Of a stretch of 64,000 nt of DNA, positions 1 through 64,000 are shown one piece after another. The stretch is from Brevibacillus sp. GTDB lineage: Bacteria > Bacillota > Bacilli > Brevibacillales > Brevibacillaceae. Position numbers and translations under genes: made by a program. Each line of letters starts with the position of its first letter. Within the stretch, counting starts at the first letter, position 1. The DNA lies in contig JACDOF010000001.1 in NCBI GenBank assembly GCA_017656235.1, forward strand, positions 434,001 to 498,000, written 5' to 3'. The notes below the pieces were generated by a model. It was not told the DNA's origin and made no database searches. It saw only the letters and a list, made by a program, of their open reading frames with translations.

Positions 1-205
1 TGCCTGACCAGCAAGGATGTACAACTGCCCGCTTCGAAAACGATCCGTGGGGGCGAGGGCAAACCGGCTCAGCATTTCAGTGTAGCACCGAGTTGCCCTC
101 GCTTTTCCCCACGTCCACGTTTCTTACGCTCGGTTGGTCAGGCAAAGGCGCTCGTCACGGACTATTGGCACCCTTCCCTTGGAAACAGGTTTTTCTGCAA
201 TCCGG
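1..205 (+). repeat. Dispersed fold-back repeat, copy 1 (cut by window start)
   Basis: Non-coding structured repeat. Nested inverted repeats are visible: TGCCTGACCA (1-10) with TGGTCAGGCA (135-144), CGTGGGG (46-52) with CCCCACG (107-113), and GCGAGGGCAA (53-62) with TTGCCCTCGC (93-102). The left arm (1-32) matches the reverse complement of about 40178-40208. The right part (113-203) matches 34588-34680 with roughly ten differences by eye. A terminator follows immediately. Confidence 0.8.
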
Positions 206-231
206 AACCGGGCATAGCCCGGTTTTTTTTT
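206..231 (+). terminator. Intrinsic terminator upstream of ymxH
   Basis: Perfect hairpin AACCGGGC-ata-GCCCGGTT followed by a run of T. It presumably ends the transcript of a gene lying left of the window. Confidence 0.9.
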
Positions 232-272
232 GCGTATGTAAGATAGCGAGACGGTGAGAGGGGGAGTCCAAC

Positions 273-530
273 ATGCGGCTGAGTGAGTTTGCCGGGAAAG
301 AGATTATCGATTTTGACAATGGAGAACGCATGGGTATTATCGGTGATTCCGATCTGGAGATTAACGACACGTCCGGTGAGATTACCTCGATCATTCTGCC
401 CGGCGGGTCGTTTTTTGGCTTCGGAAAGAAAAAGGAAGACGTAGTAATTCCCTGGAAGTCGATATTAAAGATCGGACCGGAGATGATTATTGTCGACCGC
501 TCTGGGGCCAGACAGGTGCACCGCCGATAA
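273..530 (+). CDS. ymxH: YlmC/YmxH family PRC-barrel sporulation protein
   Basis: Small 85-residue protein made of one PRC-barrel-like domain. It has the family pattern: an N-terminal MRLSEFAGKEIID, an acidic beta-strand core, a GFGKKKEDVVIPW segment and a KIGPEMIIVD segment. Its place directly upstream of dpaA is that of Bacillus ymxH. A purine-rich ribosome site (GAGAGGGGGAG) precedes the ATG. Members are expressed in sporulating cells, but the biochemical role is unknown. Family assignment is firm; function is not. Confidence 0.88.
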   Translation: MRLSEFAGKEIIDFDNGERMGIIGDSDLEINDTSGEITSIILPGGSFFGFGKKKEDVVIPWKSILKIGPEMIIVDRSGARQVHRR

Positions 531-606
531 GGGAGTAACAGGATGATTGACTCACGAATAGGATGGGGTAGACCGCAACGATTTCCGGGTACCTTTTTAC
601 CAACGG

Positions 607-633
607 AAAAACCTTTGCGTTTCGAGGTTTTCT
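607..633 (+). terminator. Weak hairpin between ymxH and dpaA
   Basis: AAAACCT (608-614) pairs with AGGTTTT (625-631), and the U-run is built into the 3' arm. It could be a weak terminator for ymxH or a leader hairpin of dpaA. The rest of the 135-base gap shows no clear sporulation-sigma promoter that I would call. Confidence 0.35.
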
Positions 634-665
634 TGCAGTAAAATGTACGGAAAGGGGAACGCAGC

Positions 666-1559
666 ATGCTAACGGGATATCATGTTGCCTTCATCGGTGG
701 AGATGCACGTCAACTGGAAGTGATCAAGAAATGCATCCAGCTCGACGCCGGTGTTACGCTGATTGGTTTTGACAACCTGGAGAGCAGCTTCAGCGGGGCA
801 ACAAAAAAAGCATTGACATGCGATGTGCTAAAAGATGTGGATGCCCTTATCCTGCCGATCGTAGGTACGGACGACCAGGGAAATGTGGAAAGCGTCTTCT
901 GTTCCAAACCTCTGCAGTTTTTGGAAGAGCACGTGGTGTGCCTCAAGAAGAACTGTGTCGTCTATACCGGAATGGCAAAACCGTATTTGCGCACACTGCT
1001 GACGAGACACAAGATTGCGCTTGTGGAACTTCTCGACAGAGACGATGTCGCCATTTACAACTCGATCCCCACCGTAGAAGGTGCCCTGATGATGGCCATT
1101 CAGAACACGGACATCACCATCCACGGTTCGCAGGTGATCGTCCTGGGATTGGGACGGGTCGGGATGTCGCTTGCACGCAGCCTGCATGCACTCGGCGCAA
1201 AGGTACGGGTAGGGGCCAAACGTCCGGAGCACATGGCACGCATATACGAAATGGGACTTACCCCGTTTCACATCAGTGAGCTGAAATATCAGGTTAGCAA
1301 TGTGGACATCATCTTCAACACGATTCCTCATCTGGTCATAACGGCTGAAGTGATCGCCCAAATGCTGCAAACAGCGCTGATCATCGACCTCGCCTCCAAA
1401 CCGGGAGGTACGGATTTTCGCTTTGCGGAACGCCGCGGCATCAAAGCCCTCCTGGCGCCTGGGTTGCCCGGAATCGTTGCGCCGAAAACGGCCGGGCAGA
1501 TTCTAGCCAATGCCTTGGCCCGGCTGATTGCGGAACAATCCCAAGACCGGGGGGAATGA
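666..1559 (+). CDS. dpaA: Dipicolinate synthase subunit A
   Basis: SpoVFA/DpaA, 297 residues. With DpaB it makes dipicolinic acid from the lysine-pathway intermediate 4-hydroxy-tetrahydrodipicolinate in the mother cell during sporulation. The N-terminal half is the family-specific domain (GYHVAFIGGDARQLE). A dinucleotide-binding Rossmann segment with GLGRVGMSLAR lies around residues 160-175. The start ATG has a GGAAAGGGGAA ribosome site. It overlaps or abuts dpaB and precedes asd, dapG and dapA, so DPA and lysine/diaminopimelate genes are grouped as in Bacillus. Confidence 0.95.
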   Translation: MLTGYHVAFIGGDARQLEVIKKCIQLDAGVTLIGFDNLESSFSGATKKALTCDVLKDVDALILPIVGTDDQGNVESVFCSKPLQFLEEHVVCLKKNCVVYTGMAKPYLRTLLTRHKIALVELLDRDDVAIYNSIPTVEGALMMAIQNTDITIHGSQVIVLGLGRVGMSLARSLHALGAKVRVGAKRPEHMARIYEMGLTPFHISELKYQVSNVDIIFNTIPHLVITAEVIAQMLQTALIIDLASKPGGTDFRFAERRGIKALLAPGLPGIVAPKTAGQILANALARLIAEQSQDRGE

Positions 1560-1561
1560 TC

Positions 1562-2161
1562 GTGAGCGATTTGAGAGGAAAAACTGTCGGTTTTGGCCTG
1601 ACCGGCTCTCACTGCACGTTTGAAGAGACAATGCCGCAGATCAAGCGGTTGGTTGATGCCGGTGCGAGAGTAATCCCCGTGATTACCCAGACGATTCTAA
1701 GCACGGATACACGCTTTGGCACATCGGAAGGGTGGCAGAAGCAGCTTGTCGAGATTACCGGCGAGAAGATCATCTCCAGCATTCCGGAAGCGGAACCACT
1801 GGGACCATCCAGACTGCTTGATTTAATGGTGATAGCCCCTTGTACCGGCAATACGACCAGCAGGTTGGCCAACGCGATCACGGACAGTCCTGTCCTGATG
1901 GCGGCCAAAGCCACACTGCGCAACCTGCGTCCGGTGGTACTGGCCATTTCCACCAATGACGGACTGGGGCTGAACGGGGTGAACATTGCCAAACTGCTTG
2001 CGACCAAAAACATCTACTTTGTGCCGTTTGGCCAGGATGCACCTGACAAGAAGCCGAACTCGCTGGTCGCCCGTATGGATTTGATCAAAGAGACATGCGA
2101 AGCGGCGCTGGAAGGTCGACAACTGCAGCCGTTACTGATTGAACGATTTCAGTATTCCTAA
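1562..2161 (+). CDS. dpaB: Dipicolinate synthase subunit B (flavoprotein)
   Basis: SpoVFB/DpaB, a flavoprotein-fold partner of DpaA. The motif GFGLTGSHCTFEE is near the N-terminus, and MVIAPCTGNTTSRLANAITDS is the flavin-binding-like core. An ATG at 1556 overlaps the dpaA stop. I prefer GTG 1562: it gives the family N-terminus MSDLRGK, gives 199 residues as in B. subtilis, and sits about 8 bases after a GGGGGG ribosome site. It acts in the mother cell during spore maturation. Confidence 0.93.
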   Translation: MSDLRGKTVGFGLTGSHCTFEETMPQIKRLVDAGARVIPVITQTILSTDTRFGTSEGWQKQLVEITGEKIISSIPEAEPLGPSRLLDLMVIAPCTGNTTSRLANAITDSPVLMAAKATLRNLRPVVLAISTNDGLGLNGVNIAKLLATKNIYFVPFGQDAPDKKPNSLVARMDLIKETCEAALEGRQLQPLLIERFQYS

Positions 2162-2205
2162 TACTTTCATTTCGATAACCTTACACATCTAGGAGGAGAG
2201 ACCAT

Positions 2206-3246
2206 ATGGAGAACCAGACGAAGTATACCGTTGCTGTAGTTGGTGCGACTGGTGCCGTCGGTCAACAAATGATTTCGCTGTTGGAGCAGCGCAATTTTCC
2301 CGTTGGGCGGCTGAAGCCGCTTGCTTCTGCGCGTTCAGCAGGGAAAACCATCCGGTTCCGGGGAGAAGAGGTCCTGATCGAGGAGGCCAGGCCGGAAAGC
2401 TTTGCCGGCGTTGATTACGCCCTGTTTAGTGCCGGAGGTGCGATTTCCAAGGAGTTGGCTCCGCATGCCGTAGCTCATGGCGCAGTCGTAATCGACAATA
2501 CCAGCGCATACCGGATGGACCCGGACGTGCCTTTGGTCGTGCCGGAGGTAAACATGGCTGCGGCGCGTCAGCACAAAGGGATTATTGCCAATCCAAACTG
2601 CTCCACTATTCAGATGGTTTGTGCGCTGAAGCCCTTGTACGACCGTTATGGCATTGACCGAATCATCGTCTCTACCTATCAGGCCGTTTCCGGAGCGGGT
2701 GCTTCGGCGATTGAGGAACTGCTGACCCAGACCCGGGACGTACTGGACGGCAAAGAGCCGCAGGCCAACATTCTGCCGGTTGGCAAGCTGCCCGTACATT
2801 ACCCGATAGCGTTTAACGCCATTCCACAGATTGACGTGTTCACGGAAAACGGGTACACCTTTGAAGAGATGAAAATGGTCAACGAGACGAAAAAAATCCT
2901 CGGCGACCCCGAAGTCAAAGTGGCCGCTACGTGCGTCCGCCTGCCAATCGTCAAGGGGCACAGCGAATCGGTCTACGTGGAACTGAAGCAGGATTACGAG
3001 TTGGAGGAAGTATTTGCACTGCTTAACGAGGCGCCTGGCGTGGTGCTGGTGGATTCCCCTGAGGAACAGCGCTATCCGCTGGCTCTTGACTGCGCGGGCA
3101 AGCTGGAGGTGTTTGTCGGCCGTGTCCGCCGCGACCTGACTCATCCGCGCGGACTGCATATGTGGGTTGTATCGGACAACTTGCTCAAAGGCGCTGCCTG
3201 GAATACGGTGCAAATCGCGGAGGAACTGATCAAGGACAGACAGTAG
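2206..3246 (+). CDS. asd: Aspartate-semialdehyde dehydrogenase
   Basis: 346 residues. It reduces beta-aspartyl phosphate with NADPH to aspartate semialdehyde, the branch point to lysine, diaminopimelate, threonine and methionine. The N-terminal NADP-binding motif is VVGATGAVGQQM. The catalytic cysteine lies in NPNCSTIQM (about residue 130), followed by QAVSGAGASAIEEL. A strong AGGAGGAGAG ribosome site precedes the ATG. The dapG start lies 12 bases after the stop, so the two are surely co-transcribed. Confidence 0.97.
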   Translation: MENQTKYTVAVVGATGAVGQQMISLLEQRNFPVGRLKPLASARSAGKTIRFRGEEVLIEEARPESFAGVDYALFSAGGAISKELAPHAVAHGAVVIDNTSAYRMDPDVPLVVPEVNMAAARQHKGIIANPNCSTIQMVCALKPLYDRYGIDRIIVSTYQAVSGAGASAIEELLTQTRDVLDGKEPQANILPVGKLPVHYPIAFNAIPQIDVFTENGYTFEEMKMVNETKKILGDPEVKVAATCVRLPIVKGHSESVYVELKQDYELEEVFALLNEAPGVVLVDSPEEQRYPLALDCAGKLEVFVGRVRRDLTHPRGLHMWVVSDNLLKGAAWNTVQIAEELIKDRQ

Positions 3247-3258
3247 GAGAGAGGTTCA

Positions 3259-4521
3259 ATGAGAATTCTCGTCCAGAAGTTTGGCGGTTCTTCGCTTACT
3301 ACTCAGGATTGCCGGGAACGGGCGATCCACCACATTGCCAAGGCGCACCGTGAGGGATATGCTCTGGTGGTGGTTGTCTCCGCGATGGGACGCAAGGGTG
3401 ATCCTTACGCCACGGATACATTGCTGCAGATGATACAAGAAAACGGGGACAAACTCCCGCCGCGCGAAACCGATTTGCTGCTGCACACGGGTGAGATCAT
3501 TTCCGCTGCTGTACTCTGCAGCATGCTGCACGCCCGAGGAATCAAAAGCACCGTATTGACGGGCGGCCAGGCGAACATCATCACCTCTGATGACTATACC
3601 AATGCCTACGTTTACACGATTGATCCCAACCGGATCAAACAAGAGCTGGAACGGGGGCATGTGGTGATCGTACCAGGGTTTCAGGGACGCACGGTAGACT
3701 GGGAGATCACCACGCTCGGCAGAGGCGGCAGCGACACGACGGCCACCGCCCTCGGCGTAGCCTTGGGAGCGGAGATGGTAGACATTTTTACCGATGTAAA
3801 CGGGATCATGACGGCAGATCCGCGCATCGTGGAAGAAGCACAACCGCTTACCTCCGTAACCTACACGGAAATCTGCAACATGGCCCATTTGGGGGCTAAG
3901 GTGATTCATCCGCGTGCCGTAGAAATAGCGATGCAAACGAATGTTCCAATCCGCGTTCGTTCCACCTTTTCGGATGATCCTGGCACGCTGGTGTCGTCGC
4001 TTCAATACGCCGGACAGATGGACGGACAAATTAACGATCGCTTGGTCATCGGCATTGCACATGTTGAGAATCTCACGCAGATCAAGGTTTTTGCCAAAGA
4101 GGGGCAGTACGATACCCAGCTGCACGTGTTTAAGGCCATGGCCACCAACGGAATCAGCGTCGATTTTATCAACGTCAACCCCCGAGGCGTAGCCTATACC
4201 GTTCACGATCGGATGGCCGACAAGGCCTCGGGTATTCTAAGCGAGATGGGGTATGAGCCGCAGTTGCTGAGGGAGTGTGCCAAAGTATCGGTGATCGGCG
4301 CCGGAATTGCCGGCGTGCCGGGAGTGATGGCACAGATCGTGGAAGCGCTGACCAACCATGACATACCCATTCTGCAGTCTGCCGATTCGCATACCACCAT
4401 CTGGGTGCTGGTACGACAGACGGACATGGTAAAGGCTGTTCGAGCCCTCCATCGCCAGTTTCAACTGCACAAACGGACGGCAGAATCCCAAACGTACACG
4501 AGTGAAAGCAAGACCAACTGA
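3259..4521 (+). CDS. dapG: Aspartate kinase (DapG type)
   Basis: 420 residues. It phosphorylates aspartate in the first step of the diaminopimelate/lysine branch. The N-terminal kinase motif is VQKFGGSSL (residues 4-12), TTLGRGGSDTTA is the nucleotide/substrate site near residue 155, and two ACT domains form the C-terminal third. Location between asd and dapA is that of B. subtilis dapG, the diaminopimelate-sensitive isozyme. Feedback specificity is inferred from synteny, not from residues. Confidence 0.95.
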   Translation: MRILVQKFGGSSLTTQDCRERAIHHIAKAHREGYALVVVVSAMGRKGDPYATDTLLQMIQENGDKLPPRETDLLLHTGEIISAAVLCSMLHARGIKSTVLTGGQANIITSDDYTNAYVYTIDPNRIKQELERGHVVIVPGFQGRTVDWEITTLGRGGSDTTATALGVALGAEMVDIFTDVNGIMTADPRIVEEAQPLTSVTYTEICNMAHLGAKVIHPRAVEIAMQTNVPIRVRSTFSDDPGTLVSSLQYAGQMDGQINDRLVIGIAHVENLTQIKVFAKEGQYDTQLHVFKAMATNGISVDFINVNPRGVAYTVHDRMADKASGILSEMGYEPQLLRECAKVSVIGAGIAGVPGVMAQIVEALTNHDIPILQSADSHTTIWVLVRQTDMVKAVRALHRQFQLHKRTAESQTYTSESKTN

Positions 4522-4621
4522 CGCCTCACATATCATCGCATTTGGACAGGTAACAATTCCTGGGAGTTCTCGTTCCATGAACGTTACATCACGGTTCACA
4601 GGGGAAAGGATTGATTAAGTA

Positions 4622-5488
4622 GTGGCACGTTTTGGACGACTGGTAACTGCAATGGTGACGCCGTTTGACGACACCTTGCAAATTGACTTCTCGAGAACGG
4701 AGCGGCTGATAGATCACTTGCTCGCTACCGGGACAACAGCTCTTGTCGTCAGCGGTACAACAGGCGAATCACCGACGCTGTCGCATCAGGAGAAGCTGTC
4801 TCTCTTGCGGCACGTAGTTCGCTACACCAATGGCCGCTGCCCTGTGATCGTCGGCACGGGTAGCAACAATACGATGAACAGCATTGAGCTGACCCAGGAA
4901 GCGGAGCGGGCGGGTGCGGACGCAGTTATGCTGGTGGCACCGTACTACAATCGCCCTTCACAAGAAGGATTGTATCAACATTTTAAAAGTATCGCCGAAT
5001 CTACTTCTTTGCCGGTGATGCTCTACAACGTTCCGGGGCGTACGGGCGTCAACATGTCCGCAGAGACGACGCTGAAACTGGCGCAGCTTCCCAATGTGGT
5101 CTGCGTGAAGGAAGCATCTGGCAACCTGTCCCAAATGGCCAAGATCATTGAGCATGCACCGGAAGGCTTTGAACTGTACAGTGGCGACGATGCCTTGACA
5201 TTGCCGGTGCTTGCAATCGGCGGCGTGGGAATCGTCAGCGTGGCCAGCCACGTGATCGGCAGCGAGATGATTCGGATGATCGAACAATTCTTTGCCGGCA
5301 ACCATCAGGAAGCAGCAGCCCTTCATCGTAAATTGCTGCCCGTTTTTGAAGGGTTGTTCGCTTATCCCAGTCCGTCTCCGACAAAGGCGGCGCTTGACAA
5401 GATGGGCATTCCTGTAGGCGGTGTCCGTTTGCCGCTTGTACCACTGAATGAGCAGGAGCGCGCTTTTGTGCATTCCCTTATCCAATAA
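4622..5488 (+). CDS. dapA: 4-hydroxy-tetrahydrodipicolinate synthase
   Basis: 288 residues. It condenses pyruvate with aspartate semialdehyde, giving the precursor used both for diaminopimelate (cell wall, lysine) and by DpaA/B for dipicolinate. Visible motifs are VVSGTTGESPTLS (substrate site), MLYNVPGRTGVNM (Tyr of the catalytic triad), and VCVKEASGNLSQM with the Schiff-base lysine near residue 162. The start is GTG, about 12 bases after AAAGGA. A 100-base gap with no clear terminator separates it from dapG. Confidence 0.96.
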   Translation: MARFGRLVTAMVTPFDDTLQIDFSRTERLIDHLLATGTTALVVSGTTGESPTLSHQEKLSLLRHVVRYTNGRCPVIVGTGSNNTMNSIELTQEAERAGADAVMLVAPYYNRPSQEGLYQHFKSIAESTSLPVMLYNVPGRTGVNMSAETTLKLAQLPNVVCVKEASGNLSQMAKIIEHAPEGFELYSGDDALTLPVLAIGGVGIVSVASHVIGSEMIRMIEQFFAGNHQEAAALHRKLLPVFEGLFAYPSPSPTKAALDKMGIPVGGVRLPLVPLNEQERAFVHSLIQ

Positions 5489-5522
5489 GTTATAGAACGG
5501 ACTCTGCTCCGCCAAGGAAGCT

Positions 5523-5586
5523 GCACCCCTCATCATCGGCATTCAACCGCTTTGGTTGAGATGCCTGTATTGGGGGGTGTCTTTTC
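5523..5586 (+). terminator. Terminator after dapA
   Basis: Two-level hairpin. The outer stem is GCACCCC (5523-5529) with the GGGGTGT ending at 5580. The inner stem is GGCATTCAACC with GGTTGAGATGCC. It is followed by CTTTT. It closes the asd-dapG-dapA transcript. Confidence 0.8.
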
Positions 5587-5627
5587 TGTTCGTTCCAAAA
5601 CTGTCTATAGTAACGTATTTTTCTTGG

Positions 5628-5657
5628 TTGTTTTCTTGTTTTCAAATCGGGTATAAT
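5628..5657 (+). promoter_or_regulatory. SigA-type promoter of rnjB
   Basis: TTGTTT (-35, 5628-5633), an 18-base spacer and TATAAT (-10, 5652-5657), about 70 bases upstream of the rnjB start and after the dapA terminator. Confidence 0.65.
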
Positions 5658-5726
5658 GTGGATAAGTGTTTTGGGGCGGTTGTTTCTAAGTATGTAGCGG
5701 ACAACTAAATATAGGAGGTACACATA

Positions 5727-7403
5727 TTGGCGAAGTCCAATCATTCCATTCTCATTTTCGCCTTGGGCGGAGTAGGCGAAATTGGGAAGAACATGTACGT
5801 GATTCAATGCGACGATGACATCGTCGTGATTGATGCTGGGTTAAAATTCCCAGAGGAAGAAATGCTGGGCATTGACATGGTCATACCCGATATCACGTAC
5901 CTGGAGGAAAACCGCGAGAAAGTGCGCGGCATCATCATCACGCACGGACATGAGGACCATATCGGTGGCCTCCCGTACGTGCTGCGCCATGTCAACGTTC
6001 CGATTTACGCAACCAAACTGACGCTCGGCTTAATCGAAGCCAAACTGAAAGAAAGCGGCATGCTGAACGAAACCAAACGATACCTGATCAACAAGGATTC
6101 AGAGATTCGGCTCGGCAGGTTGAAAGCTACCTTCTTTCGCACCAACCACAGCATTCCCGATTCGGTTGGTGTCTGTATTGATACGCCGGAGGGACTCATT
6201 GTTCACACAGGCGATTTCAAATTTGACCAGACGCCCGTCAACAATCAGACAGCCGACTTGGCCAAAATGGCGGAAATCGGAGCGCGGGGTGTGCTGTGCC
6301 TGCTGTCGGACAGTACCAATGCCGAACGGCCAGGCTTCACGGGTTCAGAGCGTGCAGTCGGGGAAGCGATCAAAGATGTTTTTAGCAAAGCGACGGGACG
6401 GATTGTCGTATCGACGTTTGCGTCCAACGTTCACCGCATCCAACAAGTATTTGACGCCGCTTACGAACACGACCGCAAAGTAGCAATTGTCGGCCGCAGC
6501 ATGGTGAACGTGATCAACATCAGCATGGAGCTTGGTTATTTGCATGCTCCCGACGGATTACTCGTGGAGCCGGACGAAGTAAACAAGCTGCCGGCAGAAA
6601 AAGTGGTCATCCTGTCGACAGGAAGTCAAGGGGAGCCGATGTCCGCGCTCACCCGCATGGCCCGATCCGCCCATCGGAAACTGGACATCCTGCCGGGTGA
6701 CACCGTGGTAATCGCGGCAACACCTATTCCCGGAAACGAAAAGTACGTTGCCCGGACGATCGACCAACTTTATCGGATTGGGGCTGAAGTGATTTACGGC
6801 GGACACGGGCCAAACGGAACCGTGCACGTTTCCGGACACGGCAGTCAGGAAGATTTGCGCCTGATGCTGAACCTGATGAAACCCAAGTTCTTCATTCCCA
6901 TCCACGGTGAGTACCGCATGCTGCGCATGCACGGTATTCTTGCCGAACAGGTGGGCGTACCGCCTGAGAACATTTTTCTTTTGGACAACGGGGATACCGT
7001 GGAGATTTCTGGCGGCAAGGCCCGTTACGGTCCCAAAGTGCATGTCGGCAACGTTCTGATCGACGGTCTTGGCGTCGGCGATGTCGGCAACATCGTACTG
7101 CGTGACCGAAAACTTCTTTCACAAGACGGAATTCTGGTAGTTGTCGTTACACTTAGCAAACAAAACGGAACGATTTTGTCCGGTCCAGACATCATTTCGC
7201 GCGGCTTTGTCTACGTGCGTGAGTCAGAAGAATTGCTGGATGAGGCAAATCGTATCGTTACCCAAACACTGCAAAAATGCGTTGAAGAAAACGTCAACGA
7301 ATGGTCTTCCCTGAAAAATAACGTCAAAGATGCCTTGGGCCGCTACCTGTACGATCAAACGCGGAGGCGGCCAATGATCCTGCCGATCATCATGGAGGTA
7401 TAA
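5727..7403 (+). CDS. rnjB: Ribonuclease J (RnjB position)
   Basis: 558 residues, a metallo-beta-lactamase/beta-CASP ribonuclease of RNA decay and processing. The Zn-binding HGHEDH motif is intact (His73, His75, Asp77, His78), with further candidate ligands at His141 and Asp163. The C-terminal beta-CASP and RNase J C-terminal domains are full length. Location between dapA and tepA corresponds to B. subtilis rnjB (RNase J2). Translation starts at TTG, 7 bases after AGGAGGT. Whether it is J1-like or J2-like in activity cannot be decided here. Confidence 0.9.
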   Translation: MAKSNHSILIFALGGVGEIGKNMYVIQCDDDIVVIDAGLKFPEEEMLGIDMVIPDITYLEENREKVRGIIITHGHEDHIGGLPYVLRHVNVPIYATKLTLGLIEAKLKESGMLNETKRYLINKDSEIRLGRLKATFFRTNHSIPDSVGVCIDTPEGLIVHTGDFKFDQTPVNNQTADLAKMAEIGARGVLCLLSDSTNAERPGFTGSERAVGEAIKDVFSKATGRIVVSTFASNVHRIQQVFDAAYEHDRKVAIVGRSMVNVINISMELGYLHAPDGLLVEPDEVNKLPAEKVVILSTGSQGEPMSALTRMARSAHRKLDILPGDTVVIAATPIPGNEKYVARTIDQLYRIGAEVIYGGHGPNGTVHVSGHGSQEDLRLMLNLMKPKFFIPIHGEYRMLRMHGILAEQVGVPPENIFLLDNGDTVEISGGKARYGPKVHVGNVLIDGLGVGDVGNIVLRDRKLLSQDGILVVVVTLSKQNGTILSGPDIISRGFVYVRESEELLDEANRIVTQTLQKCVEENVNEWSSLKNNVKDALGRYLYDQTRRRPMILPIIMEV

Positions 7404-7412
7404 AAGGAAGGC

Positions 7413-7440
7413 AAAAGAGCAGCGCTGGACGCTGCTCTTT
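7413..7440 (+). terminator. Terminator after rnjB
   Basis: Perfect 10-base stem AAGAGCAGCG-ctgga-CGCTGCTCTT followed by a short T-rich tail. Confidence 0.8.
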
Positions 7441-7473
7441 CCCGTTTCGCACGGCGCATGAATCATCCTCATC

Positions 7474-7492
7474 CTAACCATACTATGGTTAG
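7474..7492 (+). promoter_or_regulatory. Palindrome next to the tepA ribosome site
   Basis: CTAACCAT-act-ATGGTTAG, a perfect 8-base inverted repeat ending 3 bases before AAGGAGGT. It could be an operator or an RNA hairpin that modulates access to the ribosome site. No regulator is identified. Confidence 0.45.
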
Positions 7493-7508
7493 TTAAGGAG
7501 GTCTTGAC

Positions 7509-8339
7509 ATGCCCAATACGCCAGTTAACGAGTATTTGAACAAAACATCCCTTGGTCCTAATCAACCGCCGGATACACCGCCGCCGCATCCGCCGGTCAC
7601 ACCACCGCAACCGCCCGCCGCACCACCCCAACCGCCAGACATGGCACCTGGCGACGATCCAAAAAAACGCGTGCTGGATACAATCAGCCAACTGGGGCAA
7701 ACCAATGTCCCGCAGTTGGACAGCAACATTTACTGTCTATCCATCATCGGTCAAGTCGAGGGGCATATTCAACTGCCTCCGCAAAACAAAACAACCAAAT
7801 ACGAACATATTATTCCGCAGTTGGTCGCCGCCGAACAAAATGCCAAGGTGGAAGGGATTCTGTGCATCCTGAATACCGTAGGAGGAGACGTGGAAGCGGG
7901 ACTGGCCATTGCCGAAATGATTGCCTCTCTGTCCAAACCGGTCGTTACGCTTGTGCTGGGTGGCGGACACAGCATTGGTGTACCAATCGCAGTCGCGGGC
8001 AACTATTCATTCATTGCGGAGACCGCCACGATGACCATCCATCCGATCCGCCTGACCGGACTCGTGATCGGCGTACCGCAAACCTTTGAATACCTGGATA
8101 AGATGCAGGACAGAGTAGTCAGTTTTGTCGCCCGCAATTCCAAGATATCCGAGCAGCAGTTCCGCGATTTGATGATGGCCACCGGGCAGCTGACGCGTGA
8201 CATCGGTACCAATGTGATCGGATCGGATGCCGTCAAGTACGGGTTGATCGACGAAGTAGGGGGACTGGGCAACGCTCTGAAAAAATTGAACGAACTGATC
8301 GAAAAGAAACGCGCTGAACAGCAGGTGATACAGCAATGA
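7509..8339 (+). CDS. tepA: ClpP-like protease TepA
   Basis: 276 residues of the ClpP/crotonase fold, in the translocation-enhancing protein family. Residues about 20-55 form a proline-rich tract ([19 protein letters not shown]), then the ClpP-like core follows. The GGGHSIGVP motif carries the presumed nucleophilic serine, and a downstream TIHPIRL segment carries a histidine. It overlaps ylzJ by four bases (ATGA). In B. subtilis the homologue is linked to protein export and to degradation of spore proteins at germination. The substrate here is unknown. Confidence 0.9.
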
Positions 8340-8566
8340 TCATCCATTCCGTCGTCCCGTTGGAACTGGTATTTGAAAATTACGAACAAAATGGACGGCA
8401 AAACATACGAGAACTAACCTTCCCCGGTGGAGTCACGATGTTGGTGGAAGAGACCGGTAGTTTTGAAGGAACAATCGTCCGTCTGATCAGTCCCAATCCG
8501 CAGGACTACCTCAATCCGCGTCTTGCCCCCGGACAAAAAATTCGTTTTCGACCCGATTTCTCATAA
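8336..8566 (+). CDS. ylzJ: YlzJ-like small protein
   Basis: 76 residues, starting inside the tepA stop (ATGA overlap), which indicates translational coupling. It begins [14 protein letters not shown] and ends [12 protein letters not shown], typical of YlzJ-like proteins found between tepA and the ftsK/spoIIIE gene in Bacilli. No catalytic motif or membrane segment is visible. Function is unknown. Confidence 0.85.
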
Positions 8567-8576
8567 GCATCTCCTG

Positions 8577-8604
8577 TATTTCTGATATTTTCCTGTGGTA
8601 TACT
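8577..8604 (+). promoter_or_regulatory. Possible promoter of the ftsK/spoIIIE gene
   Basis: A good -10 TATACT (8599-8604) with a poor -35. It lies upstream of the hairpin at 8622-8648, so any transcript from here would read into that hairpin first. Confidence 0.4.
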
Positions 8605-8621
8605 AGATTTGCGCAGCTTGT

Positions 8622-8648
8622 GCAGCCGAAAAAGATCGGCTGCCTTTT
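8622..8648 (+). terminator. Hairpin terminator or attenuator before ftsK
   Basis: GCAGCCG-aaaaagat-CGGCTGC then CTTTT. It ends the tepA-ylzJ transcript. If the TATACT at 8599 is used, it would act as a leader attenuator of the ftsK/spoIIIE gene. Confidence 0.75.
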
Positions 8649-8672
8649 CATTCTAGACAGGGGAGGCATGCC

Positions 8673-11057
8673 ATGAGCAGGAGAAAGAAAGCGTCCAAAC
8701 GGGCATGGACCTCGGTAGTAAAAACGGAACTGGTCGGTTTGATCGTGATTGTGCTGGCGCTGATCGGTCTATTGGAAAGCGGGTGGCTGGGCAAGCAGGT
8801 GCTGGCTTTCTCGTTTCGCCTGATTGCCGGCTCTTGGGATTTTGTCATCCCGCTGTTCTTGATCGGCGTTTCACTGTACATGATGTTTACGCGCCGACCG
8901 CCCAAGGCGACGCCGCGGCTGGTCGGCTTTCTGGTTTTGTTTCTGGCTGTTCTGATCTGGGATCACATGCTGTTGTACCAGATGATCAGCGCCGAGGGAC
9001 GGTTTGAGCAGAGCATCGTCCGCGTAACCTGGGACAGGCTGTGGGCGGAGCGGGCCCAGGATGTATCCACAACCAGCGTGGCCGGGGGGATGCTGGGAGC
9101 CGTGCTGTTTGCCCTCAGCTACCAATTGATCGGCGGCGTTGGCACCGGTCTGCTCATTGGTCTGTTTGGATTGATTGGCATCATGCTTGTTTTTAATCTG
9201 TCATATGTAGATGTCATTATGTTTTGCAACAGGAAAATACGCGGCGGTTACGACAAGCTGAAACATTCCGTGAAGGAATCGGTGCAGCTATTGTATGAAG
9301 ATAGTGAAAAACATAAGGAACGTCACAAAGAAGGATCGGGAGATGAGGATGTGGACTCCGTCCAGTCCGGTTCGTTGGCGGCAGTTGATCCTGACGAGAC
9401 CGATCCTGACGAGACCGATTCGTCGGCGCTGCCGCAATCCGAGTCGGAACCGCAGGTCAACCCTGTCATTCGCGATTTTGCTGAGCGATTAATGGAAGAA
9501 GGGGAGCCTGCTTCGGCAGCAGCGCATCCTGCAGAACAGCAGAGTGGGGCTGCGCAGGCAGCACCGGGCATCCGATCGGTGGACGAGCATCAGGGTTTTT
9601 CACTGGAACCGCGTGCGCAGGATCATACATTGCCCTATGAGATCCCCAGTTTGCAAATGCTGCAGAAGCCCAAGGCGCATCCCCTCGGCAAGGAGGTGGA
9701 TCACGCAACCAATGCCGCCAAACTGGTCAATACGCTGAAAAGTTTCGGTGTGAGTGCCACCGTCTCTGAAGTGCATCGTGGTCCGGCGGTTACCCGCTAC
9801 GAGATCCAGCCTGCGACCGGTGTCAAGGTCAGCCGGATCGTCAGTTTGACTGATGACCTGGCGCTGGCCCTCGCGGCCAAAGACATCCGCATAGAAGCCC
9901 CAATTCCCGGCAAATCCGCGATTGGCATTGAAGTGCCCAATACCGAAGTGGCCGTGGTCACGCTCAGGGAGGTGCTGGAATCACCCCGTTATCAGGATGC
10001 GTCCGCCAAACTGACGGTAGCCTTGGGACGGGACATTTCCGGCGAGCCGATTGTGGCCGATCTGGCCAAGATGCCGCACCTGCTTGTTGCCGGAGCGACC
10101 GGAAGCGGCAAATCGGTCTGCATCAACGGCTTAATCATGAGCATCCTGTTTAAGGCGAAGCCACATGAAGTAAAGCTGATGATGATTGACCCGAAAATGG
10201 TTGAACTGAACGTCTACAACGGGATTCCGCATCTGCTCGCTCCTGTCGTGACGGACCCGCGCCGCGCTTCTGTCGCTTTGAAAAAGGTGGTTGCCGAAAT
10301 GGAGCGCCGTTACAATCTGTTCGCCCAAAGCGGCAGCCGCAACATCGAAATGTACAACCAACTGGTTCGTCAGCAGCAAGCCGAGGACAAAAGCGAAGCT
10401 CCCCTCCCCTACATCGTTGTGATCGTCGATGAGTTGGCAGACTTGATGATGGTCGCGCCGGGTGAAGTGGAAGATGCGATTTGTCGGCTGGCGCAAATGG
10501 CCCGTGCCGCCGGTATTCACCTGATTATTGCCACACAGCGTCCTTCGGTGGACGTCATCACGGGTGTCATCAAGGCAAATATCCCCTCGCGAATCGCCTT
10601 TGGCGTATCGTCGATGGCCGATTCACGGACAATTCTTGACATGGGGGGAGCGGAAAAACTGCTTGGCCGCGGAGACATGCTCTTTTTGCCGATGGGAGCT
10701 TCCAAACCGATTCGCGTGCAGGGTGCGTTCGTCTCCGATAAAGAAGTCGAAGAGGTGGTCCGTTTCGTCAAGGAACAGCAGGAAGCCCGCTATCAGGAAG
10801 AGATGATCCCGGATGAAACGAATGATGAACCCATGCAGGCAGTCGATGACGATCTATACGATCAAGCGGTGCAGATTGTGGTGGAAGCGCAGACCGCATC
10901 GGCCTCTCTGCTGCAGCGGAGGCTGCGCATCGGATACACCCGGGCAGCCCGCCTGATTGATATGATGGAGGCGCAAGGAGTAGTGGGACCGTATGAAGGG
11001 AGCAAGCCCCGTGAAGTGAAAGTCCCGAGACCTTCGCCGGAATCACATATCTCCTGA
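8673..11057 (+). CDS. spoIIIE: DNA translocase FtsK/SpoIIIE
   Basis: 794 residues. It pumps chromosomal DNA through the septum, including into the forespore. About four to five membrane segments occupy the first ~180 residues. An acidic, low-complexity linker (~215-330) contains a tandem DPDETD repeat encoded by two identical 15-base units. The FtsK motor follows, with Walker A GATGSGKS near residue 477 and Walker [12 protein letters not shown] near 585. The C-terminal winged-helix gamma domain (~725-785) reads oriented DNA sequences. GGGGAGG precedes the ATG. Synteny matches Bacillus spoIIIE. Confidence 0.93.
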
Positions 11058-11100
11058 GAGAGGAGGGAAAAAAGAATCGAGTCGATAAAAAAAATTGGGC

Positions 11101-11130
11101 TTGCATCATAATTGGGCTATGGGGTAAAAT
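11101..11130 (+). promoter_or_regulatory. SigA-type promoter of the BMP transporter operon
   Basis: TTGCAT (-35, 11101-11106), 18 bases, TAAAAT (-10, 11125-11130), followed by a leader of roughly 110 bases. I looked for a purine-riboswitch core in the leader and did not see one. Confidence 0.55.
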
Positions 11131-11247
11131 TTTTTAGGTGCTGAAAGTAAAGCTGGAAACACGTATTTCTGGCACAGTTGCAGGCTGTTCCCGTATTTTG
11201 CTTTCTTTTTCGAAATACAATTACCAAAAAGTATGGGGGTCAAAAGA

Positions 11248-12318
11248 ATGAAAAAGTTTCTCTCGCTTCTTTCCGCTGCCACCCTGAGCTTGTCGCTCCT
11301 TTTGTCTGGATGTGGCACAGGAAACACCACTCAACCCGCTGAGAATGGCGGCAATGCCCAACAACCGGCGCCAAGTGAAGGCGGTCAGGCTGAAAAAGCC
11401 CAACTGCGAGTGGGCATGGTTACCGACGTTGGCGGCATCAACGACAACTCGTTCAACCAGAGCGCCTGGGAAGGACTGCAGCAGCTGGAAAAGGATTTGG
11501 GCGTAACGGTGAGGGCGCTTGAAAGTACGGGCGATTCGCAGTACATCCCCAATTTGAACCAATTCGTCAAAGACGGCTGGGATCTCACCTGGGGAATCGG
11601 GTTCCTGATGGGCGACCACGTCAAGCAGGTCGCAACTGAAAATCCCGACGCCAAGCTGGCGATCATCGACGCCGTGGTTGAAGCACCCAATGTAGCATCC
11701 GTCGTATTCAAGGAACACGAAGGCTCCTTCCTTGTTGGTGTGGTTGCAGCCCTGATGAGCAAATCGGACAAGGTAGGATTTGTCGGCGGCATGGACATCC
11801 CGGTCATCAAGCGCTTTGAAGCCGGCTTCAAGGCAGGGGTGAAGGCGGCGAAGCCGGATATGAAAGTGGTCACCATCTACACCGGGGCTTTTGACAAACC
11901 GGATCTTGGCAAATCGGCTGCTTCGCAAATCTACGGCCAAGGCGCCGACATCATCTTCCACGCTTCCGGCCAGACGGGCGATGGCGTGTTTAACGAAGCC
12001 AGGGCACGCAAAGACAAAGGCGAAGATGTATGGGTAATCGGGGTCGACAAGGATCAGTCGCTTACCTTCGGCAAAGAGATCACGCTCACCTCGATGGTCA
12101 AGCGCGTAGATGAAGCCGTTTACCGCGTATCGAAAGACCTGGCTGAAGGCAAGTGGGAGGGCGGCAAGCCGGTTGCTCTCGGCCTGAAGGAAAACGGCGT
12201 AGGCCTGCCGGAGACCTCCAAAGAGACGGTGCCGGAAGAAATACTGAAGAAAGTGGAAGAGTTTAAAGAAAAAATTATTGCCGGAGAGATTACAGTACCG
12301 GAAGAACCGACAGAATAA
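11248..12318 (+). CDS. BMP-family substrate-binding lipoprotein (NupN type)
   Basis: 356 residues. It is an ABC-importer binding lipoprotein of the basic membrane protein (BMP) family, which usually binds nucleosides. The signal peptide ends with lipobox LLLSGC (Cys near residue 22), then a Thr/Gln/Asn-rich linker. The domain starts LRVGMVTDVGGINDNSFNQSAWEG, the family signature. An in-frame ATG at 11233 exists, but GGGGGT lies within that extension and is correctly spaced for ATG 11248. The gene order binding protein, ATPase, permease, permease equals B. subtilis nupNOPQ. Substrate is inferred. Confidence 0.9.
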   Translation: MKKFLSLLSAATLSLSLLLSGCGTGNTTQPAENGGNAQQPAPSEGGQAEKAQLRVGMVTDVGGINDNSFNQSAWEGLQQLEKDLGVTVRALESTGDSQYIPNLNQFVKDGWDLTWGIGFLMGDHVKQVATENPDAKLAIIDAVVEAPNVASVVFKEHEGSFLVGVVAALMSKSDKVGFVGGMDIPVIKRFEAGFKAGVKAAKPDMKVVTIYTGAFDKPDLGKSAASQIYGQGADIIFHASGQTGDGVFNEARARKDKGEDVWVIGVDKDQSLTFGKEITLTSMVKRVDEAVYRVSKDLAEGKWEGGKPVALGLKENGVGLPETSKETVPEEILKKVEEFKEKIIAGEITVPEEPTE

Positions 12319-12333
12319 AAGTGTTGCACATCA

Positions 12334-12366
12334 CAAGGCTAGTTGGAGCAACTAGCCTTGTTTCTT
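12334..12366 (+). terminator. Strong intercistronic hairpin after the binding-protein gene
   Basis: Perfect 12-base stem CAAGGCTAGTTG-gag-CAACTAGCCTTG, then TTTCTT. It lies between the lipoprotein gene and the ATPase gene of one operon, so it probably gives partial termination or 3'-end protection that keeps the binding protein in excess. Confidence 0.85.
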
Positions 12367-12396
12367 ACTTCCCACTGAGACCGTAAAACGGGGTGA

Positions 12397-13944
12397 ATGC
12401 GATTGCGTCAGGCAGAAACCGTAGTGGAAATGAGGGGCATCACCAAACGCTTCCCGGGCATTGTCGCCAATGATCGCGTCGACTTGCGCGTAAAAAAGGG
12501 AGAAATCCACGCGCTGCTAGGCGAAAACGGCGCTGGAAAATCGACGTTGATGAATATTTTGTTCGGCCTGTATCAACCGGATGAGGGAGAAATCCTGATC
12601 AACGGCCAACCCGTCAAAATCACCAATCCCAACGTGGCCAACGACTATGGGATCGGCATGGTGCACCAACACTTTATGCTGGTGGAACCGTTTACAGTGA
12701 CAGAGAACATTATCCTCGGCAAAGAGCCGAAAAAAGGTGTACGCATCGACATCCAGACCGCAGCCAAAGAGGTGGAAGAAATTTCCCGGCGCTATGGTTT
12801 GAAAGTTGACCCGTACGCTCGCATTGAGGAAATCTCGGTCGGCATGCAGCAGCGGGTGGAGATTTTGAAAACGCTGTACCGCGGCGCTGACATTCTCATC
12901 TTCGATGAGCCGACAGCCGTGCTCACTCCGCAGGAGATTCAAGAACTTATCGTCATCATGAAAAACCTCGTTCAAGAGGGAAAGACCATCATCCTGATCA
13001 CCCACAAGCTCAAGGAGATCATGGCTGTTTGCGACAGCGTCACGATCATCCGCCGCGGCAGGGTAATCGATTCACTGGCGGTTGCCGATACCAATCCTGA
13101 TGAACTGGCGGCCAAGATGGTCGGACGCGAAGTAAGCTTTAGCGTGGACAAGCAGCCGGCTCAACCAAAGGATGTGATACTGTCCGTCCAAAACCTGACA
13201 GCGCTCGGCAGCCGTGGAGTAAAGGCGTTAAACGGCATCTCTTTCGAAGTCCGGGCTGGTGAAATTCTGGGTATTGCCGGAGTGGATGGCAACGGGCAAA
13301 GCGAGCTGATCGAAGTGCTGACAGGTCTGCGTAAAGCACAGCAGGGCAGCGTAACATTAAAAGGAGTCGACATTACCAACTGCACGCCGCGCGAGATTTC
13401 CGAGGCAGGGGTATCCCATATTCCCGAGGACCGGCATAAGCGTGGGCTTGTCCTTGACTTTTTCATGAGTGAAAACATGGTACTGGCCAGTTATTATCAG
13501 CCGCCGTACAACAGCAGAGGCTTCCTCAATTATCAGGCGATCAACAAGCAGGCAGAGCGGCTCATTGCTGAATTTGACGTACGCACGCCCAGCATCCACA
13601 CGCAGGCGCGTGCCCTGTCCGGTGGAAACCAGCAGAAAGCGATCATCGCCCGCGAAGTAGACAAAGATCCCGATTTGCTGATTGCAGCCCAGCCTACCCG
13701 TGGATTGGACGTCGGGGCGATTGAGTTCATTCACAAACGCCTGGTGGAACAGCGGGACAAGGGGAAAGCGGTGCTGCTTTTGTCACTGGAACTGGACGAG
13801 ATATTAAACGTGGCTGATCGGATTGCCGTCATCTATGAGGGCCAAATTGTAGGAATTGTCGACCCCAGGGAGACCAACGAGCAGGAATTGGGCCTGATGA
13901 TGTCCGGCGGAAAACGGATGCAGGGAGGAAGCGGCGATGAATAG
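12397..13944 (+). CDS. Double-ATPase of BMP-type ABC importer (NupO type)
   Basis: 515 residues with two nucleotide-binding domains. Domain 1 has intact Walker A GENGAGKST and Walker B ILIFDEPTAVL. Domain 2 is degenerate, as usual in this subfamily: GVDGNGQSE lacks the Walker A lysine, and LLIAAQPTRGLD lacks the Asp-Glu pair. ATG 12397 has no room for a ribosome site. TTG 12403, 6 bases after GGGGTGA, may be the real start. It overlaps the next gene by 8 bases. Confidence 0.9.
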   Translation: MRLRQAETVVEMRGITKRFPGIVANDRVDLRVKKGEIHALLGENGAGKSTLMNILFGLYQPDEGEILINGQPVKITNPNVANDYGIGMVHQHFMLVEPFTVTENIILGKEPKKGVRIDIQTAAKEVEEISRRYGLKVDPYARIEEISVGMQQRVEILKTLYRGADILIFDEPTAVLTPQEIQELIVIMKNLVQEGKTIILITHKLKEIMAVCDSVTIIRRGRVIDSLAVADTNPDELAAKMVGREVSFSVDKQPAQPKDVILSVQNLTALGSRGVKALNGISFEVRAGEILGIAGVDGNGQSELIEVLTGLRKAQQGSVTLKGVDITNCTPREISEAGVSHIPEDRHKRGLVLDFFMSENMVLASYYQPPYNSRGFLNYQAINKQAERLIAEFDVRTPSIHTQARALSGGNQQKAIIAREVDKDPDLLIAAQPTRGLDVGAIEFIHKRLVEQRDKGKAVLLLSLELDEILNVADRIAVIYEGQIVGIVDPRETNEQELGLMMSGGKRMQGGSGDE

Positions 13945-15013
13945 ATTGGCCCAAATTTTTGTCAAGGAATCGATTCTTGTACCTGTCGTTGCCATCATCC
14001 TTGGTTTGGTTACCGGTGCTGTGGCCATGCTCGCAGGGGGATTCGATCCGCTGCTTGCCTATCAGTCGCTGTTAAAGAAAGTTTTTGGAGATCTGTACAA
14101 CTTTGGAGAGACCATCCGCCAGATTACACCGTTGATCTTTACCGGTCTGTCCGTTGCTTTTGCCTTTCGCACCGGATTGTTCAACATCGGCGCCGAAGGA
14201 CAGTTCATCATGGGCATGGTCGCTTCCGTCTATGTCGGCGTGATGGTGGACCTGCCGTTCTACCTGCACGCGCCGCTCGCCCTGATCGCGGGTGCGCTGG
14301 CGGGGGGATTGTGGGGCGCCATTGCCGGATGGCTGAAAGCGTTCCGCGGCGTTCACGAAGTGATTACGACGATCATGTTGAACTGGACCGCCCTGTATTT
14401 CTGCAACTACATTCTGAATACGTTCCTCGTTCCGAAGGGCCAGCAGAGGTCAGAAGAGATCAAGGAGACGGCCTACATTTCCGTCCAGTGGCTGTCGGAG
14501 ATGTTTGGCAATGCCCGGCTTCATTGGGGGACGCTGCTGGCCCTGGTGGCGGCGGTCGTGTTTTACGTCCTGTTGTGGAAGACCAAGACAGGTTTTGAAC
14601 TGCGGGCCGTCGGATTTAATCCGCATGCTTCTGAATATGCGGGTATGAACGTGAACCGCAACGTAATCAACGCCATGTTGATCGGCGGCCTTTTTGCCGG
14701 TTTGGGTGGAGCCTGCGAGGTGTTGGGTGTCTTTCACTATCAGGCCATTTTGTCGGCGATGCCGGGATATGGATTTGACGGCATAGCGGTGGCCCTGATC
14801 GGCGGCAATACGGCAATAGGTGTGATTCTGGGAGCAATCTTGTTTGGCGTGCTCACCTATGGAGCAGCCGGGATGAACTTCGGCGCAGGCGTACCGGTTG
14901 AACTGATCCGGGTTGTGATCGCCTCCGTCATCTTCTTCGTGGCCGCTCACGGAATCGTCAAGTATATCCTGAAACCGTTATTATCCAGGAAGAAAGAGAA
15001 AGAGGTGCTGTAG
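13937..15013 (+). CDS. ABC importer permease 1 (NupP type)
   Basis: 358 residues, a very hydrophobic permease of the BPD_transp_2 family with about 8-10 membrane segments. Characteristic segments are FRTGLFNIGAEGQFIMG and FDGIAVALIGGNTAIGVI. The start overlaps the ATPase gene, so translation is probably coupled. It pairs with the next permease to form the transmembrane pore. Confidence 0.9.
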   Translation: MNRLAQIFVKESILVPVVAIILGLVTGAVAMLAGGFDPLLAYQSLLKKVFGDLYNFGETIRQITPLIFTGLSVAFAFRTGLFNIGAEGQFIMGMVASVYVGVMVDLPFYLHAPLALIAGALAGGLWGAIAGWLKAFRGVHEVITTIMLNWTALYFCNYILNTFLVPKGQQRSEEIKETAYISVQWLSEMFGNARLHWGTLLALVAAVVFYVLLWKTKTGFELRAVGFNPHASEYAGMNVNRNVINAMLIGGLFAGLGGACEVLGVFHYQAILSAMPGYGFDGIAVALIGGNTAIGVILGAILFGVLTYGAAGMNFGAGVPVELIRVVIASVIFFVAAHGIVKYILKPLLSRKKEKEVL

Positions 15014-15016
15014 TGA

Positions 15017-15973
15017 ATGGATGTGTTGCAGATTGTAAGTAACCTGGTACACGATACCATAGTCTTTTCTACAGCACTGATCTTTGCCGCGCTGGGCGGT
15101 CTCTATTCGGAACGATCCGGCGTGGTGAACATCGCCCTGGAAGGGATGATGATCGCAGGTGCCTTCACGGGAGCGGTCGTAACGTTTTTTATGCAGGACA
15201 TGGGGGCGTTGGCTCCCTGGATTGGCTTAGCGGCAGCGATTGTCGTCGGGGCGGCGTTTGCCCTGCCGCACGCGGTCGCATCCATTACCTTCAAAGCGGA
15301 TCAGGTGGTCAGCGGGGTCGCACTCAACTTCCTGGCAGCGGGTTTGAGCGTGTACCTGACCAAAATCATCTTCGATGGTGCCGGACAAACGCAGACCCTG
15401 GCCACTGTCTTTACCAAGTGGAATCTGCCCGGGTTGGGCGATCTGCCGGTCGTCGGCTACGCATTGTTTCAGGCTTACCCGACCAGTTTTCTCGCCTTTC
15501 TGGCTGTTGCCGTGACGTGGTATATCATGTACAAAACACCGTTCGGCCTACGCCTGCGCGCAGTAGGGGAGCATCCCCGCGCAGCCGACACGGCGGGAGT
15601 GAAGGTGAAGCGAATTCGATACACGGCTGTGATGATCAGCGGTGCGCTGGCGGCGATGGGGGGAGCGACTATTGCCTTGACAACGACCAGCAACTTCTCG
15701 CACAATACCGTGTCCGGTCAAGGGTTTATCGCCCTGGCAGCCCTTATCTTTGGCAAGTGGCATCCAGTCGGTGCCATGGGTGCGGCGCTGTTTTTCGGGA
15801 TCGCCCAGGCATTGAAAGGCCTGGTACAGGTTTACGAATTGACGGCTTACATCCCGATCGAGTTTATTTACATGCTGCCGTATGTGCTGACCGTTCTCGT
15901 TCTGGCTGGAGTGGTTGGTCGGGCTAAGGCGCCGGCAGCACTGGGCAAACCGTACGAAACCGGCTCGCGCTGA
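15017..15973 (+). CDS. ABC importer permease 2 (NupQ type)
   Basis: 318 residues, second BPD_transp_2 permease. It has the paired family segments ERSGVVNIALEGMMIAG and GQGFIALAALIFGKWHPVGA. It starts 4 bases after the previous stop, with GAGGTG as ribosome site. It is the last gene of the operon and a GC-rich terminator follows. Confidence 0.9.
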   Translation: MDVLQIVSNLVHDTIVFSTALIFAALGGLYSERSGVVNIALEGMMIAGAFTGAVVTFFMQDMGALAPWIGLAAAIVVGAAFALPHAVASITFKADQVVSGVALNFLAAGLSVYLTKIIFDGAGQTQTLATVFTKWNLPGLGDLPVVGYALFQAYPTSFLAFLAVAVTWYIMYKTPFGLRLRAVGEHPRAADTAGVKVKRIRYTAVMISGALAAMGGATIALTTTSNFSHNTVSGQGFIALAALIFGKWHPVGAMGAALFFGIAQALKGLVQVYELTAYIPIEFIYMLPYVLTVLVLAGVVGRAKAPAALGKPYETGSR

Positions 15974-16005
15974 TACTCCTGTCTGACAGGCATCACATAC
16001 AGTCG

Positions 16006-16036
16006 GGCCCGCCCGTTCACACTGGGCGGGCCTTTT
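16006..16036 (+). terminator. Terminator of the BMP transporter operon
   Basis: GGCCCGCCC-gttcacact-GGGCGGGCC followed by TTTT. Confidence 0.85.
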
Positions 16037-16160
16037 CACAATCCCGCATCGCTCCGCCTGCCCGTTGGAGTCCCGTACAGCAGGAATGTGTCACGCTGCC
16101 GGGATATGATCGTTTACGACCGGGCACGCTAACCCTGAATACAAGGGATGCAGGAGAGTG

Positions 16161-16322
16161 ATGGCGATGTGGATGTGTCCCTATTGCGGTTCCAGCAAAG
16201 GGCAGCCGTTTTCCGATGCCCAGTTGAGCGGGATGCTCTGCCTGAACCCGGACTGCGGGCGCTTCGACTCCACACTGGACGCTGAACAGGTGAATAGTGA
16301 CTGGGATGACAGCGATCTCTGA
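16161..16322 (+). CDS. Small zinc-ribbon-like protein
   Basis: 53 codons. The product carries CPYC (near residue 6) and CLNPDC (near residue 35), a four-cysteine pattern that could bind one zinc, and a very acidic tail (DWDDSDL). AGGAG lies just upstream: ATG 16161 is only 4 bases away, ATG 16167 is 10 bases away and may be the true start. It stands alone between two terminators. Coding is supported by the start/ribosome site, Cys spacing and the terminator 8 bases after the stop. No family is recognised. Confidence 0.7.
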   Translation: MAMWMCPYCGSSKGQPFSDAQLSGMLCLNPDCGRFDSTLDAEQVNSDWDDSDL

Positions 16323-16330
16323 CGGCCAAG

Positions 16331-16354
16331 GGAGCTTGCACAAGCTCCTTTTTT
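16331..16354 (+). terminator. Terminator after the small zinc-ribbon gene
   Basis: GGAGCTTG-ca-CAAGCTCC followed by TTTTTT. Confidence 0.88.
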
Positions 16355-16398
16355 CTTTTGTTCATTTTTTGTAACATTATGCCAAAGGGGGTGTCATC

Positions 16399-18138
16399 AT
16401 GAAAAAGCAGAGGCTCAAGCTGCAGGATGTGCTGACCGCGCCAATGCTTGACTTTTTGGAATCGCTTTCAAGTGGCTTGATTCTCGTCGATGCAGACGGT
16501 ATCATTCGCTACGTCAACAGGACCGGCTGCCACATGCTGGGTCTCAAATTGACAGAAGTGGTGGAACGTCCCATCACCAGCATCGCGCCGGGCACCGATA
16601 TTATGCAGGTAATTCGGGAGGGCAGTCCCAGTCTTCGTCGCCAGATTCGCTTTGGTGACAACACGTTTCTCGTCGACAGGACGCCGTTTGTCGTAGAGGG
16701 AGAGATTATCGGCGGCATCTCGTTGTTTCAGGAAATTACCGATCTGGAAGAGGCGTCCCAAAAAATCTCTGAACAGGAGAAAGAGCTGCGCCAGTTTAAA
16801 GAATTGGTCGATCAACTGTACGACGGGATTGTGATGATCGACCGGAACGGCATCATCACGATGATTAATCAAACCTATTGCGACTTTCTCGGCACGACAA
16901 TGGAGGAAGCGGTGGGCAAACACATCACGGAGGTTATTGAAAATACCCGCATGCATGTCGTGCTGGAGACAGGCAAGGCGGAGCTGGGACAGCCGATGCG
17001 AATCGGAGATCGCGAACTGCTGGTCAGCCGCATGCCGCTGCGCGAGGGGGATCAGATCGTTGGTGGACTGGGCAAGGTGATTTTCAGCGATCTGCGGGAT
17101 CTGCGCAGTATCGTGGAGCGCTACAACATCATGGAGCGGAAGCTGGATTTGTATCGCCAGGAACTGAAGCGGATGAAGGGAGCGAAGTATTCGTTTGACC
17201 ACATTTTTGCCGATCACCCGCTGATGAAAGAAGCCATCTCGCTGGCCAAGCGTGTCTCGCGGACTCGCTCCTCTGTACTGATTCTGGGTGAGAGCGGGAC
17301 AGGCAAGGAACTGTTTGCCCATGCCATCCACGAATCCAGTTCGCGCTCGGAAAATGCTTTCGTGCGCGTCAATTGTGCAGCGATCCCCAAAGATTTAATG
17401 GAAGCGGAACTATTCGGTTACGAGGAGGGCGCGTTTACAGGAGCCAAAAAGGGGGGAAAACCGGGCAAGATTGAACTGGCACACGGCGGTACCCTGTTTT
17501 TGGACGAAATCGGCGACATGCCGCTGGACATGCAGGTAAAGCTGCTGCGCGTTCTGCAGGAAAAAGAGGTGGAGCGAATCGGCGGTACACGTCCCATTCC
17601 CGTGGACATTCGGGTGATAGGGGCGACACATCGTCCCCTCGAACAACTGATCAAGGAAAACAAGTTTCGTGAAGATTTGTACTACCGCCTGCATGTTTTC
17701 ACCATCAACATCCCCCCCTTGCGCGTCCAGGGTGAATCGATTTTGGCCCTGGCCGAGCATTTGATCCGAAAATTGAACACAGAGCTGTACACGGCTGTTG
17801 AAGGCATGAGTCAGCGTGTCCGCGAGGTGTTTCTGTCACACCGCTGGCCAGGCAATATTCGCGAATTGCAAAACGTATTGGAACGGGCCGTACAGCTCGC
17901 TGAACAGGGTGAGCTGCAGCTGGAGCATCTGCCGCCATACCTTACGGACAAGCAAGTTGTTCGTGAGGGCGAGGTGGTGACACTGGATCTGGAAGCAGAA
18001 CTGGCCAAGACGGAGCGAAGGGTGTTGGAACTGGCGCTAAAGAAATGCCAGGGCAACAAGGTGAAGGCAGCCCAGCTTCTGGGCATCCATCGGGCCAGCC
18101 TGTACCGAAAGCTGGAGAAATACGCTTTGCACCTGTAA
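16399..18138 (+). CDS. Sigma-54-dependent activator with PAS domains
   Basis: 579 residues. Two PAS-type sensor domains (about 18-75 and 130-195) are joined by a coiled stretch (EEASQKISEQEKELRQFKE). The AAA+ domain follows, with Walker A GESGTGKE near residue 298 and the sigma-54-contacting loop GAFTGA near 351. A C-terminal Fis-type helix-turn-helix ends in IHRASLYRKLEKY. No receiver domain is present, so it probably senses a small molecule or redox state directly. The neighbouring -24/-12 promoter makes the downstream dehydrogenase/ABC operon its likely target. Confidence 0.93.
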   Translation: MKKQRLKLQDVLTAPMLDFLESLSSGLILVDADGIIRYVNRTGCHMLGLKLTEVVERPITSIAPGTDIMQVIREGSPSLRRQIRFGDNTFLVDRTPFVVEGEIIGGISLFQEITDLEEASQKISEQEKELRQFKELVDQLYDGIVMIDRNGIITMINQTYCDFLGTTMEEAVGKHITEVIENTRMHVVLETGKAELGQPMRIGDRELLVSRMPLREGDQIVGGLGKVIFSDLRDLRSIVERYNIMERKLDLYRQELKRMKGAKYSFDHIFADHPLMKEAISLAKRVSRTRSSVLILGESGTGKELFAHAIHESSSRSENAFVRVNCAAIPKDLMEAELFGYEEGAFTGAKKGGKPGKIELAHGGTLFLDEIGDMPLDMQVKLLRVLQEKEVERIGGTRPIPVDIRVIGATHRPLEQLIKENKFREDLYYRLHVFTINIPPLRVQGESILALAEHLIRKLNTELYTAVEGMSQRVREVFLSHRWPGNIRELQNVLERAVQLAEQGELQLEHLPPYLTDKQVVREGEVVTLDLEAELAKTERRVLELALKKCQGNKVKAAQLLGIHRASLYRKLEKYALHL

Positions 18139-18142
18139 AGAG

Positions 18143-18205
18143 ATGTCGTTGGTGCGCGACATGTCGCACTAGTGAAACAATTTCTCTGTAGCATTTACGC
18201 GACAT
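18143..18205 (+). promoter_or_regulatory. Candidate upstream activator sites (ATGTCG/CGACAT)
   Basis: Four half-sites: ATGTCG at 18143, CGACAT at 18157, ATGTCG at 18161 and CGACAT at 18200. The middle two form the perfect 12-base palindrome GCGACATGTCGC (18156-18167). They lie about 75-135 bases upstream of the -24 element, a normal position for an enhancer-binding protein. Confidence 0.6.
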
Positions 18206-18277
18206 ACGTTCGAGATCGTCAATGATCATTTCAGCCACTCCGCGCCTCTTTCCCCGGGAAAGCGCCAAGAGAAAACA

Positions 18278-18294
18278 TTGGCACGCCTCTTGCT
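18278..18294 (+). promoter_or_regulatory. Sigma-54 (-24/-12) promoter
   Basis: TTGGCACGCCTCTTGCT matches the sigma-54 consensus TGGCAC-N5-TTGCW exactly. The GG is at 18280-18281 and the GC at 18292-18293, with the obligatory 10-base separation. It lies 46 bases upstream of the dehydrogenase start. Confidence 0.9.
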
Positions 18295-18339
18295 GGTATC
18301 TCGATTTGAAAACGGTTTCAGAAGGGGAAGGGAGGATCT

Positions 18340-19131
18340 ATGCGTTCATCTACACTAACCAATCGGGTTGCCCTCGTCACCGGTGGGGCGAGCGGCATCG
18401 GACTTGCGATCGCACAAAAGCTGTACCAGGCCGGCTGTCACATTGCCATTGCCGATCTTGACCTGTCCAAGGCAGATGCCGCACTTGCAGAAATTCCGCA
18501 GCGGGAAGGGCAGCAAAAGCTGGCCCTTCACGTTGACATGGCCGACTATCCGACGGTCTATCGAATGGTAGAACATTGTGAACAGGCTCTCGGCAGCCTC
18601 GACATCCTGGTGAACAACGCGGGGTTTCAACACGTTGCGCCCATTGAGACATTTCCACCGGAAGTGTTTCAAAAACTGATTGACGTGATGCTGGTTGGCC
18701 CGTTTGTGGCCACCCAGGCAGTGTTTGCCCGGATGAAGCAGCGAGGATGGGGCCGGATCATCAACATCTCTTCCATCAATGGCAAGATCGGTGCGCCGTA
18801 CAAGGCGGGATATTGTTCCGCCAAGCACGGGATTATCGGGTTGACCCGGGTTACGGCCGCAGAGGCTGGAGACAGCGGTGTGACCTGCAACGCGATTTGT
18901 CCCGGTTTTGTGGATACTCCGTTGGTGCAAAACCAATTGGCCGATCTCAGTGCCGGCTACAAGGTGCCGACAGAGAAGGTAATTGAAGACGTGATTTTGC
19001 CCAATGTCCCGCAGCGACGGCTGATCGGAGCAGACGAGATCGGGGATACGGCGGTCTTCCTTGCCTCTGATGAAGCTGCAGCCATCACCGGACAGACGAT
19101 CAACGTATCCGGTGGCTATGTAATGAGTTGA
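18340..19131 (+). CDS. 3-hydroxybutyrate dehydrogenase-like SDR
   Basis: 263 residues, a classical short-chain dehydrogenase. It has the cofactor motif TGGASGIGLA near residue 14, NNAG (LVNNAGFQH), active-site serine in NISSINGKIGAPYKAGY, and the YCSAKHG catalytic Tyr/Lys. The PGFVDTPLVQNQ segment is typical of D-3-hydroxybutyrate dehydrogenases. GGAAGGGAGG precedes the ATG. It is the first gene of the sigma-54 operon, and the next gene's true start is 26 bases downstream. Substrate is inferred from family resemblance. Confidence 0.82.
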   Translation: MRSSTLTNRVALVTGGASGIGLAIAQKLYQAGCHIAIADLDLSKADAALAEIPQREGQQKLALHVDMADYPTVYRMVEHCEQALGSLDILVNNAGFQHVAPIETFPPEVFQKLIDVMLVGPFVATQAVFARMKQRGWGRIINISSINGKIGAPYKAGYCSAKHGIIGLTRVTAAEAGDSGVTCNAICPGFVDTPLVQNQLADLSAGYKVPTEKVIEDVILPNVPQRRLIGADEIGDTAVFLASDEAAAITGQTINVSGGYVMS

Positions 19132-19157
19132 ATCACGTAAGAATTGGGGGGGTACTG

Positions 19158-20375
19158 ATGAAAAAAAACAAGTGGAAATTACTGTTGGCGTTGGTTTTGT
19201 CCGTTGGTTTGGCGGGGTGCGGACCGCAGCTTGATGAACCGGGCAGCTCTGCAGGCTCCGGTCAAACCTCGGGTGAAACTTCCGCCGGTGCGGACGGCGG
19301 CAGCGGGGAAATCCCCATCGGTTTGGCCATCTCGCTAAGCGGAGGCACGGCCAAGTACGGGGAAGCGGCAAAACGTGGAGTAGAACTGGCGATAGAAGAG
19401 TTTAACGCCGCAGGGGGTTACAACGGGCAGAAGGCAAAGCTGATCGTCTATGACGATGAAGCCAAGCCGGAGAAGTCGGTGGAAATTGTCCAGCGTCTGA
19501 TCCAGCAGGATAAAGTGGTCGCATTTGTGGGGCCTGCCAACAGCGGTAATGCCATGGCCCACATCAAGTACGCCCAGGAAGCCGGGATACCGGAAGTGAT
19601 TCCGGTGGCGACCGGTACGGCGATCACGCAGACGTATGCCGGAGAGGAGAAAAACTACATCTTCCGGGTTGCACCTTACGATCGCGGTCAGGTGGAAACC
19701 CTGCTCAAATGGTTGGTTGAAGAGAAAAAGTTCAGCAAACTGGGGCTGCTTCACGATACCACCGGTTACGGTCAAGGTGGAAAGCAGGATGTCGAGCAGG
19801 TGTTGAAGGAGAAGTACAACATGGAACTGGCCGTAACGGAATCGTTTCAAGTAAACGACACCAACATGGAGGCCCAGTTAATCAAGATGCGTGATGCCAA
19901 TGTAGATGCGGTTATTTTCTACGGATTGGCTCCGGAGGCGGCGCAGTACCTGAAGTCGCGTGAGAAGTTGAACTACTATCCGATTACGGCCGCATCCTGG
20001 GCCACGGGTGATCCGACGGTAAAAGAACTGGTCGGTGACTTGGTGAACAAAGAGGTATACATGGTGCAGTCGTTTACAATCGATCAGAGTGAAGCGGCGG
20101 GCAAGTTCCACGACAAAATCGTCTCCAAGTACGGAGAGGACATCTTCCCGATCGCCTCAGCCCAGGGGTATGACTGTGCCAACCTGATTCTTGAAGCAAT
20201 CAAGAAAGTGGGGACGGATCCTGCCGCCATTCGCGACGCGATTGAAAACATGGATGACTTCAAAGGTGTGACCGCCATCAAGGCGAAGCCGTTTACCAAA
20301 GAAAACCACGAAGCGCTGACGAGCGAAAACATGTTCCTCGCCACGTACAAGGATGGAGTGATCGTCAAACCGTAA
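19158..20375 (+). CDS. LivK-type ABC substrate-binding lipoprotein
   Basis: 405 residues. Signal peptide with lipobox VGLAGC (Cys near residue 22), then a Ser/Gly-rich linker, then a periplasmic-binding-protein type 1 (Peripla_BP_6) domain beginning IPIGLAISLSGGTAKYGEAAKRG. An upstream in-frame ATG (19128) overlaps the dehydrogenase stop. ATG 19158 is preferred because GGGGGGG precedes it by 5-6 bases and it gives a proper signal peptide. The family binds branched-chain amino acids, amides or other small carboxylates; the ligand here is not known. Confidence 0.9.
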   Translation: MKKNKWKLLLALVLSVGLAGCGPQLDEPGSSAGSGQTSGETSAGADGGSGEIPIGLAISLSGGTAKYGEAAKRGVELAIEEFNAAGGYNGQKAKLIVYDDEAKPEKSVEIVQRLIQQDKVVAFVGPANSGNAMAHIKYAQEAGIPEVIPVATGTAITQTYAGEEKNYIFRVAPYDRGQVETLLKWLVEEKKFSKLGLLHDTTGYGQGGKQDVEQVLKEKYNMELAVTESFQVNDTNMEAQLIKMRDANVDAVIFYGLAPEAAQYLKSREKLNYYPITAASWATGDPTVKELVGDLVNKEVYMVQSFTIDQSEAAGKFHDKIVSKYGEDIFPIASAQGYDCANLILEAIKKVGTDPAAIRDAIENMDDFKGVTAIKAKPFTKENHEALTSENMFLATYKDGVIVKP

Positions 20376-20458
20376 CCGAAGGATGACGGGACATTTGTTT
20401 GAAGATTTCGTCAACAACCTTCGTCCTTGAAGGGCAGCACGGAAAGGAGGGAGCGCGA

Positions 20459-21343
20459 TTGCTGCAGGCGGTGGTAAGTGGACTGATTCTGGGCAGTATC
20501 TACGCGATTATTGCTCAAGGCTACTACATTACGTACATTACGACGCGTACGCTTAACTTCGGACAAGGAGATTTCCTGATGGTGGGAGCGCTCCTTGGCC
20601 TTACCTCGCTAGGAGCGATGACCGCGTCAGGGATTCATGTGTACCTGGCTGCCGTGCTCACCATCCTGTTGATTTCGGCCGTTATGGGTGTATTGGGTTG
20701 GGGGCTGGAGCGGGCGGCAATCCGTCCTCTTCAGCACTTTTTATCAATTGGGTGGATATTGAGCACAGTGGCGGTTTCGATCATGCTTCGCAACATTGCC
20801 ATGCTGATTTGGGGAAGAAATGTGATTCCGTTCCCCTCTCCTTTTGGCAGTGACGTGTACCGCATTGGGGAAGTGGGGATTACCCGGCATGAACTGTTTG
20901 TCGCGATCAGTGCAGTCGTGATCATGGCATGCCTGTTCTTCTTCTTGAACAGGTCGCTGTTGGGGAAGGCGCTGGCAGCTGTGGCATTTAACCGGGATGC
21001 CGCATCGCTGATGGGGATTAACCCGCAGCGGATGGCCGTACTGGCTTTCGCCCTGTCTTCGGCACTGGCCGGGATTGGCGGAATTCTGGTTGGCCCGATT
21101 ACCAACACTGCTTTTTTCATGGGGGCCACACTGGGACTGAAGGCGTTCGCGGCGGCCATTATCGGTGGATTGGAAAACCCGCTTGGCATCCTGATTGGGG
21201 GGTTACTGCTCGGGGTAATCGAGCAGGTCTTCTCGCTGTTTAATTCCGCGTACAAGGACGCCAGCGCCATTGTGCTGATCCTGATTGTCCTGATTTTTAT
21301 GCCGCAAGGGCTGCTTGGGAAAAAAGTGAAGGAGAAATTCTGA
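20459..21343 (+). CDS. LivH-type ABC permease
   Basis: 294 residues from TTG 20459, which lies 8 bases after AAAGGAGGGAG. This start gives the usual family N-terminus LQAVVSGLILGSIYAIIAQG. About eight membrane segments are seen. The conserved loop LMGINPQRMAVLAFALSSAL is the ATPase-contact region of branched-chain-type permeases. A longer reading from TTG 20399 lacks a ribosome site and adds a hydrophilic stretch, so I reject it. Confidence 0.9.
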   Translation: MLQAVVSGLILGSIYAIIAQGYYITYITTRTLNFGQGDFLMVGALLGLTSLGAMTASGIHVYLAAVLTILLISAVMGVLGWGLERAAIRPLQHFLSIGWILSTVAVSIMLRNIAMLIWGRNVIPFPSPFGSDVYRIGEVGITRHELFVAISAVVIMACLFFFLNRSLLGKALAAVAFNRDAASLMGINPQRMAVLAFALSSALAGIGGILVGPITNTAFFMGATLGLKAFAAAIIGGLENPLGILIGGLLLGVIEQVFSLFNSAYKDASAIVLILIVLIFMPQGLLGKKVKEKF

Positions 21344-21344
21344 T

Positions 21345-23129
21345 ATGAGGAAATGGCTTATCTACGCGCTGCTCGCAATTCTCTTGTACGCCTTCCCTTG
21401 GCTCATTCCCAGCTCGTATTTTGTACACATGGCACAGGGATTCCTCTACACCTACATCGTGGTCGTGGGACTCAACCTGCTGGTCGGTCTGTCCGGCCAG
21501 CTTTCACTGGGTCATGCCGGTTTCTATGCGATTGGAGCTTATACGACGGCACTGTGCACCCTGGCAAACGTACCGTTTTTGCTCAGTCTGGTGATCGGGA
21601 TGGCTGCCTGTGCCTTGACGGGCGCGTTCGTGGCAATGCTGTCACTTCGGGCCAAGGGTCCGTATCTGGCGATGGTGACAATCGCGTTTGGACTGTTAAT
21701 CGAGATTGTCGCCAACCGTTGGGTGGATGTCACCGGAGGTCCTGCCGGTCTTTACCTGGAGGAACCGAGCCTGTTTGGTTTTCGGTTGGGTGTAGTGGAG
21801 TACTACTGGTTCATTGCGTTTATCACGCTGGTGATCGCCGCCCTTGTAGACAATCTGTTTACATCCCGCATCGGCCGCACGTTTCGGGCCATGGGCAACA
21901 GTGAAGTGGCGGCGGCCACGGTGGGCGTCAACGTGCGGAACTGGAAGGTGCTGGCCTTTTCCCTCAGCGCGCTGATTGCCGGTGTCGGTGGTGCTCTGTT
22001 TGCCTTTCAAAACGCCTACTTCAACAGTGACTCGTTTACCTTTGACAAGTCGATCCTGTTTTTGATCGGGGTCATTGTCGGCGGCGCGGGAACCAGGCTG
22101 GGACCGGTAATCGGTACGGTTATCATCTTCCTTTTGCCGCAGTGGGTACAAAGTTTGTATGATTACCACCTGCTGATCTTCGGTGCAATCCTGCTGTTTA
22201 GTCTGATTGTGCTGCCAGACGGAATTGTGGGCGGATTTGGACGGTTGATGGGGCGCCGGAAGCAGTTGACGACAGCCCACAGCGTGGTCGAAGATACAGC
22301 AGAGGAAAAGAGCGATGACGTACGTTGGGCGGCTGAACGACAGGAGACGGTGCTTGACGTGGAACATGTTGTCATGGAGTTTGACGGATACCGTGCCGTC
22401 GACGATGTCAGCCTGGAAATGAAAGGTCCAGAGGTACGAGGGTTAATTGGTCCAAACGGTTCCGGGAAAAGCACCATGGTCAACCTCCTGACCGGCGTAT
22501 ACGTGCCCACAGCCGGCCGGATACGCTGGAACGGGCGAGATGTAACCTCTTTCGCTCCCCACCAGATGGCGGCAGTAGGTATCACCCGCACATTTCAGAA
22601 TTTGCAGTTGTTTGGTGAGATGACGGTTCTGCAAAATGTGATGGTCGGGTTTCACCTCCATTATCGAACCGGCTTCTGGGCCAATCTGTTTCATACAGCC
22701 GCTTTTCACCGGGAGGAGCGTCAATTTGCCGCAGAGGCGCTGCGTCTCTTGGCATTCGTTGGGATGGCGGAAAAAGCAGAAGAGACGGCGGCGAACCTTT
22801 CCTACGGTGAGCAGCGGCTGGTGGAGATTGCCCGGGCCATGGCAGTCAGGCCGCAGCTGTTGATTCTGGATGAGCCGGCGGCTGGGGCCAGCCACTACGA
22901 AGTGGAAAAAATCACAAAGGTGATCCGCAATCTGAAAGACGTGGGCATCTCCATCATCCTGGTGGAACACCACATGGAGATTGTCATGAACGTCTGCGAT
23001 CATATCACCGTTCTCGACTTTGGCAAAAAGATCGCGGAAGGCAGACCCGAAGAGATCCAAAATCATCCGCAGGTGATTGAAGCGTATCTCGGGGGAGAGG
23101 AGGTGAGCAAGCTTGTTGTCGGTACGTAA
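21345..23129 (+). CDS. Fused LivM permease - LivG ATPase
   Basis: 594 residues. Residues 1 to about 300 are a LivM-type permease (GLNLLVGLSGQLSLGHAGFYAIGAY). After a charged linker (~305-335) comes a complete LivG-type ATPase with Walker A GPNGSGKST near 367, signature LSYGEQR, Walker B LLILDEPAAG and His in VEHHME. In many bacteria these are separate genes. There is no frameshift, and the linker is long, so it reads as a genuine fusion. It overlaps livF by 17 bases. Confidence 0.92.
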   Translation: MRKWLIYALLAILLYAFPWLIPSSYFVHMAQGFLYTYIVVVGLNLLVGLSGQLSLGHAGFYAIGAYTTALCTLANVPFLLSLVIGMAACALTGAFVAMLSLRAKGPYLAMVTIAFGLLIEIVANRWVDVTGGPAGLYLEEPSLFGFRLGVVEYYWFIAFITLVIAALVDNLFTSRIGRTFRAMGNSEVAAATVGVNVRNWKVLAFSLSALIAGVGGALFAFQNAYFNSDSFTFDKSILFLIGVIVGGAGTRLGPVIGTVIIFLLPQWVQSLYDYHLLIFGAILLFSLIVLPDGIVGGFGRLMGRRKQLTTAHSVVEDTAEEKSDDVRWAAERQETVLDVEHVVMEFDGYRAVDDVSLEMKGPEVRGLIGPNGSGKSTMVNLLTGVYVPTAGRIRWNGRDVTSFAPHQMAAVGITRTFQNLQLFGEMTVLQNVMVGFHLHYRTGFWANLFHTAAFHREERQFAAEALRLLAFVGMAEKAEETAANLSYGEQRLVEIARAMAVRPQLLILDEPAAGASHYEVEKITKVIRNLKDVGISIILVEHHMEIVMNVCDHITVLDFGKKIAEGRPEEIQNHPQVIEAYLGGEEVSKLVVGT

Positions 23130-23823
23130 TGCCCAGGTTCGGTACGGCATGGCAGAGGCGCTGCGCGGCGTAGACCTGGAGGTAAACGAAGGGGAAATCG
23201 TCGCCGTAATCGGCCGCAATGGGGCTGGCAAGACAACCTTGCTCAAGGCGATCACGGGTTTGGTCAAGATGAGCGGTGGGGAAATCCGTTTTAAAGGGGA
23301 ACGAATTGATCGTCTGCCGGCTCATGAGATCGTCAAAAAGGGAATTGGCCATGTTCCTCAGGGACGACAAGTGTTTGGCGATCAAACGGTTGAAGAAAAC
23401 CTGATACTTGGTGCATACACCAAGATCAAGCAGCAGCCCGAGCAGGTCAAGAAATGGATGGAGCGGGAGTACCAGCGTTTTCCGCGGCTCCGCGAACGTC
23501 GGCATCAGCAGGCAGGCACTCTCTCAGGCGGTGAGCAGCAAATGCTCGCATTGGCCCGTGCTTTGATGGCCGATCCCCCCTTTCTGGTGCTGGATGAACC
23601 ATCCATGGGCCTGTCACCAATCTATGTCAAACTGATTCTGGACACGGTCGTTCAGTTGAGAAAGGAAGGAAAAACCATCCTGCTGGTTGAGCAGCTGGCT
23701 ACGGCGGCTCTCTCCATCTCCGACCGCGCCTATGTGCTCTCCTCCGGAGCCGTGGAGCTGACGGGACCATCGACCGAACTGCTTCACGACGAAAAAGTCA
23801 TTCGCACCTATCTGGGAGCATAA
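23113..23823 (+). CDS. LivF-type ABC ATPase
   Basis: 236 residues. Walker A GRNGAGKTT near residue 35, signature LSGGEQQ, Walker B FLVLDEPSMGLSP and switch histidine replaced by Gln (LLVEQ), as is usual for LivF. Starts at TTG 23113 or TTG 23116, 6-9 bases after AGGAGGTGA. It is the last gene of the sigma-54 operon; a terminator follows 6 bases after the stop. Confidence 0.92.
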   Translation: MLSVRNAQVRYGMAEALRGVDLEVNEGEIVAVIGRNGAGKTTLLKAITGLVKMSGGEIRFKGERIDRLPAHEIVKKGIGHVPQGRQVFGDQTVEENLILGAYTKIKQQPEQVKKWMEREYQRFPRLRERRHQQAGTLSGGEQQMLALARALMADPPFLVLDEPSMGLSPIYVKLILDTVVQLRKEGKTILLVEQLATAALSISDRAYVLSSGAVELTGPSTELLHDEKVIRTYLGA

Positions 23824-23829
23824 ACATCA

Positions 23830-23874
23830 GGGAAAAAGGCAACGCGAGAAACGTCTGCCTTTTTCTCTTTTTTT
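23830..23874 (+). terminator. Terminator of the dehydrogenase-liv operon
   Basis: GGAAAAAGGCA pairs with TGCCTTTTTCTC, with a small inner stem ACG/CGT, followed by TTTTTTT. Confidence 0.85.
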
Positions 23875-23904
23875 ACGTGGGAAACCGAAGCCGCTGCCCC
23901 TTTT

Positions 23905-23934
23905 TTGCTGAGCTGGCAGGAAATCGGTTACAAT
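23905..23934 (+). promoter_or_regulatory. Promoter of ymfF
   Basis: TTGCTG (-35, 23905-23910), 18 bases, TACAAT (-10, 23929-23934), about 38 bases upstream of the ymfF start. Confidence 0.55.
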
Positions 23935-23971
23935 AAATAAAACACGATGAACAGGAAGGAGCTAGCCTACG

Positions 23972-25267
23972 ATGAGCGTTCCGATTCCGGAAATCGCTTT
24001 TGAAACGACACAGGTTAACGGGCTAAACCTGCACGTGCTGCCTGCCAAGAAGTTTAAGACGACGACGATCGTCGTTTGTATCGAACAAGCGTTGTCCGAG
24101 GAAAACGTAACCAAGACAGCTCTGCTGGCTCACGTTTTGAAGCGGGCAACCGCCCGTTTTCCCGACAGCAAGCAGCTTCGGGAGCACCTCGACTTCCTCT
24201 ATGGAGCGGTTTTTGACGTAGACGTGGCCAAAAAAGGAGAGCGCCAGATTTTGCAGGTTTACCTGGAACTGCCGCAAGAACAGTATCTGTCCGCCGAGAC
24301 GGCGCTTTTGGAACAGGCCATTCAGTTTGTCGGCGATGTGCTGCTGCGGCCTTACCTGGAAAACGGCGTGTTTGCAGAGAAGTACATACTGTCGGAGAAA
24401 GAAGCACTGCGCAAGCGCATCGAGAGTGTCGTCGACGACAAGATAAAATACGCCAACCAGCGCATTACGGAAGAAATGTGCAAAGGTGAACCGTTTGCGC
24501 TGCTGGTTTACGGGCGAGTGGAAGACTTACCTGCGATATCCGGCGAGAATCTTTACAGGTACTGGAAGGAGTTGATCGCCCGCAATCCAATCGACATATT
24601 CGTGGTGGGGGATGTGGAGCAGAAGCAGATCGAAGAGTACATCGGCCGCCATCTGGCGATTGAACGCGGTCTTGCCAAACAACTGCCTCCGCTGGCCGTC
24701 CAGAAGCAGGTCAGCGAGATTCGCGAGGTAATTGACCAACTGGACGTGACACAGGGGAAACTGAACATTGGCTGCCGAACACACGTAACGTACCGCGACG
24801 ACGATTATCCAGCCCTGGTGATGGCCAATGGCGTACTGGGCGGTTTTCCCCACTCCAAGCTGTTCATCAACGTACGGGAAAAAGCCAGTTTGGCCTACTA
24901 CGCCGTCTCGCGTCTGGAGAGCCACAAAGGCGTGCTGATGATGATGGCGGGGATCGATGCGGCCAACTATGAGAAGGCCGTGTCCATCATGAAGGAACAA
25001 TTGCAGTTGGTACGCGATGGGAACATCAGCGAGATGGAACTTGCCCAGACCAAAGCAACCATCGTCAACCAATACCGGGAGTTGATGGACAGCGCCCGAA
25101 TGATGATCGAGTTTACCTATAACGGGCGGCTGAGCGGCCGCAGGCGGACATTGTCCGAACTGCTGCGGCAGATTCAGGATATCGGGATCGAGGAAATCAG
25201 GCGCGTCGCCGATAAGGTGCAGATTGACACCATTTACCTGCTGCGCGACAGGAAAGGGGGAGCTTGA
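23972..25267 (+). CDS. ymfF: M16-family protein YmfF (EF-P modification-associated)
   Basis: 431 residues, insulinase/M16 fold. The expected zinc motif HxxEH is absent: the corresponding helix reads LLAHVLKRATARF, so it is probably a non-catalytic partner of YmfH. In B. subtilis ymfF, ymfH and ymfI are associated with formation of 5-aminopentanol on elongation factor P. The stop overlaps an in-frame alternative start of ymfH and the two are certainly co-transcribed. GGAAGGAG precedes the ATG. Confidence 0.88.
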   Translation: MSVPIPEIAFETTQVNGLNLHVLPAKKFKTTTIVVCIEQALSEENVTKTALLAHVLKRATARFPDSKQLREHLDFLYGAVFDVDVAKKGERQILQVYLELPQEQYLSAETALLEQAIQFVGDVLLRPYLENGVFAEKYILSEKEALRKRIESVVDDKIKYANQRITEEMCKGEPFALLVYGRVEDLPAISGENLYRYWKELIARNPIDIFVVGDVEQKQIEEYIGRHLAIERGLAKQLPPLAVQKQVSEIREVIDQLDVTQGKLNIGCRTHVTYRDDDYPALVMANGVLGGFPHSKLFINVREKASLAYYAVSRLESHKGVLMMMAGIDAANYEKAVSIMKEQLQLVRDGNISEMELAQTKATIVNQYRELMDSARMMIEFTYNGRLSGRRRTLSELLRQIQDIGIEEIRRVADKVQIDTIYLLRDRKGGA

Positions 25268-25269
25268 TC

Positions 25270-26568
25270 ATGCAGGTGACAACATTTGAGCAGGTGAACG
25301 AGACGATCTACCACGAGAAACTGCCCAACGGTCTTCGCGTGTACTTGCTGCCGAAGACGGGCTTCAGCAAGACCTATGCTGTCTTTACAACCCGGTATGG
25401 CTCCATCGACAGCCATTTTCGCGCCGGAGGGGAAGAGACGATCGTTCCCGACGGGATTGCCCATTTTTTGGAGCATAAGCTGTTTGAGAAGAAAGACCGT
25501 GACGTGTTTCAGGATTTTTCCCGCAACGGGGCGTCCAGCAACGCGTTTACATCCTTTAACCGCACCGCTTATCTCTTCTCCAGTACGGAACAAGTGGTGG
25601 AGAACCTGAACACGCTGCTTGATTTTGTTCAGGATCCATATTTTTCCGATCAGAGTGTGGAAAAGGAGAAAGGCATCATCGGCCAGGAGATTCAGATGTA
25701 TGATGACAATCCCGACTGGAAAGTGTACATGAATCTGTTGAAGGCGCTGTACCAAAAGCACCCGGTACGCATCGAAATCGCCGGTACGATTGAATCGATC
25801 TCCCGCATTACCAAGGAGGCGCTCTACCGGTGTTACGAGACGTTTTACCATCCTGGCAACATGCTGCTGTTTGTCGTTGGTGCCATAGATCCAGAGCAGA
25901 TCATGCAGGTAATCCGTGATAACCAGGCGCGGAAACAGTTCCCTCCCGTGCCACGGATCGAGCGTTTCTTCCCCGAAGAACCAGGTGAGGTGGGAATGAA
26001 GCGAATCGAGCACCATCTGCCAGTCGGGCTTCCCAAGTGTCTGATCGGCTACAAGGAAACCAACTTGGGCCTGACGGGCCAGGCCCTGCTCAAACAGGAA
26101 CTGACGACCAAGCTTGTGCTGGAGATTTTGTTTGGCACCAGTTCCGTTCTCTATCAGAAACTGTACGACAGCGGACTGATTACGGAGAGTTTTGACTTTG
26201 ACTACACGGCCGAAACCGCTTATGCCTATTCCCTGTTGGGGGGCGACACTCCGGATCCGGATGAGTTGGTCAAGGTGCTGAACGGGGAAGTAGAGCGCAT
26301 CCTTGAGCAGGGGATATCTACAGAAGATTTTGAGCGGAGCAGGCGAAAGAAGATCGGCCAGTTTCTGCGCGCGCTCAACTCGGTAGAGTATATTGCCAAC
26401 CAATTTACCAGCTACAAGTTTAACGAAACTGACTTGTTTGACGTCCTGCCTGTGCTCGAATCCATTACCCTGGATGATGCCAACCGAAGACTGCGTGAAC
26501 ACTTCCAGCCCGAGCAGCAAGCGGTCTCCATCGTCCGTTCGGCGAGTACAAAGGAGCAGCCGTTCTGA
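25270..26568 (+). CDS. ymfH: M16-family zinc peptidase YmfH (EF-P modification-associated)
   Basis: 432 residues. Unlike YmfF it keeps the inverted zinc motif HFLEH near residue 66, so this is the catalytic member of the pair. A TTG at 25264 is only 2-3 bases after GGGGGAG, whereas ATG 25270 is well spaced and gives MQVTTFEQVNE. Its stop overlaps the next start by one base (TGATG), meaning translational coupling with ymfI. Confidence 0.88.
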   Translation: MQVTTFEQVNETIYHEKLPNGLRVYLLPKTGFSKTYAVFTTRYGSIDSHFRAGGEETIVPDGIAHFLEHKLFEKKDRDVFQDFSRNGASSNAFTSFNRTAYLFSSTEQVVENLNTLLDFVQDPYFSDQSVEKEKGIIGQEIQMYDDNPDWKVYMNLLKALYQKHPVRIEIAGTIESISRITKEALYRCYETFYHPGNMLLFVVGAIDPEQIMQVIRDNQARKQFPPVPRIERFFPEEPGEVGMKRIEHHLPVGLPKCLIGYKETNLGLTGQALLKQELTTKLVLEILFGTSSVLYQKLYDSGLITESFDFDYTAETAYAYSLLGGDTPDPDELVKVLNGEVERILEQGISTEDFERSRRKKIGQFLRALNSVEYIANQFTSYKFNETDLFDVLPVLESITLDDANRRLREHFQPEQQAVSIVRSASTKEQPF

Positions 26569-27302
26569 TGACGAGACAGACAACATGGGCTTTGATTACG
26601 GGAGCGTCTGGAGAAATCGGTCGGGCTATCGGGAGACGGCTGGCTGCTGAGGGATATCCGCTGTACTTGCACTACTTTCGTTCACTGGAGCGGTTGGAGC
26701 CGCTGCTGAACTACTGCCGCGAACAGGGGACCCCGGCCTATCCGCTTCAGGCTGACTTGCGGGACACGTCGGAGATCGCCCGCTTGTTTGAACAGATGCC
26801 GGTAAAGCCGCTGTTATTGGTCAACAACACATCAATTGACCAGTACGGGACAATCGATCAGGTAACGCCTGCTCAATTCGATGAGCTGGTAGCAGTCAAT
26901 GTGCGGTCAGCCTTCTTTGTTTGCCAGCGGGCCCTGCCTGCGATGGTTGGTCAACGCTATGGCCGCATCGTCAATCTGGCGTCGATTTGGGGCTTGACGG
27001 GAGGGTCCTGTGAAGTGCTGTACTCACTCACCAAGGGAGCCGTAATCGCCTTTACCAAGGCACTGGCAAAAGAAGTGGCGCCAAGCGGGATTACGGTTAA
27101 CGCGGTTGCGCCAGGCGCCGTGGAAGGCGGAATGATGAACCGCTTCACGAGTGAAGAGCGACAGGAAATCGCAGGGGAGATTCCTGCCGGCAGGCTGGGA
27201 CGGCCGGAAGAGATCGCTTCCCTGGTCACTTACCTGCTGTCTGAAGAGTCGGCTTACATCACGGGGCAAGTAGTGAGCGCCAATGGAGGCTGGTATACGT
27301 GA
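26568..27302 (+). CDS. ymfI: SDR YmfI, EF-P 5-aminopentanone reductase
   Basis: 244 residues, short-chain dehydrogenase. It has cofactor motif TGASGEIGRAIG near residue 10, LVNNTS in place of the usual NNAG, LASIWG and YSLTKG carrying the catalytic Ser, Tyr and Lys. In B. subtilis the homologue reduces the aminopentanone on EF-P Lys32 to aminopentanol. The assignment rests on the ymfF-ymfH-ymfI order; a generic 3-oxoacyl-ACP reductase is the alternative from sequence alone. Confidence 0.85.
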   Translation: MTRQTTWALITGASGEIGRAIGRRLAAEGYPLYLHYFRSLERLEPLLNYCREQGTPAYPLQADLRDTSEIARLFEQMPVKPLLLVNNTSIDQYGTIDQVTPAQFDELVAVNVRSAFFVCQRALPAMVGQRYGRIVNLASIWGLTGGSCEVLYSLTKGAVIAFTKALAKEVAPSGITVNAVAPGAVEGGMMNRFTSEERQEIAGEIPAGRLGRPEEIASLVTYLLSEESAYITGQVVSANGGWYT

Positions 27303-27432
27303 GCGGCGGGAGGTGATGTTGAGGATTGGCGGGGTTGTCTCACAACGATGTATATTTTTGGACAGCGGACGGAACTCTAAAACCTGTACGGGCAAACTGT
27401 CCGGGTAATCATGAGTAGGGAGGAAAACGTCT

Positions 27433-27696
27433 ATGTCAGTTCTTGACAACTTTCGCGATTGGAAACACTTTCTTGGCGATCGTGTACAGGCAGCACAACA
27501 GGCAGGCATGGAGAGTGACATGATTGAAAACGTTGCCTATCAAATCGGCGGGTATCTGGCCAATCAGGTGGATCCGAAGAACGAGCAGGAGCGTCTGCTT
27601 AAAGAGCTGTGGGACGCCGGTGACGAAGAGCAGCAGCGTGCCCTTGCCTCGATGATGGTAAAAATGGTGCAAAGCGAGACAAGTGCACAGCGGTAA
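27433..27696 (+). CDS. ymfJ: DUF3243 protein YmfJ
   Basis: 87 residues, acidic and helical, with the family core LDNFRDWKHFLGDRVQAAQQAGM. No catalytic motif, no signal peptide. AGGGAGGA precedes the ATG. The 130-base gap after ymfI contains only a GGACAG/CTGTCC inverted repeat (27361-27403). Function unknown. Confidence 0.87.
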   Translation: MSVLDNFRDWKHFLGDRVQAAQQAGMESDMIENVAYQIGGYLANQVDPKNEQERLLKELWDAGDEEQQRALASMMVKMVQSETSAQR

Positions 27697-27701
27697 TTGC
27701 A

Positions 27702-27733
27702 AAAAATCCCCTCTACATGGGGATTTTTCTTTT
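27702..27733 (+). terminator. Terminator after ymfJ
   Basis: AAAAATCCCC-tctacat-GGGGATTTTT followed by CTTTT. The A/U-rich ends would let it work in both directions. Confidence 0.88.
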
Positions 27734-27740
27734 ATACCCT

Positions 27741-27768
27741 TTGTCCGCTCCTTGTGTCGTGTTATACT
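27741..27768 (+). promoter_or_regulatory. Promoter of ymfK
   Basis: TTGTCC (-35, 27741-27746), 16 bases, TATACT (-10, 27763-27768), about 42 bases before the ymfK start. Confidence 0.6.
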
Positions 27769-27809
27769 TGTTGGTAACAGCACAACTTACCCGGCAAGGG
27801 AGGACGGAA

Positions 27810-28604
27810 ATGGACGTTAAAGAGAAAAAAGAGTGGTACATGGAATACGAGATTTCGAAAAATCGTCCCGGCCTCCTCGGTGACATTGCGTCCATTCTCG
27901 GGATGCTCAATATCAACATCGTGACGATTAACGGGGTGCAAAACGGAAGACGCGGGCTGTTGCTGATGGCGGATGAAGACGCAAAGATCGAAGTGCTTCG
28001 CACCATCTTGCAAAAAGTGGACAACATTACGATAACGAGACTGCGCCCGCCCACGCTGTTGGATCGACTGGCCGTACGCCACGGCCGTTACATCGAGCGC
28101 GATGTGGAGGACAAGAAGACGTTCCGCTTTATCCGTGACGAACTGGGCCTTTTGGTTGACTTCATGGCGGAAATATTCAAGAAAGAAGGGCACCAGTTGA
28201 TCGGCATTCGCGGCATGCCGCGCGTGGGGAAGACAGAGTCGATGATCGCCGCCAGCGTATCGGCAAACAAGCGCTGGACCTTCATCTCGTCAACCTTGCT
28301 CAGGCAGACGGTGAGAAGTTCGCTAGCCGTTGATGAGATGAGTTCCGATCATGTATATTTAATTGACGGGATTGTTTCCACTCTGCGCTCCACAGAGCGC
28401 CATCACGCCCTGCTGCGGGAAATCATGGGTTTCCCGGCAGCAAAAGTGGTTGAACACCCTGATATTTTTGTCCGTGAAACGGAATACGAGCTTTCGGACT
28501 TTCACTATATCATTGAGCTTCGCCACCATCCGGACGAGGAGATTACCTATGAACTGATCAACCGGCAAGGTTTTCATGACTTTGATGTAACGTTAGGAGG
28601 GTAA
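27810..28604 (+). CDS. ymfK: DUF3388 protein YmfK (ACT-like plus P-loop-like)
   Basis: 264 residues from ATG 27810 (AAGGGAGGA ribosome site). A longer frame from 27717 runs through the terminator and promoter and is rejected. Residues ~8-75 look like an ACT-type regulatory domain (RPGLLGDIASILGMLNINIVTING). A loop GMPRVGKTES near residue 136 resembles a Walker A. It sits between ymfJ and rodZ as in Bacillus. Function unknown; ligand-sensing is an inference from the ACT-like part. Confidence 0.87.
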   Translation: MDVKEKKEWYMEYEISKNRPGLLGDIASILGMLNINIVTINGVQNGRRGLLLMADEDAKIEVLRTILQKVDNITITRLRPPTLLDRLAVRHGRYIERDVEDKKTFRFIRDELGLLVDFMAEIFKKEGHQLIGIRGMPRVGKTESMIAASVSANKRWTFISSTLLRQTVRSSLAVDEMSSDHVYLIDGIVSTLRSTERHHALLREIMGFPAAKVVEHPDIFVRETEYELSDFHYIIELRHHPDEEITYELINRQGFHDFDVTLGG

Positions 28605-28607
28605 GCT

Positions 28608-29495
28608 GTGTCTGAGCTCGGCCAAGTCTTGCGACAAGCCCGTGAGGAAAAGGGGATTACGCTGGAAGAGATCCAAAAGGTCACGAAGATTCAACGACGG
28701 TACCTGGAAGCGATTGAGCGGGGGCATTATCACATCCTTCCCGGCCATTTTTATGCCCGGGCATTTATCAAGAGTTACGCCGAAGCGGTTGGACTTGACG
28801 CCAACAGCATTTTGTCTCACTTCCAGTCAGAGCTTCCCGCTCAGCCTCCGCAGGAAAGTATGGAGCGGCTGCGCAGGCGTCGTGCCGCGGTCGCAAGGCA
28901 GCCGCTCCGCGCGGGAAAATGGGTCATGCAAACCTTGTTGGTACTGTTCGTCGTACTCGTCATCGGTGTAATCTACACGGCTTTCGTAAACCGCAACGGA
29001 CTGGACATGCCGACAATTCCCGGCAACACCCAGGGAGCCGGCGAAGATTTTGTGACCACACCCGGTTCTGATGCGCCTGGCTTATCTGTCGAACCGGGAT
29101 CGGAGGACGGTACGGGAAGCACTCCAGGCAGTGAGGCCGGGAAAGAGACGGAGCAGCCCTCTGCCCTCCCGGCTGAGCCCGTCCTGACCCTCGTTGAGCA
29201 GAAGGGGAAGACCAACCATTACGTTCTGGCCAACGCGGAACAGATTACAATCACTTACAGGATGTCCAAGGGCCGATGCTGGCTGGAAGCATACGAAAAA
29301 CCGGGCGGCAAGCCTCTGGAACCGGGGAAAACGTTTCAGCAGGGGGAAGAAAAAACCTACACCTTCTCTGATTCGGCCTATGTTCAGGTGGGGCATCCTC
29401 CCGCCGTCGAGATCTTCGTAAACGGCACTCCCGTGGATGTCTCCCAATTCAAGGGATCTCCTTCGTATATGAGTGTCACTCTTGCCCGGCAGTGA
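28608..29495 (+). CDS. rodZ: RodZ-like cell-shape protein
   Basis: 295 residues (YmfM type). An N-terminal cytoplasmic helix-turn-helix (LGQVLRQAREEKGITLEEIQKVTKIQRRYLEAIE) is followed by one membrane segment (~105-127). A Gly/Ser/Pro/Thr-rich external linker (~135-190) leads to a C-terminal DUF4115 beta domain. RodZ links MreB filaments to the wall-elongation machinery. Starts at GTG, 7 bases after AGGAGGG and 3 bases past ymfK. Confidence 0.9.
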   Translation: MSELGQVLRQAREEKGITLEEIQKVTKIQRRYLEAIERGHYHILPGHFYARAFIKSYAEAVGLDANSILSHFQSELPAQPPQESMERLRRRRAAVARQPLRAGKWVMQTLLVLFVVLVIGVIYTAFVNRNGLDMPTIPGNTQGAGEDFVTTPGSDAPGLSVEPGSEDGTGSTPGSEAGKETEQPSALPAEPVLTLVEQKGKTNHYVLANAEQITITYRMSKGRCWLEAYEKPGGKPLEPGKTFQQGEEKTYTFSDSAYVQVGHPPAVEIFVNGTPVDVSQFKGSPSYMSVTLARQ

Positions 29496-29511
29496 GTGCC
29501 AAAAACTCTTG

Positions 29512-29536
29512 CCGGAAACGGGTTTGTCTGCAGTCG
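29512..29536 (+). repeat. Remnant of the dispersed repeat (3' end only)
   Basis: The segment GGAAACGGGTTTGTCTGCAG (29515-29534) equals the 3' tail of copies 1 and 34588-34680. It lies between the rodZ stop and its terminator, the same placement relative to a terminator as copy 1. Confidence 0.6.
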
Positions 29537-29575
29537 AGAAGAGCGAGCATACCGCTCGCTCTTCTTTCTGTTTTT
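29537..29575 (+). terminator. Terminator after rodZ
   Basis: AGAAGAGCGAGC-atacc-GCTCGCTCTTCT, a perfect 12-base stem, then TTCTGTTTTT. Confidence 0.88.
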
Positions 29576-29602
29576 GACACTCTATAGGCCATATATTATA
29601 CT
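29574..29602 (+). promoter_or_regulatory. Strong SigA promoter of rimO-pgsA
   Basis: TTGACA (29574-29579), 17 bases, TATACT (29597-29602). Near-perfect consensus, 45 bases upstream of rimO. Confidence 0.85.
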
Positions 29603-29647
29603 GAATAGGTGTAACCTGGGCAGGTTCAGCTAATTGGAGGAAGGCTA

Positions 29648-30991
29648 ATGACGCAAAAAGCAGCGGTTCGTGAGAAAGTTGCGATCGTAACCTTGGGTTG
29701 CGAGAAGAACCTGGTGGATTCCGACATGATGGCCCACCTGATTGGCGAAAAAGGATACGAATTGGTGGACGATCCAGAAGATGCGACGGTCGTCATCGTT
29801 AATACATGCGGTTTTATTGACGCTGCAAAGGAAGAGTCCGTCAACAAGATTTTGGACATGGCCGAACTGAAGGAAACAGGTAAGGTCAAGTCGCTGGTAG
29901 TGGCCGGATGCCTGACCCAGCGCTACAAGGAAGATATTTTGACCGAGATACCGGAAGTGGACGGCATCGTCGGGACCGGTGACTTCATGTCCATAACTGA
30001 AATCATAGAAGAGTCACTCAGCGGCAAGCGGCCCATTCGCGTGGGAAATCCTGTGTTCAGTTACGAGCAGGTGGTAAGGCGCAAGGTGAAAGCCGGCACG
30101 TATACGGCCTACGTGAAAATCGCAGAAGGATGCGACAATGCTTGTACCTTCTGCAGCATTCCGCTGATGCGGGGGGCGTTCCGCAGCCGTTCGATCGAGT
30201 CAATCGTGGAGGAAGTGAAGCATCTCGCTTCACAGGGCATCGTGGAAATTTGTCTCATTGCGCAGGACTCGACCAATTACGGCACAGACTTGTACGGGCG
30301 GCACATGCTGCCCACGCTTTTGAACAAAGTGAGCGAAGTGGAAGGGATAGAATGGATCCGACTGCACTACGCCTACCCGGGCTTCTTCACAGATGAATTG
30401 ATTGAGGTTTTTGCCAATAACCCCAAAGTGTGCAAGTACATCGACATGCCCTTGCAGCACTCGGAGGACGCTATCCTCAAGCGGATGCGCCGACCGGGCC
30501 GTCAGCGCGACACACGCGAACTGATTGCCAAAATCCGCAGTCAGATTCCCGATGTAGCGCTGCGCACTTCGCTGATTGTCGGGTTCCCCGGTGAGACAGA
30601 AGAGGATTTTCAGAACTTGTGTCAGTTTGTGCGGGAGATCAAGTTTGACCGAATGGGTGTCTTTACCTATTCCCGGGAAGACGACACACCAGCCACCCGT
30701 TTGCCAGATCATGTCGATGAAGAGACCAAGGAAAGACGAGCCAATCTGATCATGGAGATTCAGCGCGAGATTTCACGGAACAAGAACGAAGCCTTTTTGG
30801 ACAAGGTGATTCCGGTTTTGATCGAGCGCTATGAAGGTCATGGAGATGTCTACATCGGCAGGTCCCAGTACGACGCTCCAGAAATTGACGGAGAAGTGTT
30901 TGTTTCCGGGTACAAGGGAGACCTGGGAAAAATCGTGAAGGTGAGGATTACCCATTCGTACGAATACGATTTGGCTGGGGAGGTAGTGTAG
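29648..30991 (+). CDS. rimO: Ribosomal protein S12 methylthiotransferase RimO
   Basis: 447 residues. It adds a methylthio group to an aspartate of ribosomal protein S12. It has an N-terminal UPF0004 domain with three cysteines for an auxiliary Fe-S cluster (TLGCEKN, NTCGF, AGCLTQRY). The radical-SAM CxxxCxxC motif is in GCDNACTFCSIP near residue 160. A C-terminal TRAM domain completes it. The DSDMMAHL segment fits RimO rather than MiaB; the MiaB paralogue is at 53392. TTGGAGGAAGG precedes the ATG. Confidence 0.93.
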   Translation: MTQKAAVREKVAIVTLGCEKNLVDSDMMAHLIGEKGYELVDDPEDATVVIVNTCGFIDAAKEESVNKILDMAELKETGKVKSLVVAGCLTQRYKEDILTEIPEVDGIVGTGDFMSITEIIEESLSGKRPIRVGNPVFSYEQVVRRKVKAGTYTAYVKIAEGCDNACTFCSIPLMRGAFRSRSIESIVEEVKHLASQGIVEICLIAQDSTNYGTDLYGRHMLPTLLNKVSEVEGIEWIRLHYAYPGFFTDELIEVFANNPKVCKYIDMPLQHSEDAILKRMRRPGRQRDTRELIAKIRSQIPDVALRTSLIVGFPGETEEDFQNLCQFVREIKFDRMGVFTYSREDDTPATRLPDHVDEETKERRANLIMEIQREISRNKNEAFLDKVIPVLIERYEGHGDVYIGRSQYDAPEIDGEVFVSGYKGDLGKIVKVRITHSYEYDLAGEVV

Positions 30992-31567
30992 GTGAATCTC
31001 GCCAACCGCATCACGCTGGCCAGGATCTTCCTGGTGCCTGTCGTCATGTTTTTCTTGCTGGTCCACTACAAGTTCGGTTACTTTACCATTGGCAGTATCA
31101 GCATGTCCTACAACGAGTTGATTGCAGCACTCGTGTTTATCTTGGCGGCAAGCACGGATGGACTTGACGGCTACATTGCGAGAAAGCGGAAAATCGTGAC
31201 GAATCTGGGGAAATTTCTTGATCCGTTGGCCGATAAACTGCTTATCTCCGCAGCCCTGATCTCACTGGTGGAAATGCAGCGCCTTGATGCCTGGATTGCA
31301 ATCGTGATCATCAGCCGCGAGTTTGTCGTTACCGGGCTGCGTCTGGTAGCGGCTGCGGAAGGACAGGTTATCGCGGCGAGTGCGCTCGGCAAACTGAAAA
31401 CGTGGGTACAGATTGTGGCCATCGTCGCTTTGATGCTGCGAAACTTCCCGTTTGAAAACTTCGGTATCCCGTTCGCAACGATTGCCTCGTGGGCTATGGT
31501 GCTGATCACGATTTACTCGGGATACGATTACTTTGTCAAAAACCGCAACGTGATACAGTTTACCTGA
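30992..31567 (+). CDS. pgsA: CDP-diacylglycerol-glycerol-3-phosphate phosphatidyltransferase
   Basis: 191 residues, integral membrane enzyme making phosphatidylglycerol phosphate. The CDP-alcohol phosphatidyltransferase signature DGxxAR...GxxxDxxxD is complete (DGLDGYIARKRK...GKFLDPLADK, about residues 53-80). About four to five membrane helices. GTG start directly after the rimO stop, so one transcript. Same neighbour order as Bacillus. Confidence 0.94.
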   Translation: MNLANRITLARIFLVPVVMFFLLVHYKFGYFTIGSISMSYNELIAALVFILAASTDGLDGYIARKRKIVTNLGKFLDPLADKLLISAALISLVEMQRLDAWIAIVIISREFVVTGLRLVAAAEGQVIAASALGKLKTWVQIVAIVALMLRNFPFENFGIPFATIASWAMVLITIYSGYDYFVKNRNVIQFT

Positions 31568-31653
31568 AGGGTCGGCTGGAGCGGGGCGGTAGACGGCCCT
31601 GATGCGGAACAATCGCTGATGCGGAGAGAAAAAGAGAATAGGAAGGTATCTGG

Positions 31654-32895
31654 ATGAAAGCGGAGATCATCGCGGTTGGCACCGAACTCTTGCTTGGGCA
31701 AATTGCCAACACAAATGCTCAGTTTTTGTCGCAAAAACTGGCGGAATTAGGAATCAATGTTTACTTCCATACCGTAGTTGGAGATAATTACGAACGTCTT
31801 TTATTCGTCATTCGCCAGGCGGCAGCTCGTTCTGACCTGGTTATTTTTACCGGAGGACTAGGGCCTACGCAGGACGACATGACGAAAGAGACAGTGGCGG
31901 CGCACCTGGCGGTTTCACTCGTTACCGATCATGCGGCGATGGAAAAAATCGCCTCTTTTTACGCTCAGCGCGGCATCACGATGTCCGAAAACAACCGCAA
32001 ACAGGCGCTGGTTCTTGAAAACAGCACCGTTTTCCCCAACGATCACGGGATGGCACCAGGCATGGCGGTAACGCACGACGGGACCACCTACGTCCTGCTG
32101 CCCGGGCCGCCCAGCGAACTGTATCCAATGGTGGACCGGTACGTGATCCCCTACCTGACCAGCTTGCTCCCGGCTAAGCAGGTGTTTCACTCACGGGTAC
32201 TGCGATTTTTTGGTATTGGCGAATCAGCACTGGAAGAACGACTGCTCGATTTAATCGAGCGGCAGTCCAATCCTACAATAGCTCCCTACGCCAAAGAATT
32301 TGAAGTGACCCTGCGGCTAACTGCCCGTGCCGAATCCGTTGAAAAAGCGGAAGCGCTTATTTCTCCGGTTGAAGCGGAGATCAAACACCGTGTCGGCGAA
32401 TATGTGTACGGAGAGGGAGAAACATCCCTTCACGAAGTATTTGTAAACCGGTTGCTCCAACAGCAGGTGACGGTTTCCTGTGCGGAAAGCTGTACGGGGG
32501 GATCGCTTGCAGCGGCGATTACATCAGTTCCCGGCAGTTCCGCCGTCTTTCGTGGCGGGATCGTTTGTTACAGCAACGAAGTGAAACAGCATCTGCTGCA
32601 CGTATCGCCTTCTCTTTTGCAGACCGATGGTGCCGTCAGTGAATCGGCTGCCCGCGAACTGGCCGAGCAGGTGCGTCTAATCTGCGGGACAACGGTTGGA
32701 ATATCGGTTACGGGTGTTGCCGGACCGGCCCCCCTGGAAGGTAAGCCTGTCGGGTTGGTCTACATCGGAATTGCCGTCGAGGGGCTTCCCACCCTTGTCA
32801 AACAGCTAAAGCTGGCGGGGCGACGACAGGCGATTATCGGTCGTGCCGCCAAATTCGCGATGTTTTACGCGTTGCAACGATTAAAAGAAAGGTGA
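31654..32895 (+). CDS. cinA: CinA family nicotinamide-nucleotide amidase
   Basis: 413 residues. The N-terminal MoaB/MogA-like (COG1058) domain starts AEIIAVGTELLLGQIANTN and contains FTGGLGPTQDD. The C-terminal NMN-deamidase domain (from ~255) has SCAESCTGGSLAAAITSVPGSS. It recycles NMN and clears damaged nucleotides, and is named for competence induction. AGGAAGG precedes the ATG. In Bacilli recA normally follows directly; here an RNA helicase gene intervenes. Confidence 0.93.
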   Translation: MKAEIIAVGTELLLGQIANTNAQFLSQKLAELGINVYFHTVVGDNYERLLFVIRQAAARSDLVIFTGGLGPTQDDMTKETVAAHLAVSLVTDHAAMEKIASFYAQRGITMSENNRKQALVLENSTVFPNDHGMAPGMAVTHDGTTYVLLPGPPSELYPMVDRYVIPYLTSLLPAKQVFHSRVLRFFGIGESALEERLLDLIERQSNPTIAPYAKEFEVTLRLTARAESVEKAEALISPVEAEIKHRVGEYVYGEGETSLHEVFVNRLLQQQVTVSCAESCTGGSLAAAITSVPGSSAVFRGGIVCYSNEVKQHLLHVSPSLLQTDGAVSESAARELAEQVRLICGTTVGISVTGVAGPAPLEGKPVGLVYIGIAVEGLPTLVKQLKLAGRRQAIIGRAAKFAMFYALQRLKER

Positions 32896-32900
32896 CAGAG

Positions 32901-34490
32901 ATGACCACTTTTGCAGATCTCGCTCTACACAAGAGCGTCTTACAAGCAGTAAATGACATGGGCTTTGAAGAGCCGTCGCCGATTCAGGCGTTATGCATCC
33001 CCAAAATACTGGAGGGCGGTGACTTGATCGGCCAGGCCCAGACCGGGACCGGCAAGACAGCCGCATTCGGCATTCCCTTGATCGAAAAAATGACCCCGGC
33101 CAACCGCATTCAGGCCCTCGTACTTACGCCGACTCGCGAACTGGCCATACAAGTGGCCGGTGAGCTGCGGCGCATTGCCAAGTATAAAAAAATCAGAACC
33201 TTGCCCATTTACGGCGGCCAATCGATTACGCATCAAATCCGTGCCCTCAAACAGGGCGTGCAGGTGGTAATCGGCACGCCTGGACGCGTGCTTGACCACT
33301 TGCGCCGCAAAACGCTTCGGCTGGACAGTGTCAGCATGCTGGTGTTGGATGAGGCCGACGAAATGCTGGATATGGGCTTCATCGATGATATCGAGGCAAT
33401 CATTCAACACATCAACGAAGATCGGCAGACGCTGCTCTTTTCGGCAACCATGCCGGCTGAAATCAAGCGGCTGGCTTCCCGCTACATGAAAGACCCTGAG
33501 ACGGTGGCGGTAAGCCGTGAAGAGGTGACAGCTCCGAGCATCGAACAGGTGTATTACAAAGTGTTTGAACGCAACAAGCTGGAAAGCTTGTGCCGCATCC
33601 TGGACAGCGAAGATGTGGAACTGGGCATCATCTTCTGCCGTACCAAACGGGGAGTCGACGAACTAACCGAGACGCTCCAAACGCGCGGTTACCTCGCTGA
33701 CGGACTGCATGGTGACCTTTCCCAGGCGCAGCGCGACAAGGTGATGAAAGCCTTTCGTGAAGGATCAATCGAACTGCTGATCGCTACGGACGTGGCTGCT
33801 CGCGGCATCGACGTGGGCAACGTGTCACACGTCATCAACTACGATATTCCGCAGGACCCGGAAAGTTACGTGCACCGGATCGGCCGGACCGGGCGTGCCG
33901 GGCGCAAGGGAATAGCCATGACGCTGGTTACTCCGCGTGAGATGAAACAGATGATGGTGATCCAGAAGCAGACCAAAGCGGCGATGGTCACCCGCAACGT
34001 GCCGACGCTGGAAGAAGTGGCTGAGCGCAAGCAGGAACAACTGCGCGAACAGCTGGTCACCCTCCTGGAAGGGGACGGAGTGGCCGAGATGTACGAAAAA
34101 GTGGTGCAGTCCCTGGCCGACGACTATCCGGCGGAAAAAGTGGCGGCTGCTGCGCTGCATTTGGCCTTCCACAGTGAATTTGGCGACACCGACGAAAGTG
34201 AATTGTACAACTTTGGGGAGACCGGGGCCGCCAAGGGAATGGTTCGCTTCTTCCTCAATGTGGGGCGAAATGCCAATCTCAAGCCGCAGGATCTGGTCCG
34301 CGAGATCTCTGAGTCGGTCGGCATTCCCGGCAAGGCGGTAGGTCGGATCGACATCTTTGAAAACTTCACCTTTGTCGAAGTGCCGGAAGATGTGGCGCCG
34401 TTTGTGTACGAGGCACTGCGCCAAACGCGGATCAACGGCAAACGGATTAACCTGGAACCGGCCAAGCCTCGTTCCAAAGCAAAAAGATGA
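32901..34490 (+). CDS. DEAD-box RNA helicase with DbpA-type RNA-binding domain
   Basis: 529 residues. Two RecA-like domains carry Q-motif, Walker A AQTGTGKT near residue 46, DEAD (LVLDEADEML), SAT (LFSATMP) and HRIGRTGRAGRKG. The last ~75 residues (FFLNVGRNANLKPQDLV...FTFVEVPE) are a DbpA/YxiN-type RNA-recognition domain, which in known members binds 23S rRNA helix 92. This suggests a role in large-subunit assembly. A GTG at 32892 overlaps the cinA stop; ATG 32901 is better spaced from AAAGGTGA. Confidence 0.9.
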   Translation: MTTFADLALHKSVLQAVNDMGFEEPSPIQALCIPKILEGGDLIGQAQTGTGKTAAFGIPLIEKMTPANRIQALVLTPTRELAIQVAGELRRIAKYKKIRTLPIYGGQSITHQIRALKQGVQVVIGTPGRVLDHLRRKTLRLDSVSMLVLDEADEMLDMGFIDDIEAIIQHINEDRQTLLFSATMPAEIKRLASRYMKDPETVAVSREEVTAPSIEQVYYKVFERNKLESLCRILDSEDVELGIIFCRTKRGVDELTETLQTRGYLADGLHGDLSQAQRDKVMKAFREGSIELLIATDVAARGIDVGNVSHVINYDIPQDPESYVHRIGRTGRAGRKGIAMTLVTPREMKQMMVIQKQTKAAMVTRNVPTLEEVAERKQEQLREQLVTLLEGDGVAEMYEKVVQSLADDYPAEKVAAAALHLAFHSEFGDTDESELYNFGETGAAKGMVRFFLNVGRNANLKPQDLVREISESVGIPGKAVGRIDIFENFTFVEVPEDVAPFVYEALRQTRINGKRINLEPAKPRSKAKR

Positions 34491-34498
34491 CAAGCGGA

Positions 34499-34543
34499 CA
34501 AAAAGGTCGTCTCCGTCCACGGGCGGTGGTGGCCTTTTCTTTC
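34499..34543 (+). terminator. Probable terminator after the helicase gene
   Basis: AAAAGG ... CCTTTT with an inner CCGTCC-acg-GGCGG stem, then TTTC. Imperfect but U-rich at the 3' side. Confidence 0.6.
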
Positions 34544-34587
34544 TGGCTGCTTGCATCTTGTTGGACAAGCACCTTTGCTCTTCTCTG

Positions 34588-34680
34588 CGTCCACGTTTCT
34601 TAAGCCCGGTTGGCCAGGCAAAGGCGCTCGTCACGGACAATTGGCACCTTCCTTGGAAAACGGGTTTGTCTGCAGTCTTA
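34588..34680 (+). repeat. Dispersed fold-back repeat, copy at helicase-recA gap
   Basis: Matches 113-203 with roughly ten differences over about 92 bases, including GGCAAAGGCGCTCGTCACGG and GGTTTGTCTGCAG at the end. Only the right part is present. It lies about 55 bases upstream of the LexA box of recA. Confidence 0.8.
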
Positions 34681-34734
34681 AGCACCTTTCTTGGTCCTTT
34701 TCCGGCCGTATACGGTTGAGCGAAATTGTTGATG

Positions 34735-34748
34735 CGAATATTTGTTCG
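34735..34748 (+). promoter_or_regulatory. LexA (SOS) box upstream of recA
   Basis: CGAATATTTGTTCG matches the Bacillus-type SOS operator CGAACN4GTTCG with one change. It lies 10 bases upstream of the recA -35 element, so recA is probably LexA-repressed and damage-induced. Confidence 0.75.
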
Positions 34749-34758
34749 TGAAAAATAC

Positions 34759-34788
34759 TTGGCAAACGCTTCTGTCTCGATGTATGAT
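34759..34788 (+). promoter_or_regulatory. SigA promoter of recA
   Basis: TTGGCA (34759-34764), 18 bases, TATGAT (34783-34788), about 40 bases upstream of the recA start. Confidence 0.65.
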
Positions 34789-34829
34789 GGGTTTAAGAGG
34801 TTACTAGTGATAGAAAGGGAGTGTCGGTT

Positions 34830-35888
34830 TTGTCCGATCGTCGCGCTGCTTTGGAAAACGCATTACGACAAATCGAAAAACAGTTCGGGAAAGGATCGAT
34901 CATGAAGCTTGGAGACGTTGCAGCGACGCAGGTTTCCACTGTGTCGAGCGGCGCTCTTGCTCTCGATATTGCGCTTGGCGTCGGCGGTTTCCCCCGCGGA
35001 CGCATTATTGAGATTTTCGGACCGGAATCTTCCGGTAAGACTACGGTTGCCCTGCATGCGATTGCCGAGGCGCAAAAACAGGGAGGACAGGCTGCCTTTA
35101 TCGATGCGGAACATGCATTGGACCCTGTATATGCGGCGAAGCTCGGTGTCAACATCGAAGAGCTGCTGCTGTCCCAGCCGGACACGGGGGAGCAGGCGTT
35201 GGAGATCGCGGAAGCGCTGGTTCGCTCTGGTGCAGTTGATATTATCGTCATTGACTCGGTAGCGGCACTGGTTCCGAAAGCGGAAATTGAGGGCGAAATG
35301 GGCGACTCTCACGTCGGCCTGCAGGCTCGACTGATGTCCCAGGCCCTGCGCAAACTGTCGGGAGCAATCAACAAGTCGAAGACGATTGCCATCTTTATCA
35401 ACCAATTGCGTGAAAAAGTAGGGGTAATGTTCGGCAACCCGGAGACTACCCCCGGCGGACGTGCGCTGAAGTTCTACGCCAGTGTCCGGCTTGACGTGCG
35501 CAAGGCGGAAAGCATCAAGGTGGGCAACGATGTGGTTGGCAGCAAGACAAAGGTGAAAGTGGTCAAAAACAAGGTCGCTCCGCCGTTCAAGACAGCGGAA
35601 GTAGACATCATGTACGGTGAGGGCATTTCCAAGGAAGGTAGCATCCTCGACATCGGGACGCAGATCGATGTCGTCGTCAAAAGCGGCGCGTGGTATTCGT
35701 TTAACGATGAGCGCCTCGGCCAGGGGCGGGAGAACGCCAAAATGTTCTTGAAGGAAAATCCGGAGATCGCCAGACAAATCGAGGAAAAAATCCGGGAGTA
35801 TTACAGTCTCAATCCCAACTCGATCCCCTCTTCCGAAGCGGTGGACGATCCGGAGCAGGACGAAGAACCGATGTTTGACTTCGATTAA
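34830..35888 (+). CDS. recA: Recombinase RecA
   Basis: 352 residues from TTG 34830. The GTG at 34821 is too close to the ribosome site AAAGGGAG, whereas TTG 34830 is about 9 bases away and gives [12 protein letters not shown]. Walker A GPESSGKT near residue 69, loop-1 region [12 protein letters not shown], and loop-2 region [17 protein letters not shown] are intact. The acidic tail ends EEPMFDFD. It forms filaments for homologous recombination and triggers LexA cleavage. Confidence 0.97.
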
Positions 35889-35900
35889 TACGCTCGATAC

Positions 35901-35932
35901 AAGAAAGCCTGTCGCATACGACAGGCTTTCTT
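35901..35932 (+). terminator. Terminator after recA
   Basis: Perfect 14-base stem AAGAAAGCCTGTCG-cata-CGACAGGCTTTCTT. No long T-run follows, so read-through into recX is possible. Confidence 0.8.
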
Positions 35933-35960
35933 GCCGAAACGAACGGCGGGGGGAAAAAGA

Positions 35961-36632
35961 ATGAGCAGCGGGTTGATTTCTGCCGTACGACGGGATACAA
36001 AACAGCGTGATCGCTATCACATCTACATTGACGGCGAGTTTGCTTTTTCCGTACACGAAGATATCCTAATCAAGTACAACCTGCTAAAAGGAACACCGGT
36101 AGATGGTGGGTTGCACGAAGAAGTGCTGCAGGCCGAAGAGCGGCACAAAGCGTATCTGACGGCACTGAGATTGCTGGGGATTCGGCCCCGTACAGCGGCT
36201 CAACTGGAGCAGTACCTGACAGACAAGGGATATTCATCTGCAATTGCGCGGGAAGTGCGGCTGCTGTGCGAGGAACGGGGGTACATAGACGATCGGGATT
36301 ACGCCCGCCGTTGGGTAGCTGAACGCATCCGCAATCGTCCCCGCGGCAGGTATGCACTCAAGATGGAATTAATGCAGAAGGGAATCAGCATGGATATTGC
36401 AGAGGCTGCCCTCTCCGAACTGGACCAGCGGGAGGAGCTGGAAGCGGCCCGGCGCTGGCTGTCCAAGCGTCTGCGGCGTGAAGCGGAGCTTCCCTCTGAT
36501 TCCAGGCAGCTGCAGAAGATTCTTGTCGCCCTCACCCGCAAAGGGTTTTCTCACGCAGTGGTGAAGGCGGTGCGAAAAGAACTGCAGGAGGGACGTTTCC
36601 CCTGTGCAGCTGATGAGGAAAGAGAGCAGTAG
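35961..36632 (+). CDS. recX: RecA regulator RecX
   Basis: 223 residues from ATG 35961 (GGGGGG, 7 bases upstream). A frame extending to 35931 runs back into the recA terminator. RecX repeat helices are visible (ALRLLGIRPRTAAQLEQYL, GYIDDRDYARRWVAERI, KFSHAVVKAV-like end). It modulates RecA filaments. Placement right after recA supports the call. Confidence 0.9.
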   Translation: MSSGLISAVRRDTKQRDRYHIYIDGEFAFSVHEDILIKYNLLKGTPVDGGLHEEVLQAEERHKAYLTALRLLGIRPRTAAQLEQYLTDKGYSSAIAREVRLLCEERGYIDDRDYARRWVAERIRNRPRGRYALKMELMQKGISMDIAEAALSELDQREELEAARRWLSKRLRREAELPSDSRQLQKILVALTRKGFSHAVVKAVRKELQEGRFPCAADEEREQ

Positions 36633-36655
36633 CGGCCAGGGAGCGCTGACTGATC

Positions 36656-36707
36656 AAGCTCTCCTGTCGTGTTCACCCATAGTGAAAACAGGCGGTAGAG
36701 CTTTCCA
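36656..36707 (+). terminator. Probable terminator after recX
   Basis: Three-step hairpin: AAGCTCT (36656-36662) with AGAGCTT (36697-36703), inner CCTGT/ACAGG, then TTCAC/GTGAA. Only a short T-run follows. Confidence 0.6.
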
Positions 36708-36726
36708 TCACAGCCGGCCGTGCTTC

Positions 36727-36756
36727 TTGACAAGCATGGAGCCCAAATAATACAAT
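36727..36756 (+). promoter_or_regulatory. SigA promoter in the recX-rny gap
   Basis: TTGACA (36727-36732), 18 bases, TACAAT (36751-36756). It is followed after about 100 bases by an intrinsic terminator and only then by rny. Confidence 0.75.
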
Positions 36757-36762
36757 AGGATT

Positions 36763-36885
36763 GTATTTGCGTGGTGTTTCATACTTTTTTCGCTAATTTC
36801 TTTCGCCCATTTTTAGGTAAAACTGAACAACCGTGCCCTGCCGGCGCGGATTCAGCGGACCGAGCAAGCATCGGTCTTGTTTTTT
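36763..36885 (+). ncRNA. Candidate small RNA or attenuated rny leader
   Basis: The stretch between a consensus SigA promoter (36727-36756) and a terminator (36858-36885: GACCGA-gcaagca-TCGGTC then TTGTTTTTT). The predicted transcript is roughly 120 nt and contains no convincing ORF with a ribosome site. It could be an independent sRNA or a leader whose terminator controls rny. No known riboswitch class is recognised. Confidence 0.5.
36858..36885 (+). terminator. Terminator in the rny leader region
   Basis: GACCGA-gcaagca-TCGGTC followed by TTGTTTTTT. Confidence 0.8.
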
Positions 36886-36973
36886 ACCATGTCGGCAGAC
36901 AAAAGGCATGCGGTTGTCTCACAACAAGACGGAACGTGCAGTACCTCATGTATCTGTAGGGAACGCATGGAAG

Positions 36974-37048
36974 ATGAATGAATCTCAGGAAAGCGGGGAG
37001 ATGTCGGACCATAAGGAGGTGAATCAACATAGGAGCGATTTTCTATAA
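36974..37048 (+). CDS. Possible 24-residue upstream ORF overlapping the rny start
   Basis: ATG 36974 to TAA 37048 would encode a short hydrophilic peptide ([20 protein letters not shown]...). Its last codons overlap the first 20 bases of rny. An AGGGAA is about 11 bases upstream. It could be a leader peptide that couples translation to rny. Coding is unproven. Confidence 0.3.
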
Positions 37049-38582
37049 TCCGATTGTGATGATCCTGTTGCTCGTTATGCTGGCCGCAGGCGTCGGTATC
37101 GGCTATCTCGTGCGCAAATCGATTGCGGAAGCCAAGATCTCCAGTGCGGAAGAAGCTGCCAGGCAGATCATAGAAAAGGCCAAGCGGGAAGCTGAGGCGA
37201 TCAGCAAGGAAAAGGTGCTGGAGGCGAAGGACGAGGTGTTCAAGCTGCGTGCTGACGCCGAGCACGAACTGCGTGAACGCCGCAATGAAATCCAGCGCCA
37301 GGAAAGACGCATTCTGCAGAAAGAAGAGACGCTTGACCGCAAGCTGGAACAGTTGGAGCGAAAAGAAAGCGAGCTCGTTGAGCGCGAGAAGGCCGTCACC
37401 GAACTGCAGGCCAAAGCAGAGCAATTATATAAAGAGCAGGTTGCCGAGTTGGAGCGCATCTCCGGGTTGACGCAGGAAGAGGCGAAGAAGCTGATCCTGA
37501 CCAACGTGGAGAATGAGGTTCGCCACGACATGGCAATCATGATCAAGGAAATCGAAACACAGGCGAAGGAAGAAGCCGACAAGAAAGCACGCGAGATCAT
37601 CACTACCGCTATTCAGCGTTGTGCAGCAGACCATGTGGCGGAAACCACCGTATCCGTCGTGACGCTGCCTAACGACGAAATGAAGGGGCGGATTATCGGT
37701 CGCGAAGGCCGCAACATTCGTGCACTGGAGACGCTTACCGGGATTGATTTGATCATCGACGATACGCCGGAAGCGGTGATTCTCTCCGGTTTTGATCCAA
37801 TCCGCAGAGAGATCGCCAAAACCGCGCTCGACAAGCTGGTAGCCGATGGGCGCATCCACCCGGCCCGTATCGAGGAGATGGTGGAAAAGGCACGCCGTGA
37901 AGTAGACGAGCGAATCCGTGAGTACGGGGAACAAGCTACGTTTGAGACGGACGTGCACGGACTTCATCCAGACCTGATCAAAATCCTCGGTCGTCTGCGT
38001 TACCGAACCAGCTACGGCCAAAATGTGCTGAAGCACTCCATGGAAGTGGCTCATCTGGCAGGACTGATGGCTGCGGAGATGAACGAGGACGTGAAGCTGG
38101 CCAAACGTGCCGGACTGCTGCACGATATTGGCAAAGCGATCGATCACGAAGTGGAAGGCTCGCATGTGGAAATCGGTGTCGAACTAGCGAAAAAATACAA
38201 TGAGCACCCTGTTGTCATTAACAGTATCGCATCTCACCACGGCGATACTGAGCCGACTTCCGTCATCGCCATGCTCGTCGGAGCTGCTGACGCTCTGTCG
38301 GCTGCGCGTCCGGGTGCCCGCCGGGAGACGCTGGAGACCTATATCAAACGTTTGGAGAAACTGGAAGAGATCTCCGAGTCGTTTGAAGGGGTGGAAAAAT
38401 CGTACGCGATCCAGGCCGGACGTGAAGTTCGCGTCATGGTACAGCCGGACCGAATTGATGACGCTGAAGCAGTTCGCCTCGCTCGCGAGATAACCAAACG
38501 GATCGAAAGTGAACTGGACTACCCTGGTCACATCAAGGTGACGGTGATTCGCGAGACGCGGGCGGTCGAATACGCAAAATAA
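37029..38582 (+). CDS. rny: Ribonuclease Y (apparent AUA start)
   Basis: RNase Y, the membrane-bound endonuclease that starts mRNA decay in Bacilli. One N-terminal membrane helix, a long charged coiled coil (~30-170), a KH domain ([15 protein letters not shown]) and an HD domain ([10 protein letters not shown]). The frame is open only from 37023. The perfect ribosome site AAGGAGGTGA (37013-37022) is 6 bases from ATA 37029, giving 517 residues, close to B. subtilis (520). The first GTG (37056) or ATG (37059) has no ribosome site. A non-canonical AUA start is therefore likely, or a base error at that position. Confidence 0.9.
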
Positions 38583-38609
38583 AGTGGCGCTTACGCCGCT
38601 TTATTTTTT
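38580..38609 (+). terminator. Terminator after rny
   Basis: TAAAGTGGCG-ctta-CGCCGCTTTA followed by TTTTTTT. The stem overlaps the rny stop codon. Confidence 0.88.
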
Positions 38610-38702
38610 TACCGGTCTTTAACCAGGCGCAACCGGCTATTGGTCTTGGAAGATTTTGAGCAGTCTTTTCGTCTATACTAGAAGGTAGTGGAGGTGTCCA
38701 AG

Positions 38703-39497
38703 ATGCGGATTCTGTTTTTGGGCGACATTGTCGGTGCGCCGGGCCGGGATATGGTTATCGAGTATTTGCCGCGGTTGAAGCGGAAGTACCAACCGACATT
38801 TATCCTAGCCAACGGCGAAAACGCTGCGCATGGCCGCGGCATTACCGCAAAGATTGCGCGGGTGCTGCTGGACGCCGGCATTCAGGCGATCACCATGGGA
38901 AACCACACGTGGGACAACAAAGAGGTATTTGAGTTGTTGGAACGGGAACCGCGAGTGATCCGGCCGGCCAACTTTCCGGCGGGCACGCCTGGAACGGGGA
39001 TTACCTATGTGAAAAGCGCACAGGGTGAACTGGCGGTGATCAATTTGCAGGGACGCTCATTCCTGCCGCCGTTGGAGTGCCCGTTTCGGATGGCTGATCT
39101 GTTGGTAGAAGAGGCAAGAAAGCGAACACGACTTATTTTTGTTGATTTTCACGCCGAGGCCACTTCGGAGAAACAGGCGATGGCCTGGTACCTGGACGGC
39201 CGAGTGAGTGCGGTGGTCGGTACCCACACCCACGTGCAGACCGGAGATGAACGGATTTTGCCCGGCGGTACCGGTTATCTGACTGACGTGGGGATGTGCG
39301 GGCCAATGGATGGCATCCTTGGAATGGATCGAGAAGCGGTCATCAAGAAGTTTCTTACTCAACTTCCCGTGCGCTTTGAAGTGGCGGGAGGGGCCTCCCA
39401 GATCAACGCGGTGTTATTTACGCTGGACAGCGTCAGTGGACGCGCGAGCGATGTGGAGCGAATCAGAATTGACGCGGACCACCCGTTTATGGAATAA
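38703..39497 (+). CDS. ymdB: YmdB family metallophosphoesterase
   Basis: 264 residues from ATG 38703 (GGAGGTG, 6 bases upstream; the GTG at 38688 is rejected). Calcineurin-like phosphoesterase motifs: FLGDIVGAPGRD, NGENAAHGRG, MGNHTWDN, DFHAEATSEKQ, GTHTHVQT. In B. subtilis YmdB is a cyclic-nucleotide phosphodiesterase required for biofilm/motility switching, and it lies directly after rny as here. Cytosolic. Confidence 0.93.
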   Translation: MRILFLGDIVGAPGRDMVIEYLPRLKRKYQPTFILANGENAAHGRGITAKIARVLLDAGIQAITMGNHTWDNKEVFELLEREPRVIRPANFPAGTPGTGITYVKSAQGELAVINLQGRSFLPPLECPFRMADLLVEEARKRTRLIFVDFHAEATSEKQAMAWYLDGRVSAVVGTHTHVQTGDERILPGGTGYLTDVGMCGPMDGILGMDREAVIKKFLTQLPVRFEVAGGASQINAVLFTLDSVSGRASDVERIRIDADHPFME

Positions 39498-39540
39498 TAC
39501 ATCTAGATTTGAATTTTTTGAATTTTTGGCGTCGACTTGC

Positions 39541-39567
39541 AGGAATTTTTGAGGGTAATGCGAATAT
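39541..39567 (+). promoter_or_regulatory. SigH-like promoter of spoVS
   Basis: AGGAATT (39541-39547) and GAATAT (39562-39567) with spacing close to the SigH consensus RNAGGAWWW-N11/12-RNNGAATWW. spoVS is SigH-dependent in B. subtilis, which fits. The gene start is 47 bases downstream. Confidence 0.65.
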
Positions 39568-39613
39568 CATTCTAATGATGACAGGATTTCTATCAGACGG
39601 GAGGTTCAAAAGG

Positions 39614-39874
39614 ATGGAAGTATTAAAAGTTTCAGCAAAATCCAACCCCAATTCTGTCGCTGGTGCCCTCGCAGGTGTTCTCCGCGAACGCGGAGCAGCC
39701 GAGATTCAAGCCATCGGCGCCGGGGCGCTTAACCAAGCTGTCAAAGCAGTAGCAATTGCACGAGGGTTCGTAGCGCCTAGCGGTGTTGACCTCATCTGCA
39801 TCCCTGCCTTTACCGATATCGTGATTGACGGAGAAGAACGTACGGCTATCAAGCTGATTGTCGAGCCGAGATAA
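39614..39874 (+). CDS. spoVS: Stage V sporulation protein S
   Basis: 86 residues, the invariant SpoVS/Alba-like fold (MEVLKVSAKSNPNSVAGALA...). It is one of the most conserved sporulation proteins and affects septum formation, coat assembly and engulfment. ATG 39614 is chosen; the longer frame from 39509 runs through the SigH-like promoter. Ribosome site GGGAGG. Confidence 0.96.
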   Translation: MEVLKVSAKSNPNSVAGALAGVLRERGAAEIQAIGAGALNQAVKAVAIARGFVAPSGVDLICIPAFTDIVIDGEERTAIKLIVEPR

Positions 39875-39903
39875 TAGAACGCGCGATACAAAATGTATGC
39901 TCG

Positions 39904-39936
39904 CCTGTTTGTTCGAAAGAATAAACAGGTTTTTTT
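39904..39936 (+). terminator. Terminator after spoVS
   Basis: CCTGTTT-g-TTC-gaaa-GAA-t-AAACAGG followed by TTTTTTT. Confidence 0.9.
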
Positions 39937-39965
39937 CATGTCTAAAAGAGGAAAAACAACAGTGA

Positions 39966-40290
39966 GAGAAATCTCCGCTGCAGATTGCAGACAAAGTGTC
40001 GTGAATACGAGTGGGGCGTTTTTCGCGCTCACGTAAGGTGGCCAACCAGCGAAGATGCAGTTCAAGATCGCTCCACGACGATCCGCAGGGGCAGCGGCAA
40101 AACGATGTCCCGCAGCGACGTGAAGCTGTTGCCGCTGCGAACGACTTTGCCAACCTTCCAAGCGGAGCAAGACCGCAGCGGGCAGTTGTGCATCTTTGCT
40201 GGTCAGGCAACAGCGCGAGCAGGACGATTGGTCCCTTCGGGACACTTTTTCTCCAGTTTGAAGCGGAGAAATCTCCGCTGCTGCCCATTG
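39966..40290 (-). repeat. Dispersed fold-back repeat, longest copy, in the spoVS-korA gap
   Basis: About 325 bases, inverted relative to copies at 1, 50775 and 55376. Arms 40041-40059 and 40189-40208 pair almost completely. An inner perfect stem GCAGCGGCAA (40091-40100) pairs with TTGCCGCTGC (40129-40138). A near-palindrome GCGGAGAAATCTCCGC (40264-40279) recurs in part at 39965-39978. Long overlapping frames occur on both strands, but none is conserved between copies (13-base length difference in an aligned segment). Within the 840-base gap 39875-40713, the rest holds only promoters. Confidence 0.8.
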
Positions 40291-40450
40291 CTTGCAGATG
40301 GATATCGTGCAGCGGGTTTTATCCGGGCAAAAGGGGGCAATTCTGTTACTGGTACCGTATCGGATCGCGGCAAAGAGAAGGCCGGGCAGAGGCGGCTCCT
40401 CGACCGCGAAGCAGGAACTTATAGGAAAAAAATTTATGGTGGAAAACAGG

Positions 40451-40478
40451 TTGCACGTTTTTGACAGCGTGCTACAAT
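40451..40478 (+). promoter_or_regulatory. korAB promoter, distal
   Basis: TTGCAC (40451-40456), 16 bases, TACAAT (40473-40478). It is 235 bases upstream of korA. Confidence 0.5.
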
Positions 40479-40549
40479 GGTAGTAGGAAGTTATTAATGA
40501 ACTAGGTACATCATACGAATCATTCCAAAAGTATTTTTAGTAAAAGCAC

Positions 40550-40578
40550 TTGCATTTTCGCATGGCTAGGACTACAAT
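40550..40578 (+). promoter_or_regulatory. korAB promoter, proximal
   Basis: TTGCAT (40550-40555), 17 bases, TACAAT (40573-40578). It leaves a leader of about 130 bases before korA. Confidence 0.6.
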
Positions 40579-40713
40579 TGGAAAAGCTCATACACATTTT
40601 GTTCACAACTCATGCAGACACGATTCGTGTTGGGGTTATGTGGGAACGCGGCACGGATGGATGAGTGGATGCAGGTGAACAGCTTTTCATAGTAATTGAA
40701 GGGGTGTAAACAG

Positions 40714-42492
40714 ATGATTAGTCAACTTTCTTGGAAAGTTGGAGGACAGCAAGGGGAAGGTATTGAGAGTACCGGGGAAATCTTCTCCATCGCGATGAAC
40801 CGCATGGGCTACTACCTGTACGGTTATCGCCACTTCTCATCCCGCATCAAAGGCGGACACACGAACAACAAGATCCGTGTGAGCACGACACCGGCACGAG
40901 CCATTTCCGACGTGCTGGACATTCTTGTCGCCTTTGACCAGGAGACCATCGACCTGAATGCGCACGAATTGCGCGAAGGCGGTATCATCATCGCCGATGC
41001 CAAGTTTAATCCGACACTTCCCGAAGGGTTGAAACCGGTTCGCCTGTTTGCCGTGCCGTTGACGCAGATCGCTGACGAACTGGGAACCTCCCTGATGAAA
41101 AACATGGTGTCGATTGGTGCAACCAGCGCAATTCTCGGCATCCCTGTAGAGTCATACCGCAACATTGTCGAGGACATGTTCCTTCGCAAAGGGGAAAAAG
41201 TGGTCGAGAAGAACATGGAGGCAATCAAGCGCGGTGCTGAATTCGTAAATGAACTGACAGGCGGTCAACTGCCTGATTTCCAACTGGCCAAAGCAGATGG
41301 CCGCAAACGTCTGTTTATGATTGGTAACGATGCAATCGGCCTTGGCTGTATTGCGGCCGGTGTTCGTTTTATGCCGGCATACCCGATTACCCCTGCATCT
41401 GAAATCATGGAATACCTGATCAAACGGCTGCCCAAGTTTGGCGGCACTGTTATCCAAACCGAAGATGAAATCGCTGCCGTTACGATGGCGATTGGTGCCA
41501 ACTACGGTGGTGTACGTGCCCTGACCGCTTCTGCTGGACCAGGTCTGTCCCTGATGATGGAGGCAATCGGACTGGCCGGGATGACAGAAACTCCTGTGGT
41601 TATCGTCGATACGCAGCGCGGGGGTCCGTCTACCGGTCTGCCGACCAAACAGGAGCAGTCCGACGTGATGGCGATGATTTACGGTACCCACGGGGAAATT
41701 CCCAAAGTGGTCATGGCTCCGACCTCTGTGGAAGATTGTTTCTACGATACGGTTGAGGCGTTTAACATTGCCGAAGAATATCAGGTTCCGGTTATCTTGA
41801 TGACCGATATGGCGCTGTCCCTCGGGAAACAGACGGTTGAACCGTTTGATTTCGGCAGGGTGCAGATCCGCCGCGGCAAGCTGTTGGCCGGTCAGGAACT
41901 GCCTGCTGTGGAACAAAACGAACTGTTCAAACGCTATGAATTGACCGACGACGGCATCTCGCCCCGACCGATTCCAGGGCAAAAGTACGGCATTCACCAC
42001 GTAACCGGGGTAGAGCACGCTGAAACCGGCAGACCGTCGGAAAGTCCGGTCAACCGCAAGCAGCAAATGGATAAACGCATGAAGAAGCTGCAAGGACTGG
42101 TTCAGAAGTTCCCGAATCCTGTCCTGTTTGATGCTCCGCACAGCGAGCCGGACGTGCTGGTCGTCGGGATCAACTCCACGATCGGCGCAATCGCGGAGGC
42201 GAAAGCGAGACTGGAGCAGGAAGGTATCAAAGTGAACCACGCACAGCTTCGCCTGCTGCATCCATTCCCGACCGACGCGATCAAACCGTATGTGGAAAAA
42301 GCGAAGCAGGTCATCGTCGTGGAGAACAACGCAACCGCCCAGATTGCTGGCTTGTTGAAGCTGAATGTCGGCTCCGCCGAAAAAATCCAATCCGTATTGA
42401 AATATGACGGAAACCCGTTCTTACCATCCGAAATCTATAGCGAAATCAAGGGGTTGATGAAACATGGCGACGTTCAAAGAGTTTCGCAATAA
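40714..42492 (+). CDS. korA: 2-oxoacid:ferredoxin oxidoreductase, alpha subunit
   Basis: 592 residues, a fused gamma-alpha subunit. The N-terminal gamma domain (WKVGGQQGEGIESTGEI, RIKGGHTNNKI) is followed by the alpha/pyrimidine domain (FMPAYPITPASEIMEYL, TEDEIAAVTMAIGANYGGVRALTASAGPG). With KorB it oxidatively decarboxylates a 2-oxoacid, most often 2-oxoglutarate, to acyl-CoA and reduces ferredoxin. ATG 40714 follows AGGGGTG; the TTG at 40696 is rejected. Overlaps korB by 29 bases. Substrate inferred. Confidence 0.92.
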   Translation: MISQLSWKVGGQQGEGIESTGEIFSIAMNRMGYYLYGYRHFSSRIKGGHTNNKIRVSTTPARAISDVLDILVAFDQETIDLNAHELREGGIIIADAKFNPTLPEGLKPVRLFAVPLTQIADELGTSLMKNMVSIGATSAILGIPVESYRNIVEDMFLRKGEKVVEKNMEAIKRGAEFVNELTGGQLPDFQLAKADGRKRLFMIGNDAIGLGCIAAGVRFMPAYPITPASEIMEYLIKRLPKFGGTVIQTEDEIAAVTMAIGANYGGVRALTASAGPGLSLMMEAIGLAGMTETPVVIVDTQRGGPSTGLPTKQEQSDVMAMIYGTHGEIPKVVMAPTSVEDCFYDTVEAFNIAEEYQVPVILMTDMALSLGKQTVEPFDFGRVQIRRGKLLAGQELPAVEQNELFKRYELTDDGISPRPIPGQKYGIHHVTGVEHAETGRPSESPVNRKQQMDKRMKKLQGLVQKFPNPVLFDAPHSEPDVLVVGINSTIGAIAEAKARLEQEGIKVNHAQLRLLHPFPTDAIKPYVEKAKQVIVVENNATAQIAGLLKLNVGSAEKIQSVLKYDGNPFLPSEIYSEIKGLMKHGDVQRVSQ

Positions 42493-43330
42493 CGTTAAGC
42501 CGAACTGGTGCCCAGGTTGCGGTGACTTCTCTGTACAAGCTGCGATCCAACGGGCAGCCGCCAATGTCGGATTGGAACCTGAGCAGCTGGCGATTGTTTC
42601 CGGGATTGGCTGTTCCGGCCGGATTTCCGGTTATATTAACTGCTATGGCTTCCACGGCATCCATGGCCGTGCCCTGCCGATTGCGCAGGGGCTGAAGATG
42701 GCCAACCGCGAACTGACTGTCATTGCATCTGGTGGTGACGGTGACGGGTTTGCGATCGGGATGGGGCATACGGTTCATGCGATTCGCCGCAACATGGACA
42801 TCACTTATATCGTCATGGACAACCAGATTTACGGTTTGACCAAGGGGCAGACGTCGCCGCGCTCCGCGACCGGTTTTGTCACCAAGTCGACCCCGCAGGG
42901 TTCCATTGAGTCGGCCATTTCGCCGGTCGAACTGGCCTTGTCGGCTGGGGCCACCTTTGTAGCGCAATCGTTCTCAAGTGACCTGAAAGGTCTTACGGAG
43001 TTAATCGAGTTGGGCATCAAGCATAAAGGTTTCTCCTTGATCAACGTATTCAGTCCATGCGTTACCTATAACAAGGTGAACACCTACGACTGGTTTAAGG
43101 AGAATGTCGTGCCGGTTGAATCGATCGAGGGTTACGATCCCCACGACAGAATCAAGGCGATGTCTTATTCAATGGCGCATAACGGTCTGTTGGTCGGCCT
43201 CATTTACCAGAACACCGAGCAGAAGGCTTACGAGGATCTGGTACCCGGTTTCAAGGAGCAGGGATTGGCCAACCAGGACATCAGTATCTCGAAAGAAGAT
43301 TTCGAAAAGCTGGTGGCAGAGTTCGCGTAA
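42464..43330 (+). CDS. korB: 2-oxoacid:ferredoxin oxidoreductase, beta subunit
   Basis: 288 residues. Thiamine-diphosphate site GDGDGFAIGMGH with NMDITYIVMDNQIYGLTKGQ. Iron-sulfur cysteines in NWCPGCGD (near residue 16), GIGCSGR and the FSPCVTYN segment fit one [4Fe-4S] cluster. The start lies inside the end of korA, so the two subunits are translationally coupled. No separate ferredoxin-type delta subunit is nearby. Confidence 0.93.
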   Translation: MATFKEFRNNVKPNWCPGCGDFSVQAAIQRAAANVGLEPEQLAIVSGIGCSGRISGYINCYGFHGIHGRALPIAQGLKMANRELTVIASGGDGDGFAIGMGHTVHAIRRNMDITYIVMDNQIYGLTKGQTSPRSATGFVTKSTPQGSIESAISPVELALSAGATFVAQSFSSDLKGLTELIELGIKHKGFSLINVFSPCVTYNKVNTYDWFKENVVPVESIEGYDPHDRIKAMSYSMAHNGLLVGLIYQNTEQKAYEDLVPGFKEQGLANQDISISKEDFEKLVAEFA

Positions 43331-43347
43331 TCACCTCACGTTACGAG

Positions 43348-43377
43348 CCTCTCCGTGTGTACGGAGAGGTTTTTTTA
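43348..43377 (+). terminator. Terminator after korB
   Basis: CCTCTCCGT-gtgt-ACGGAGAGG followed by eight T. It also separates korAB from the convergent transporter gene. Confidence 0.9.
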
Positions 43378-44427
43378 CTTTCTGCCGGCGATTCCTTCCA
43401 ACTGCCGATATCCCAGCATCAGCAGGAACAGAACCACGATCTGCCCGAAAAGGGGATACAATAAAGAGAGCAGCGACGTGAAGCCGACAAAACTGACCAG
43501 ATAGCAGGTCAACAGAATCATCAGTACAATCAAGGCAGGGGAAAGTGAGAGGATACCCTTCATCTGCTGGACCAGGCCGTAGACGTTGGCTGCCAGGGTG
43601 GAGAACACTTCGGCGTAGACGAGCAGGGCAAAGAGAAACGCGATCCACTGACCCAGTTCTGACAGCATGAAAATCATTGGCATGTCCGCACTGCTTACCT
43701 GCGGCATGTGTGCCGCCATCGAGGCATAAGCCAGCAGGAGCAGTATACCGATGCCGATCCCCCCAAGAAAACCGCCGATGATCAGCGGTCTTTCACTGCT
43801 GCTGTCCCGGCCAATCGGTACCAGAACCGCCTGGGTCAGCGATACATTGAGCGCTACATAGTAAAGAGGGGAACTGAGCCAGATCCAGGGTTTGACCGTT
43901 TCGATGAAGACACCTGAGCTTGAAATGTCATCCCAAGGTTCACTGTAGACGAAGACCAGAACGGTAAATCCGATCAAGGTCGGCACAAACAGGCTGTTTA
44001 TCGAGTGGATGGCCGTCAATCCTCTTACGACAACCAAAAAGATTGCGATCATGCTAAGCCAGATGCCGATCTGAGCCGGAAGGTGAAAACTGCCCGAGAA
44101 CAGCGTCCCCGCAGCGGCCAGCATGACAGAGGTGGTTCCGAGCAGTACGGCAATCAATGTGAGATTAAACAGGGTGCCAGCTACGCTGCCGAACAGGTAA
44201 AGGTTGATTTCCTGAAACGAGTTGGCCCGCAGACGGTAGGCCAGAATCATCACCCGTACCCCAGCCCATACAAACAGCAGTGTTGCAAGGATAATACCGA
44301 TCAAGCCCTGGATGCCGTACTGGACAAAGAAATGGAGAATTTCCCGACCGGAGGCGAAGCCGGCGCCAACTACCGTACCGATGTAGGTAAAAGCGATCTG
44401 CAGGCTTTGTTTCCATGTCTTGACCAT
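43375..44427 (-). CDS. YkvI family membrane protein (transporter-like)
   Basis: 350 residues with about ten membrane helices, APC/LeuT-like superfamily, YkvI type. Signature SLQIAFTYIGTVVGAGFASGREI at the N-terminus. GGACAGGAGGTCGGTG directly precedes the start at 44427; the extension to 44472 is not needed. It is convergent with korAB and divergent from mnmM. Transport substrate unknown. Confidence 0.85.
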   Translation of the reverse strand: MVKTWKQSLQIAFTYIGTVVGAGFASGREILHFFVQYGIQGLIGIILATLLFVWAGVRVMILAYRLRANSFQEINLYLFGSVAGTLFNLTLIAVLLGTTSVMLAAAGTLFSGSFHLPAQIGIWLSMIAIFLVVVRGLTAIHSINSLFVPTLIGFTVLVFVYSEPWDDISSSGVFIETVKPWIWLSSPLYYVALNVSLTQAVLVPIGRDSSSERPLIIGGFLGGIGIGILLLLAYASMAAHMPQVSSADMPMIFMLSELGQWIAFLFALLVYAEVFSTLAANVYGLVQQMKGILSLSPALIVLMILLTCYLVSFVGFTSLLSLLYPLFGQIVVLFLLMLGYRQLEGIAGRK

Positions 44428-44554
44428 CACCGACCTCCTGTCCCCACTTACTTCCATCCTATGAGTTGGCATGGGAATTCATGCGCTTCATCATCTTCGC
44501 TGCGATTGCGCAACACAACCAATGACGATCTTGACAAAAGGGAGAGAAGGACAC

Positions 44555-45109
44555 ATGCTGCCAAACGTATTGGAAGTAGCAAGACAACTGATACGCGAAC
44601 GCGTGACGACAGGGGCGACAGTCGTCGATGCGACGATGGGGAACGGAAATGATACGTTGTTTCTCGCCCAGTTGGTGGGAGCGAGGGGCCGGGTTATCGC
44701 CTACGACATTCAGCCGCAAGCGATCGACAACACCAGGATGCGGCTCGAGCGGGAAAACGTACTGGATAGGGTGGAATTGCGGCTGGACAGTCACGAAAAG
44801 ATGAGTCAGCTGACTGAACCGGTTTCAGCGATAATGTTTAATCTGGGCTACCTGCCCGGCGGAAACAAGCAGATCACCACCAAGGCATCCAGTACGATCA
44901 AGGCGATTGAGGCTGGAATGGGCACACTAAAACCAGGGGGGATCATGACGATTGTCGTCTATTGGGGGCACCCGGCCGGAGTGGCGGAGAAGGAAGCCGT
45001 CGAGACGTTTTGCGCGGAATTGCCGCAAACCGAATACCTGGTGCTCAAATACCAATACCTGAACCAGCGAAACCAGGCTCCCTTTTTATTGGCTGTTGAA
45101 CGGAGGTGA
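44555..45109 (+). CDS. mnmM: Class I SAM methyltransferase MnmM (YtqB)
   Basis: 184 residues from ATG 44555 (GGGAGAGAAGGA). SAM-binding motif VVDATMGNGNDTLFLA near residue 26, and MFNLGYLPGGNKQITT, the NLGYLPGG signature of the YtqB family. The B. subtilis homologue methylates nm5s2U34 of tRNA wobble position to mnm5s2U. The longer frame from 44471 overlaps the divergent gene's upstream region and is rejected. No clear terminator before tdh. Confidence 0.87.
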   Translation: MLPNVLEVARQLIRERVTTGATVVDATMGNGNDTLFLAQLVGARGRVIAYDIQPQAIDNTRMRLERENVLDRVELRLDSHEKMSQLTEPVSAIMFNLGYLPGGNKQITTKASSTIKAIEAGMGTLKPGGIMTIVVYWGHPAGVAEKEAVETFCAELPQTEYLVLKYQYLNQRNQAPFLLAVERR

Positions 45110-45299
45110 GTCCTCGCAGGGTGAACATTTGTGCATTTTTTCACTTCAATGTCTCTTCCATATGGACACAAACGGCAACAATATGCTATGCTGACTGTAA
45201 CTAGCAGACGCTGCCACTACGATGCTGAAAGGACAGATTATCATGGGAACGATTACGAATGAAGTCAGCAGGCTGCGCAAACATACCGGAAAGAGAACG

Positions 45300-46328
45300 A
45301 TGAAGGCGATTGTGAAGCACCAAGCGGCTGCCGGTGCACAACTGCAGGAAGTACCGGTGCCGGAGATCGGACCGCACGAGGTGCTGATCGAGGTGAAGGC
45401 CACCTCCATCTGTGGCACCGACGTCCACATCTATACCTGGGACCCTTGGGCTGAGAGCAGAATCAAGGCTCCGATGGTGTTTGGGCATGAATTTGCCGGC
45501 ATTGTCGTGGAAGTAGGCAGCATGGTAAAAGGGGTACAGCCGGGTGATTACGTTTCAGCAGAGACGCACGTGGTCTGCCACCGCTGTCCCCAGTGTCGAT
45601 CCGGTCAATATCACATCTGTCAAAACACAAAAATCCTAGGCGTGGATTTCCAAGGATGTTTTGCCGAGTATGTGAAGGTTCCGGCAGAGAACATCTGGAA
45701 AAACCCGGCGGGAATGCCGTATGAAGTAGCTTCCATCCAGGAACCGATGGGAAATGCTGTCCATACCGTGCTGGCCGGACCAATCGCCGGAAAGACGGCA
45801 GCGATAGTCGGATGTGGTCCGATCGGGCTGATGGCGGTTGCCGTGGCCAAGGCCGCCGGCGCAACCGAAGTGGTGGCCCTCGATGTAAATGATTACCGCC
45901 TCCAATTGGCACACAAAGCAGGGGCGACCGTCTTGATCAATTCGCTCAACGAAGATCCTGTCAAGCGGGTCATGCAGGTGACCGATGGGACAGGTGTCGA
46001 AGTGGTCTGCGAAATGTCAGGTCACCCGCTGGCGATACGCCAGGCTTTCGAGATGCTGACCAACGGAGGGAGAATCTCGATTCTGAGCCTGCCTTCCAAA
46101 CCGGTTGAACTGGATATCACCAATCAGATCGTGTTCAAAGGCGTCACCGTGCAGGGCATAACCGGTAGGCGCATGTTTGAAACCTGGCGTCAGACGTCCG
46201 GATTCCTTCACTCCGGACAGGTGGATGTAAAGCCGCTGATCACCCACATGCTCCCACTGGAGCGGTTCGAAGAAGGATTTGATCTGATGACGAGCGGGCA
46301 GTGCGGCAAAGTAGTCCTGCTTCCCTAG
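45300..46328 (+). CDS. tdh: L-threonine 3-dehydrogenase
   Basis: 342 residues from ATG 45300, matching the usual length (341 in E. coli) and N-terminus MKAIVKH. Upstream in-frame ATGs at 45222 and 45243 exist, and the latter has an AAAGGAC site, so a 19-residue extension cannot be excluded. Catalytic-zinc site CGTDVHIYTWDPW and GHEF, structural-zinc cysteines CHRCPQCRSGQYHIC, and NAD site GCGPIGLMAVAVA. It oxidises threonine to 2-amino-3-oxobutyrate, the substrate of Kbl encoded next. Confidence 0.93.
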   Translation: MKAIVKHQAAAGAQLQEVPVPEIGPHEVLIEVKATSICGTDVHIYTWDPWAESRIKAPMVFGHEFAGIVVEVGSMVKGVQPGDYVSAETHVVCHRCPQCRSGQYHICQNTKILGVDFQGCFAEYVKVPAENIWKNPAGMPYEVASIQEPMGNAVHTVLAGPIAGKTAAIVGCGPIGLMAVAVAKAAGATEVVALDVNDYRLQLAHKAGATVLINSLNEDPVKRVMQVTDGTGVEVVCEMSGHPLAIRQAFEMLTNGGRISILSLPSKPVELDITNQIVFKGVTVQGITGRRMFETWRQTSGFLHSGQVDVKPLITHMLPLERFEEGFDLMTSGQCGKVVLLP

Positions 46329-46367
46329 CGGATGACATAACAAAGAATAGTCAAAGGAGGCCAGTTC

Positions 46368-47543
46368 ATGAAAGGGTTTGCACACCTGGAAGAGGAACTG
46401 AACCAGCTGCGGGAAAAAAAGACGTTTCGGCAGCTGGTGGAATTGGAAAGCGAGCAGGGAGCCCGGGTCAGGATTAACGGCCGGGAGGTTATCCAGCTTT
46501 CCTCCAACAACTATCTGGGCTTAACCACTCATCCCCGTCTGAAAGAAGCTGCGCGTAAAGCGGTGGAACAGTTCGGAGTGGGGACTGGATCAGTCCGCAC
46601 GATAGTCGGCACTTTTTCCATGCACCAGGAGCTGGAGCGGCGGTTGGCGGAGTTTAAGCACACAGAAGCGTCCCTGGTGTTTCAATCCGGCTTTACCGCC
46701 AATGTGGGAGTGCTCAGTTCGATTCTGGGCGACCAGGACGTAGTGATTTCTGATGAATTGAACCACGCTTCCATCATCGACGGCATTCGCTTGACCAAGG
46801 CAGCGCGCCGCATTTACAAGCACTGCGACATGGACGATCTGGAAAAGGCGCTGAAGGAAACCCAATCGTACCGGACCCGGCTCGTCGTTACCGATGGCGT
46901 GTTCTCGATGGACGGAGATGTCGCACCACTGCCCGCAATCGTAGCGTTGGCGGAGCGCTATGATGCGCTGGTGATGGTGGATGATGCCCACGCCAGCGGT
47001 GTATTTGGCCGCAATGGCCGTGGAACGGTGGATCACTTTGATTTGAATGGACGTGTCCACATTCAGGTAGGAACCCTTTCCAAAGCGATTGGGGTGTTGG
47101 GCGGCTATGTGGCCAGCACGCAGACGGTTCGCGATTATCTCATTCACCGCGGCCGTCCGTTCCTGTTCAGTACGTCGCACCCGCCTGCTGTCACTGCTGC
47201 CTGTATTGCCGCGATTGACGTGCTGCTGGAGGAACCGGAGTTGATCGACAAGCTGTGGGAGAATACGCGCTTCTTTAAGGAAGGATTGAAACAGCTGGGT
47301 TTTCATACGGGGAATAGTGAATCTCCGGTTACACCTGTCATTGTGGGGGAAGGATCGCTGGCAATGAAATTCTCTGACCGCTTGCTGGAAGAAGGGGTCA
47401 TGGGGCAGGGAATCGCTTATCCAACCGTACCGGAAAATGCCGCCAGGGTGCGTACGATTGTCACCGCTGTTCACAGCAGGGAAGATTTACAGACTGCGCT
47501 GGATATATTTGAGAAGGTCGGAAAAGAGTTGGGCATTATCTGA
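46368..47543 (+). CDS. kbl: Glycine C-acetyltransferase (2-amino-3-ketobutyrate CoA ligase)
   Basis: 391 residues, alpha-oxoamine synthase family, PLP-dependent. It cleaves 2-amino-3-oxobutyrate with CoA to glycine and acetyl-CoA. [38 protein letters not shown] and the PLP lysine in [13 protein letters not shown] near residue 241 are present. AAAGGAGG precedes the ATG, 39 bases after tdh. Operon tdh-kbl as in Bacillus, where it lies between spoVS and miaB. Confidence 0.95.
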
Positions 47544-47549
47544 TCAGAT

Positions 47550-47588
47550 CCGTCTGACGCTGCAGGGCCGGTGTCAGACGGCTTTTTT
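47550..47588 (+). terminator. Terminator after kbl
   Basis: CCGTCTGAC (47550-47558) with GTCAGACGG (47573-47581), then CTTTTTT. Confidence 0.88.
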
Positions 47589-47609
47589 CTTTGCATACAG
47601 GACATCCCT

Positions 47610-47625
47610 GCTTTCCCGGGAAAGC
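47610..47625 (+). promoter_or_regulatory. 16-base palindrome GCTTTCCCGGGAAAGC
   Basis: Perfect palindrome in the 200-base gap between kbl and the ATP-grasp gene, followed by GCAGG. A near-identical site, CTTTCCCCGGGAAAGCGCC (18248-18266), lies just upstream of the sigma-54 promoter. It may be an operator; no regulator is known. Confidence 0.4.
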
Positions 47626-47741
47626 GCAGGATACGACGACAGTGGTCAGAAATCGGCACAAACGGGCATAAATTAGGCAGTCAGCAAATGGATCCCTGTC
47701 ATAGGGTGTAAAAGTAAAGCTTTCATAAGAGGGGATCACAG

Positions 47742-48899
47742 GTGAAACAAATCGGCATTCTCTTGGATTATAAATTGATCCAGCTGGCCCGCCAAGGAAA
47801 GCGCTCTTACGAACGTCTGAATTACTATGAAAAAATCGGCAAAGAGCTCGGGCTTAAGCCCGTTTTTTTTCACCCACTTCACGTCAACTTTCGCAAAAAA
47901 CAGGTAAACGGGTATCTGTTAAAAGGAGGCAGGCTGGTTCCGCACGAGACGGAGATTCCACCGGTGATCCACAACCGGATACTGACGAGTATACCGGAAG
48001 TTAATCAGTTGATCCGCATGCTGGGCCGCTTGAGCAAAGTGTACAACGGTGTGGTTGAGCGAGATAAGCTGCGCATCCACCAAATCCTTTGGAAAAACCC
48101 GGAGCTGCGTCCCTATTTGCCGGAGACAAAACCGTATTCACGTGAAGAACTGCGTGCGTTTCTGCGAAAATACCAGGTATTCTACATCAAACGTGTAATC
48201 GGCTTTGTAGGGCACGGGGTGATTCGCGTTGAACGGTCCGGCAGCCGTTATGTGTGGACATCCGCCCGGCAGCAGAAGAAAGTGAGTAAACAGGTGTTGA
48301 TCCAGCATGCTGCCAAGTGGATGGGAAACAAACAACGTTTTTTGCTCCAACAGGCCATTCCCCTTCTTACGTATCAGGGGCAGACATTTGACATCCGCGT
48401 CTCCGTTCAGAAAAACGGAGATGGTCGTTGGAACGTTTCCGGCATGGTTGCCAAGATTGCCAACCCGAAAAACAAACTAAGCAATCTGGCCCGGGGCGGA
48501 CGGGCCGTTCCTTTGGGCCAAGTGCTGGCTGACATATTTGGTCCCGTACGGGCGGATCAGGTGAAAGAAGCAATTCGGCGGGCAAGCGTTGCCATCACGA
48601 CCCGGTTTGAGCAAGAATCGCCCACGCTGGCCGATGTTGGGCTAGACATGGGAATCGACCGTGACGGCAACCCCTATTTGATCGAAATCAATGTGCGCGA
48701 TCAGCGTTATTCGTTTTTGCTGGCCGGGGAACGGAGGATGTTTCAAAACACCTACCGCCAGCCCCTGGAGTACGCAAAGTACTTGCTGGCAAAACAAGAA
48801 AGCAACGATTCCGGTGCAGATAAACAGAAGTCAACCTCCGAAGCAGATACCAAAAGAGAAACGGCCTCCTTCGGGGCATTCAGTCTTAACGGCGGATGA
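47742..48899 (+). CDS. YheC/YheD family ATP-grasp protein
   Basis: 385 residues. An N-terminal YheC/D-specific domain (QIGILLDYKLIQLARQ..., GRLVPHETEIPPVIHNRI) is followed by a C-terminal ATP-grasp fold (PYLPETKPYSREEL, FDIRVSVQKNGDGRWNVSG, DMGIDRDGNPYLIEINVRDQ). Homologues are spore-coat-associated in Bacillus. The ATP-grasp fold implies carboxylate-amine or similar ligation, but the substrate is unknown. GTG start with AGAGGGG upstream. The C-terminal 25 residues are polar and low-complexity. Confidence 0.87.
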   Translation: MKQIGILLDYKLIQLARQGKRSYERLNYYEKIGKELGLKPVFFHPLHVNFRKKQVNGYLLKGGRLVPHETEIPPVIHNRILTSIPEVNQLIRMLGRLSKVYNGVVERDKLRIHQILWKNPELRPYLPETKPYSREELRAFLRKYQVFYIKRVIGFVGHGVIRVERSGSRYVWTSARQQKKVSKQVLIQHAAKWMGNKQRFLLQQAIPLLTYQGQTFDIRVSVQKNGDGRWNVSGMVAKIANPKNKLSNLARGGRAVPLGQVLADIFGPVRADQVKEAIRRASVAITTRFEQESPTLADVGLDMGIDRDGNPYLIEINVRDQRYSFLLAGERRMFQNTYRQPLEYAKYLLAKQESNDSGADKQKSTSEADTKRETASFGAFSLNGG

Positions 48900-49111
48900 A
48901 CCAGTGTGCACGGACATGTGGCAGCCCGCGATGGACGGCAACCGGCTGGTGGCAGAAGCGCATCGGGTTAGCGGAGATGGTTGCAGCTGGCTGAAGGTAC
49001 ACGCTTTATCACAGGAGGATTGAACCGTTTTTTGGATGAACTCTTGGGGTACTTCAACTATCGTGTCAACGTCGATGGAGAGGATTGACGAAACCCGATG
49101 TGAGTTGAGAA

Positions 49112-49143
49112 ACAAAAAACTTCCTGTGCGAGGCACGGGAAGT
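49112..49143 (-). terminator. Terminator after darB (minus strand)
   Basis: Minus strand: ACTTCCCGTGC-ctc-GCACAGGAAGT followed by TTTTTT. The 270 bases between the ATP-grasp gene and darB hold this hairpin and no convincing gene. Confidence 0.88.
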
Positions 49144-49171
49144 AGTGGGCTGACGGTCATACCGACAGCGC

Positions 49172-49618
49172 TTATGTCGTCTTTTTATTCCGAAAATACC
49201 GATAAACGAGAGCGAGGATTGATCTGCGGGTGAGGATGCCGACAAAAAGACCGGACTCATCCTCGATGCAGACGAACGGATGATTGATGGACAGCTCCAG
49301 CGCACGTAAAAAGGTGTCGGTCTCCTTCATGCGGGGAATCTTGCTGTTCATCACTTCCTCAACCTTGTGTTCGTGCAGGTTCTCGTATTCAATCCGTTCG
49401 ATGCCGAGGATCGCTTCCAGAATCAGCGTTTTGCTGATCTGGCCGCAGATTTTGTAAGATGTATCCAAGACGGGAATCGCTGAATACCCCGATTTTATTA
49501 AAACCAGCAAAGCGTGCTCCAGTGAATTGGTCAACTGTACATGAGCGACCTGTGAAGCAGGGATAATCAGTTCTTTTATCTCGTTCTCCAAAAGCTGTCT
49601 GGTTTGCGGGTCGTTCAA
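49172..49618 (-). CDS. darB: CBS-domain protein DarB (CbpB/YkuL)
   Basis: 148 residues from TTG 49618, 6 bases after AAAGGAGTGA; this length equals B. subtilis DarB. The ATG at 49651 is upstream of the ribosome site and rejected. Two CBS motifs: VAHVQLTNSLEHALLVLIKSGYSAIPVLD, and EEVMNSKIPRMKETDTFLRALELSINHPFVCIED. In B. subtilis the protein binds c-di-AMP and, when free, stimulates the (p)ppGpp synthetase Rel and pyruvate carboxylase. Function here is by homology. Confidence 0.87.
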   Translation of the reverse strand: MNDPQTRQLLENEIKELIIPASQVAHVQLTNSLEHALLVLIKSGYSAIPVLDTSYKICGQISKTLILEAILGIERIEYENLHEHKVEEVMNSKIPRMKETDTFLRALELSINHPFVCIEDESGLFVGILTRRSILALVYRYFRNKKTT

Positions 49619-49692
49619 GGTGGTATCACTCCTTTGCCAGGTCTCATACATCGTTCATAATACGGGATTTCCTTTACGTTTGTAAAGCGATA

Positions 49693-49750
49693 GAAGCTGA
49701 CCGTGACACGGAAAGGTTGCAAGATCACGATCGTCTAATCGGTCAGCTTC
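49693..49750 (-). terminator. Inverted repeat at the 3' end of lipL
   Basis: GAAGCTGACCG (49693-49703) and CGGTCAGCTTC (49740-49750), 11 bases perfect. It overlaps the lipL stop. There is no U-run, so termination or 3'-end protection is uncertain. Confidence 0.45.
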
Positions 49751-50586
49751 CAGTCCGGTGCAAGTATTTCAGCGGCGGTGTATGAAAACAGGCCCAACCG
49801 GTTGAGCAGGTGGTGACGCGCCGATTCCACTTCCGCTGTCGGCAGGGAAAAGGGAATTCTTTCTGATTTCCAACGGGAGGAGAAGACATCGAACATCTTC
49901 TGCTTTACTTCGGCGACGGGTACATGACGGCCTGCCGCATCGCTCAGGCTGCCGATCGTGTCGTGTATAATCGAGGGGATCGGCCTGTTTTTCTCCATCT
50001 CGTCCAATCCGGCCTCCAGATAAAATCTCTCCATCAGCTCACCGCGTGCCCGACCGCTTCCTTCCACATTGATGCACAGCTGCAAGATCGCACCATGACG
50101 GGTACGTCGTTGGGCCATACCGCCAATTTTTTTCCCTCCGATGGCGAAGTCGAAATCACCGACACAGTAGGAACCGATTACTTCTCCCACTTCAATGTTG
50201 CCGTATTCCTTTAGGCCAAGCTGCATAACGGTGGCAGCAAAGCGAAAAAACGAATCGAGCGACAGTCCTGTATTCGGCAGGTGAATGGCCATGTTCAGCA
50301 CTCCCGCATCCAGAGGAACACAGGCACCCCCTGAGGAACGAAGGACCGCACCGTATCCGTCCCTGGCCAGCAGGCGGAGGGCTTTTTCTAATCGGGGCAG
50401 CCTGGCGTCGCGCCGTCCGAGAAACAATGCCCGTTCATAAATCCAATAATGAACGATTGGGACTGAACCGGCTCGCACCATCCGATTGGCGAACGTCTCA
50501 TCGAAAGCGAGCGGTTCGATCGGCTGGGCAGTATGCGTCCCGGAATCCACCCAATGAAACAAAGGATAATCCAGATTTGTCAACAT
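49735..50586 (-). CDS. lipL: Octanoyl-[GcvH]:protein N-octanoyltransferase
   Basis: 283 residues from ATG 50586, which follows GGAAGGAG; the extension to 50634 is rejected. Biotin/lipoate protein ligase fold. LRSSGGACVPLDAGVLNMA, then EVIGSYCVGDFDFAIGGKKIGG with the presumed acyl-accepting cysteine (Cys141) and lysine, matches LipL better than LipM or LplA. It moves octanoyl groups from GcvH to E2 subunits in lipoate synthesis. Not next to any lipoate gene here, so paralogue confusion is possible. Confidence 0.8.
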   Translation of the reverse strand: MLTNLDYPLFHWVDSGTHTAQPIEPLAFDETFANRMVRAGSVPIVHYWIYERALFLGRRDARLPRLEKALRLLARDGYGAVLRSSGGACVPLDAGVLNMAIHLPNTGLSLDSFFRFAATVMQLGLKEYGNIEVGEVIGSYCVGDFDFAIGGKKIGGMAQRRTRHGAILQLCINVEGSGRARGELMERFYLEAGLDEMEKNRPIPSIIHDTIGSLSDAAGRHVPVAEVKQKMFDVFSSRWKSERIPFSLPTAEVESARHHLLNRLGLFSYTAAEILAPDWKLTD

Positions 50587-50774
50587 GAAGCCTGCTCCTT
50601 CCTCGGCTTGCAAACATCGGTTCCTATTATACACCTCACTCCTCCGCTTTTCTATGAGCGGTCAGAATCGCTTTGTATTCAATCTGCAGGATGCCGAAGG
50701 CATCTTGGGGCGACCAGGGCGCCATACGGTGCTGATCGACTCTAATAACTCTTGCTTGGGACGAGTTCGGGGAA

Positions 50775-50888
50775 GCGGGACATCGTTTTGTCGCTGCCCC
50801 TGCGGATCGTCGGCCTGCTTCTTTGCTGGTTGGACACCGGAAGTGAGCGCGAAAAACGCCCCACTCGTGTTCACGACACTTTGTCTAC
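50775..50888 (+). repeat. Dispersed fold-back repeat, copy at lipL-lysM gap
   Basis: Matches the reverse complement of about 39990-40113 (GCGGGACATCGTTTTG, TGCCCCTGCGGATCGTCG, GAGCGCGAAAAACGCCCCACT, ACGACACTTTGTCT). Between GATCGTCG and CTGGTTGG it is 13 bases shorter than the 40-kb copy, which would break any shared reading frame. It lies in the 350-base gap between lipL and the LysM gene. Confidence 0.82.
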
Positions 50889-50893
50889 ACGCT

Positions 50894-50920
50894 GAGGCAG
50901 CCTGAGGTTCAAGCTGCCTC
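50894..50920 (-). terminator. Hairpin downstream of the LysM gene
   Basis: GAGGCAGC (50894-50901) with GCTGCCTC (50913-50920). It lies just after the LysM gene (minus strand) and at the edge of the repeat copy. No clear U-run. Confidence 0.4.
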
Positions 50921-50936
50921 TCCTTTGAACTGCCTG

Positions 50937-51185
50937 TTAGTCTAACCGATCGTAGAAGGGACCAACTGGACCTGGTGGATAAGGGGGTTGTGGGGAGTAA
51001 GGAGCGTGTGGAGGGTATGGAGGAAAGGGGACAATGATTGGTACGAACACGATTTGCGGACGGCGAAACTTGCGATAAGGACGTCGAAACTGAGGATTAA
51101 GGGCGCTTAACTGGGGAAGCGGGACGTGAAACATGCGCGAAATCGAAAACAAGCTCTCTCCCGGTTTGGCGTGGTACCGGAACAT
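50937..51185 (-). CDS. Small LysM-domain protein with Pro/Tyr-rich tail
   Basis: 82 residues from ATG 51185, which follows AGGAGTGA by 7 bases. Residues 1-45 form one LysM motif (YHAKPGESLFSISRMFHVPLPQLSALNPQ). The tail from ~55 is rich in Pro, Tyr and His (PFPPYPPHAPYSPQPPYPPGP). There is no signal peptide. Small LysM proteins of this kind are often spore-coat or cortex-associated (e.g. SafA-like N-termini), which is inference here. Confidence 0.75.
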   Translation of the reverse strand: MFRYHAKPGESLFSISRMFHVPLPQLSALNPQFRRPYRKFRRPQIVFVPIIVPFPPYPPHAPYSPQPPYPPGPVGPFYDRLD

Positions 51186-51421
51186 GCTGTCGTCACTCCT
51201 CATCAAATGGAAATGTTGGTTGGTGGCGGCCCGACATCGCAGATGGGGCGAATGCCAGGCTTCTATGGCAGTCTATGTGCGTGACGTTTCTCTTGGAAAG
51301 ACGATTACCCATGAAGAAAAAATTAGGTTACCAGGAGTGATAAATCCTGACAATACAGGGAAGTGTATATACGAAGCGGCGAAGCGGGAAGGCATGGAAG
51401 AAAGGAGGTGTCCTGCACCTT

Positions 51422-51577
51422 ATGAAAGAAGAACTGAGCGCACAAGAACTGACCCAGGAGCAGGTGTACGATGTCTATGCAGAGGGAACAAGCGATGGTA
51501 TCAACATACAGGGCAAAGGCGAATCAATCAAGATTCCGCGCTCTGGCCACGAGCAAATAAACGAAAAGGAAAGATAA
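51422..51577 (+). CDS. Small acidic/polar protein of unknown function
   Basis: 51 residues (MKEELSAQELTQEQVYDVY...). AAAGGAGGTG lies 11 bases upstream of the ATG, and a 15-base hairpin follows 4 bases after the stop, which supports a real transcription unit. Composition is polar (Glu, Gln, Lys, Gly) with no Cys and no membrane segment; a GINIQGKGESIKIP strand-like part follows a helical start. No family recognised. The 235 bases upstream, to the divergent LysM gene, hold no gene. Confidence 0.65.
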   Translation: MKEELSAQELTQEQVYDVYAEGTSDGINIQGKGESIKIPRSGHEQINEKER

Positions 51578-51581
51578 AAGC

Positions 51582-51615
51582 GGCCAAATCCAGGCACTCA
51601 TGCCTGGATTTGGCC
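51582..51615. terminator. Bidirectional hairpin between convergent small genes
   Basis: Perfect 15-base stem GGCCAAATCCAGGCA-ctca-TGCCTGGATTTGGCC. It lies between the 51-codon gene (plus) and the HPr-like gene (minus). U-runs are weak on both sides. Confidence 0.7.
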
Positions 51616-51663
51616 TTGCATGTCCGCAAAGGAGGTGAAAAACACTGGTTGACAGGAAGAGGC

Positions 51664-51918
51664 TCAATCTTCGCAAAAGTACGTTGTCAAAAATCCCAGA
51701 GCTTGTTCCGCATCAGAACCGGAAGCACTGACGACAATGGTCATTCCTTTCAACTGTGGAAAAAAACTCATCGCGCTAAGCGGATTTTTCAGGTTGATTT
51801 GCCGGTTCTTCGCCTCAATCAAGATGTAACTGTGAAAGCGATTGGCTTCACTTACCAGTTGTCGAATCTGGATGGGAAGTAATTCGCGCGTCATCGTAAT
51901 TTGAATCTCTTTTCGCAT
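51664..51918 (-). CDS. Degenerate HPr-like protein
   Basis: 84 residues that align along their whole length with HPr/Crh, e.g. INLKNPLSAMSFFPQLKGMTIVVSASGSDAEQAL against the HPr C-terminal half. The position of the phospho-accepting His15 (GIHARPA in HPr) reads ELLPIQI, so it is Leu. The position of Ser46 (NLKS) reads NLKN, so it is Asn. It therefore cannot act as a normal phosphocarrier or CcpA cofactor. CAGGAGTGG precedes the ATG. Last gene of the lrgA-lrgB operon, 33 bases after lrgB. Confidence 0.75.
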   Translation of the reverse strand: MRKEIQITMTRELLPIQIRQLVSEANRFHSYILIEAKNRQINLKNPLSAMSFFPQLKGMTIVVSASGSDAEQALGFLTTYFCED

Positions 51919-51951
51919 GCCGATCCACTCCTGTTCTATATATCCTTCATC

Positions 51952-52638
51952 TTACATCTGGAGGGCGCCGAACTCCGGAGCCGTTATGGCCACCAGCACG
52001 GCTGACAACACCATGCCAAGACTGCCCATTACACCTTCCCGTTCTCCCCATTGAGCGGCGCGTGAGACTCCGACAAATGAAGCGGCTGTTCCCAAGGCAA
52101 GTCCTTTCACCAGGTTGTTGCTTACCCCGGCCAAGCGCAAAAGTGGCGGACCGATTACAATTCCGGTCAGACCAGTCAGGACGGCAAACACTGCCGTCAG
52201 TTCAGGAAGTCCGCCAAGCAGTCCGGATACAGAGATGGCCATCGGGGTGGTCACCGATTTGGGGACTAAAGACAGAATGGTTGGATGATTGAATCCGAAC
52301 AGGTAGGCCAGCCAGATGGCGAGCAGGATTCCTGCGGCGGAGCCAAACGCCACACCGGTACATATGGAACGGAAATAATGCTGTAAAAACTGCCTGTATT
52401 TGTACAAGGGAATAACCATGGCGATCTGGGCGGGACCGAGCATAAAGGTGACGGGATGAGTGGCTGTCCGATACATGGTATAGTCTGTGTGGGTGAACCA
52501 CAACACGGAAATAATCAACAGCGGGCTGATGATGACCGGACTGGCCCACGGCCAGGATGTTTTTTGAAACAGCGCGTAACCTGCGGCATATGCACCCAAC
52601 GTCAGCAGTATCAACCAGGTCATGCTGTCATTCGCCAT
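51952..52638 (-). CDS. lrgB: LrgB/CidB family membrane protein
   Basis: 228 residues with about six to seven hydrophobic segments. LrgB signatures: FMLGPAQIAMVIPLYKYRQ, PKSVTTPMAISVSGLLGGLPELTAVFAVLTG, and GTAASFVGVSRAAQWGEREGVMGSLGM. Partner of LrgA/CidA. These pairs are described as holin/antiholin-like and, in Bacillus and Streptococcus, as pyruvate transporters. Overlaps lrgA by 11 bases, so translation is coupled. No LytTR/LytS genes nearby. Confidence 0.9.
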   Translation of the reverse strand: MANDSMTWLILLTLGAYAAGYALFQKTSWPWASPVIISPLLIISVLWFTHTDYTMYRTATHPVTFMLGPAQIAMVIPLYKYRQFLQHYFRSICTGVAFGSAAGILLAIWLAYLFGFNHPTILSLVPKSVTTPMAISVSGLLGGLPELTAVFAVLTGLTGIVIGPPLLRLAGVSNNLVKGLALGTAASFVGVSRAAQWGEREGVMGSLGMVLSAVLVAITAPEFGALQM

Positions 52639-52990
52639 CGCGAGCTCTCCCCCTTTGCTTGAATATCATGGCCGACCATGCCGTACCAATCAGGACGACA
52701 GCCGTACTTGAAACGATGATCACCAGGAGTTTCCATCCTCCTTGGGCAATTTCCCGCCAGTAATTCATCAGCCCGACGACTACGGGAACGAGAAAAAGCA
52801 CCAGGTGCCGGGAGAAAAAACGAGTGGACTGTTCCCAATTCTCCGGCTTCACCACCCCCGTAAGGAGTAAAAGCAGCATGAGGGCCATGCCGGTCAAAAC
52901 TGGCGGAAAAGGGAGGGGAACAACCTGATGGAACAAAACCGCGACACCGTAAAGTGTGCAGAGCAAGAGGATCTCAAACAACAGTTTCAC
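52628..52990 (-). CDS. lrgA: LrgA/CidA family membrane protein
   Basis: 120 residues, four membrane helices. Family pattern VPLPFPPVLTGMALMLLLLLTGVVKPENWEQ and FLVPVVVGLMNYW. GTG start with GGAGGGGAAA upstream. First gene of the minus-strand lrgA-lrgB-HPr-like operon. Could equally be called CidA; the two are not separable from sequence alone. Confidence 0.87.
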   Translation of the reverse strand: MKLLFEILLLCTLYGVAVLFHQVVPLPFPPVLTGMALMLLLLLTGVVKPENWEQSTRFFSRHLVLFLVPVVVGLMNYWREIAQGGWKLLVIIVSSTAVVLIGTAWSAMIFKQRGRARDGE

Positions 52991-53293
52991 GCCTCATTTC
53001 CCCTCCTCCGTGTCGGCGATTTCGCTCTCTTCTTGTTGTTACAAAAATAAAAGGAAGCAGATAGAAAAAGCAAACGTAATGTAAGATAATATACCGCAAA
53101 TAAAGCGATTTCATCTCCTTTTTTCACCCCTCTTCAAAAACATTCGCTTGTTTTTACGGGAAATGGGATAGAAATACGTAAGAATAAATAACACAAATTG
53201 TCTTGTGCTGTTGTAAAGAGGGGAGTAGTGTTATTTTATCTAACATGTATACGTGATGGTTGACCTGTTCGCAGGAATTGAAAATAAGCCCTA

Positions 53294-53316
53294 AACAAGT
53301 TCAGACTTGTTTTTTA
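53294..53316 (+). terminator. Hairpin with T-run upstream of miaB
   Basis: AACAAGT-tcag-ACTTGTT followed by TTTTT. No gene precedes it on this strand for some distance, so it may end a leader or unannotated transcript. Confidence 0.65.
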
Positions 53317-53334
53317 TTAAATATCCCTGTCTTG

Positions 53335-53343
53335 TGCTATAAT
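53335..53343 (+). promoter_or_regulatory. Extended -10 promoter of miaB
   Basis: TGCTATAAT, an extended -10 (TGn plus TATAAT at 53338-53343), with a weak -35. It is 49 bases upstream of miaB. Confidence 0.55.
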
Positions 53344-53391
53344 GAGATGACGTACCCCCATATAACGAACAAGTAGTTGAGGTGATAGATC

Positions 53392-54903
53392 ATGACGGTA
53401 AAAACGGAGGGAACGGACTTAAAATCCGCACGCCCGCAAAAAGCAGCGAAGAAAGACTACAGCGCGTACTTCCAGCCTCCTTCGCTGAAAGACGCGAAAA
53501 AACGGGGGAAGGAAGAGGTCAAGGTCCACTACGATTTTTCCATCCCGGAAGAGATGAAGGAAATCGGCCGGGGGAAACACTTCCTGATCAACACGTACGG
53601 CTGTCAAATGAACGAGCACGACAGCGAAACGATGGCCGGGATTTTGCGCCAGATGGGCTTTACGCGGACCGATGATGAACTGGAAGCAGACGTCATCCTG
53701 TTTAACACCTGTGCAATCCGGGAGAACGCTGAAGATAAGGTGTTTGGCGAATTGGGCCACATGAAATCTATCAAGCGGAACAACCCCAACCTGATTCTCG
53801 GGGTATGCGGATGCATGTCCCAGGAGGAAGCGGTGGTCAACAAGATCCTTTCCAAGTACCAGCACGTTGATCTGATTTTCGGAACGCACAACATTCACCG
53901 TCTGCCGGTTCTTTTGCGTGATGCGATGTTCAGCAAGGAGATGGTGGTGGAAGTCTGGTCCAAGGAAGGCGATATTATTGAAAACATGCCCAAGCTGCGC
54001 GAAGGGAACATCAAGGCTTGGGTAAACATCATGTACGGGTGCGACAAGTTTTGTACCTACTGCATCGTACCGTACACGCGCGGCAAGGAGCGCAGCCGCC
54101 GTCCTGAAGATGTGATTGCCGAGGTTCGCGACCTGGCCCGCCAAGGCTACAAGGAGATTACCCTTCTCGGCCAAAACGTGAACGCATACGGAAAAGACCT
54201 GGAGGATATCTCCTATGGATTGGGCGATCTGATGGATGAGATCCGAAAAATCGACATACCGCGCATTCGCTTTACGACCAGCCATCCGCGCGATTTTGAC
54301 GACCGTCTGATCGAAGTGCTGGCCAAGGGCGGCAATCTGGTGGAGCATATCCATCTGCCGGTTCAGTCAGGAAGTTCGGAAGTGCTGAAAAAGATGGCCC
54401 GCAAGTATACACGGGAACAGTATCTGGAGTTGGTCCGCAAGATCAAGGCGGCAATTCCGGGAGTGGTTCTCACGACCGACATCATCGTAGGCTTCCCTGG
54501 TGAGACAGAAGAACAGTTCCAGGAGACGCTCTCGCTGGTGGAAGAAGTTGGCTACGATTCCGCCTACACGTTTATCTACTCTCCACGGGAAGGCACACCG
54601 GCCGCCGGCATGGAAGACAACGTGCCGATGGAAGTGAAAAAAGAAAGGCTGCAGCGTTTGATGGATTTGCAAAACCGCATCAGCCTTGAGAAAAATCTCG
54701 CACTCGAAGGGCAGGTTCTGGAAGTGCTGGTTGAAGGGGAAAGCAAAACCAATCCTGATGTGCTCTCCGGTCGGACGCGTACCAATAAATTGGTTCATTT
54801 CGTTGGCGACAAGTCGCTGATTGGTCAATTTGTACATGTCCGCGTTACGGAAGCGAAAACGTGGACCCTTCGCGGGGAAATCGCCACAACAATAGGGGTG
54901 TGA
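53392..54903 (+). CDS. miaB: tRNA-2-methylthio-N6-dimethylallyladenosine synthase
   Basis: 503 residues. It methylthiolates i6A37 of tRNA; MiaA, encoded at the end of the window, makes i6A. The Bacillus-type N-terminal extension is ~65 residues. UPF0004 cysteines are in [20 protein letters not shown] and [10 protein letters not shown]. The radical-SAM CxxxCxxC lies in [12 protein letters not shown] near residue 225. The TRAM domain is at the end. GAGGTGA precedes the ATG. In one operon with ricA. Confidence 0.95.
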
Positions 54904-54907
54904 GAAG

Positions 54908-55339
54908 ATGAGTCAAACATTGATTACGCACAAGGAGATTCTTGAAAAAGCACGGGAGCTTGCCGGCATGATTGCCCGTACGAAGGAAGTGGATTTCTAC
55001 AAACGAGCCGAGCAGCAGATCAAGCACAACGAACGGGTTCAGGAGATGATCGAGGAACTGAAGAAAAAACAGAAGCAAATGGTCATGTTTGAATCCATGA
55101 ACAGGATGGATCTGGCCAAAAAAGTGGAACAGGAGTATAACCAGCTGCATGAGGAATTGGACAGTATTCCCATTGTGGCTGAGTTTAAACAGTCCCAAGT
55201 GGACGTGAACGATCTGTTGCAAATGGTTACCAATGTGATAGCCAATACCGTGTCCGAGCGGATCATTCTTGACACCGGCGGAAATCCGTTGACGGGTGAA
55301 ACGGGTGGCGGCCCCAAACGAACAGGCGGTTGTCGTTAA
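54908..55339 (+). CDS. ricA: YlbF/YmcA family protein RicA
   Basis: 143 residues, helical, YlbF/YmcA family (EILEKARELAGMIARTKEVDFYKRAEQQIKHNERVQ). In B. subtilis RicA (YmcA) with RicF and RicT forms an Fe-S complex that steers RNase Y processing and speeds Spo0A phosphorylation. One C-terminal cysteine is present (TGGCR). Starts 4 bases after miaB, same order as in Bacillus (miaB-ricA-cotE). Confidence 0.9.
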   Translation: MSQTLITHKEILEKARELAGMIARTKEVDFYKRAEQQIKHNERVQEMIEELKKKQKQMVMFESMNRMDLAKKVEQEYNQLHEELDSIPIVAEFKQSQVDVNDLLQMVTNVIANTVSERIILDTGGNPLTGETGGGPKRTGGCR

Positions 55340-55375
55340 ACAACCACTTCAGCGTAAAACAAAAGTGTTTTGATT

Positions 55376-55640
55376 AGGAGAGCGGCCATTTTCCTTTCCT
55401 CACTCCGTTGCCAACCACAAATGAAGCTGGACTGTCCTCTTCGCCATCCTGAAGCGGGCAGGCGCAAAAAGCAGCATTGCTGCGTCGTTTTTCAAAGTTG
55501 CGCCGGCACGGCCCCGCTTCGGGATGGCTCCGATAGGTTGGTTGGCAAAGTCGTTCGTGCGGAAAATGGCCGCTCTCCTCTTACACTACACATCGGCAGC
55601 GGGACGTCGTTTTGACGCTGCCTCTGCGGTTCGTCGGGGG
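55376..55640 (+). repeat. Dispersed fold-back repeat with 204-base nested hairpin
   Basis: Nested stems: AGGAGAGCGGCCATTTTCC (55376-55394) with 55561-55579 (19 bases perfect); TTGCCAACCA (55408-55417) with 55539-55548; a 16-base stem 55443-55458 with 55513-55528 (one G-T pair); GGCGCAA (55461-55467) with 55498-55504; tip GCAGC-att-GCTGC. Segments GGTTGGCAAAGTCGTTCG and AGCGGGACGTCGTTTTG match the 40-kb and 50-kb copies. The 460-base ricA-cotE gap holds this element and the cotE promoter. Confidence 0.85.
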
Positions 55641-55741
55641 CCGGCGTTTCCATTCCCCTGATGCTCTGCCGGCACTGACAGCGTACAAAGGGAGAAGGCG
55701 AGGGTCGTCATGTTTTTCCCGAACAGTACCTGCATTTGTTG

Positions 55742-55770
55742 CACCCTAGACGAATGACCTGCATACAAAT
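55742..55770 (+). promoter_or_regulatory. Mother-cell (SigE/SigK-like) promoter of cotE
   Basis: CACC (55742-55745), 16 bases, CATACAAAT (55762-55770). This fits SigK (AC ... CATAnnnTA) and the SigE -10 (CATACANT) approximately. B. subtilis cotE uses both sigma factors. 33 bases upstream of cotE. Confidence 0.55.
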
Positions 55771-55802
55771 GTACAGAAACGTTGTATGGAGGAGGGAACG
55801 AA

Positions 55803-56360
55803 ATGTCGGGTACAGACAAAGATCTGCAGTGCCGGGAACTCATCGCAAAAGCCGTATGTGGCAAAGGACATAAATTCTCCCAGACGACGCATACCATATT
55901 GCCATCACATACACCTTCGACCATCCTTGGATGCTGGGTCGCCAATAACAGTTTTCTAGCCGAAAAAGTAGGTGAGGCGATTGAAATTACTGGTACGTAC
56001 GACATCAACTTGTGGTACTCATTTGCTGACAACACGCAAACCGAAGTAAAGAAGGAAACCGTAACTTATTCCGAACTGGTACCCCTGTCCTTCTTTGACA
56101 GCAACTGCCGCGGCGACCTGGAGATCATCGCCCATGCCGTCGAGCAGCCCAAGTGCGTCAAAGCAGAAATTTCCGGGGGCGGAACAGTGACGGTTCGCGT
56201 TGAAAAAGAGTTTGCGGTTGAGGTGATCGGCGAAACCAAGGTATGCGTCGTCGTTTGTGCGGGTGGGTGCGATGACAAGGATTTTGACGGCGGCTTTGAC
56301 GAGACAAGCGACGAGTTTGACGATTTTGAGTCGTCCGATCTATTTGACGAGTTGGACTGA
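55803..56360 (+). CDS. cotE: Outer spore coat morphogenetic protein CotE
   Basis: 185 residues from ATG 55803 (GGAGGAGGGAACG). CotE assembles the outer spore coat in the mother cell. Family N-terminus (CRELIAKAVCGKGHKFSQTTHTI), TILGCWVANN and DINLWYSFADNTQTEV are present, and the strongly acidic Asp/Glu/Phe-rich C-terminus (~155-185) is typical. The frame upstream to 55782 has no ribosome site. Confidence 0.95.
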   Translation: MSGTDKDLQCRELIAKAVCGKGHKFSQTTHTILPSHTPSTILGCWVANNSFLAEKVGEAIEITGTYDINLWYSFADNTQTEVKKETVTYSELVPLSFFDSNCRGDLEIIAHAVEQPKCVKAEISGGGTVTVRVEKEFAVEVIGETKVCVVVCAGGCDDKDFDGGFDETSDEFDDFESSDLFDELD

Positions 56361-56362
56361 TG

Positions 56363-56390
56363 GAGAGGGGATGGTAACTCCTCTCTTTTT
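56363..56390 (+). terminator. Terminator after cotE
   Basis: GAGAGGGG (56363-56370) with CTCCTCTC (56378-56385), then TTTTT. Confidence 0.82.
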
Positions 56391-56505
56391 CTATGGACGT
56401 GACCAGGCGAAAAACAGCTGCCGACCTGCCCCGGCTGCTCACCACGCCCTGAGACCGTGCATAGGCTGTAGCACACAGCTTGCGTAATGAGACAGGGGGG
56501 ACGAG

Positions 56506-57879
56506 ATGAGAGAGACTTCCGTTCCTTGGGAGTTGTGTCCGCTGGAAGGGGCAGGAGAAAAACACGTAGTCGAAGGGGCGCGAAATGCGCCGCGTGCAGT
56601 TGCTCTCTGTCAACAGTATATGCGCATGCTTTCCATTTTACGAATCAACGGTATCCCGATTCTGCCAATCGAGCGCCAGAATCCGCAGCGGGCTCATAAA
56701 GCAGCGCCATCACGCCGCTACCGGGTACAATTGTATCAACATCACGTGCTATGTCTGTTGCAGGCAAACGTCCATTCGGTGTGGCTGCATCAGCAGGTGG
56801 AAAGGAGTGAACGCGTACACTTCACGGATATCACTGAACTGCCGGAAGAACCGGAACACAAACGGGTCAAACAGCTTGCCGTACGGAGCTTGTACGCGCT
56901 GGGCCTGGATAGTGGCGTTGTTAGTCTCGGGGCTCATTCTCCTAACCGGATATACGTGCTGGATGTTGAGCCCGCTCCGACTGCTGAAGAAAAAGGGAGC
57001 CCATACGGTTATCAGAAGGTCGTCGAACACTTTCGTCAGCTAAAGGCGGATCAGGAAAAGCGACAAAACGACATTTGGCTGGGAGCAGATCCTGAGTTCG
57101 CCCTGCGCGATGTTGCGGGCAATCTGGGGGTTGCCTCCAGATTTTTGCCGAAGCGCGGGACGGTTGGCTGCGACGCGGCGCGACTGCGGACCACACCGTA
57201 CTCCCAAGAACTGCCGCTGGTCGAATTGCGGCCGCAGCCTTCTCCTGATCCCGATCTCCTGTTCGTGAACATGTACCGCGCTTTACGGCGGGCTGCAGAC
57301 AAGATCACCGATCGCACCCTGGAGTGGATCGCCGGCGGCATGCCTTTTCCAGGGTATCCGATCGGAGGCCATCTGCACTTTAGCGGTGTACCGTTATCCT
57401 TTTCACTGATACGGGCGCTTGACACCTATCTCACTCTGCCCCTGGCCCTGGTTGAAGATGAAGGATGCCGAAAGCGGCGGCCCCGATACGGTTTTCTTGG
57501 TGACTTTCGCCCACAGCCGCACGGTGGTTTCGAATACCGCACTCCCCCTAGCTGGTTGGTGACGCCGACCATCACCAGGGGTGTATTCTCACTGGCGAAG
57601 CTGATCGCCCAGAGTTATCCCATGCTGACGCAGCAGCCGCTGGCTGCCCCGGCCATACAGCGGGCCTACTACGATGGTGTGACATCGCGCCTTTATGGTA
57701 TTGTAAAGGGGTTGTATGCGGAATTGCGTGAGCTGCCGCTGTATGGCCGTTATCGCCATGCGATCGAACCGCTGTTTGCCTATTTGTTGTCAGAAACCGT
57801 GTGGCCGGCAGATGCCGATTTTCGTCCAGCGTGGTCATTGGCTTCTTCACTACAACAAAGGCATGCCGGCGTGTTATAA
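56506..57879 (+). CDS. Putative amidoligase (COOH-NH2 ligase) family protein
   Basis: 457 residues. The C-terminal half (from ~190) shows glutamine-synthetase-superfamily amidoligase features: WLGADPEFAL near 195, LVELRPQPSPDPD, GGHLHFSG near 290, and GFEYRTPPSWLVTP. This matches the phage phiEco32-like COOH-NH2 ligase group. The N-terminal ~185 residues are a less conserved domain without a known motif. GGGGGGACGAG precedes the ATG. Placed between cotE and mutS, an insertion relative to B. subtilis; the last codon overlaps an ATG upstream of mutS. Substrate unknown. Confidence 0.75.
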   Translation: MRETSVPWELCPLEGAGEKHVVEGARNAPRAVALCQQYMRMLSILRINGIPILPIERQNPQRAHKAAPSRRYRVQLYQHHVLCLLQANVHSVWLHQQVERSERVHFTDITELPEEPEHKRVKQLAVRSLYALGLDSGVVSLGAHSPNRIYVLDVEPAPTAEEKGSPYGYQKVVEHFRQLKADQEKRQNDIWLGADPEFALRDVAGNLGVASRFLPKRGTVGCDAARLRTTPYSQELPLVELRPQPSPDPDLLFVNMYRALRRAADKITDRTLEWIAGGMPFPGYPIGGHLHFSGVPLSFSLIRALDTYLTLPLALVEDEGCRKRRPRYGFLGDFRPQPHGGFEYRTPPSWLVTPTITRGVFSLAKLIAQSYPMLTQQPLAAPAIQRAYYDGVTSRLYGIVKGLYAELRELPLYGRYRHAIEPLFAYLLSETVWPADADFRPAWSLASSLQQRHAGVL

Positions 57880-57917
57880 TGAAGGACGAGATTTTGACCC
57901 GTAGGAGCCAAGAAGTG

Positions 57918-60554
57918 ATGGAACAATATACGCCGATGATCCAACAGTATCTGGCTATCAAAAAAGAATATCCGGATACGTTCCTGTTTTTTCGCCTGGG
58001 CGACTTTTACGAGTTGTTTTTTGAAGATGCCGTCAAGGCTTCCCGTGAACTGGAGATTACCTTGACGGGGCGGGACGGGGGAACAGCCGAGCGCATCCCG
58101 ATGTGCGGCGTTCCCCATCACTCTGCCGATAACTACATCGCCGAACTGGTCAAAAAAGGCTATAAAGTAGCCATATGTGAACAGGTGGAGGATCCAAAAA
58201 CAGCAAAAGGCGTCGTTCGCCGGGAAGTGACGCGCGTGATTACTCCGGGTACGATGATGGAAGACAAGTTTCTGGCTGCGAAAGAGAACAACTATCTGGT
58301 TTCGATCGCAGCTGCCGCTGATAGACACGGCATTGCGGCTTGTGACATCAGTACCGGCGAACTGAACGTCACCTCACTGTCCGCATCCGGCGATGCCGGG
58401 CTGGAAGAAGCAATGCAGTACAGACCCAGTGAAGTAATCCTCTGCGGCACATTTCCGGAAGGTTACGGTGAGGGGCATACGGTAACGGTCATTCCTGCTG
58501 AAGAGCTGGACTCAGAGCTGGCCGGCCGTCATTTCCCCGAACAGGTGGGACAGCTGGATCAGGCCATGCGGCTTGCTGTCAATGCCCTGCTTACGTACAT
58601 AACCAGGACGCAGAAGCGCACCCTGAGCCACCTGCGCCGTCTGCGGCGATACGAAGCGAAACAGTTTTTGCAGATTGATCCGTTTTCCCGCCGCAATCTG
58701 GAGTTGACCGAGACGATCCGCGACAAGCAAAAAAAGGGGTCACTTCTTTGGCTGTTGGACAGGACGGAGACGGCGATGGGGGGGCGCATGCTTCGCCGCT
58801 GGATTGAGCGTCCGCTTATGGATCAGGCCCGGATCAACGAACGCTTGCAGGTAGTGGAACAGTTAAAAGAAGATCTGCTTTTGCGTTCCGACATCCGCGA
58901 ATCGCTGCATCAGGTGTATGACCTGGAACGACTGGCCGGACGAATTGCTTATGGCAGCGCAAATGGACGAGATCTGCTTCAGCTGCGTCATTCCCTGGAA
59001 GCGATTCCTGCTTTGAAGGACAGGCTGTTACAAAGCGGTTCCCCCGAGCTGGTCCGGCTGACAGAAGGCATGGATGAATGTGCCGATGTGGCTGACCTTT
59101 TGCGACGCTCGCTGGTGGACGACCCTCCGGCAACGATCCGCGAAGGGGGCTTGATCCGCAGCGGTTATGACGAATACCTGGACAAGCTGCGGGAAGCGAG
59201 CCGTGACGGGAAGAACTGGATTGCTCAACTGGAGCAGGCAGAGCGTGAAGCAACAGGCATTCGCTCGCTAAAGGTCGGCTTCAACAAAGTGTTTGGTTAT
59301 TATCTGGAGGTGTCACGGGCCAACCTGTCGCTGGTACCGGAGGGGCGATACGAGCGAAAACAGACTTTGGCCAATGCGGAACGCTTCATTACCCCCGAAT
59401 TGAAAGAAAAAGAAGCGTTGATTCTGGAAGCGGAAGAGAAAATGGTGGAGCTGGAGTATCAATTGTTCGTCCAGATCCGCAGCGAGGTGGCCAATCACAT
59501 TCCGCGCATTCAGACACTGGCCGAACAGGTGGCGGCTGTGGACGTGCTTCAGGCATTTGCAACTGTCAGCGATGAGCGGCGGTTTGTACGGCCGGAGCTG
59601 TCTGACGATGGAGAATTCATCATTCGTGACGGCCGTCATGCCGTGGTGGAGGCCGTGCTGGACAAGGAGGCGTATGTCTCCAATGATGTGCACCTGAATC
59701 ATGAAGATCGGCAGATCCTGTTAATTACGGGGCCAAACATGGCCGGCAAAAGCACCTATATGCGGCAGATTGCGCTGATCGCGGTAATGGCTCAGATCGG
59801 CTGCTTTGTCCCGGCCAGTTATGCCCGTCTGTCCCTTGTCGACCAAATCTTTACAAGGATCGGTGCCGCTGACGATTTGGTTGGCGGGCACAGCACATTC
59901 ATGGTGGAAATGCTGGAGACAAAACATGCACTGGTAAAGGCAACACCGCGCAGTTTGATCCTGCTTGATGAAATCGGGCGCGGTACGTCCACGTACGACG
60001 GAATGGCTCTGGCCCAAGCGGTGATTGAGTACATCCACGAAAAAGTGGGAGCCAAGACGCTGTTCTCCACCCATTATCACGAGCTGACCGCGTTGGAAGA
60101 GAAACTGCCGCGGCTGGTCAACGTCAACGCCCGCTGCGAGGAACGGGATGGGAAGCTGCTGTTCTTGCACAAGATTGAACCGGGGCGAGCGGACAAGAGT
60201 TACGGAATCCACGTCGCCGAACTGGCGGAGCTGCCAGACGAGGTCATCCGCCGCGCCCGCCAGATTTTGCAGGAGCTGGAGGCAAAACAGTGCCATCCCC
60301 AACAGGAGCAGTTGAGCCTTGACCTGTTTTTGGGTGAGACAGCGGCAGCCGCGGCGAAAGAGGCAGGGCGAAGCGTTGATACGCGTGATCATGTACCCCC
60401 TTCAGCCACCACTGCTACATCCAAAATGAGCCCGGCCGTTACCGGGCAGGACCGGGCTGTCATCGACGAACTGCTGGAGATGGACCTGGATCGGTTGACA
60501 CCAATTGAGGCCCTGGTGAAACTTTCCGAGTGGAAGCACCGTTTAAAGAAATAA
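57918..60554 (+). CDS. mutS: DNA mismatch repair protein MutS
   Basis: 878 residues from ATG 57918, which follows AGGAG by 10 bases and gives MEQYTPMIQQYL, the usual family N-terminus. ATG 57879 and the frame from 57801 lie inside or at the end of the amidoligase gene and lack a ribosome site. Mismatch-recognition Phe-x-Glu is in GDFYELF (near residue 29). Walker A GPNMAGKS is near 604, with Walker B LILLDEIGRGTST. The C-terminal tail after ~800 is long and polar. It recognises mismatches and recruits MutL. Confidence 0.97.
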   Translation: MEQYTPMIQQYLAIKKEYPDTFLFFRLGDFYELFFEDAVKASRELEITLTGRDGGTAERIPMCGVPHHSADNYIAELVKKGYKVAICEQVEDPKTAKGVVRREVTRVITPGTMMEDKFLAAKENNYLVSIAAAADRHGIAACDISTGELNVTSLSASGDAGLEEAMQYRPSEVILCGTFPEGYGEGHTVTVIPAEELDSELAGRHFPEQVGQLDQAMRLAVNALLTYITRTQKRTLSHLRRLRRYEAKQFLQIDPFSRRNLELTETIRDKQKKGSLLWLLDRTETAMGGRMLRRWIERPLMDQARINERLQVVEQLKEDLLLRSDIRESLHQVYDLERLAGRIAYGSANGRDLLQLRHSLEAIPALKDRLLQSGSPELVRLTEGMDECADVADLLRRSLVDDPPATIREGGLIRSGYDEYLDKLREASRDGKNWIAQLEQAEREATGIRSLKVGFNKVFGYYLEVSRANLSLVPEGRYERKQTLANAERFITPELKEKEALILEAEEKMVELEYQLFVQIRSEVANHIPRIQTLAEQVAAVDVLQAFATVSDERRFVRPELSDDGEFIIRDGRHAVVEAVLDKEAYVSNDVHLNHEDRQILLITGPNMAGKSTYMRQIALIAVMAQIGCFVPASYARLSLVDQIFTRIGAADDLVGGHSTFMVEMLETKHALVKATPRSLILLDEIGRGTSTYDGMALAQAVIEYIHEKVGAKTLFSTHYHELTALEEKLPRLVNVNARCEERDGKLLFLHKIEPGRADKSYGIHVAELAELPDEVIRRARQILQELEAKQCHPQQEQLSLDLFLGETAAAAAKEAGRSVDTRDHVPPSATTATSKMSPAVTGQDRAVIDELLEMDLDRLTPIEALVKLSEWKHRLKK

Positions 60555-60587
60555 CCGGCATTGGCCGGATAGAGAGGAGCGGGTGTA

Positions 60588-62552
60588 ATGGGGATCATTC
60601 GCGTAATGGACAGCCAGCTCAGCAATATGATTGCAGCGGGAGAAGTGGTGGAACGGCCTGCTTCAGTCGTCAAGGAATTGGTGGAAAACGCGATTGACGC
60701 CGGAGCCCGCCGGATTGATGTGGAAATCGAAGAAGGGGGGATCCACTCGATCCGTATCGCAGACGACGGCTGCGGGATGGATCGGGAGGATTGCATGCGG
60801 GCATTTGAACGACATGCGACGAGCAAGATCGGGAGTACCCGCGATTTGTTCCACATTCGGACGCTCGGCTTTCGCGGCGAAGCGCTCCCCAGTATCGCCT
60901 CTGTCGCACGTGTTGAACTGCGCAGCAGCCTTTCCAGCAGCCAGGTGGGGACAAGGGTTGTCGTCGAAGGCGGCAGCATCACGGAAGTGGCTGACGCCGC
61001 AGGCGGAAAAGGCACGGAAATCCTAGTCCGCGATTTGTTTTACAATACGCCGGCCCGTTTAAAATACCTGAAATCGATCTCAACGGAAGTAAGCCACATC
61101 ACCGATTTCATGAACCGGTTGGCTCTGGCCAAAGCAGAGATTGCCTTTACGCTTACCCACAATGGCAAAACGATCCTGCAGACCAGTGGAGATGGAAAAC
61201 TGCTGCACGTCATTGCCTCCATCTACGGGGTACAGGTGGCAAAACGGATGCTCCCCGTTTCGGGAGAGTCCCTTGACTTTCGCTGGAGCGGTTTCTTGTC
61301 TACCACGGAAGTAACCCGTGCCAGCCGCTCTTACATTACCCTATTGGTCAACGGCCGTTACATCAAAAGTTATCCGCTGAACAACGCGGTAATGCGCGGC
61401 TACCATACACTCCTGCCGATTGGCCGCTATCCGATCGTTGTGCTGCATGTAGAGATGGACCCGTCCCTTGTTGACGTAAACGTGCATCCTGCCAAGCTGG
61501 AGGTGCGCTTCAGCAAGGAGCAGGAACTGTGTGAACAGCTTGAGCAGTCGGTTCGCACCACGCTGAGAGAAAAGCTGTCAATCGTGCAGCCGCTTCGGAT
61601 GGACAACCGCGGAAAGCGGCAGACAGAATCGGTCAAGCAGCCGCAGTTTTCGTTCAGCCAGATCTACCAGACGCAAGCTCGTCCGATGGGAGTGGGGGCG
61701 GCGCGGATTCGTGAAGCGCTCCCGCAGCCGCAGAAGGCGGAAGAACCAAACAGGGGAGAGAAACAGCCAGACACCGGGTCCAGCCAGACCGCCGACGATT
61801 CCGGCTCGACTCCCTTTTCCGCCGCACCATCCGGGACTTCTGGACAGAAAAGACAGGGTGCTCCGGGGAACGATGCAATTGACCAAGGGAACAAGGCATC
61901 GCAGGTACATCTTGACACCTGGGATGAGCCGGAAGCCCGGGAGGCAGATGAAGAGCATTCCCCCGTACCTGAGCTGTATCCCGTAGGGCAGGTACACGGG
62001 ACTTACATTGTTGCCCAAAACGAAACGGGCATGTATCTCATCGATCAACATGCAGCCCAGGAGCGCATCTTCTACGAGTATTTTATGAGCAAACTTCGTC
62101 AGGAGAATACAGCCAGTCAGATGCTGCTGTTCCCGCATACAGTCGAGTGTTCCGCCGGCGAGGAGGCGCTGCTTCAACAACACCTGCCGCTGCTTCAATC
62201 ATTTGGTTTGGAGATCGAATGGTTTGGGAATCGAACGTTTCTCGTTCGTGCTCATCCCCACTGGTTTCCGGCGGGAAGTGAAGTGGAGGTTATCGATGAG
62301 TTAATCTCGTTTGTGCTGGCGGCAGCGGAAAAGGGTACGCCCGACATGAGTGAACTGCGGGAAAAGGCAGCGATTATGATGTCCTGCAAAGCGGCCATCA
62401 AAGCGAATCGTTATCTCAACCGGCAGGAGATGGAAGCGCTGCTTGCCAGTTTGCGTTCCACCAGCAGTCCGTTTACCTGCCCCCACGGCAGGCCGATTAT
62501 CATCCACTTTACGTCCTATGAGTTGGAGAAAATGTTTAAGCGAGTGATGTAA
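60588..62552 (+). CDS. mutL: DNA mismatch repair protein MutL (endonuclease type)
   Basis: 654 residues. N-terminal GHKL ATPase (VVKELVENAIDAG, ADDGCGM, GFRGEALPSIASV). A polar, Pro/Ser/Gln-rich linker spans ~340-465. The C-terminal domain has the nuclease motif DQHAxxExxxxE (DQHAAQERIFYEY near residue 485), plus MSCKAAIKAN and CPHGRP metal-site motifs. It is therefore the nicking type found in bacteria without MutH. GAGGAG precedes the ATG. Only 33 bases from mutS. Confidence 0.96.
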   Translation: MGIIRVMDSQLSNMIAAGEVVERPASVVKELVENAIDAGARRIDVEIEEGGIHSIRIADDGCGMDREDCMRAFERHATSKIGSTRDLFHIRTLGFRGEALPSIASVARVELRSSLSSSQVGTRVVVEGGSITEVADAAGGKGTEILVRDLFYNTPARLKYLKSISTEVSHITDFMNRLALAKAEIAFTLTHNGKTILQTSGDGKLLHVIASIYGVQVAKRMLPVSGESLDFRWSGFLSTTEVTRASRSYITLLVNGRYIKSYPLNNAVMRGYHTLLPIGRYPIVVLHVEMDPSLVDVNVHPAKLEVRFSKEQELCEQLEQSVRTTLREKLSIVQPLRMDNRGKRQTESVKQPQFSFSQIYQTQARPMGVGAARIREALPQPQKAEEPNRGEKQPDTGSSQTADDSGSTPFSAAPSGTSGQKRQGAPGNDAIDQGNKASQVHLDTWDEPEAREADEEHSPVPELYPVGQVHGTYIVAQNETGMYLIDQHAAQERIFYEYFMSKLRQENTASQMLLFPHTVECSAGEEALLQQHLPLLQSFGLEIEWFGNRTFLVRAHPHWFPAGSEVEVIDELISFVLAAAEKGTPDMSELREKAAIMMSCKAAIKANRYLNRQEMEALLASLRSTSSPFTCPHGRPIIIHFTSYELEKMFKRVM

Positions 62553-62554
62553 AG

Positions 62555-63340
62555 GTGATCGTGACTACCGGCTTGACACCGAATGCGCAGGTACGTCTGC
62601 ACGCAATCGAACTGGCCGAGCGGCATGGTTTGCCGCTCGTTGAGCGGGGGGAGCACTCACTCGATGAACTGCGGCGCCTCTATCAGACGGATGAGATCCT
62701 TGTGGTTACTGCCAAGGGGACACGTTTGGAGTCAAGCGAGGGGGAGCCGTTCTTTTTTCACCCGAATACTGCTGCCTTTCGTATAAAGCGCCTGGAGAGA
62801 GGCGATACTGATACTATGCTTCGCGTCTGCCAAATTAAACCAGGTGATCACGTATTGGACGCCACCTTGGGCCTCGCGGCGGATGCCATTGTCTTTGCCC
62901 ACGCCGTCGGAGAAACTGGCCGGGTGGTTGGCGTGGAAGCACAGCGGACAATCGCCCTGGTTGTGGAAGACGGACTACGTCACTACCGGGATGGTTCGGA
63001 GACACTGCGGCAGGCGATGTCCCGCGTGGAAGTTGTGTTGGATCACCACCTCACTTTTTTGCAATCTCAGCCAGACTGTTCGTTTGATGTCGTATACTTT
63101 GATCCGATGTTTGAGCGCCAGGTTTCGTTGTCTTCCGGCATTGCAGCATTGAGGAGATTTGCGGAAGCCGGTTTGCCGGATGAAGCCGCGATTTCCGAGG
63201 CGCTGCGGGTTGCCAGACGCCGGGTGGTGCTGAAAGAAGGAAAAACAGGGAGGCTGTACGAGCGGTTTGGTTTTACACCTTTTCGCAATCGTCGCGATCA
63301 GGTGACATATAGTTTTAAAGAGAAAGACGGAGGGGAGTGA
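62555..63340 (+). CDS. Class I SAM-dependent methyltransferase (RsmJ-like)
   Basis: 261 residues. SAM site DATLGLAADAIVFAHAVG near residue 100, acidic end of strand 2 GVEAQ, and DVVYFDPMFERQ near 175, a DPMF motif resembling the DPMFP of RsmJ-type rRNA methyltransferases. GTG start 3 bases after mutL (62555, or 62561); no strong ribosome site, so it probably relies on coupling. It sits in the mutS-mutL-miaA operon. Target RNA or protein unknown. Confidence 0.8.
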   Translation: MIVTTGLTPNAQVRLHAIELAERHGLPLVERGEHSLDELRRLYQTDEILVVTAKGTRLESSEGEPFFFHPNTAAFRIKRLERGDTDTMLRVCQIKPGDHVLDATLGLAADAIVFAHAVGETGRVVGVEAQRTIALVVEDGLRHYRDGSETLRQAMSRVEVVLDHHLTFLQSQPDCSFDVVYFDPMFERQVSLSSGIAALRRFAEAGLPDEAAISEALRVARRRVVLKEGKTGRLYERFGFTPFRNRRDQVTYSFKEKDGGE

Positions 63341-63341
63341 C

Positions 63342-64000
63342 GTGCAGGAAAAACAGCCACTGGTAGTGATCGTGGGACCTACGGCTGTAGGCAAGACCGC
63401 GCTCAGCCTGACGCTGGCCCGACGACTAAACGGCGAGATCATCTCCGGCGACTCCATGCAGGTGTACCGCCAGATGGACATTGGGACGGCGAAGGCGACT
63501 CCGGAAGAGCGCTCTGTCGTGCCTCACCACTTGATTGACATTATCGATCCCGACGAGGAGTATTCCGTCGCTCACTTTCAGGAGATGGCTACCCGCCTGA
63601 TCGCTGATATTCATCGTCGCGGTCGCCTGCCGTTTATTGTAGGGGGGACGGGACTGTACATCGAATCTGTAACGCATCGCTTTCAGTTTTCGGATGCAGC
63701 GCAGGATCATGAGCTGCGGGAACGACTGAAGCGACTGGCGGAGGCAGAAGGGGTGGAGGCTTTGCACCGGCAGTTGGCCTTGATTGATCCCGTAACGGCA
63801 GAGCGGCTTCATCCCAACGATGTAAAGCGTGTGATCCGCGCCATTGAGATTTACGAGCTGACAGGTCAGCGGATGTCCGACTATCAGTACCGGGCCCAAC
63901 AATCGCCTTACGATTTGTACATGATCGGTCTTACGATGGAACGCGCGTTGTTGTATGAACGGATTAACCGGCGGGTCGATCAAATGATCGAGGACGGGCT
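63342..64000 (+). CDS. miaA: tRNA dimethylallyltransferase MiaA (partial)
   Basis: N-terminal 219 codons; runs off the window end. It transfers dimethylallyl to A37 of tRNA, the substrate later thiomethylated by MiaB. P-loop GPTAVGKT near residue 13, SGDSMQVYRQMDIGTAK, PHHLIDI, and GGTGLYIES are present. GTG 63342 follows AGGGGAG and lies 1 base after the preceding stop. Confidence 0.95.
   Translation, partial: MQEKQPLVVIVGPTAVGKTALSLTLARRLNGEIISGDSMQVYRQMDIGTAKATPEERSVVPHHLIDIIDPDEEYSVAHFQEMATRLIADIHRRGRLPFIVGGTGLYIESVTHRFQFSDAAQDHELRERLKRLAEAEGVEALHRQLALIDPVTAERLHPNDVKRVIRAIEIYELTGQRMSDYQYRAQQSPYDLYMIGLTMERALLYERINRRVDQMIEDG

Follow-up and report, generated by a model that had tools for sequence, protein, structure and literature searches.

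The ricA–cotE locus

The window, by which we mean the whole 64,000-nucleotide stretch of DNA analysed here, contains a long fold-back sequence between ricA (54908..55339, + strand; YlbF/YmcA family, PF06133; stop at 55339) and cotE (55803..56360, + strand; PF10628; ATG at 55803). The initial annotation described a nested fold-back at 55376-55579, and this is borne out, with stems of 19, 10, 16 and 7 bp together with internal loops and small side hairpins. The outer stem, said to be perfect over 19 bases, is indeed an inverted repeat without mismatch, its 5′ arm (55376..55394, + strand) pairing with its 3′ arm (55561..55579, + strand). The 5′ arm of the 10-bp stem, GTTGCCAACC (55408..55417, + strand), pairs with 55539-55548. 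The 16-bp stem (5′ arm 55443..55458, + strand, paired with 55513-55528) contains the single G-T pair claimed for it and shows strong covariation across genera. When folded, as had been proposed, the sequence gave z scores of about -8 to -9 on both strands and with DNA parameters. Predicted RNA energies were -107.9 kcal/mol on the + strand (z -8.3) and -108.4 on the - strand (z -8.5), and were matched by none of 200 shuffles on either strand; folded as single-stranded DNA the z score was -8.8, again equalled by none of 200 shuffles. We refer to this 205-nt foldback module (55376..55579, + strand) as module A; the search model R2 used below matches it at 55377-55579 with 147.9 bits.

Remains of a longer element lie on either side of module A. 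To the left, a degenerate transposon end (CAGCGTAAAACAAAAG, 55350..55365, + strand; consensus CAGYCTGTAGACAAAG) can be read against the ends of other copies. To the right, 55586..55620 (- strand) is a fragment of an inverted partner, module B, 88-97% identical to pieces that follow module A in longer copies. Module A and this fragment (query 257-291) are all that the window copy retains of the two modules, and no right transposon end is recognisable there. The window copy is decayed and, with its partner module and right end lost and its left end degenerate, is probably immobile. A short hairpin, GGTTGT-cgttaa-ACAACC (55328..55345, + strand), spans the ricA stop codon. From its sequence, and from the stem-loop present at the equivalent place in genome G001, this hairpin is likely to have been the insertion target of the window copy; a right-hand duplicate of it is not recognisable at this copy. 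Between the fold-back and cotE, the sequence CAGCGTACAAAGGG (55679-55692) resembles a shortened left end in direct orientation, and is possibly a trace of another element.

The distance between ricA and cotE is 463 bp in the window. At 28 further loci where it could be measured, it ranges over 99-184 bp; two of these loci belong to same-genus genomes (184 and 149 bp), and the remaining 26 fall at 99-168 bp. The comparison covered 35 genomes, five of them without the locus; L128 was not measurable and L115 has an odd ORF call. The empty-site comparison proposed in the initial annotation therefore found the gap empty in all 28 measured loci. The 205-nt module would not fit into the gaps of relatives, so the lineage of the window has gained the hairpin by insertion. 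It had been placed just upstream of the cotE promoter; the insert does lie upstream of promoter-proximal sequence, and the cotE-proximal sequence common to relatives is intact beside it, but no functional link to the promoter was found.

A family of copies in the genome and genus

Similar elements were to be expected elsewhere in the genome if the fold-back is mobile, and they are present. A search of the window's own genome (G000) with 55330-55620 gave at least 50 matches, at least 40 of them aligning over at least 129 bases, the window copy included; these counts are a floor, 40 of 108 candidates having been scored. The element is also present in two genomes of the same genus, where the matched parts are 72-77% identical. 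In 56 other relatives, DNA similarity consisted of one 32-base match only. When 38 loci of the own genome were compared all against all, 18 contained a repeated stretch of at least 430 bp, some of them by holding two copies. The first alignment was restricted to matches covering more than 140 query bases, with copies of identical core sequence excluded. The elements of the genus are approximately 260-570 bp long and contain no transposase gene. The module at L183 gave no blastn match to plasmids and phages, and an Arthrobacter stretch recovered in an exact DNA pattern search over named genomes is probably a chance match.

A second, diverged copy (1-228) is cut by the edge of the window. Its module occupies 1..177 (+ strand, 58.1 bits) and is followed by a right transposon end, GTTTTTCTGCAATCCG (189..204, + strand), and an intrinsic terminator (205..228, + strand), both identified by eye. 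The whole copy is found at L135 441-729, with the module at 472-678 (78.1 bits); its left half, and a diverged duplicate of the terminator to the left of the left end, lie outside the window. A degraded and rearranged copy at 40000..40262 combines pieces of the two modules with a right end (matches 40092-40137 and 40139-40216). At L026 (G000:C5:127780) the outer arms appear by eye to be inverted relative to the core, like a flipped interior between inverted arms.

Element ends and a related insertion sequence

In copies from a sister species, 16-bp terminal repeats (CAGYCTGTAGACAAAG) lie just outside the hairpin, with intrinsic terminators flanking them. The fold-back had been interpreted as a foldback transposable element with long terminal inverted repeats (TIRs). 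The dispersed copies and the empty site agree with a mobile element of foldback type. Its transposon ends, however, are not the 19-bp arms but the 16-bp repeats beyond them, and so it is not a foldback element with long TIRs. Short TIRs, as in a MITE, were found in 32 of 66 copies, in which both ends match the consensus at 11 or more of 16 positions.

The left end CAGCCTGTAGACAAAG is common to the element copies of G001, the genome of a sister species, and to an IS in the same genome (16/16). The protein of this IS, P0001, has DDE_Tnp_1_6 and DUF772 domains and scores 491.8 bits against the NCBIfam model transpos_IS1182 (NF033551), for which the cut-off is 270. G001 contains nine copies of P0001-type IS at 98-100% and five at approximately 71%, and a broken remnant is present in G002. 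No P0001-like IS was found in the own genome, G000, which gave three weak IS1182 matches only. The IS1182-family IS of G001 thus resembles the element in having the same 16-bp ends, and also in the duplication of whole terminator stem-loops described below. It differs in possessing a transposase and in lacking the 205-nt module, which gave no match in the two IS loci L129 and L154. The first DDE_Tnp_1_6 match in G000, at L067 (G000:C12:16460), was rejected as the mobiliser because its ends are different by eye. The L067 gene has an in-frame stop and is followed by sequence that, by eye, resembles the end of a group II intron.

Duplication of whole terminator stem-loops

In six of nine loci of the first subfamily of the G001 IS, identical whole stem-loops of 20-31 bp abut both ends of the IS. 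At L133 and L134 the flanks are unmatched. On its right, L134 is flanked by sequence matching that to the left of L131, a locus in which no right end was found; this suggests recombination between copies. By eye, the same duplication of a whole stem-loop is present at L156, a locus of the second subfamily.

The hairpin element was analysed in the same respect using 66 of 72 copies (six duplicate or second-register rows were removed); in 34 of the 66 the ends fell short of the 11/16 threshold. Flanks were compared with 992 mismatched flank pairs as controls. In 20 of the other 32 copies the direct repeat, mostly abutting the ends, lies above the 99th control percentile; 16 of the 32 were above every control, and 10 repeats, of 21-27 bp, were exact. 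In a genome of another genus (G027), each of the five copies scored above all controls, and on either side of the module the repeats lie 22-26 nt away from it. In five other groups, only 2 of 44 units carried a long duplication above controls (1/6 and 1/14), and terminator duplication is therefore established for two genera only. The target-site duplication that the initial annotation proposed to look for thus exists, as a whole terminator stem-loop, in well-preserved copies, but none is recognisable at the window copy.

These results bear on the view that the hairpin is of non-mobile origin and serves as a bidirectional or unusually large terminator, or as a host element regulating cotE. Its 3′ intergenic position would suit such a role, and the outer arms by themselves could stop transcription. 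Yet homologous copies are dispersed in the genome, the same gap is empty in relatives, and intact copies have TIRs and target duplications, with the real terminators outside the hairpin. The copy family and the empty site refute a non-mobile origin, to which we attach almost no credence.

Spread and organisation of the module

Model R1 gave matches in 33 of 39 genomes of the family, covering 7 of 7 genera, and homology of the matched loci was confirmed on reading; some matches were antisense because the module is palindromic. At E 1e-5, model R2 found the module in 62 of 398 genomes of the class and 26 of 145 genera, 32 of the 62 genomes lying within the family. Counts in 25 carrier genomes outside the family ranged from at least 1 to at least 76 at E 1e-6 (the highest being 76, 72 and 66); no more than 98 candidates were scored. 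The sole match in f25 (G121) may be contamination, as it is near the family copies by eye and comes from a fragmented genome with 5% contamination. Neither the window nor 16 loci gave a match in Rfam 15 at the curated threshold, and at E up to 5 each of two copies gave a single chance match. This structured repeat family, which fills many intergenic gaps of the class, is apparently not in Rfam 15 and looks undescribed.

With R2, the downstream part of long copies in the own genome proved to be a second, diverged module on the opposite strand in 10 of 10 cases (59-74 bits). At 27 loci, selected for having two matches, the modules are convergent, with spacers of 47-185, units of 456-591 bp and identities of 0.69-0.82. 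At L236 and L238 the inverted-pair unit is repeated in tandem, approximately every 507-518 bp.

Dispersed palindromes in inverted pairs, with a motif at the hairpin foot, are the organisation of REP/BIME sequences. The modules are likewise intergenic dispersed hairpins in inverted pairs, and by eye a GTRGTGG-like motif is conserved at the foot, as might be expected if they were REP/BIME-like and were moved by a Y1 (RAYT-type) transposase that acts on hairpins in single-stranded form. However, REPs are far smaller than these modules of approximately 205 nt, and the TIRs and long target duplications of the own-genus elements resemble those of DDE IS. Furthermore, a Y1_Tnp (PF01797) match is absent in 18 carriers among the 62 genomes, including G000, G001 and G002. 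For the own genus, where the transposase is absent, mobilisation of this type is largely refuted, and we consider it very improbable.

The module is also carried by an autonomous IS. In G024 (7 copies), G008 (2) and G004 (2) it precedes an IS1182-type transposase gene by approximately 115-120 bp, in the same orientation, and this 2-kb IS is 86-98% identical among the three. Partly repeated terminator sequence on either side of the module suggests that the module may derive from a MITE that had inserted into the IS. By eye, the 2-kb IS (L331-L336 and L341; ends GAGAGCCCTGCAAAA) is found in terminator loops with loop duplications of approximately 6 bp, a mode unlike that of the G001 IS.

Conservation of the fold: DNA structure or RNA

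In an alignment of 58 of the 72 located copies of the genus (A1), 96.2% of cells are paired, and 97.5% in the 10-bp stem (helix 2). Among copies of one species, pairing is barely above that of shuffles (95.1 vs 94.4% in G000, 96.6 vs 96.5% in G001, 98.3 vs 98.3% in G002), which indicates that individual copies drift and that the signal lies between lineages. The family alignment A3 (37 rows) was obtained from A2 (38 rows) by reversing three palindromic antisense matches and leaving out L179. In A3, 90.0% of cells are paired compared with 73.8% after shuffling, both partners vary in 38 of 58 pairs, and the covariation value is 0.452 compared with 0.162 for shuffled and 0.081-0.135 for slid alignments, the shuffles ignoring kinship in both comparisons. 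When 77 distinct class-level copies were aligned blind to structure, 81.2% of pairs were standard, compared with approximately 62% shuffled and 41-46% slid; as the copies were picked by the model, this test is not fully independent.

The initial annotation gave a large structured RNA as an alternative to a transposable element. The structure is strongly conserved, but most tests gave no mark of an RNA acting at its own locus. A functional structured non-coding RNA carried on mobile elements, perhaps read outward from the centre of each pair (the minus strand of each module), would be in keeping with the strong covariation across genera, with the pairing across families in the structure-blind alignment and with the conservation of unpaired positions. 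At class level the minus strand folds more stably than the plus strand (z -6.28 vs -5.17, in 63 of 77 copies), and by energy it is also the more stable in the own genus, but the strand difference is absent in A3 (p 0.9). Per-genome consensus pairs include 21 G-U and 11 A-C, but in well-paired columns the two kinds of mismatch occur in similar numbers (G-U to A-C, 31:27 and 37:30); the class-level copies gave 218:176. By contrast, 23 tRNA genes from the same loci gave 40:0, a control that is biased because ARAGORN requires pairing. The near-shuffled pairing within species and the lack of any Rfam 15 match also argue against an RNA. Where genes are in tandem, module orientation is the same as theirs in 20 cases and opposite in 17 in the own genus, and 29 and 17 respectively for class-level copies, whose neighbouring genes were called by a crude method.

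Taken together, the within-species pairing near that of shuffles, the similar numbers of G-U and A-C mismatches and the balanced tandem orientation make the evidence lean towards a DNA structure used in transposition and kept between masters. An RNA role retains some weight because the class-level strand asymmetry is not predicted by a purely symmetric DNA hairpin; we nevertheless consider it unlikely.

Discussion

As both the G001 IS and the well-preserved copies are flanked by whole stem-loop duplications, the most fitting reading is of a MITE that is mobilised in trans and inserts into terminators. We think it probable that the hairpin is the folded core of such a MITE, living in terminators, and that the module is kept as a DNA foldback that aids movement. 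In the mechanism we propose, an IS1182-type DDE transposase acting in trans would, on each strand, join the 3′ end of the element to the 5′ foot of a terminator stem-loop. Gap repair would then copy the entire stem-loop, so that a terminator stands on each side of the element. Retention of the 205-nt module as a DNA foldback in replicating lineages would be due to its helping the element to move.

The distribution of IS1182 transposases goes against this explanation. IS1182 matches are present in 48 of the 62 genomes but absent from 11 carriers, one of which (G087) has 76 module matches, and they are present in most of 12 non-carriers tested outside the family; IS1182 presence therefore does not track the element. 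Judged from sequence matches, neither IS1182 nor Y1 tracks it, and no single transposase accounts for the whole spread. A more tentative reading, which we put at somewhat less than an even chance, is that the module is a class-wide conserved unit, found as convergent pairs within different terminal sequences, and so a transferable 'structure cassette' in the form of folded DNA or outward-read RNA. If so, non-autonomous elements would exploit transposases that act on stem-loops, and at least one autonomous IS1182-type IS, with the module upstream of its transposase gene in three species, would do likewise.

Targeting of stem-loops by an IS1182-family IS has been described for IS1272, which according to Wan et al. 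2017 (PMC5678879) replaces inverted-repeat stem-loops, targeting them by structure. The same authors credit Siguier et al. with the observation that some members of the family have palindromic targets. IS1272 is like the present elements in targeting stem-loops, but it replaces the stem-loop without duplication, whereas the G001 IS and the MITE-like element keep a stem-loop on both sides. In the scheme of Wan et al., duplication of a whole stem-loop corresponds to a hypothetical pathway b and duplication of the loop only to pathway c, the latter matching the 2-kb IS of G024, G008 and G004. Bacterial MITEs are described in a review (PMC10969869) as short, non-coding sequences with terminal inverted repeats, target duplications and stable folds. 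The element shares these properties, and differs from the MITEs of that review in its much longer conserved complex fold, inverted-pair layout, GC-richness and terminator-specific duplication. A full-text literature search found no description of this element.

The loci described here provide clear sequence cases of a transposon duplicating an entire terminator stem-loop, a route that for the IS1182 family is put forward in PMC5678879 only as a model. The covariation of the repeat family is strong enough for direct tests of function at the DNA or RNA level. The final position of the element, with a terminator on either side, suggests a way in which mobile DNA can insert while termination is preserved.
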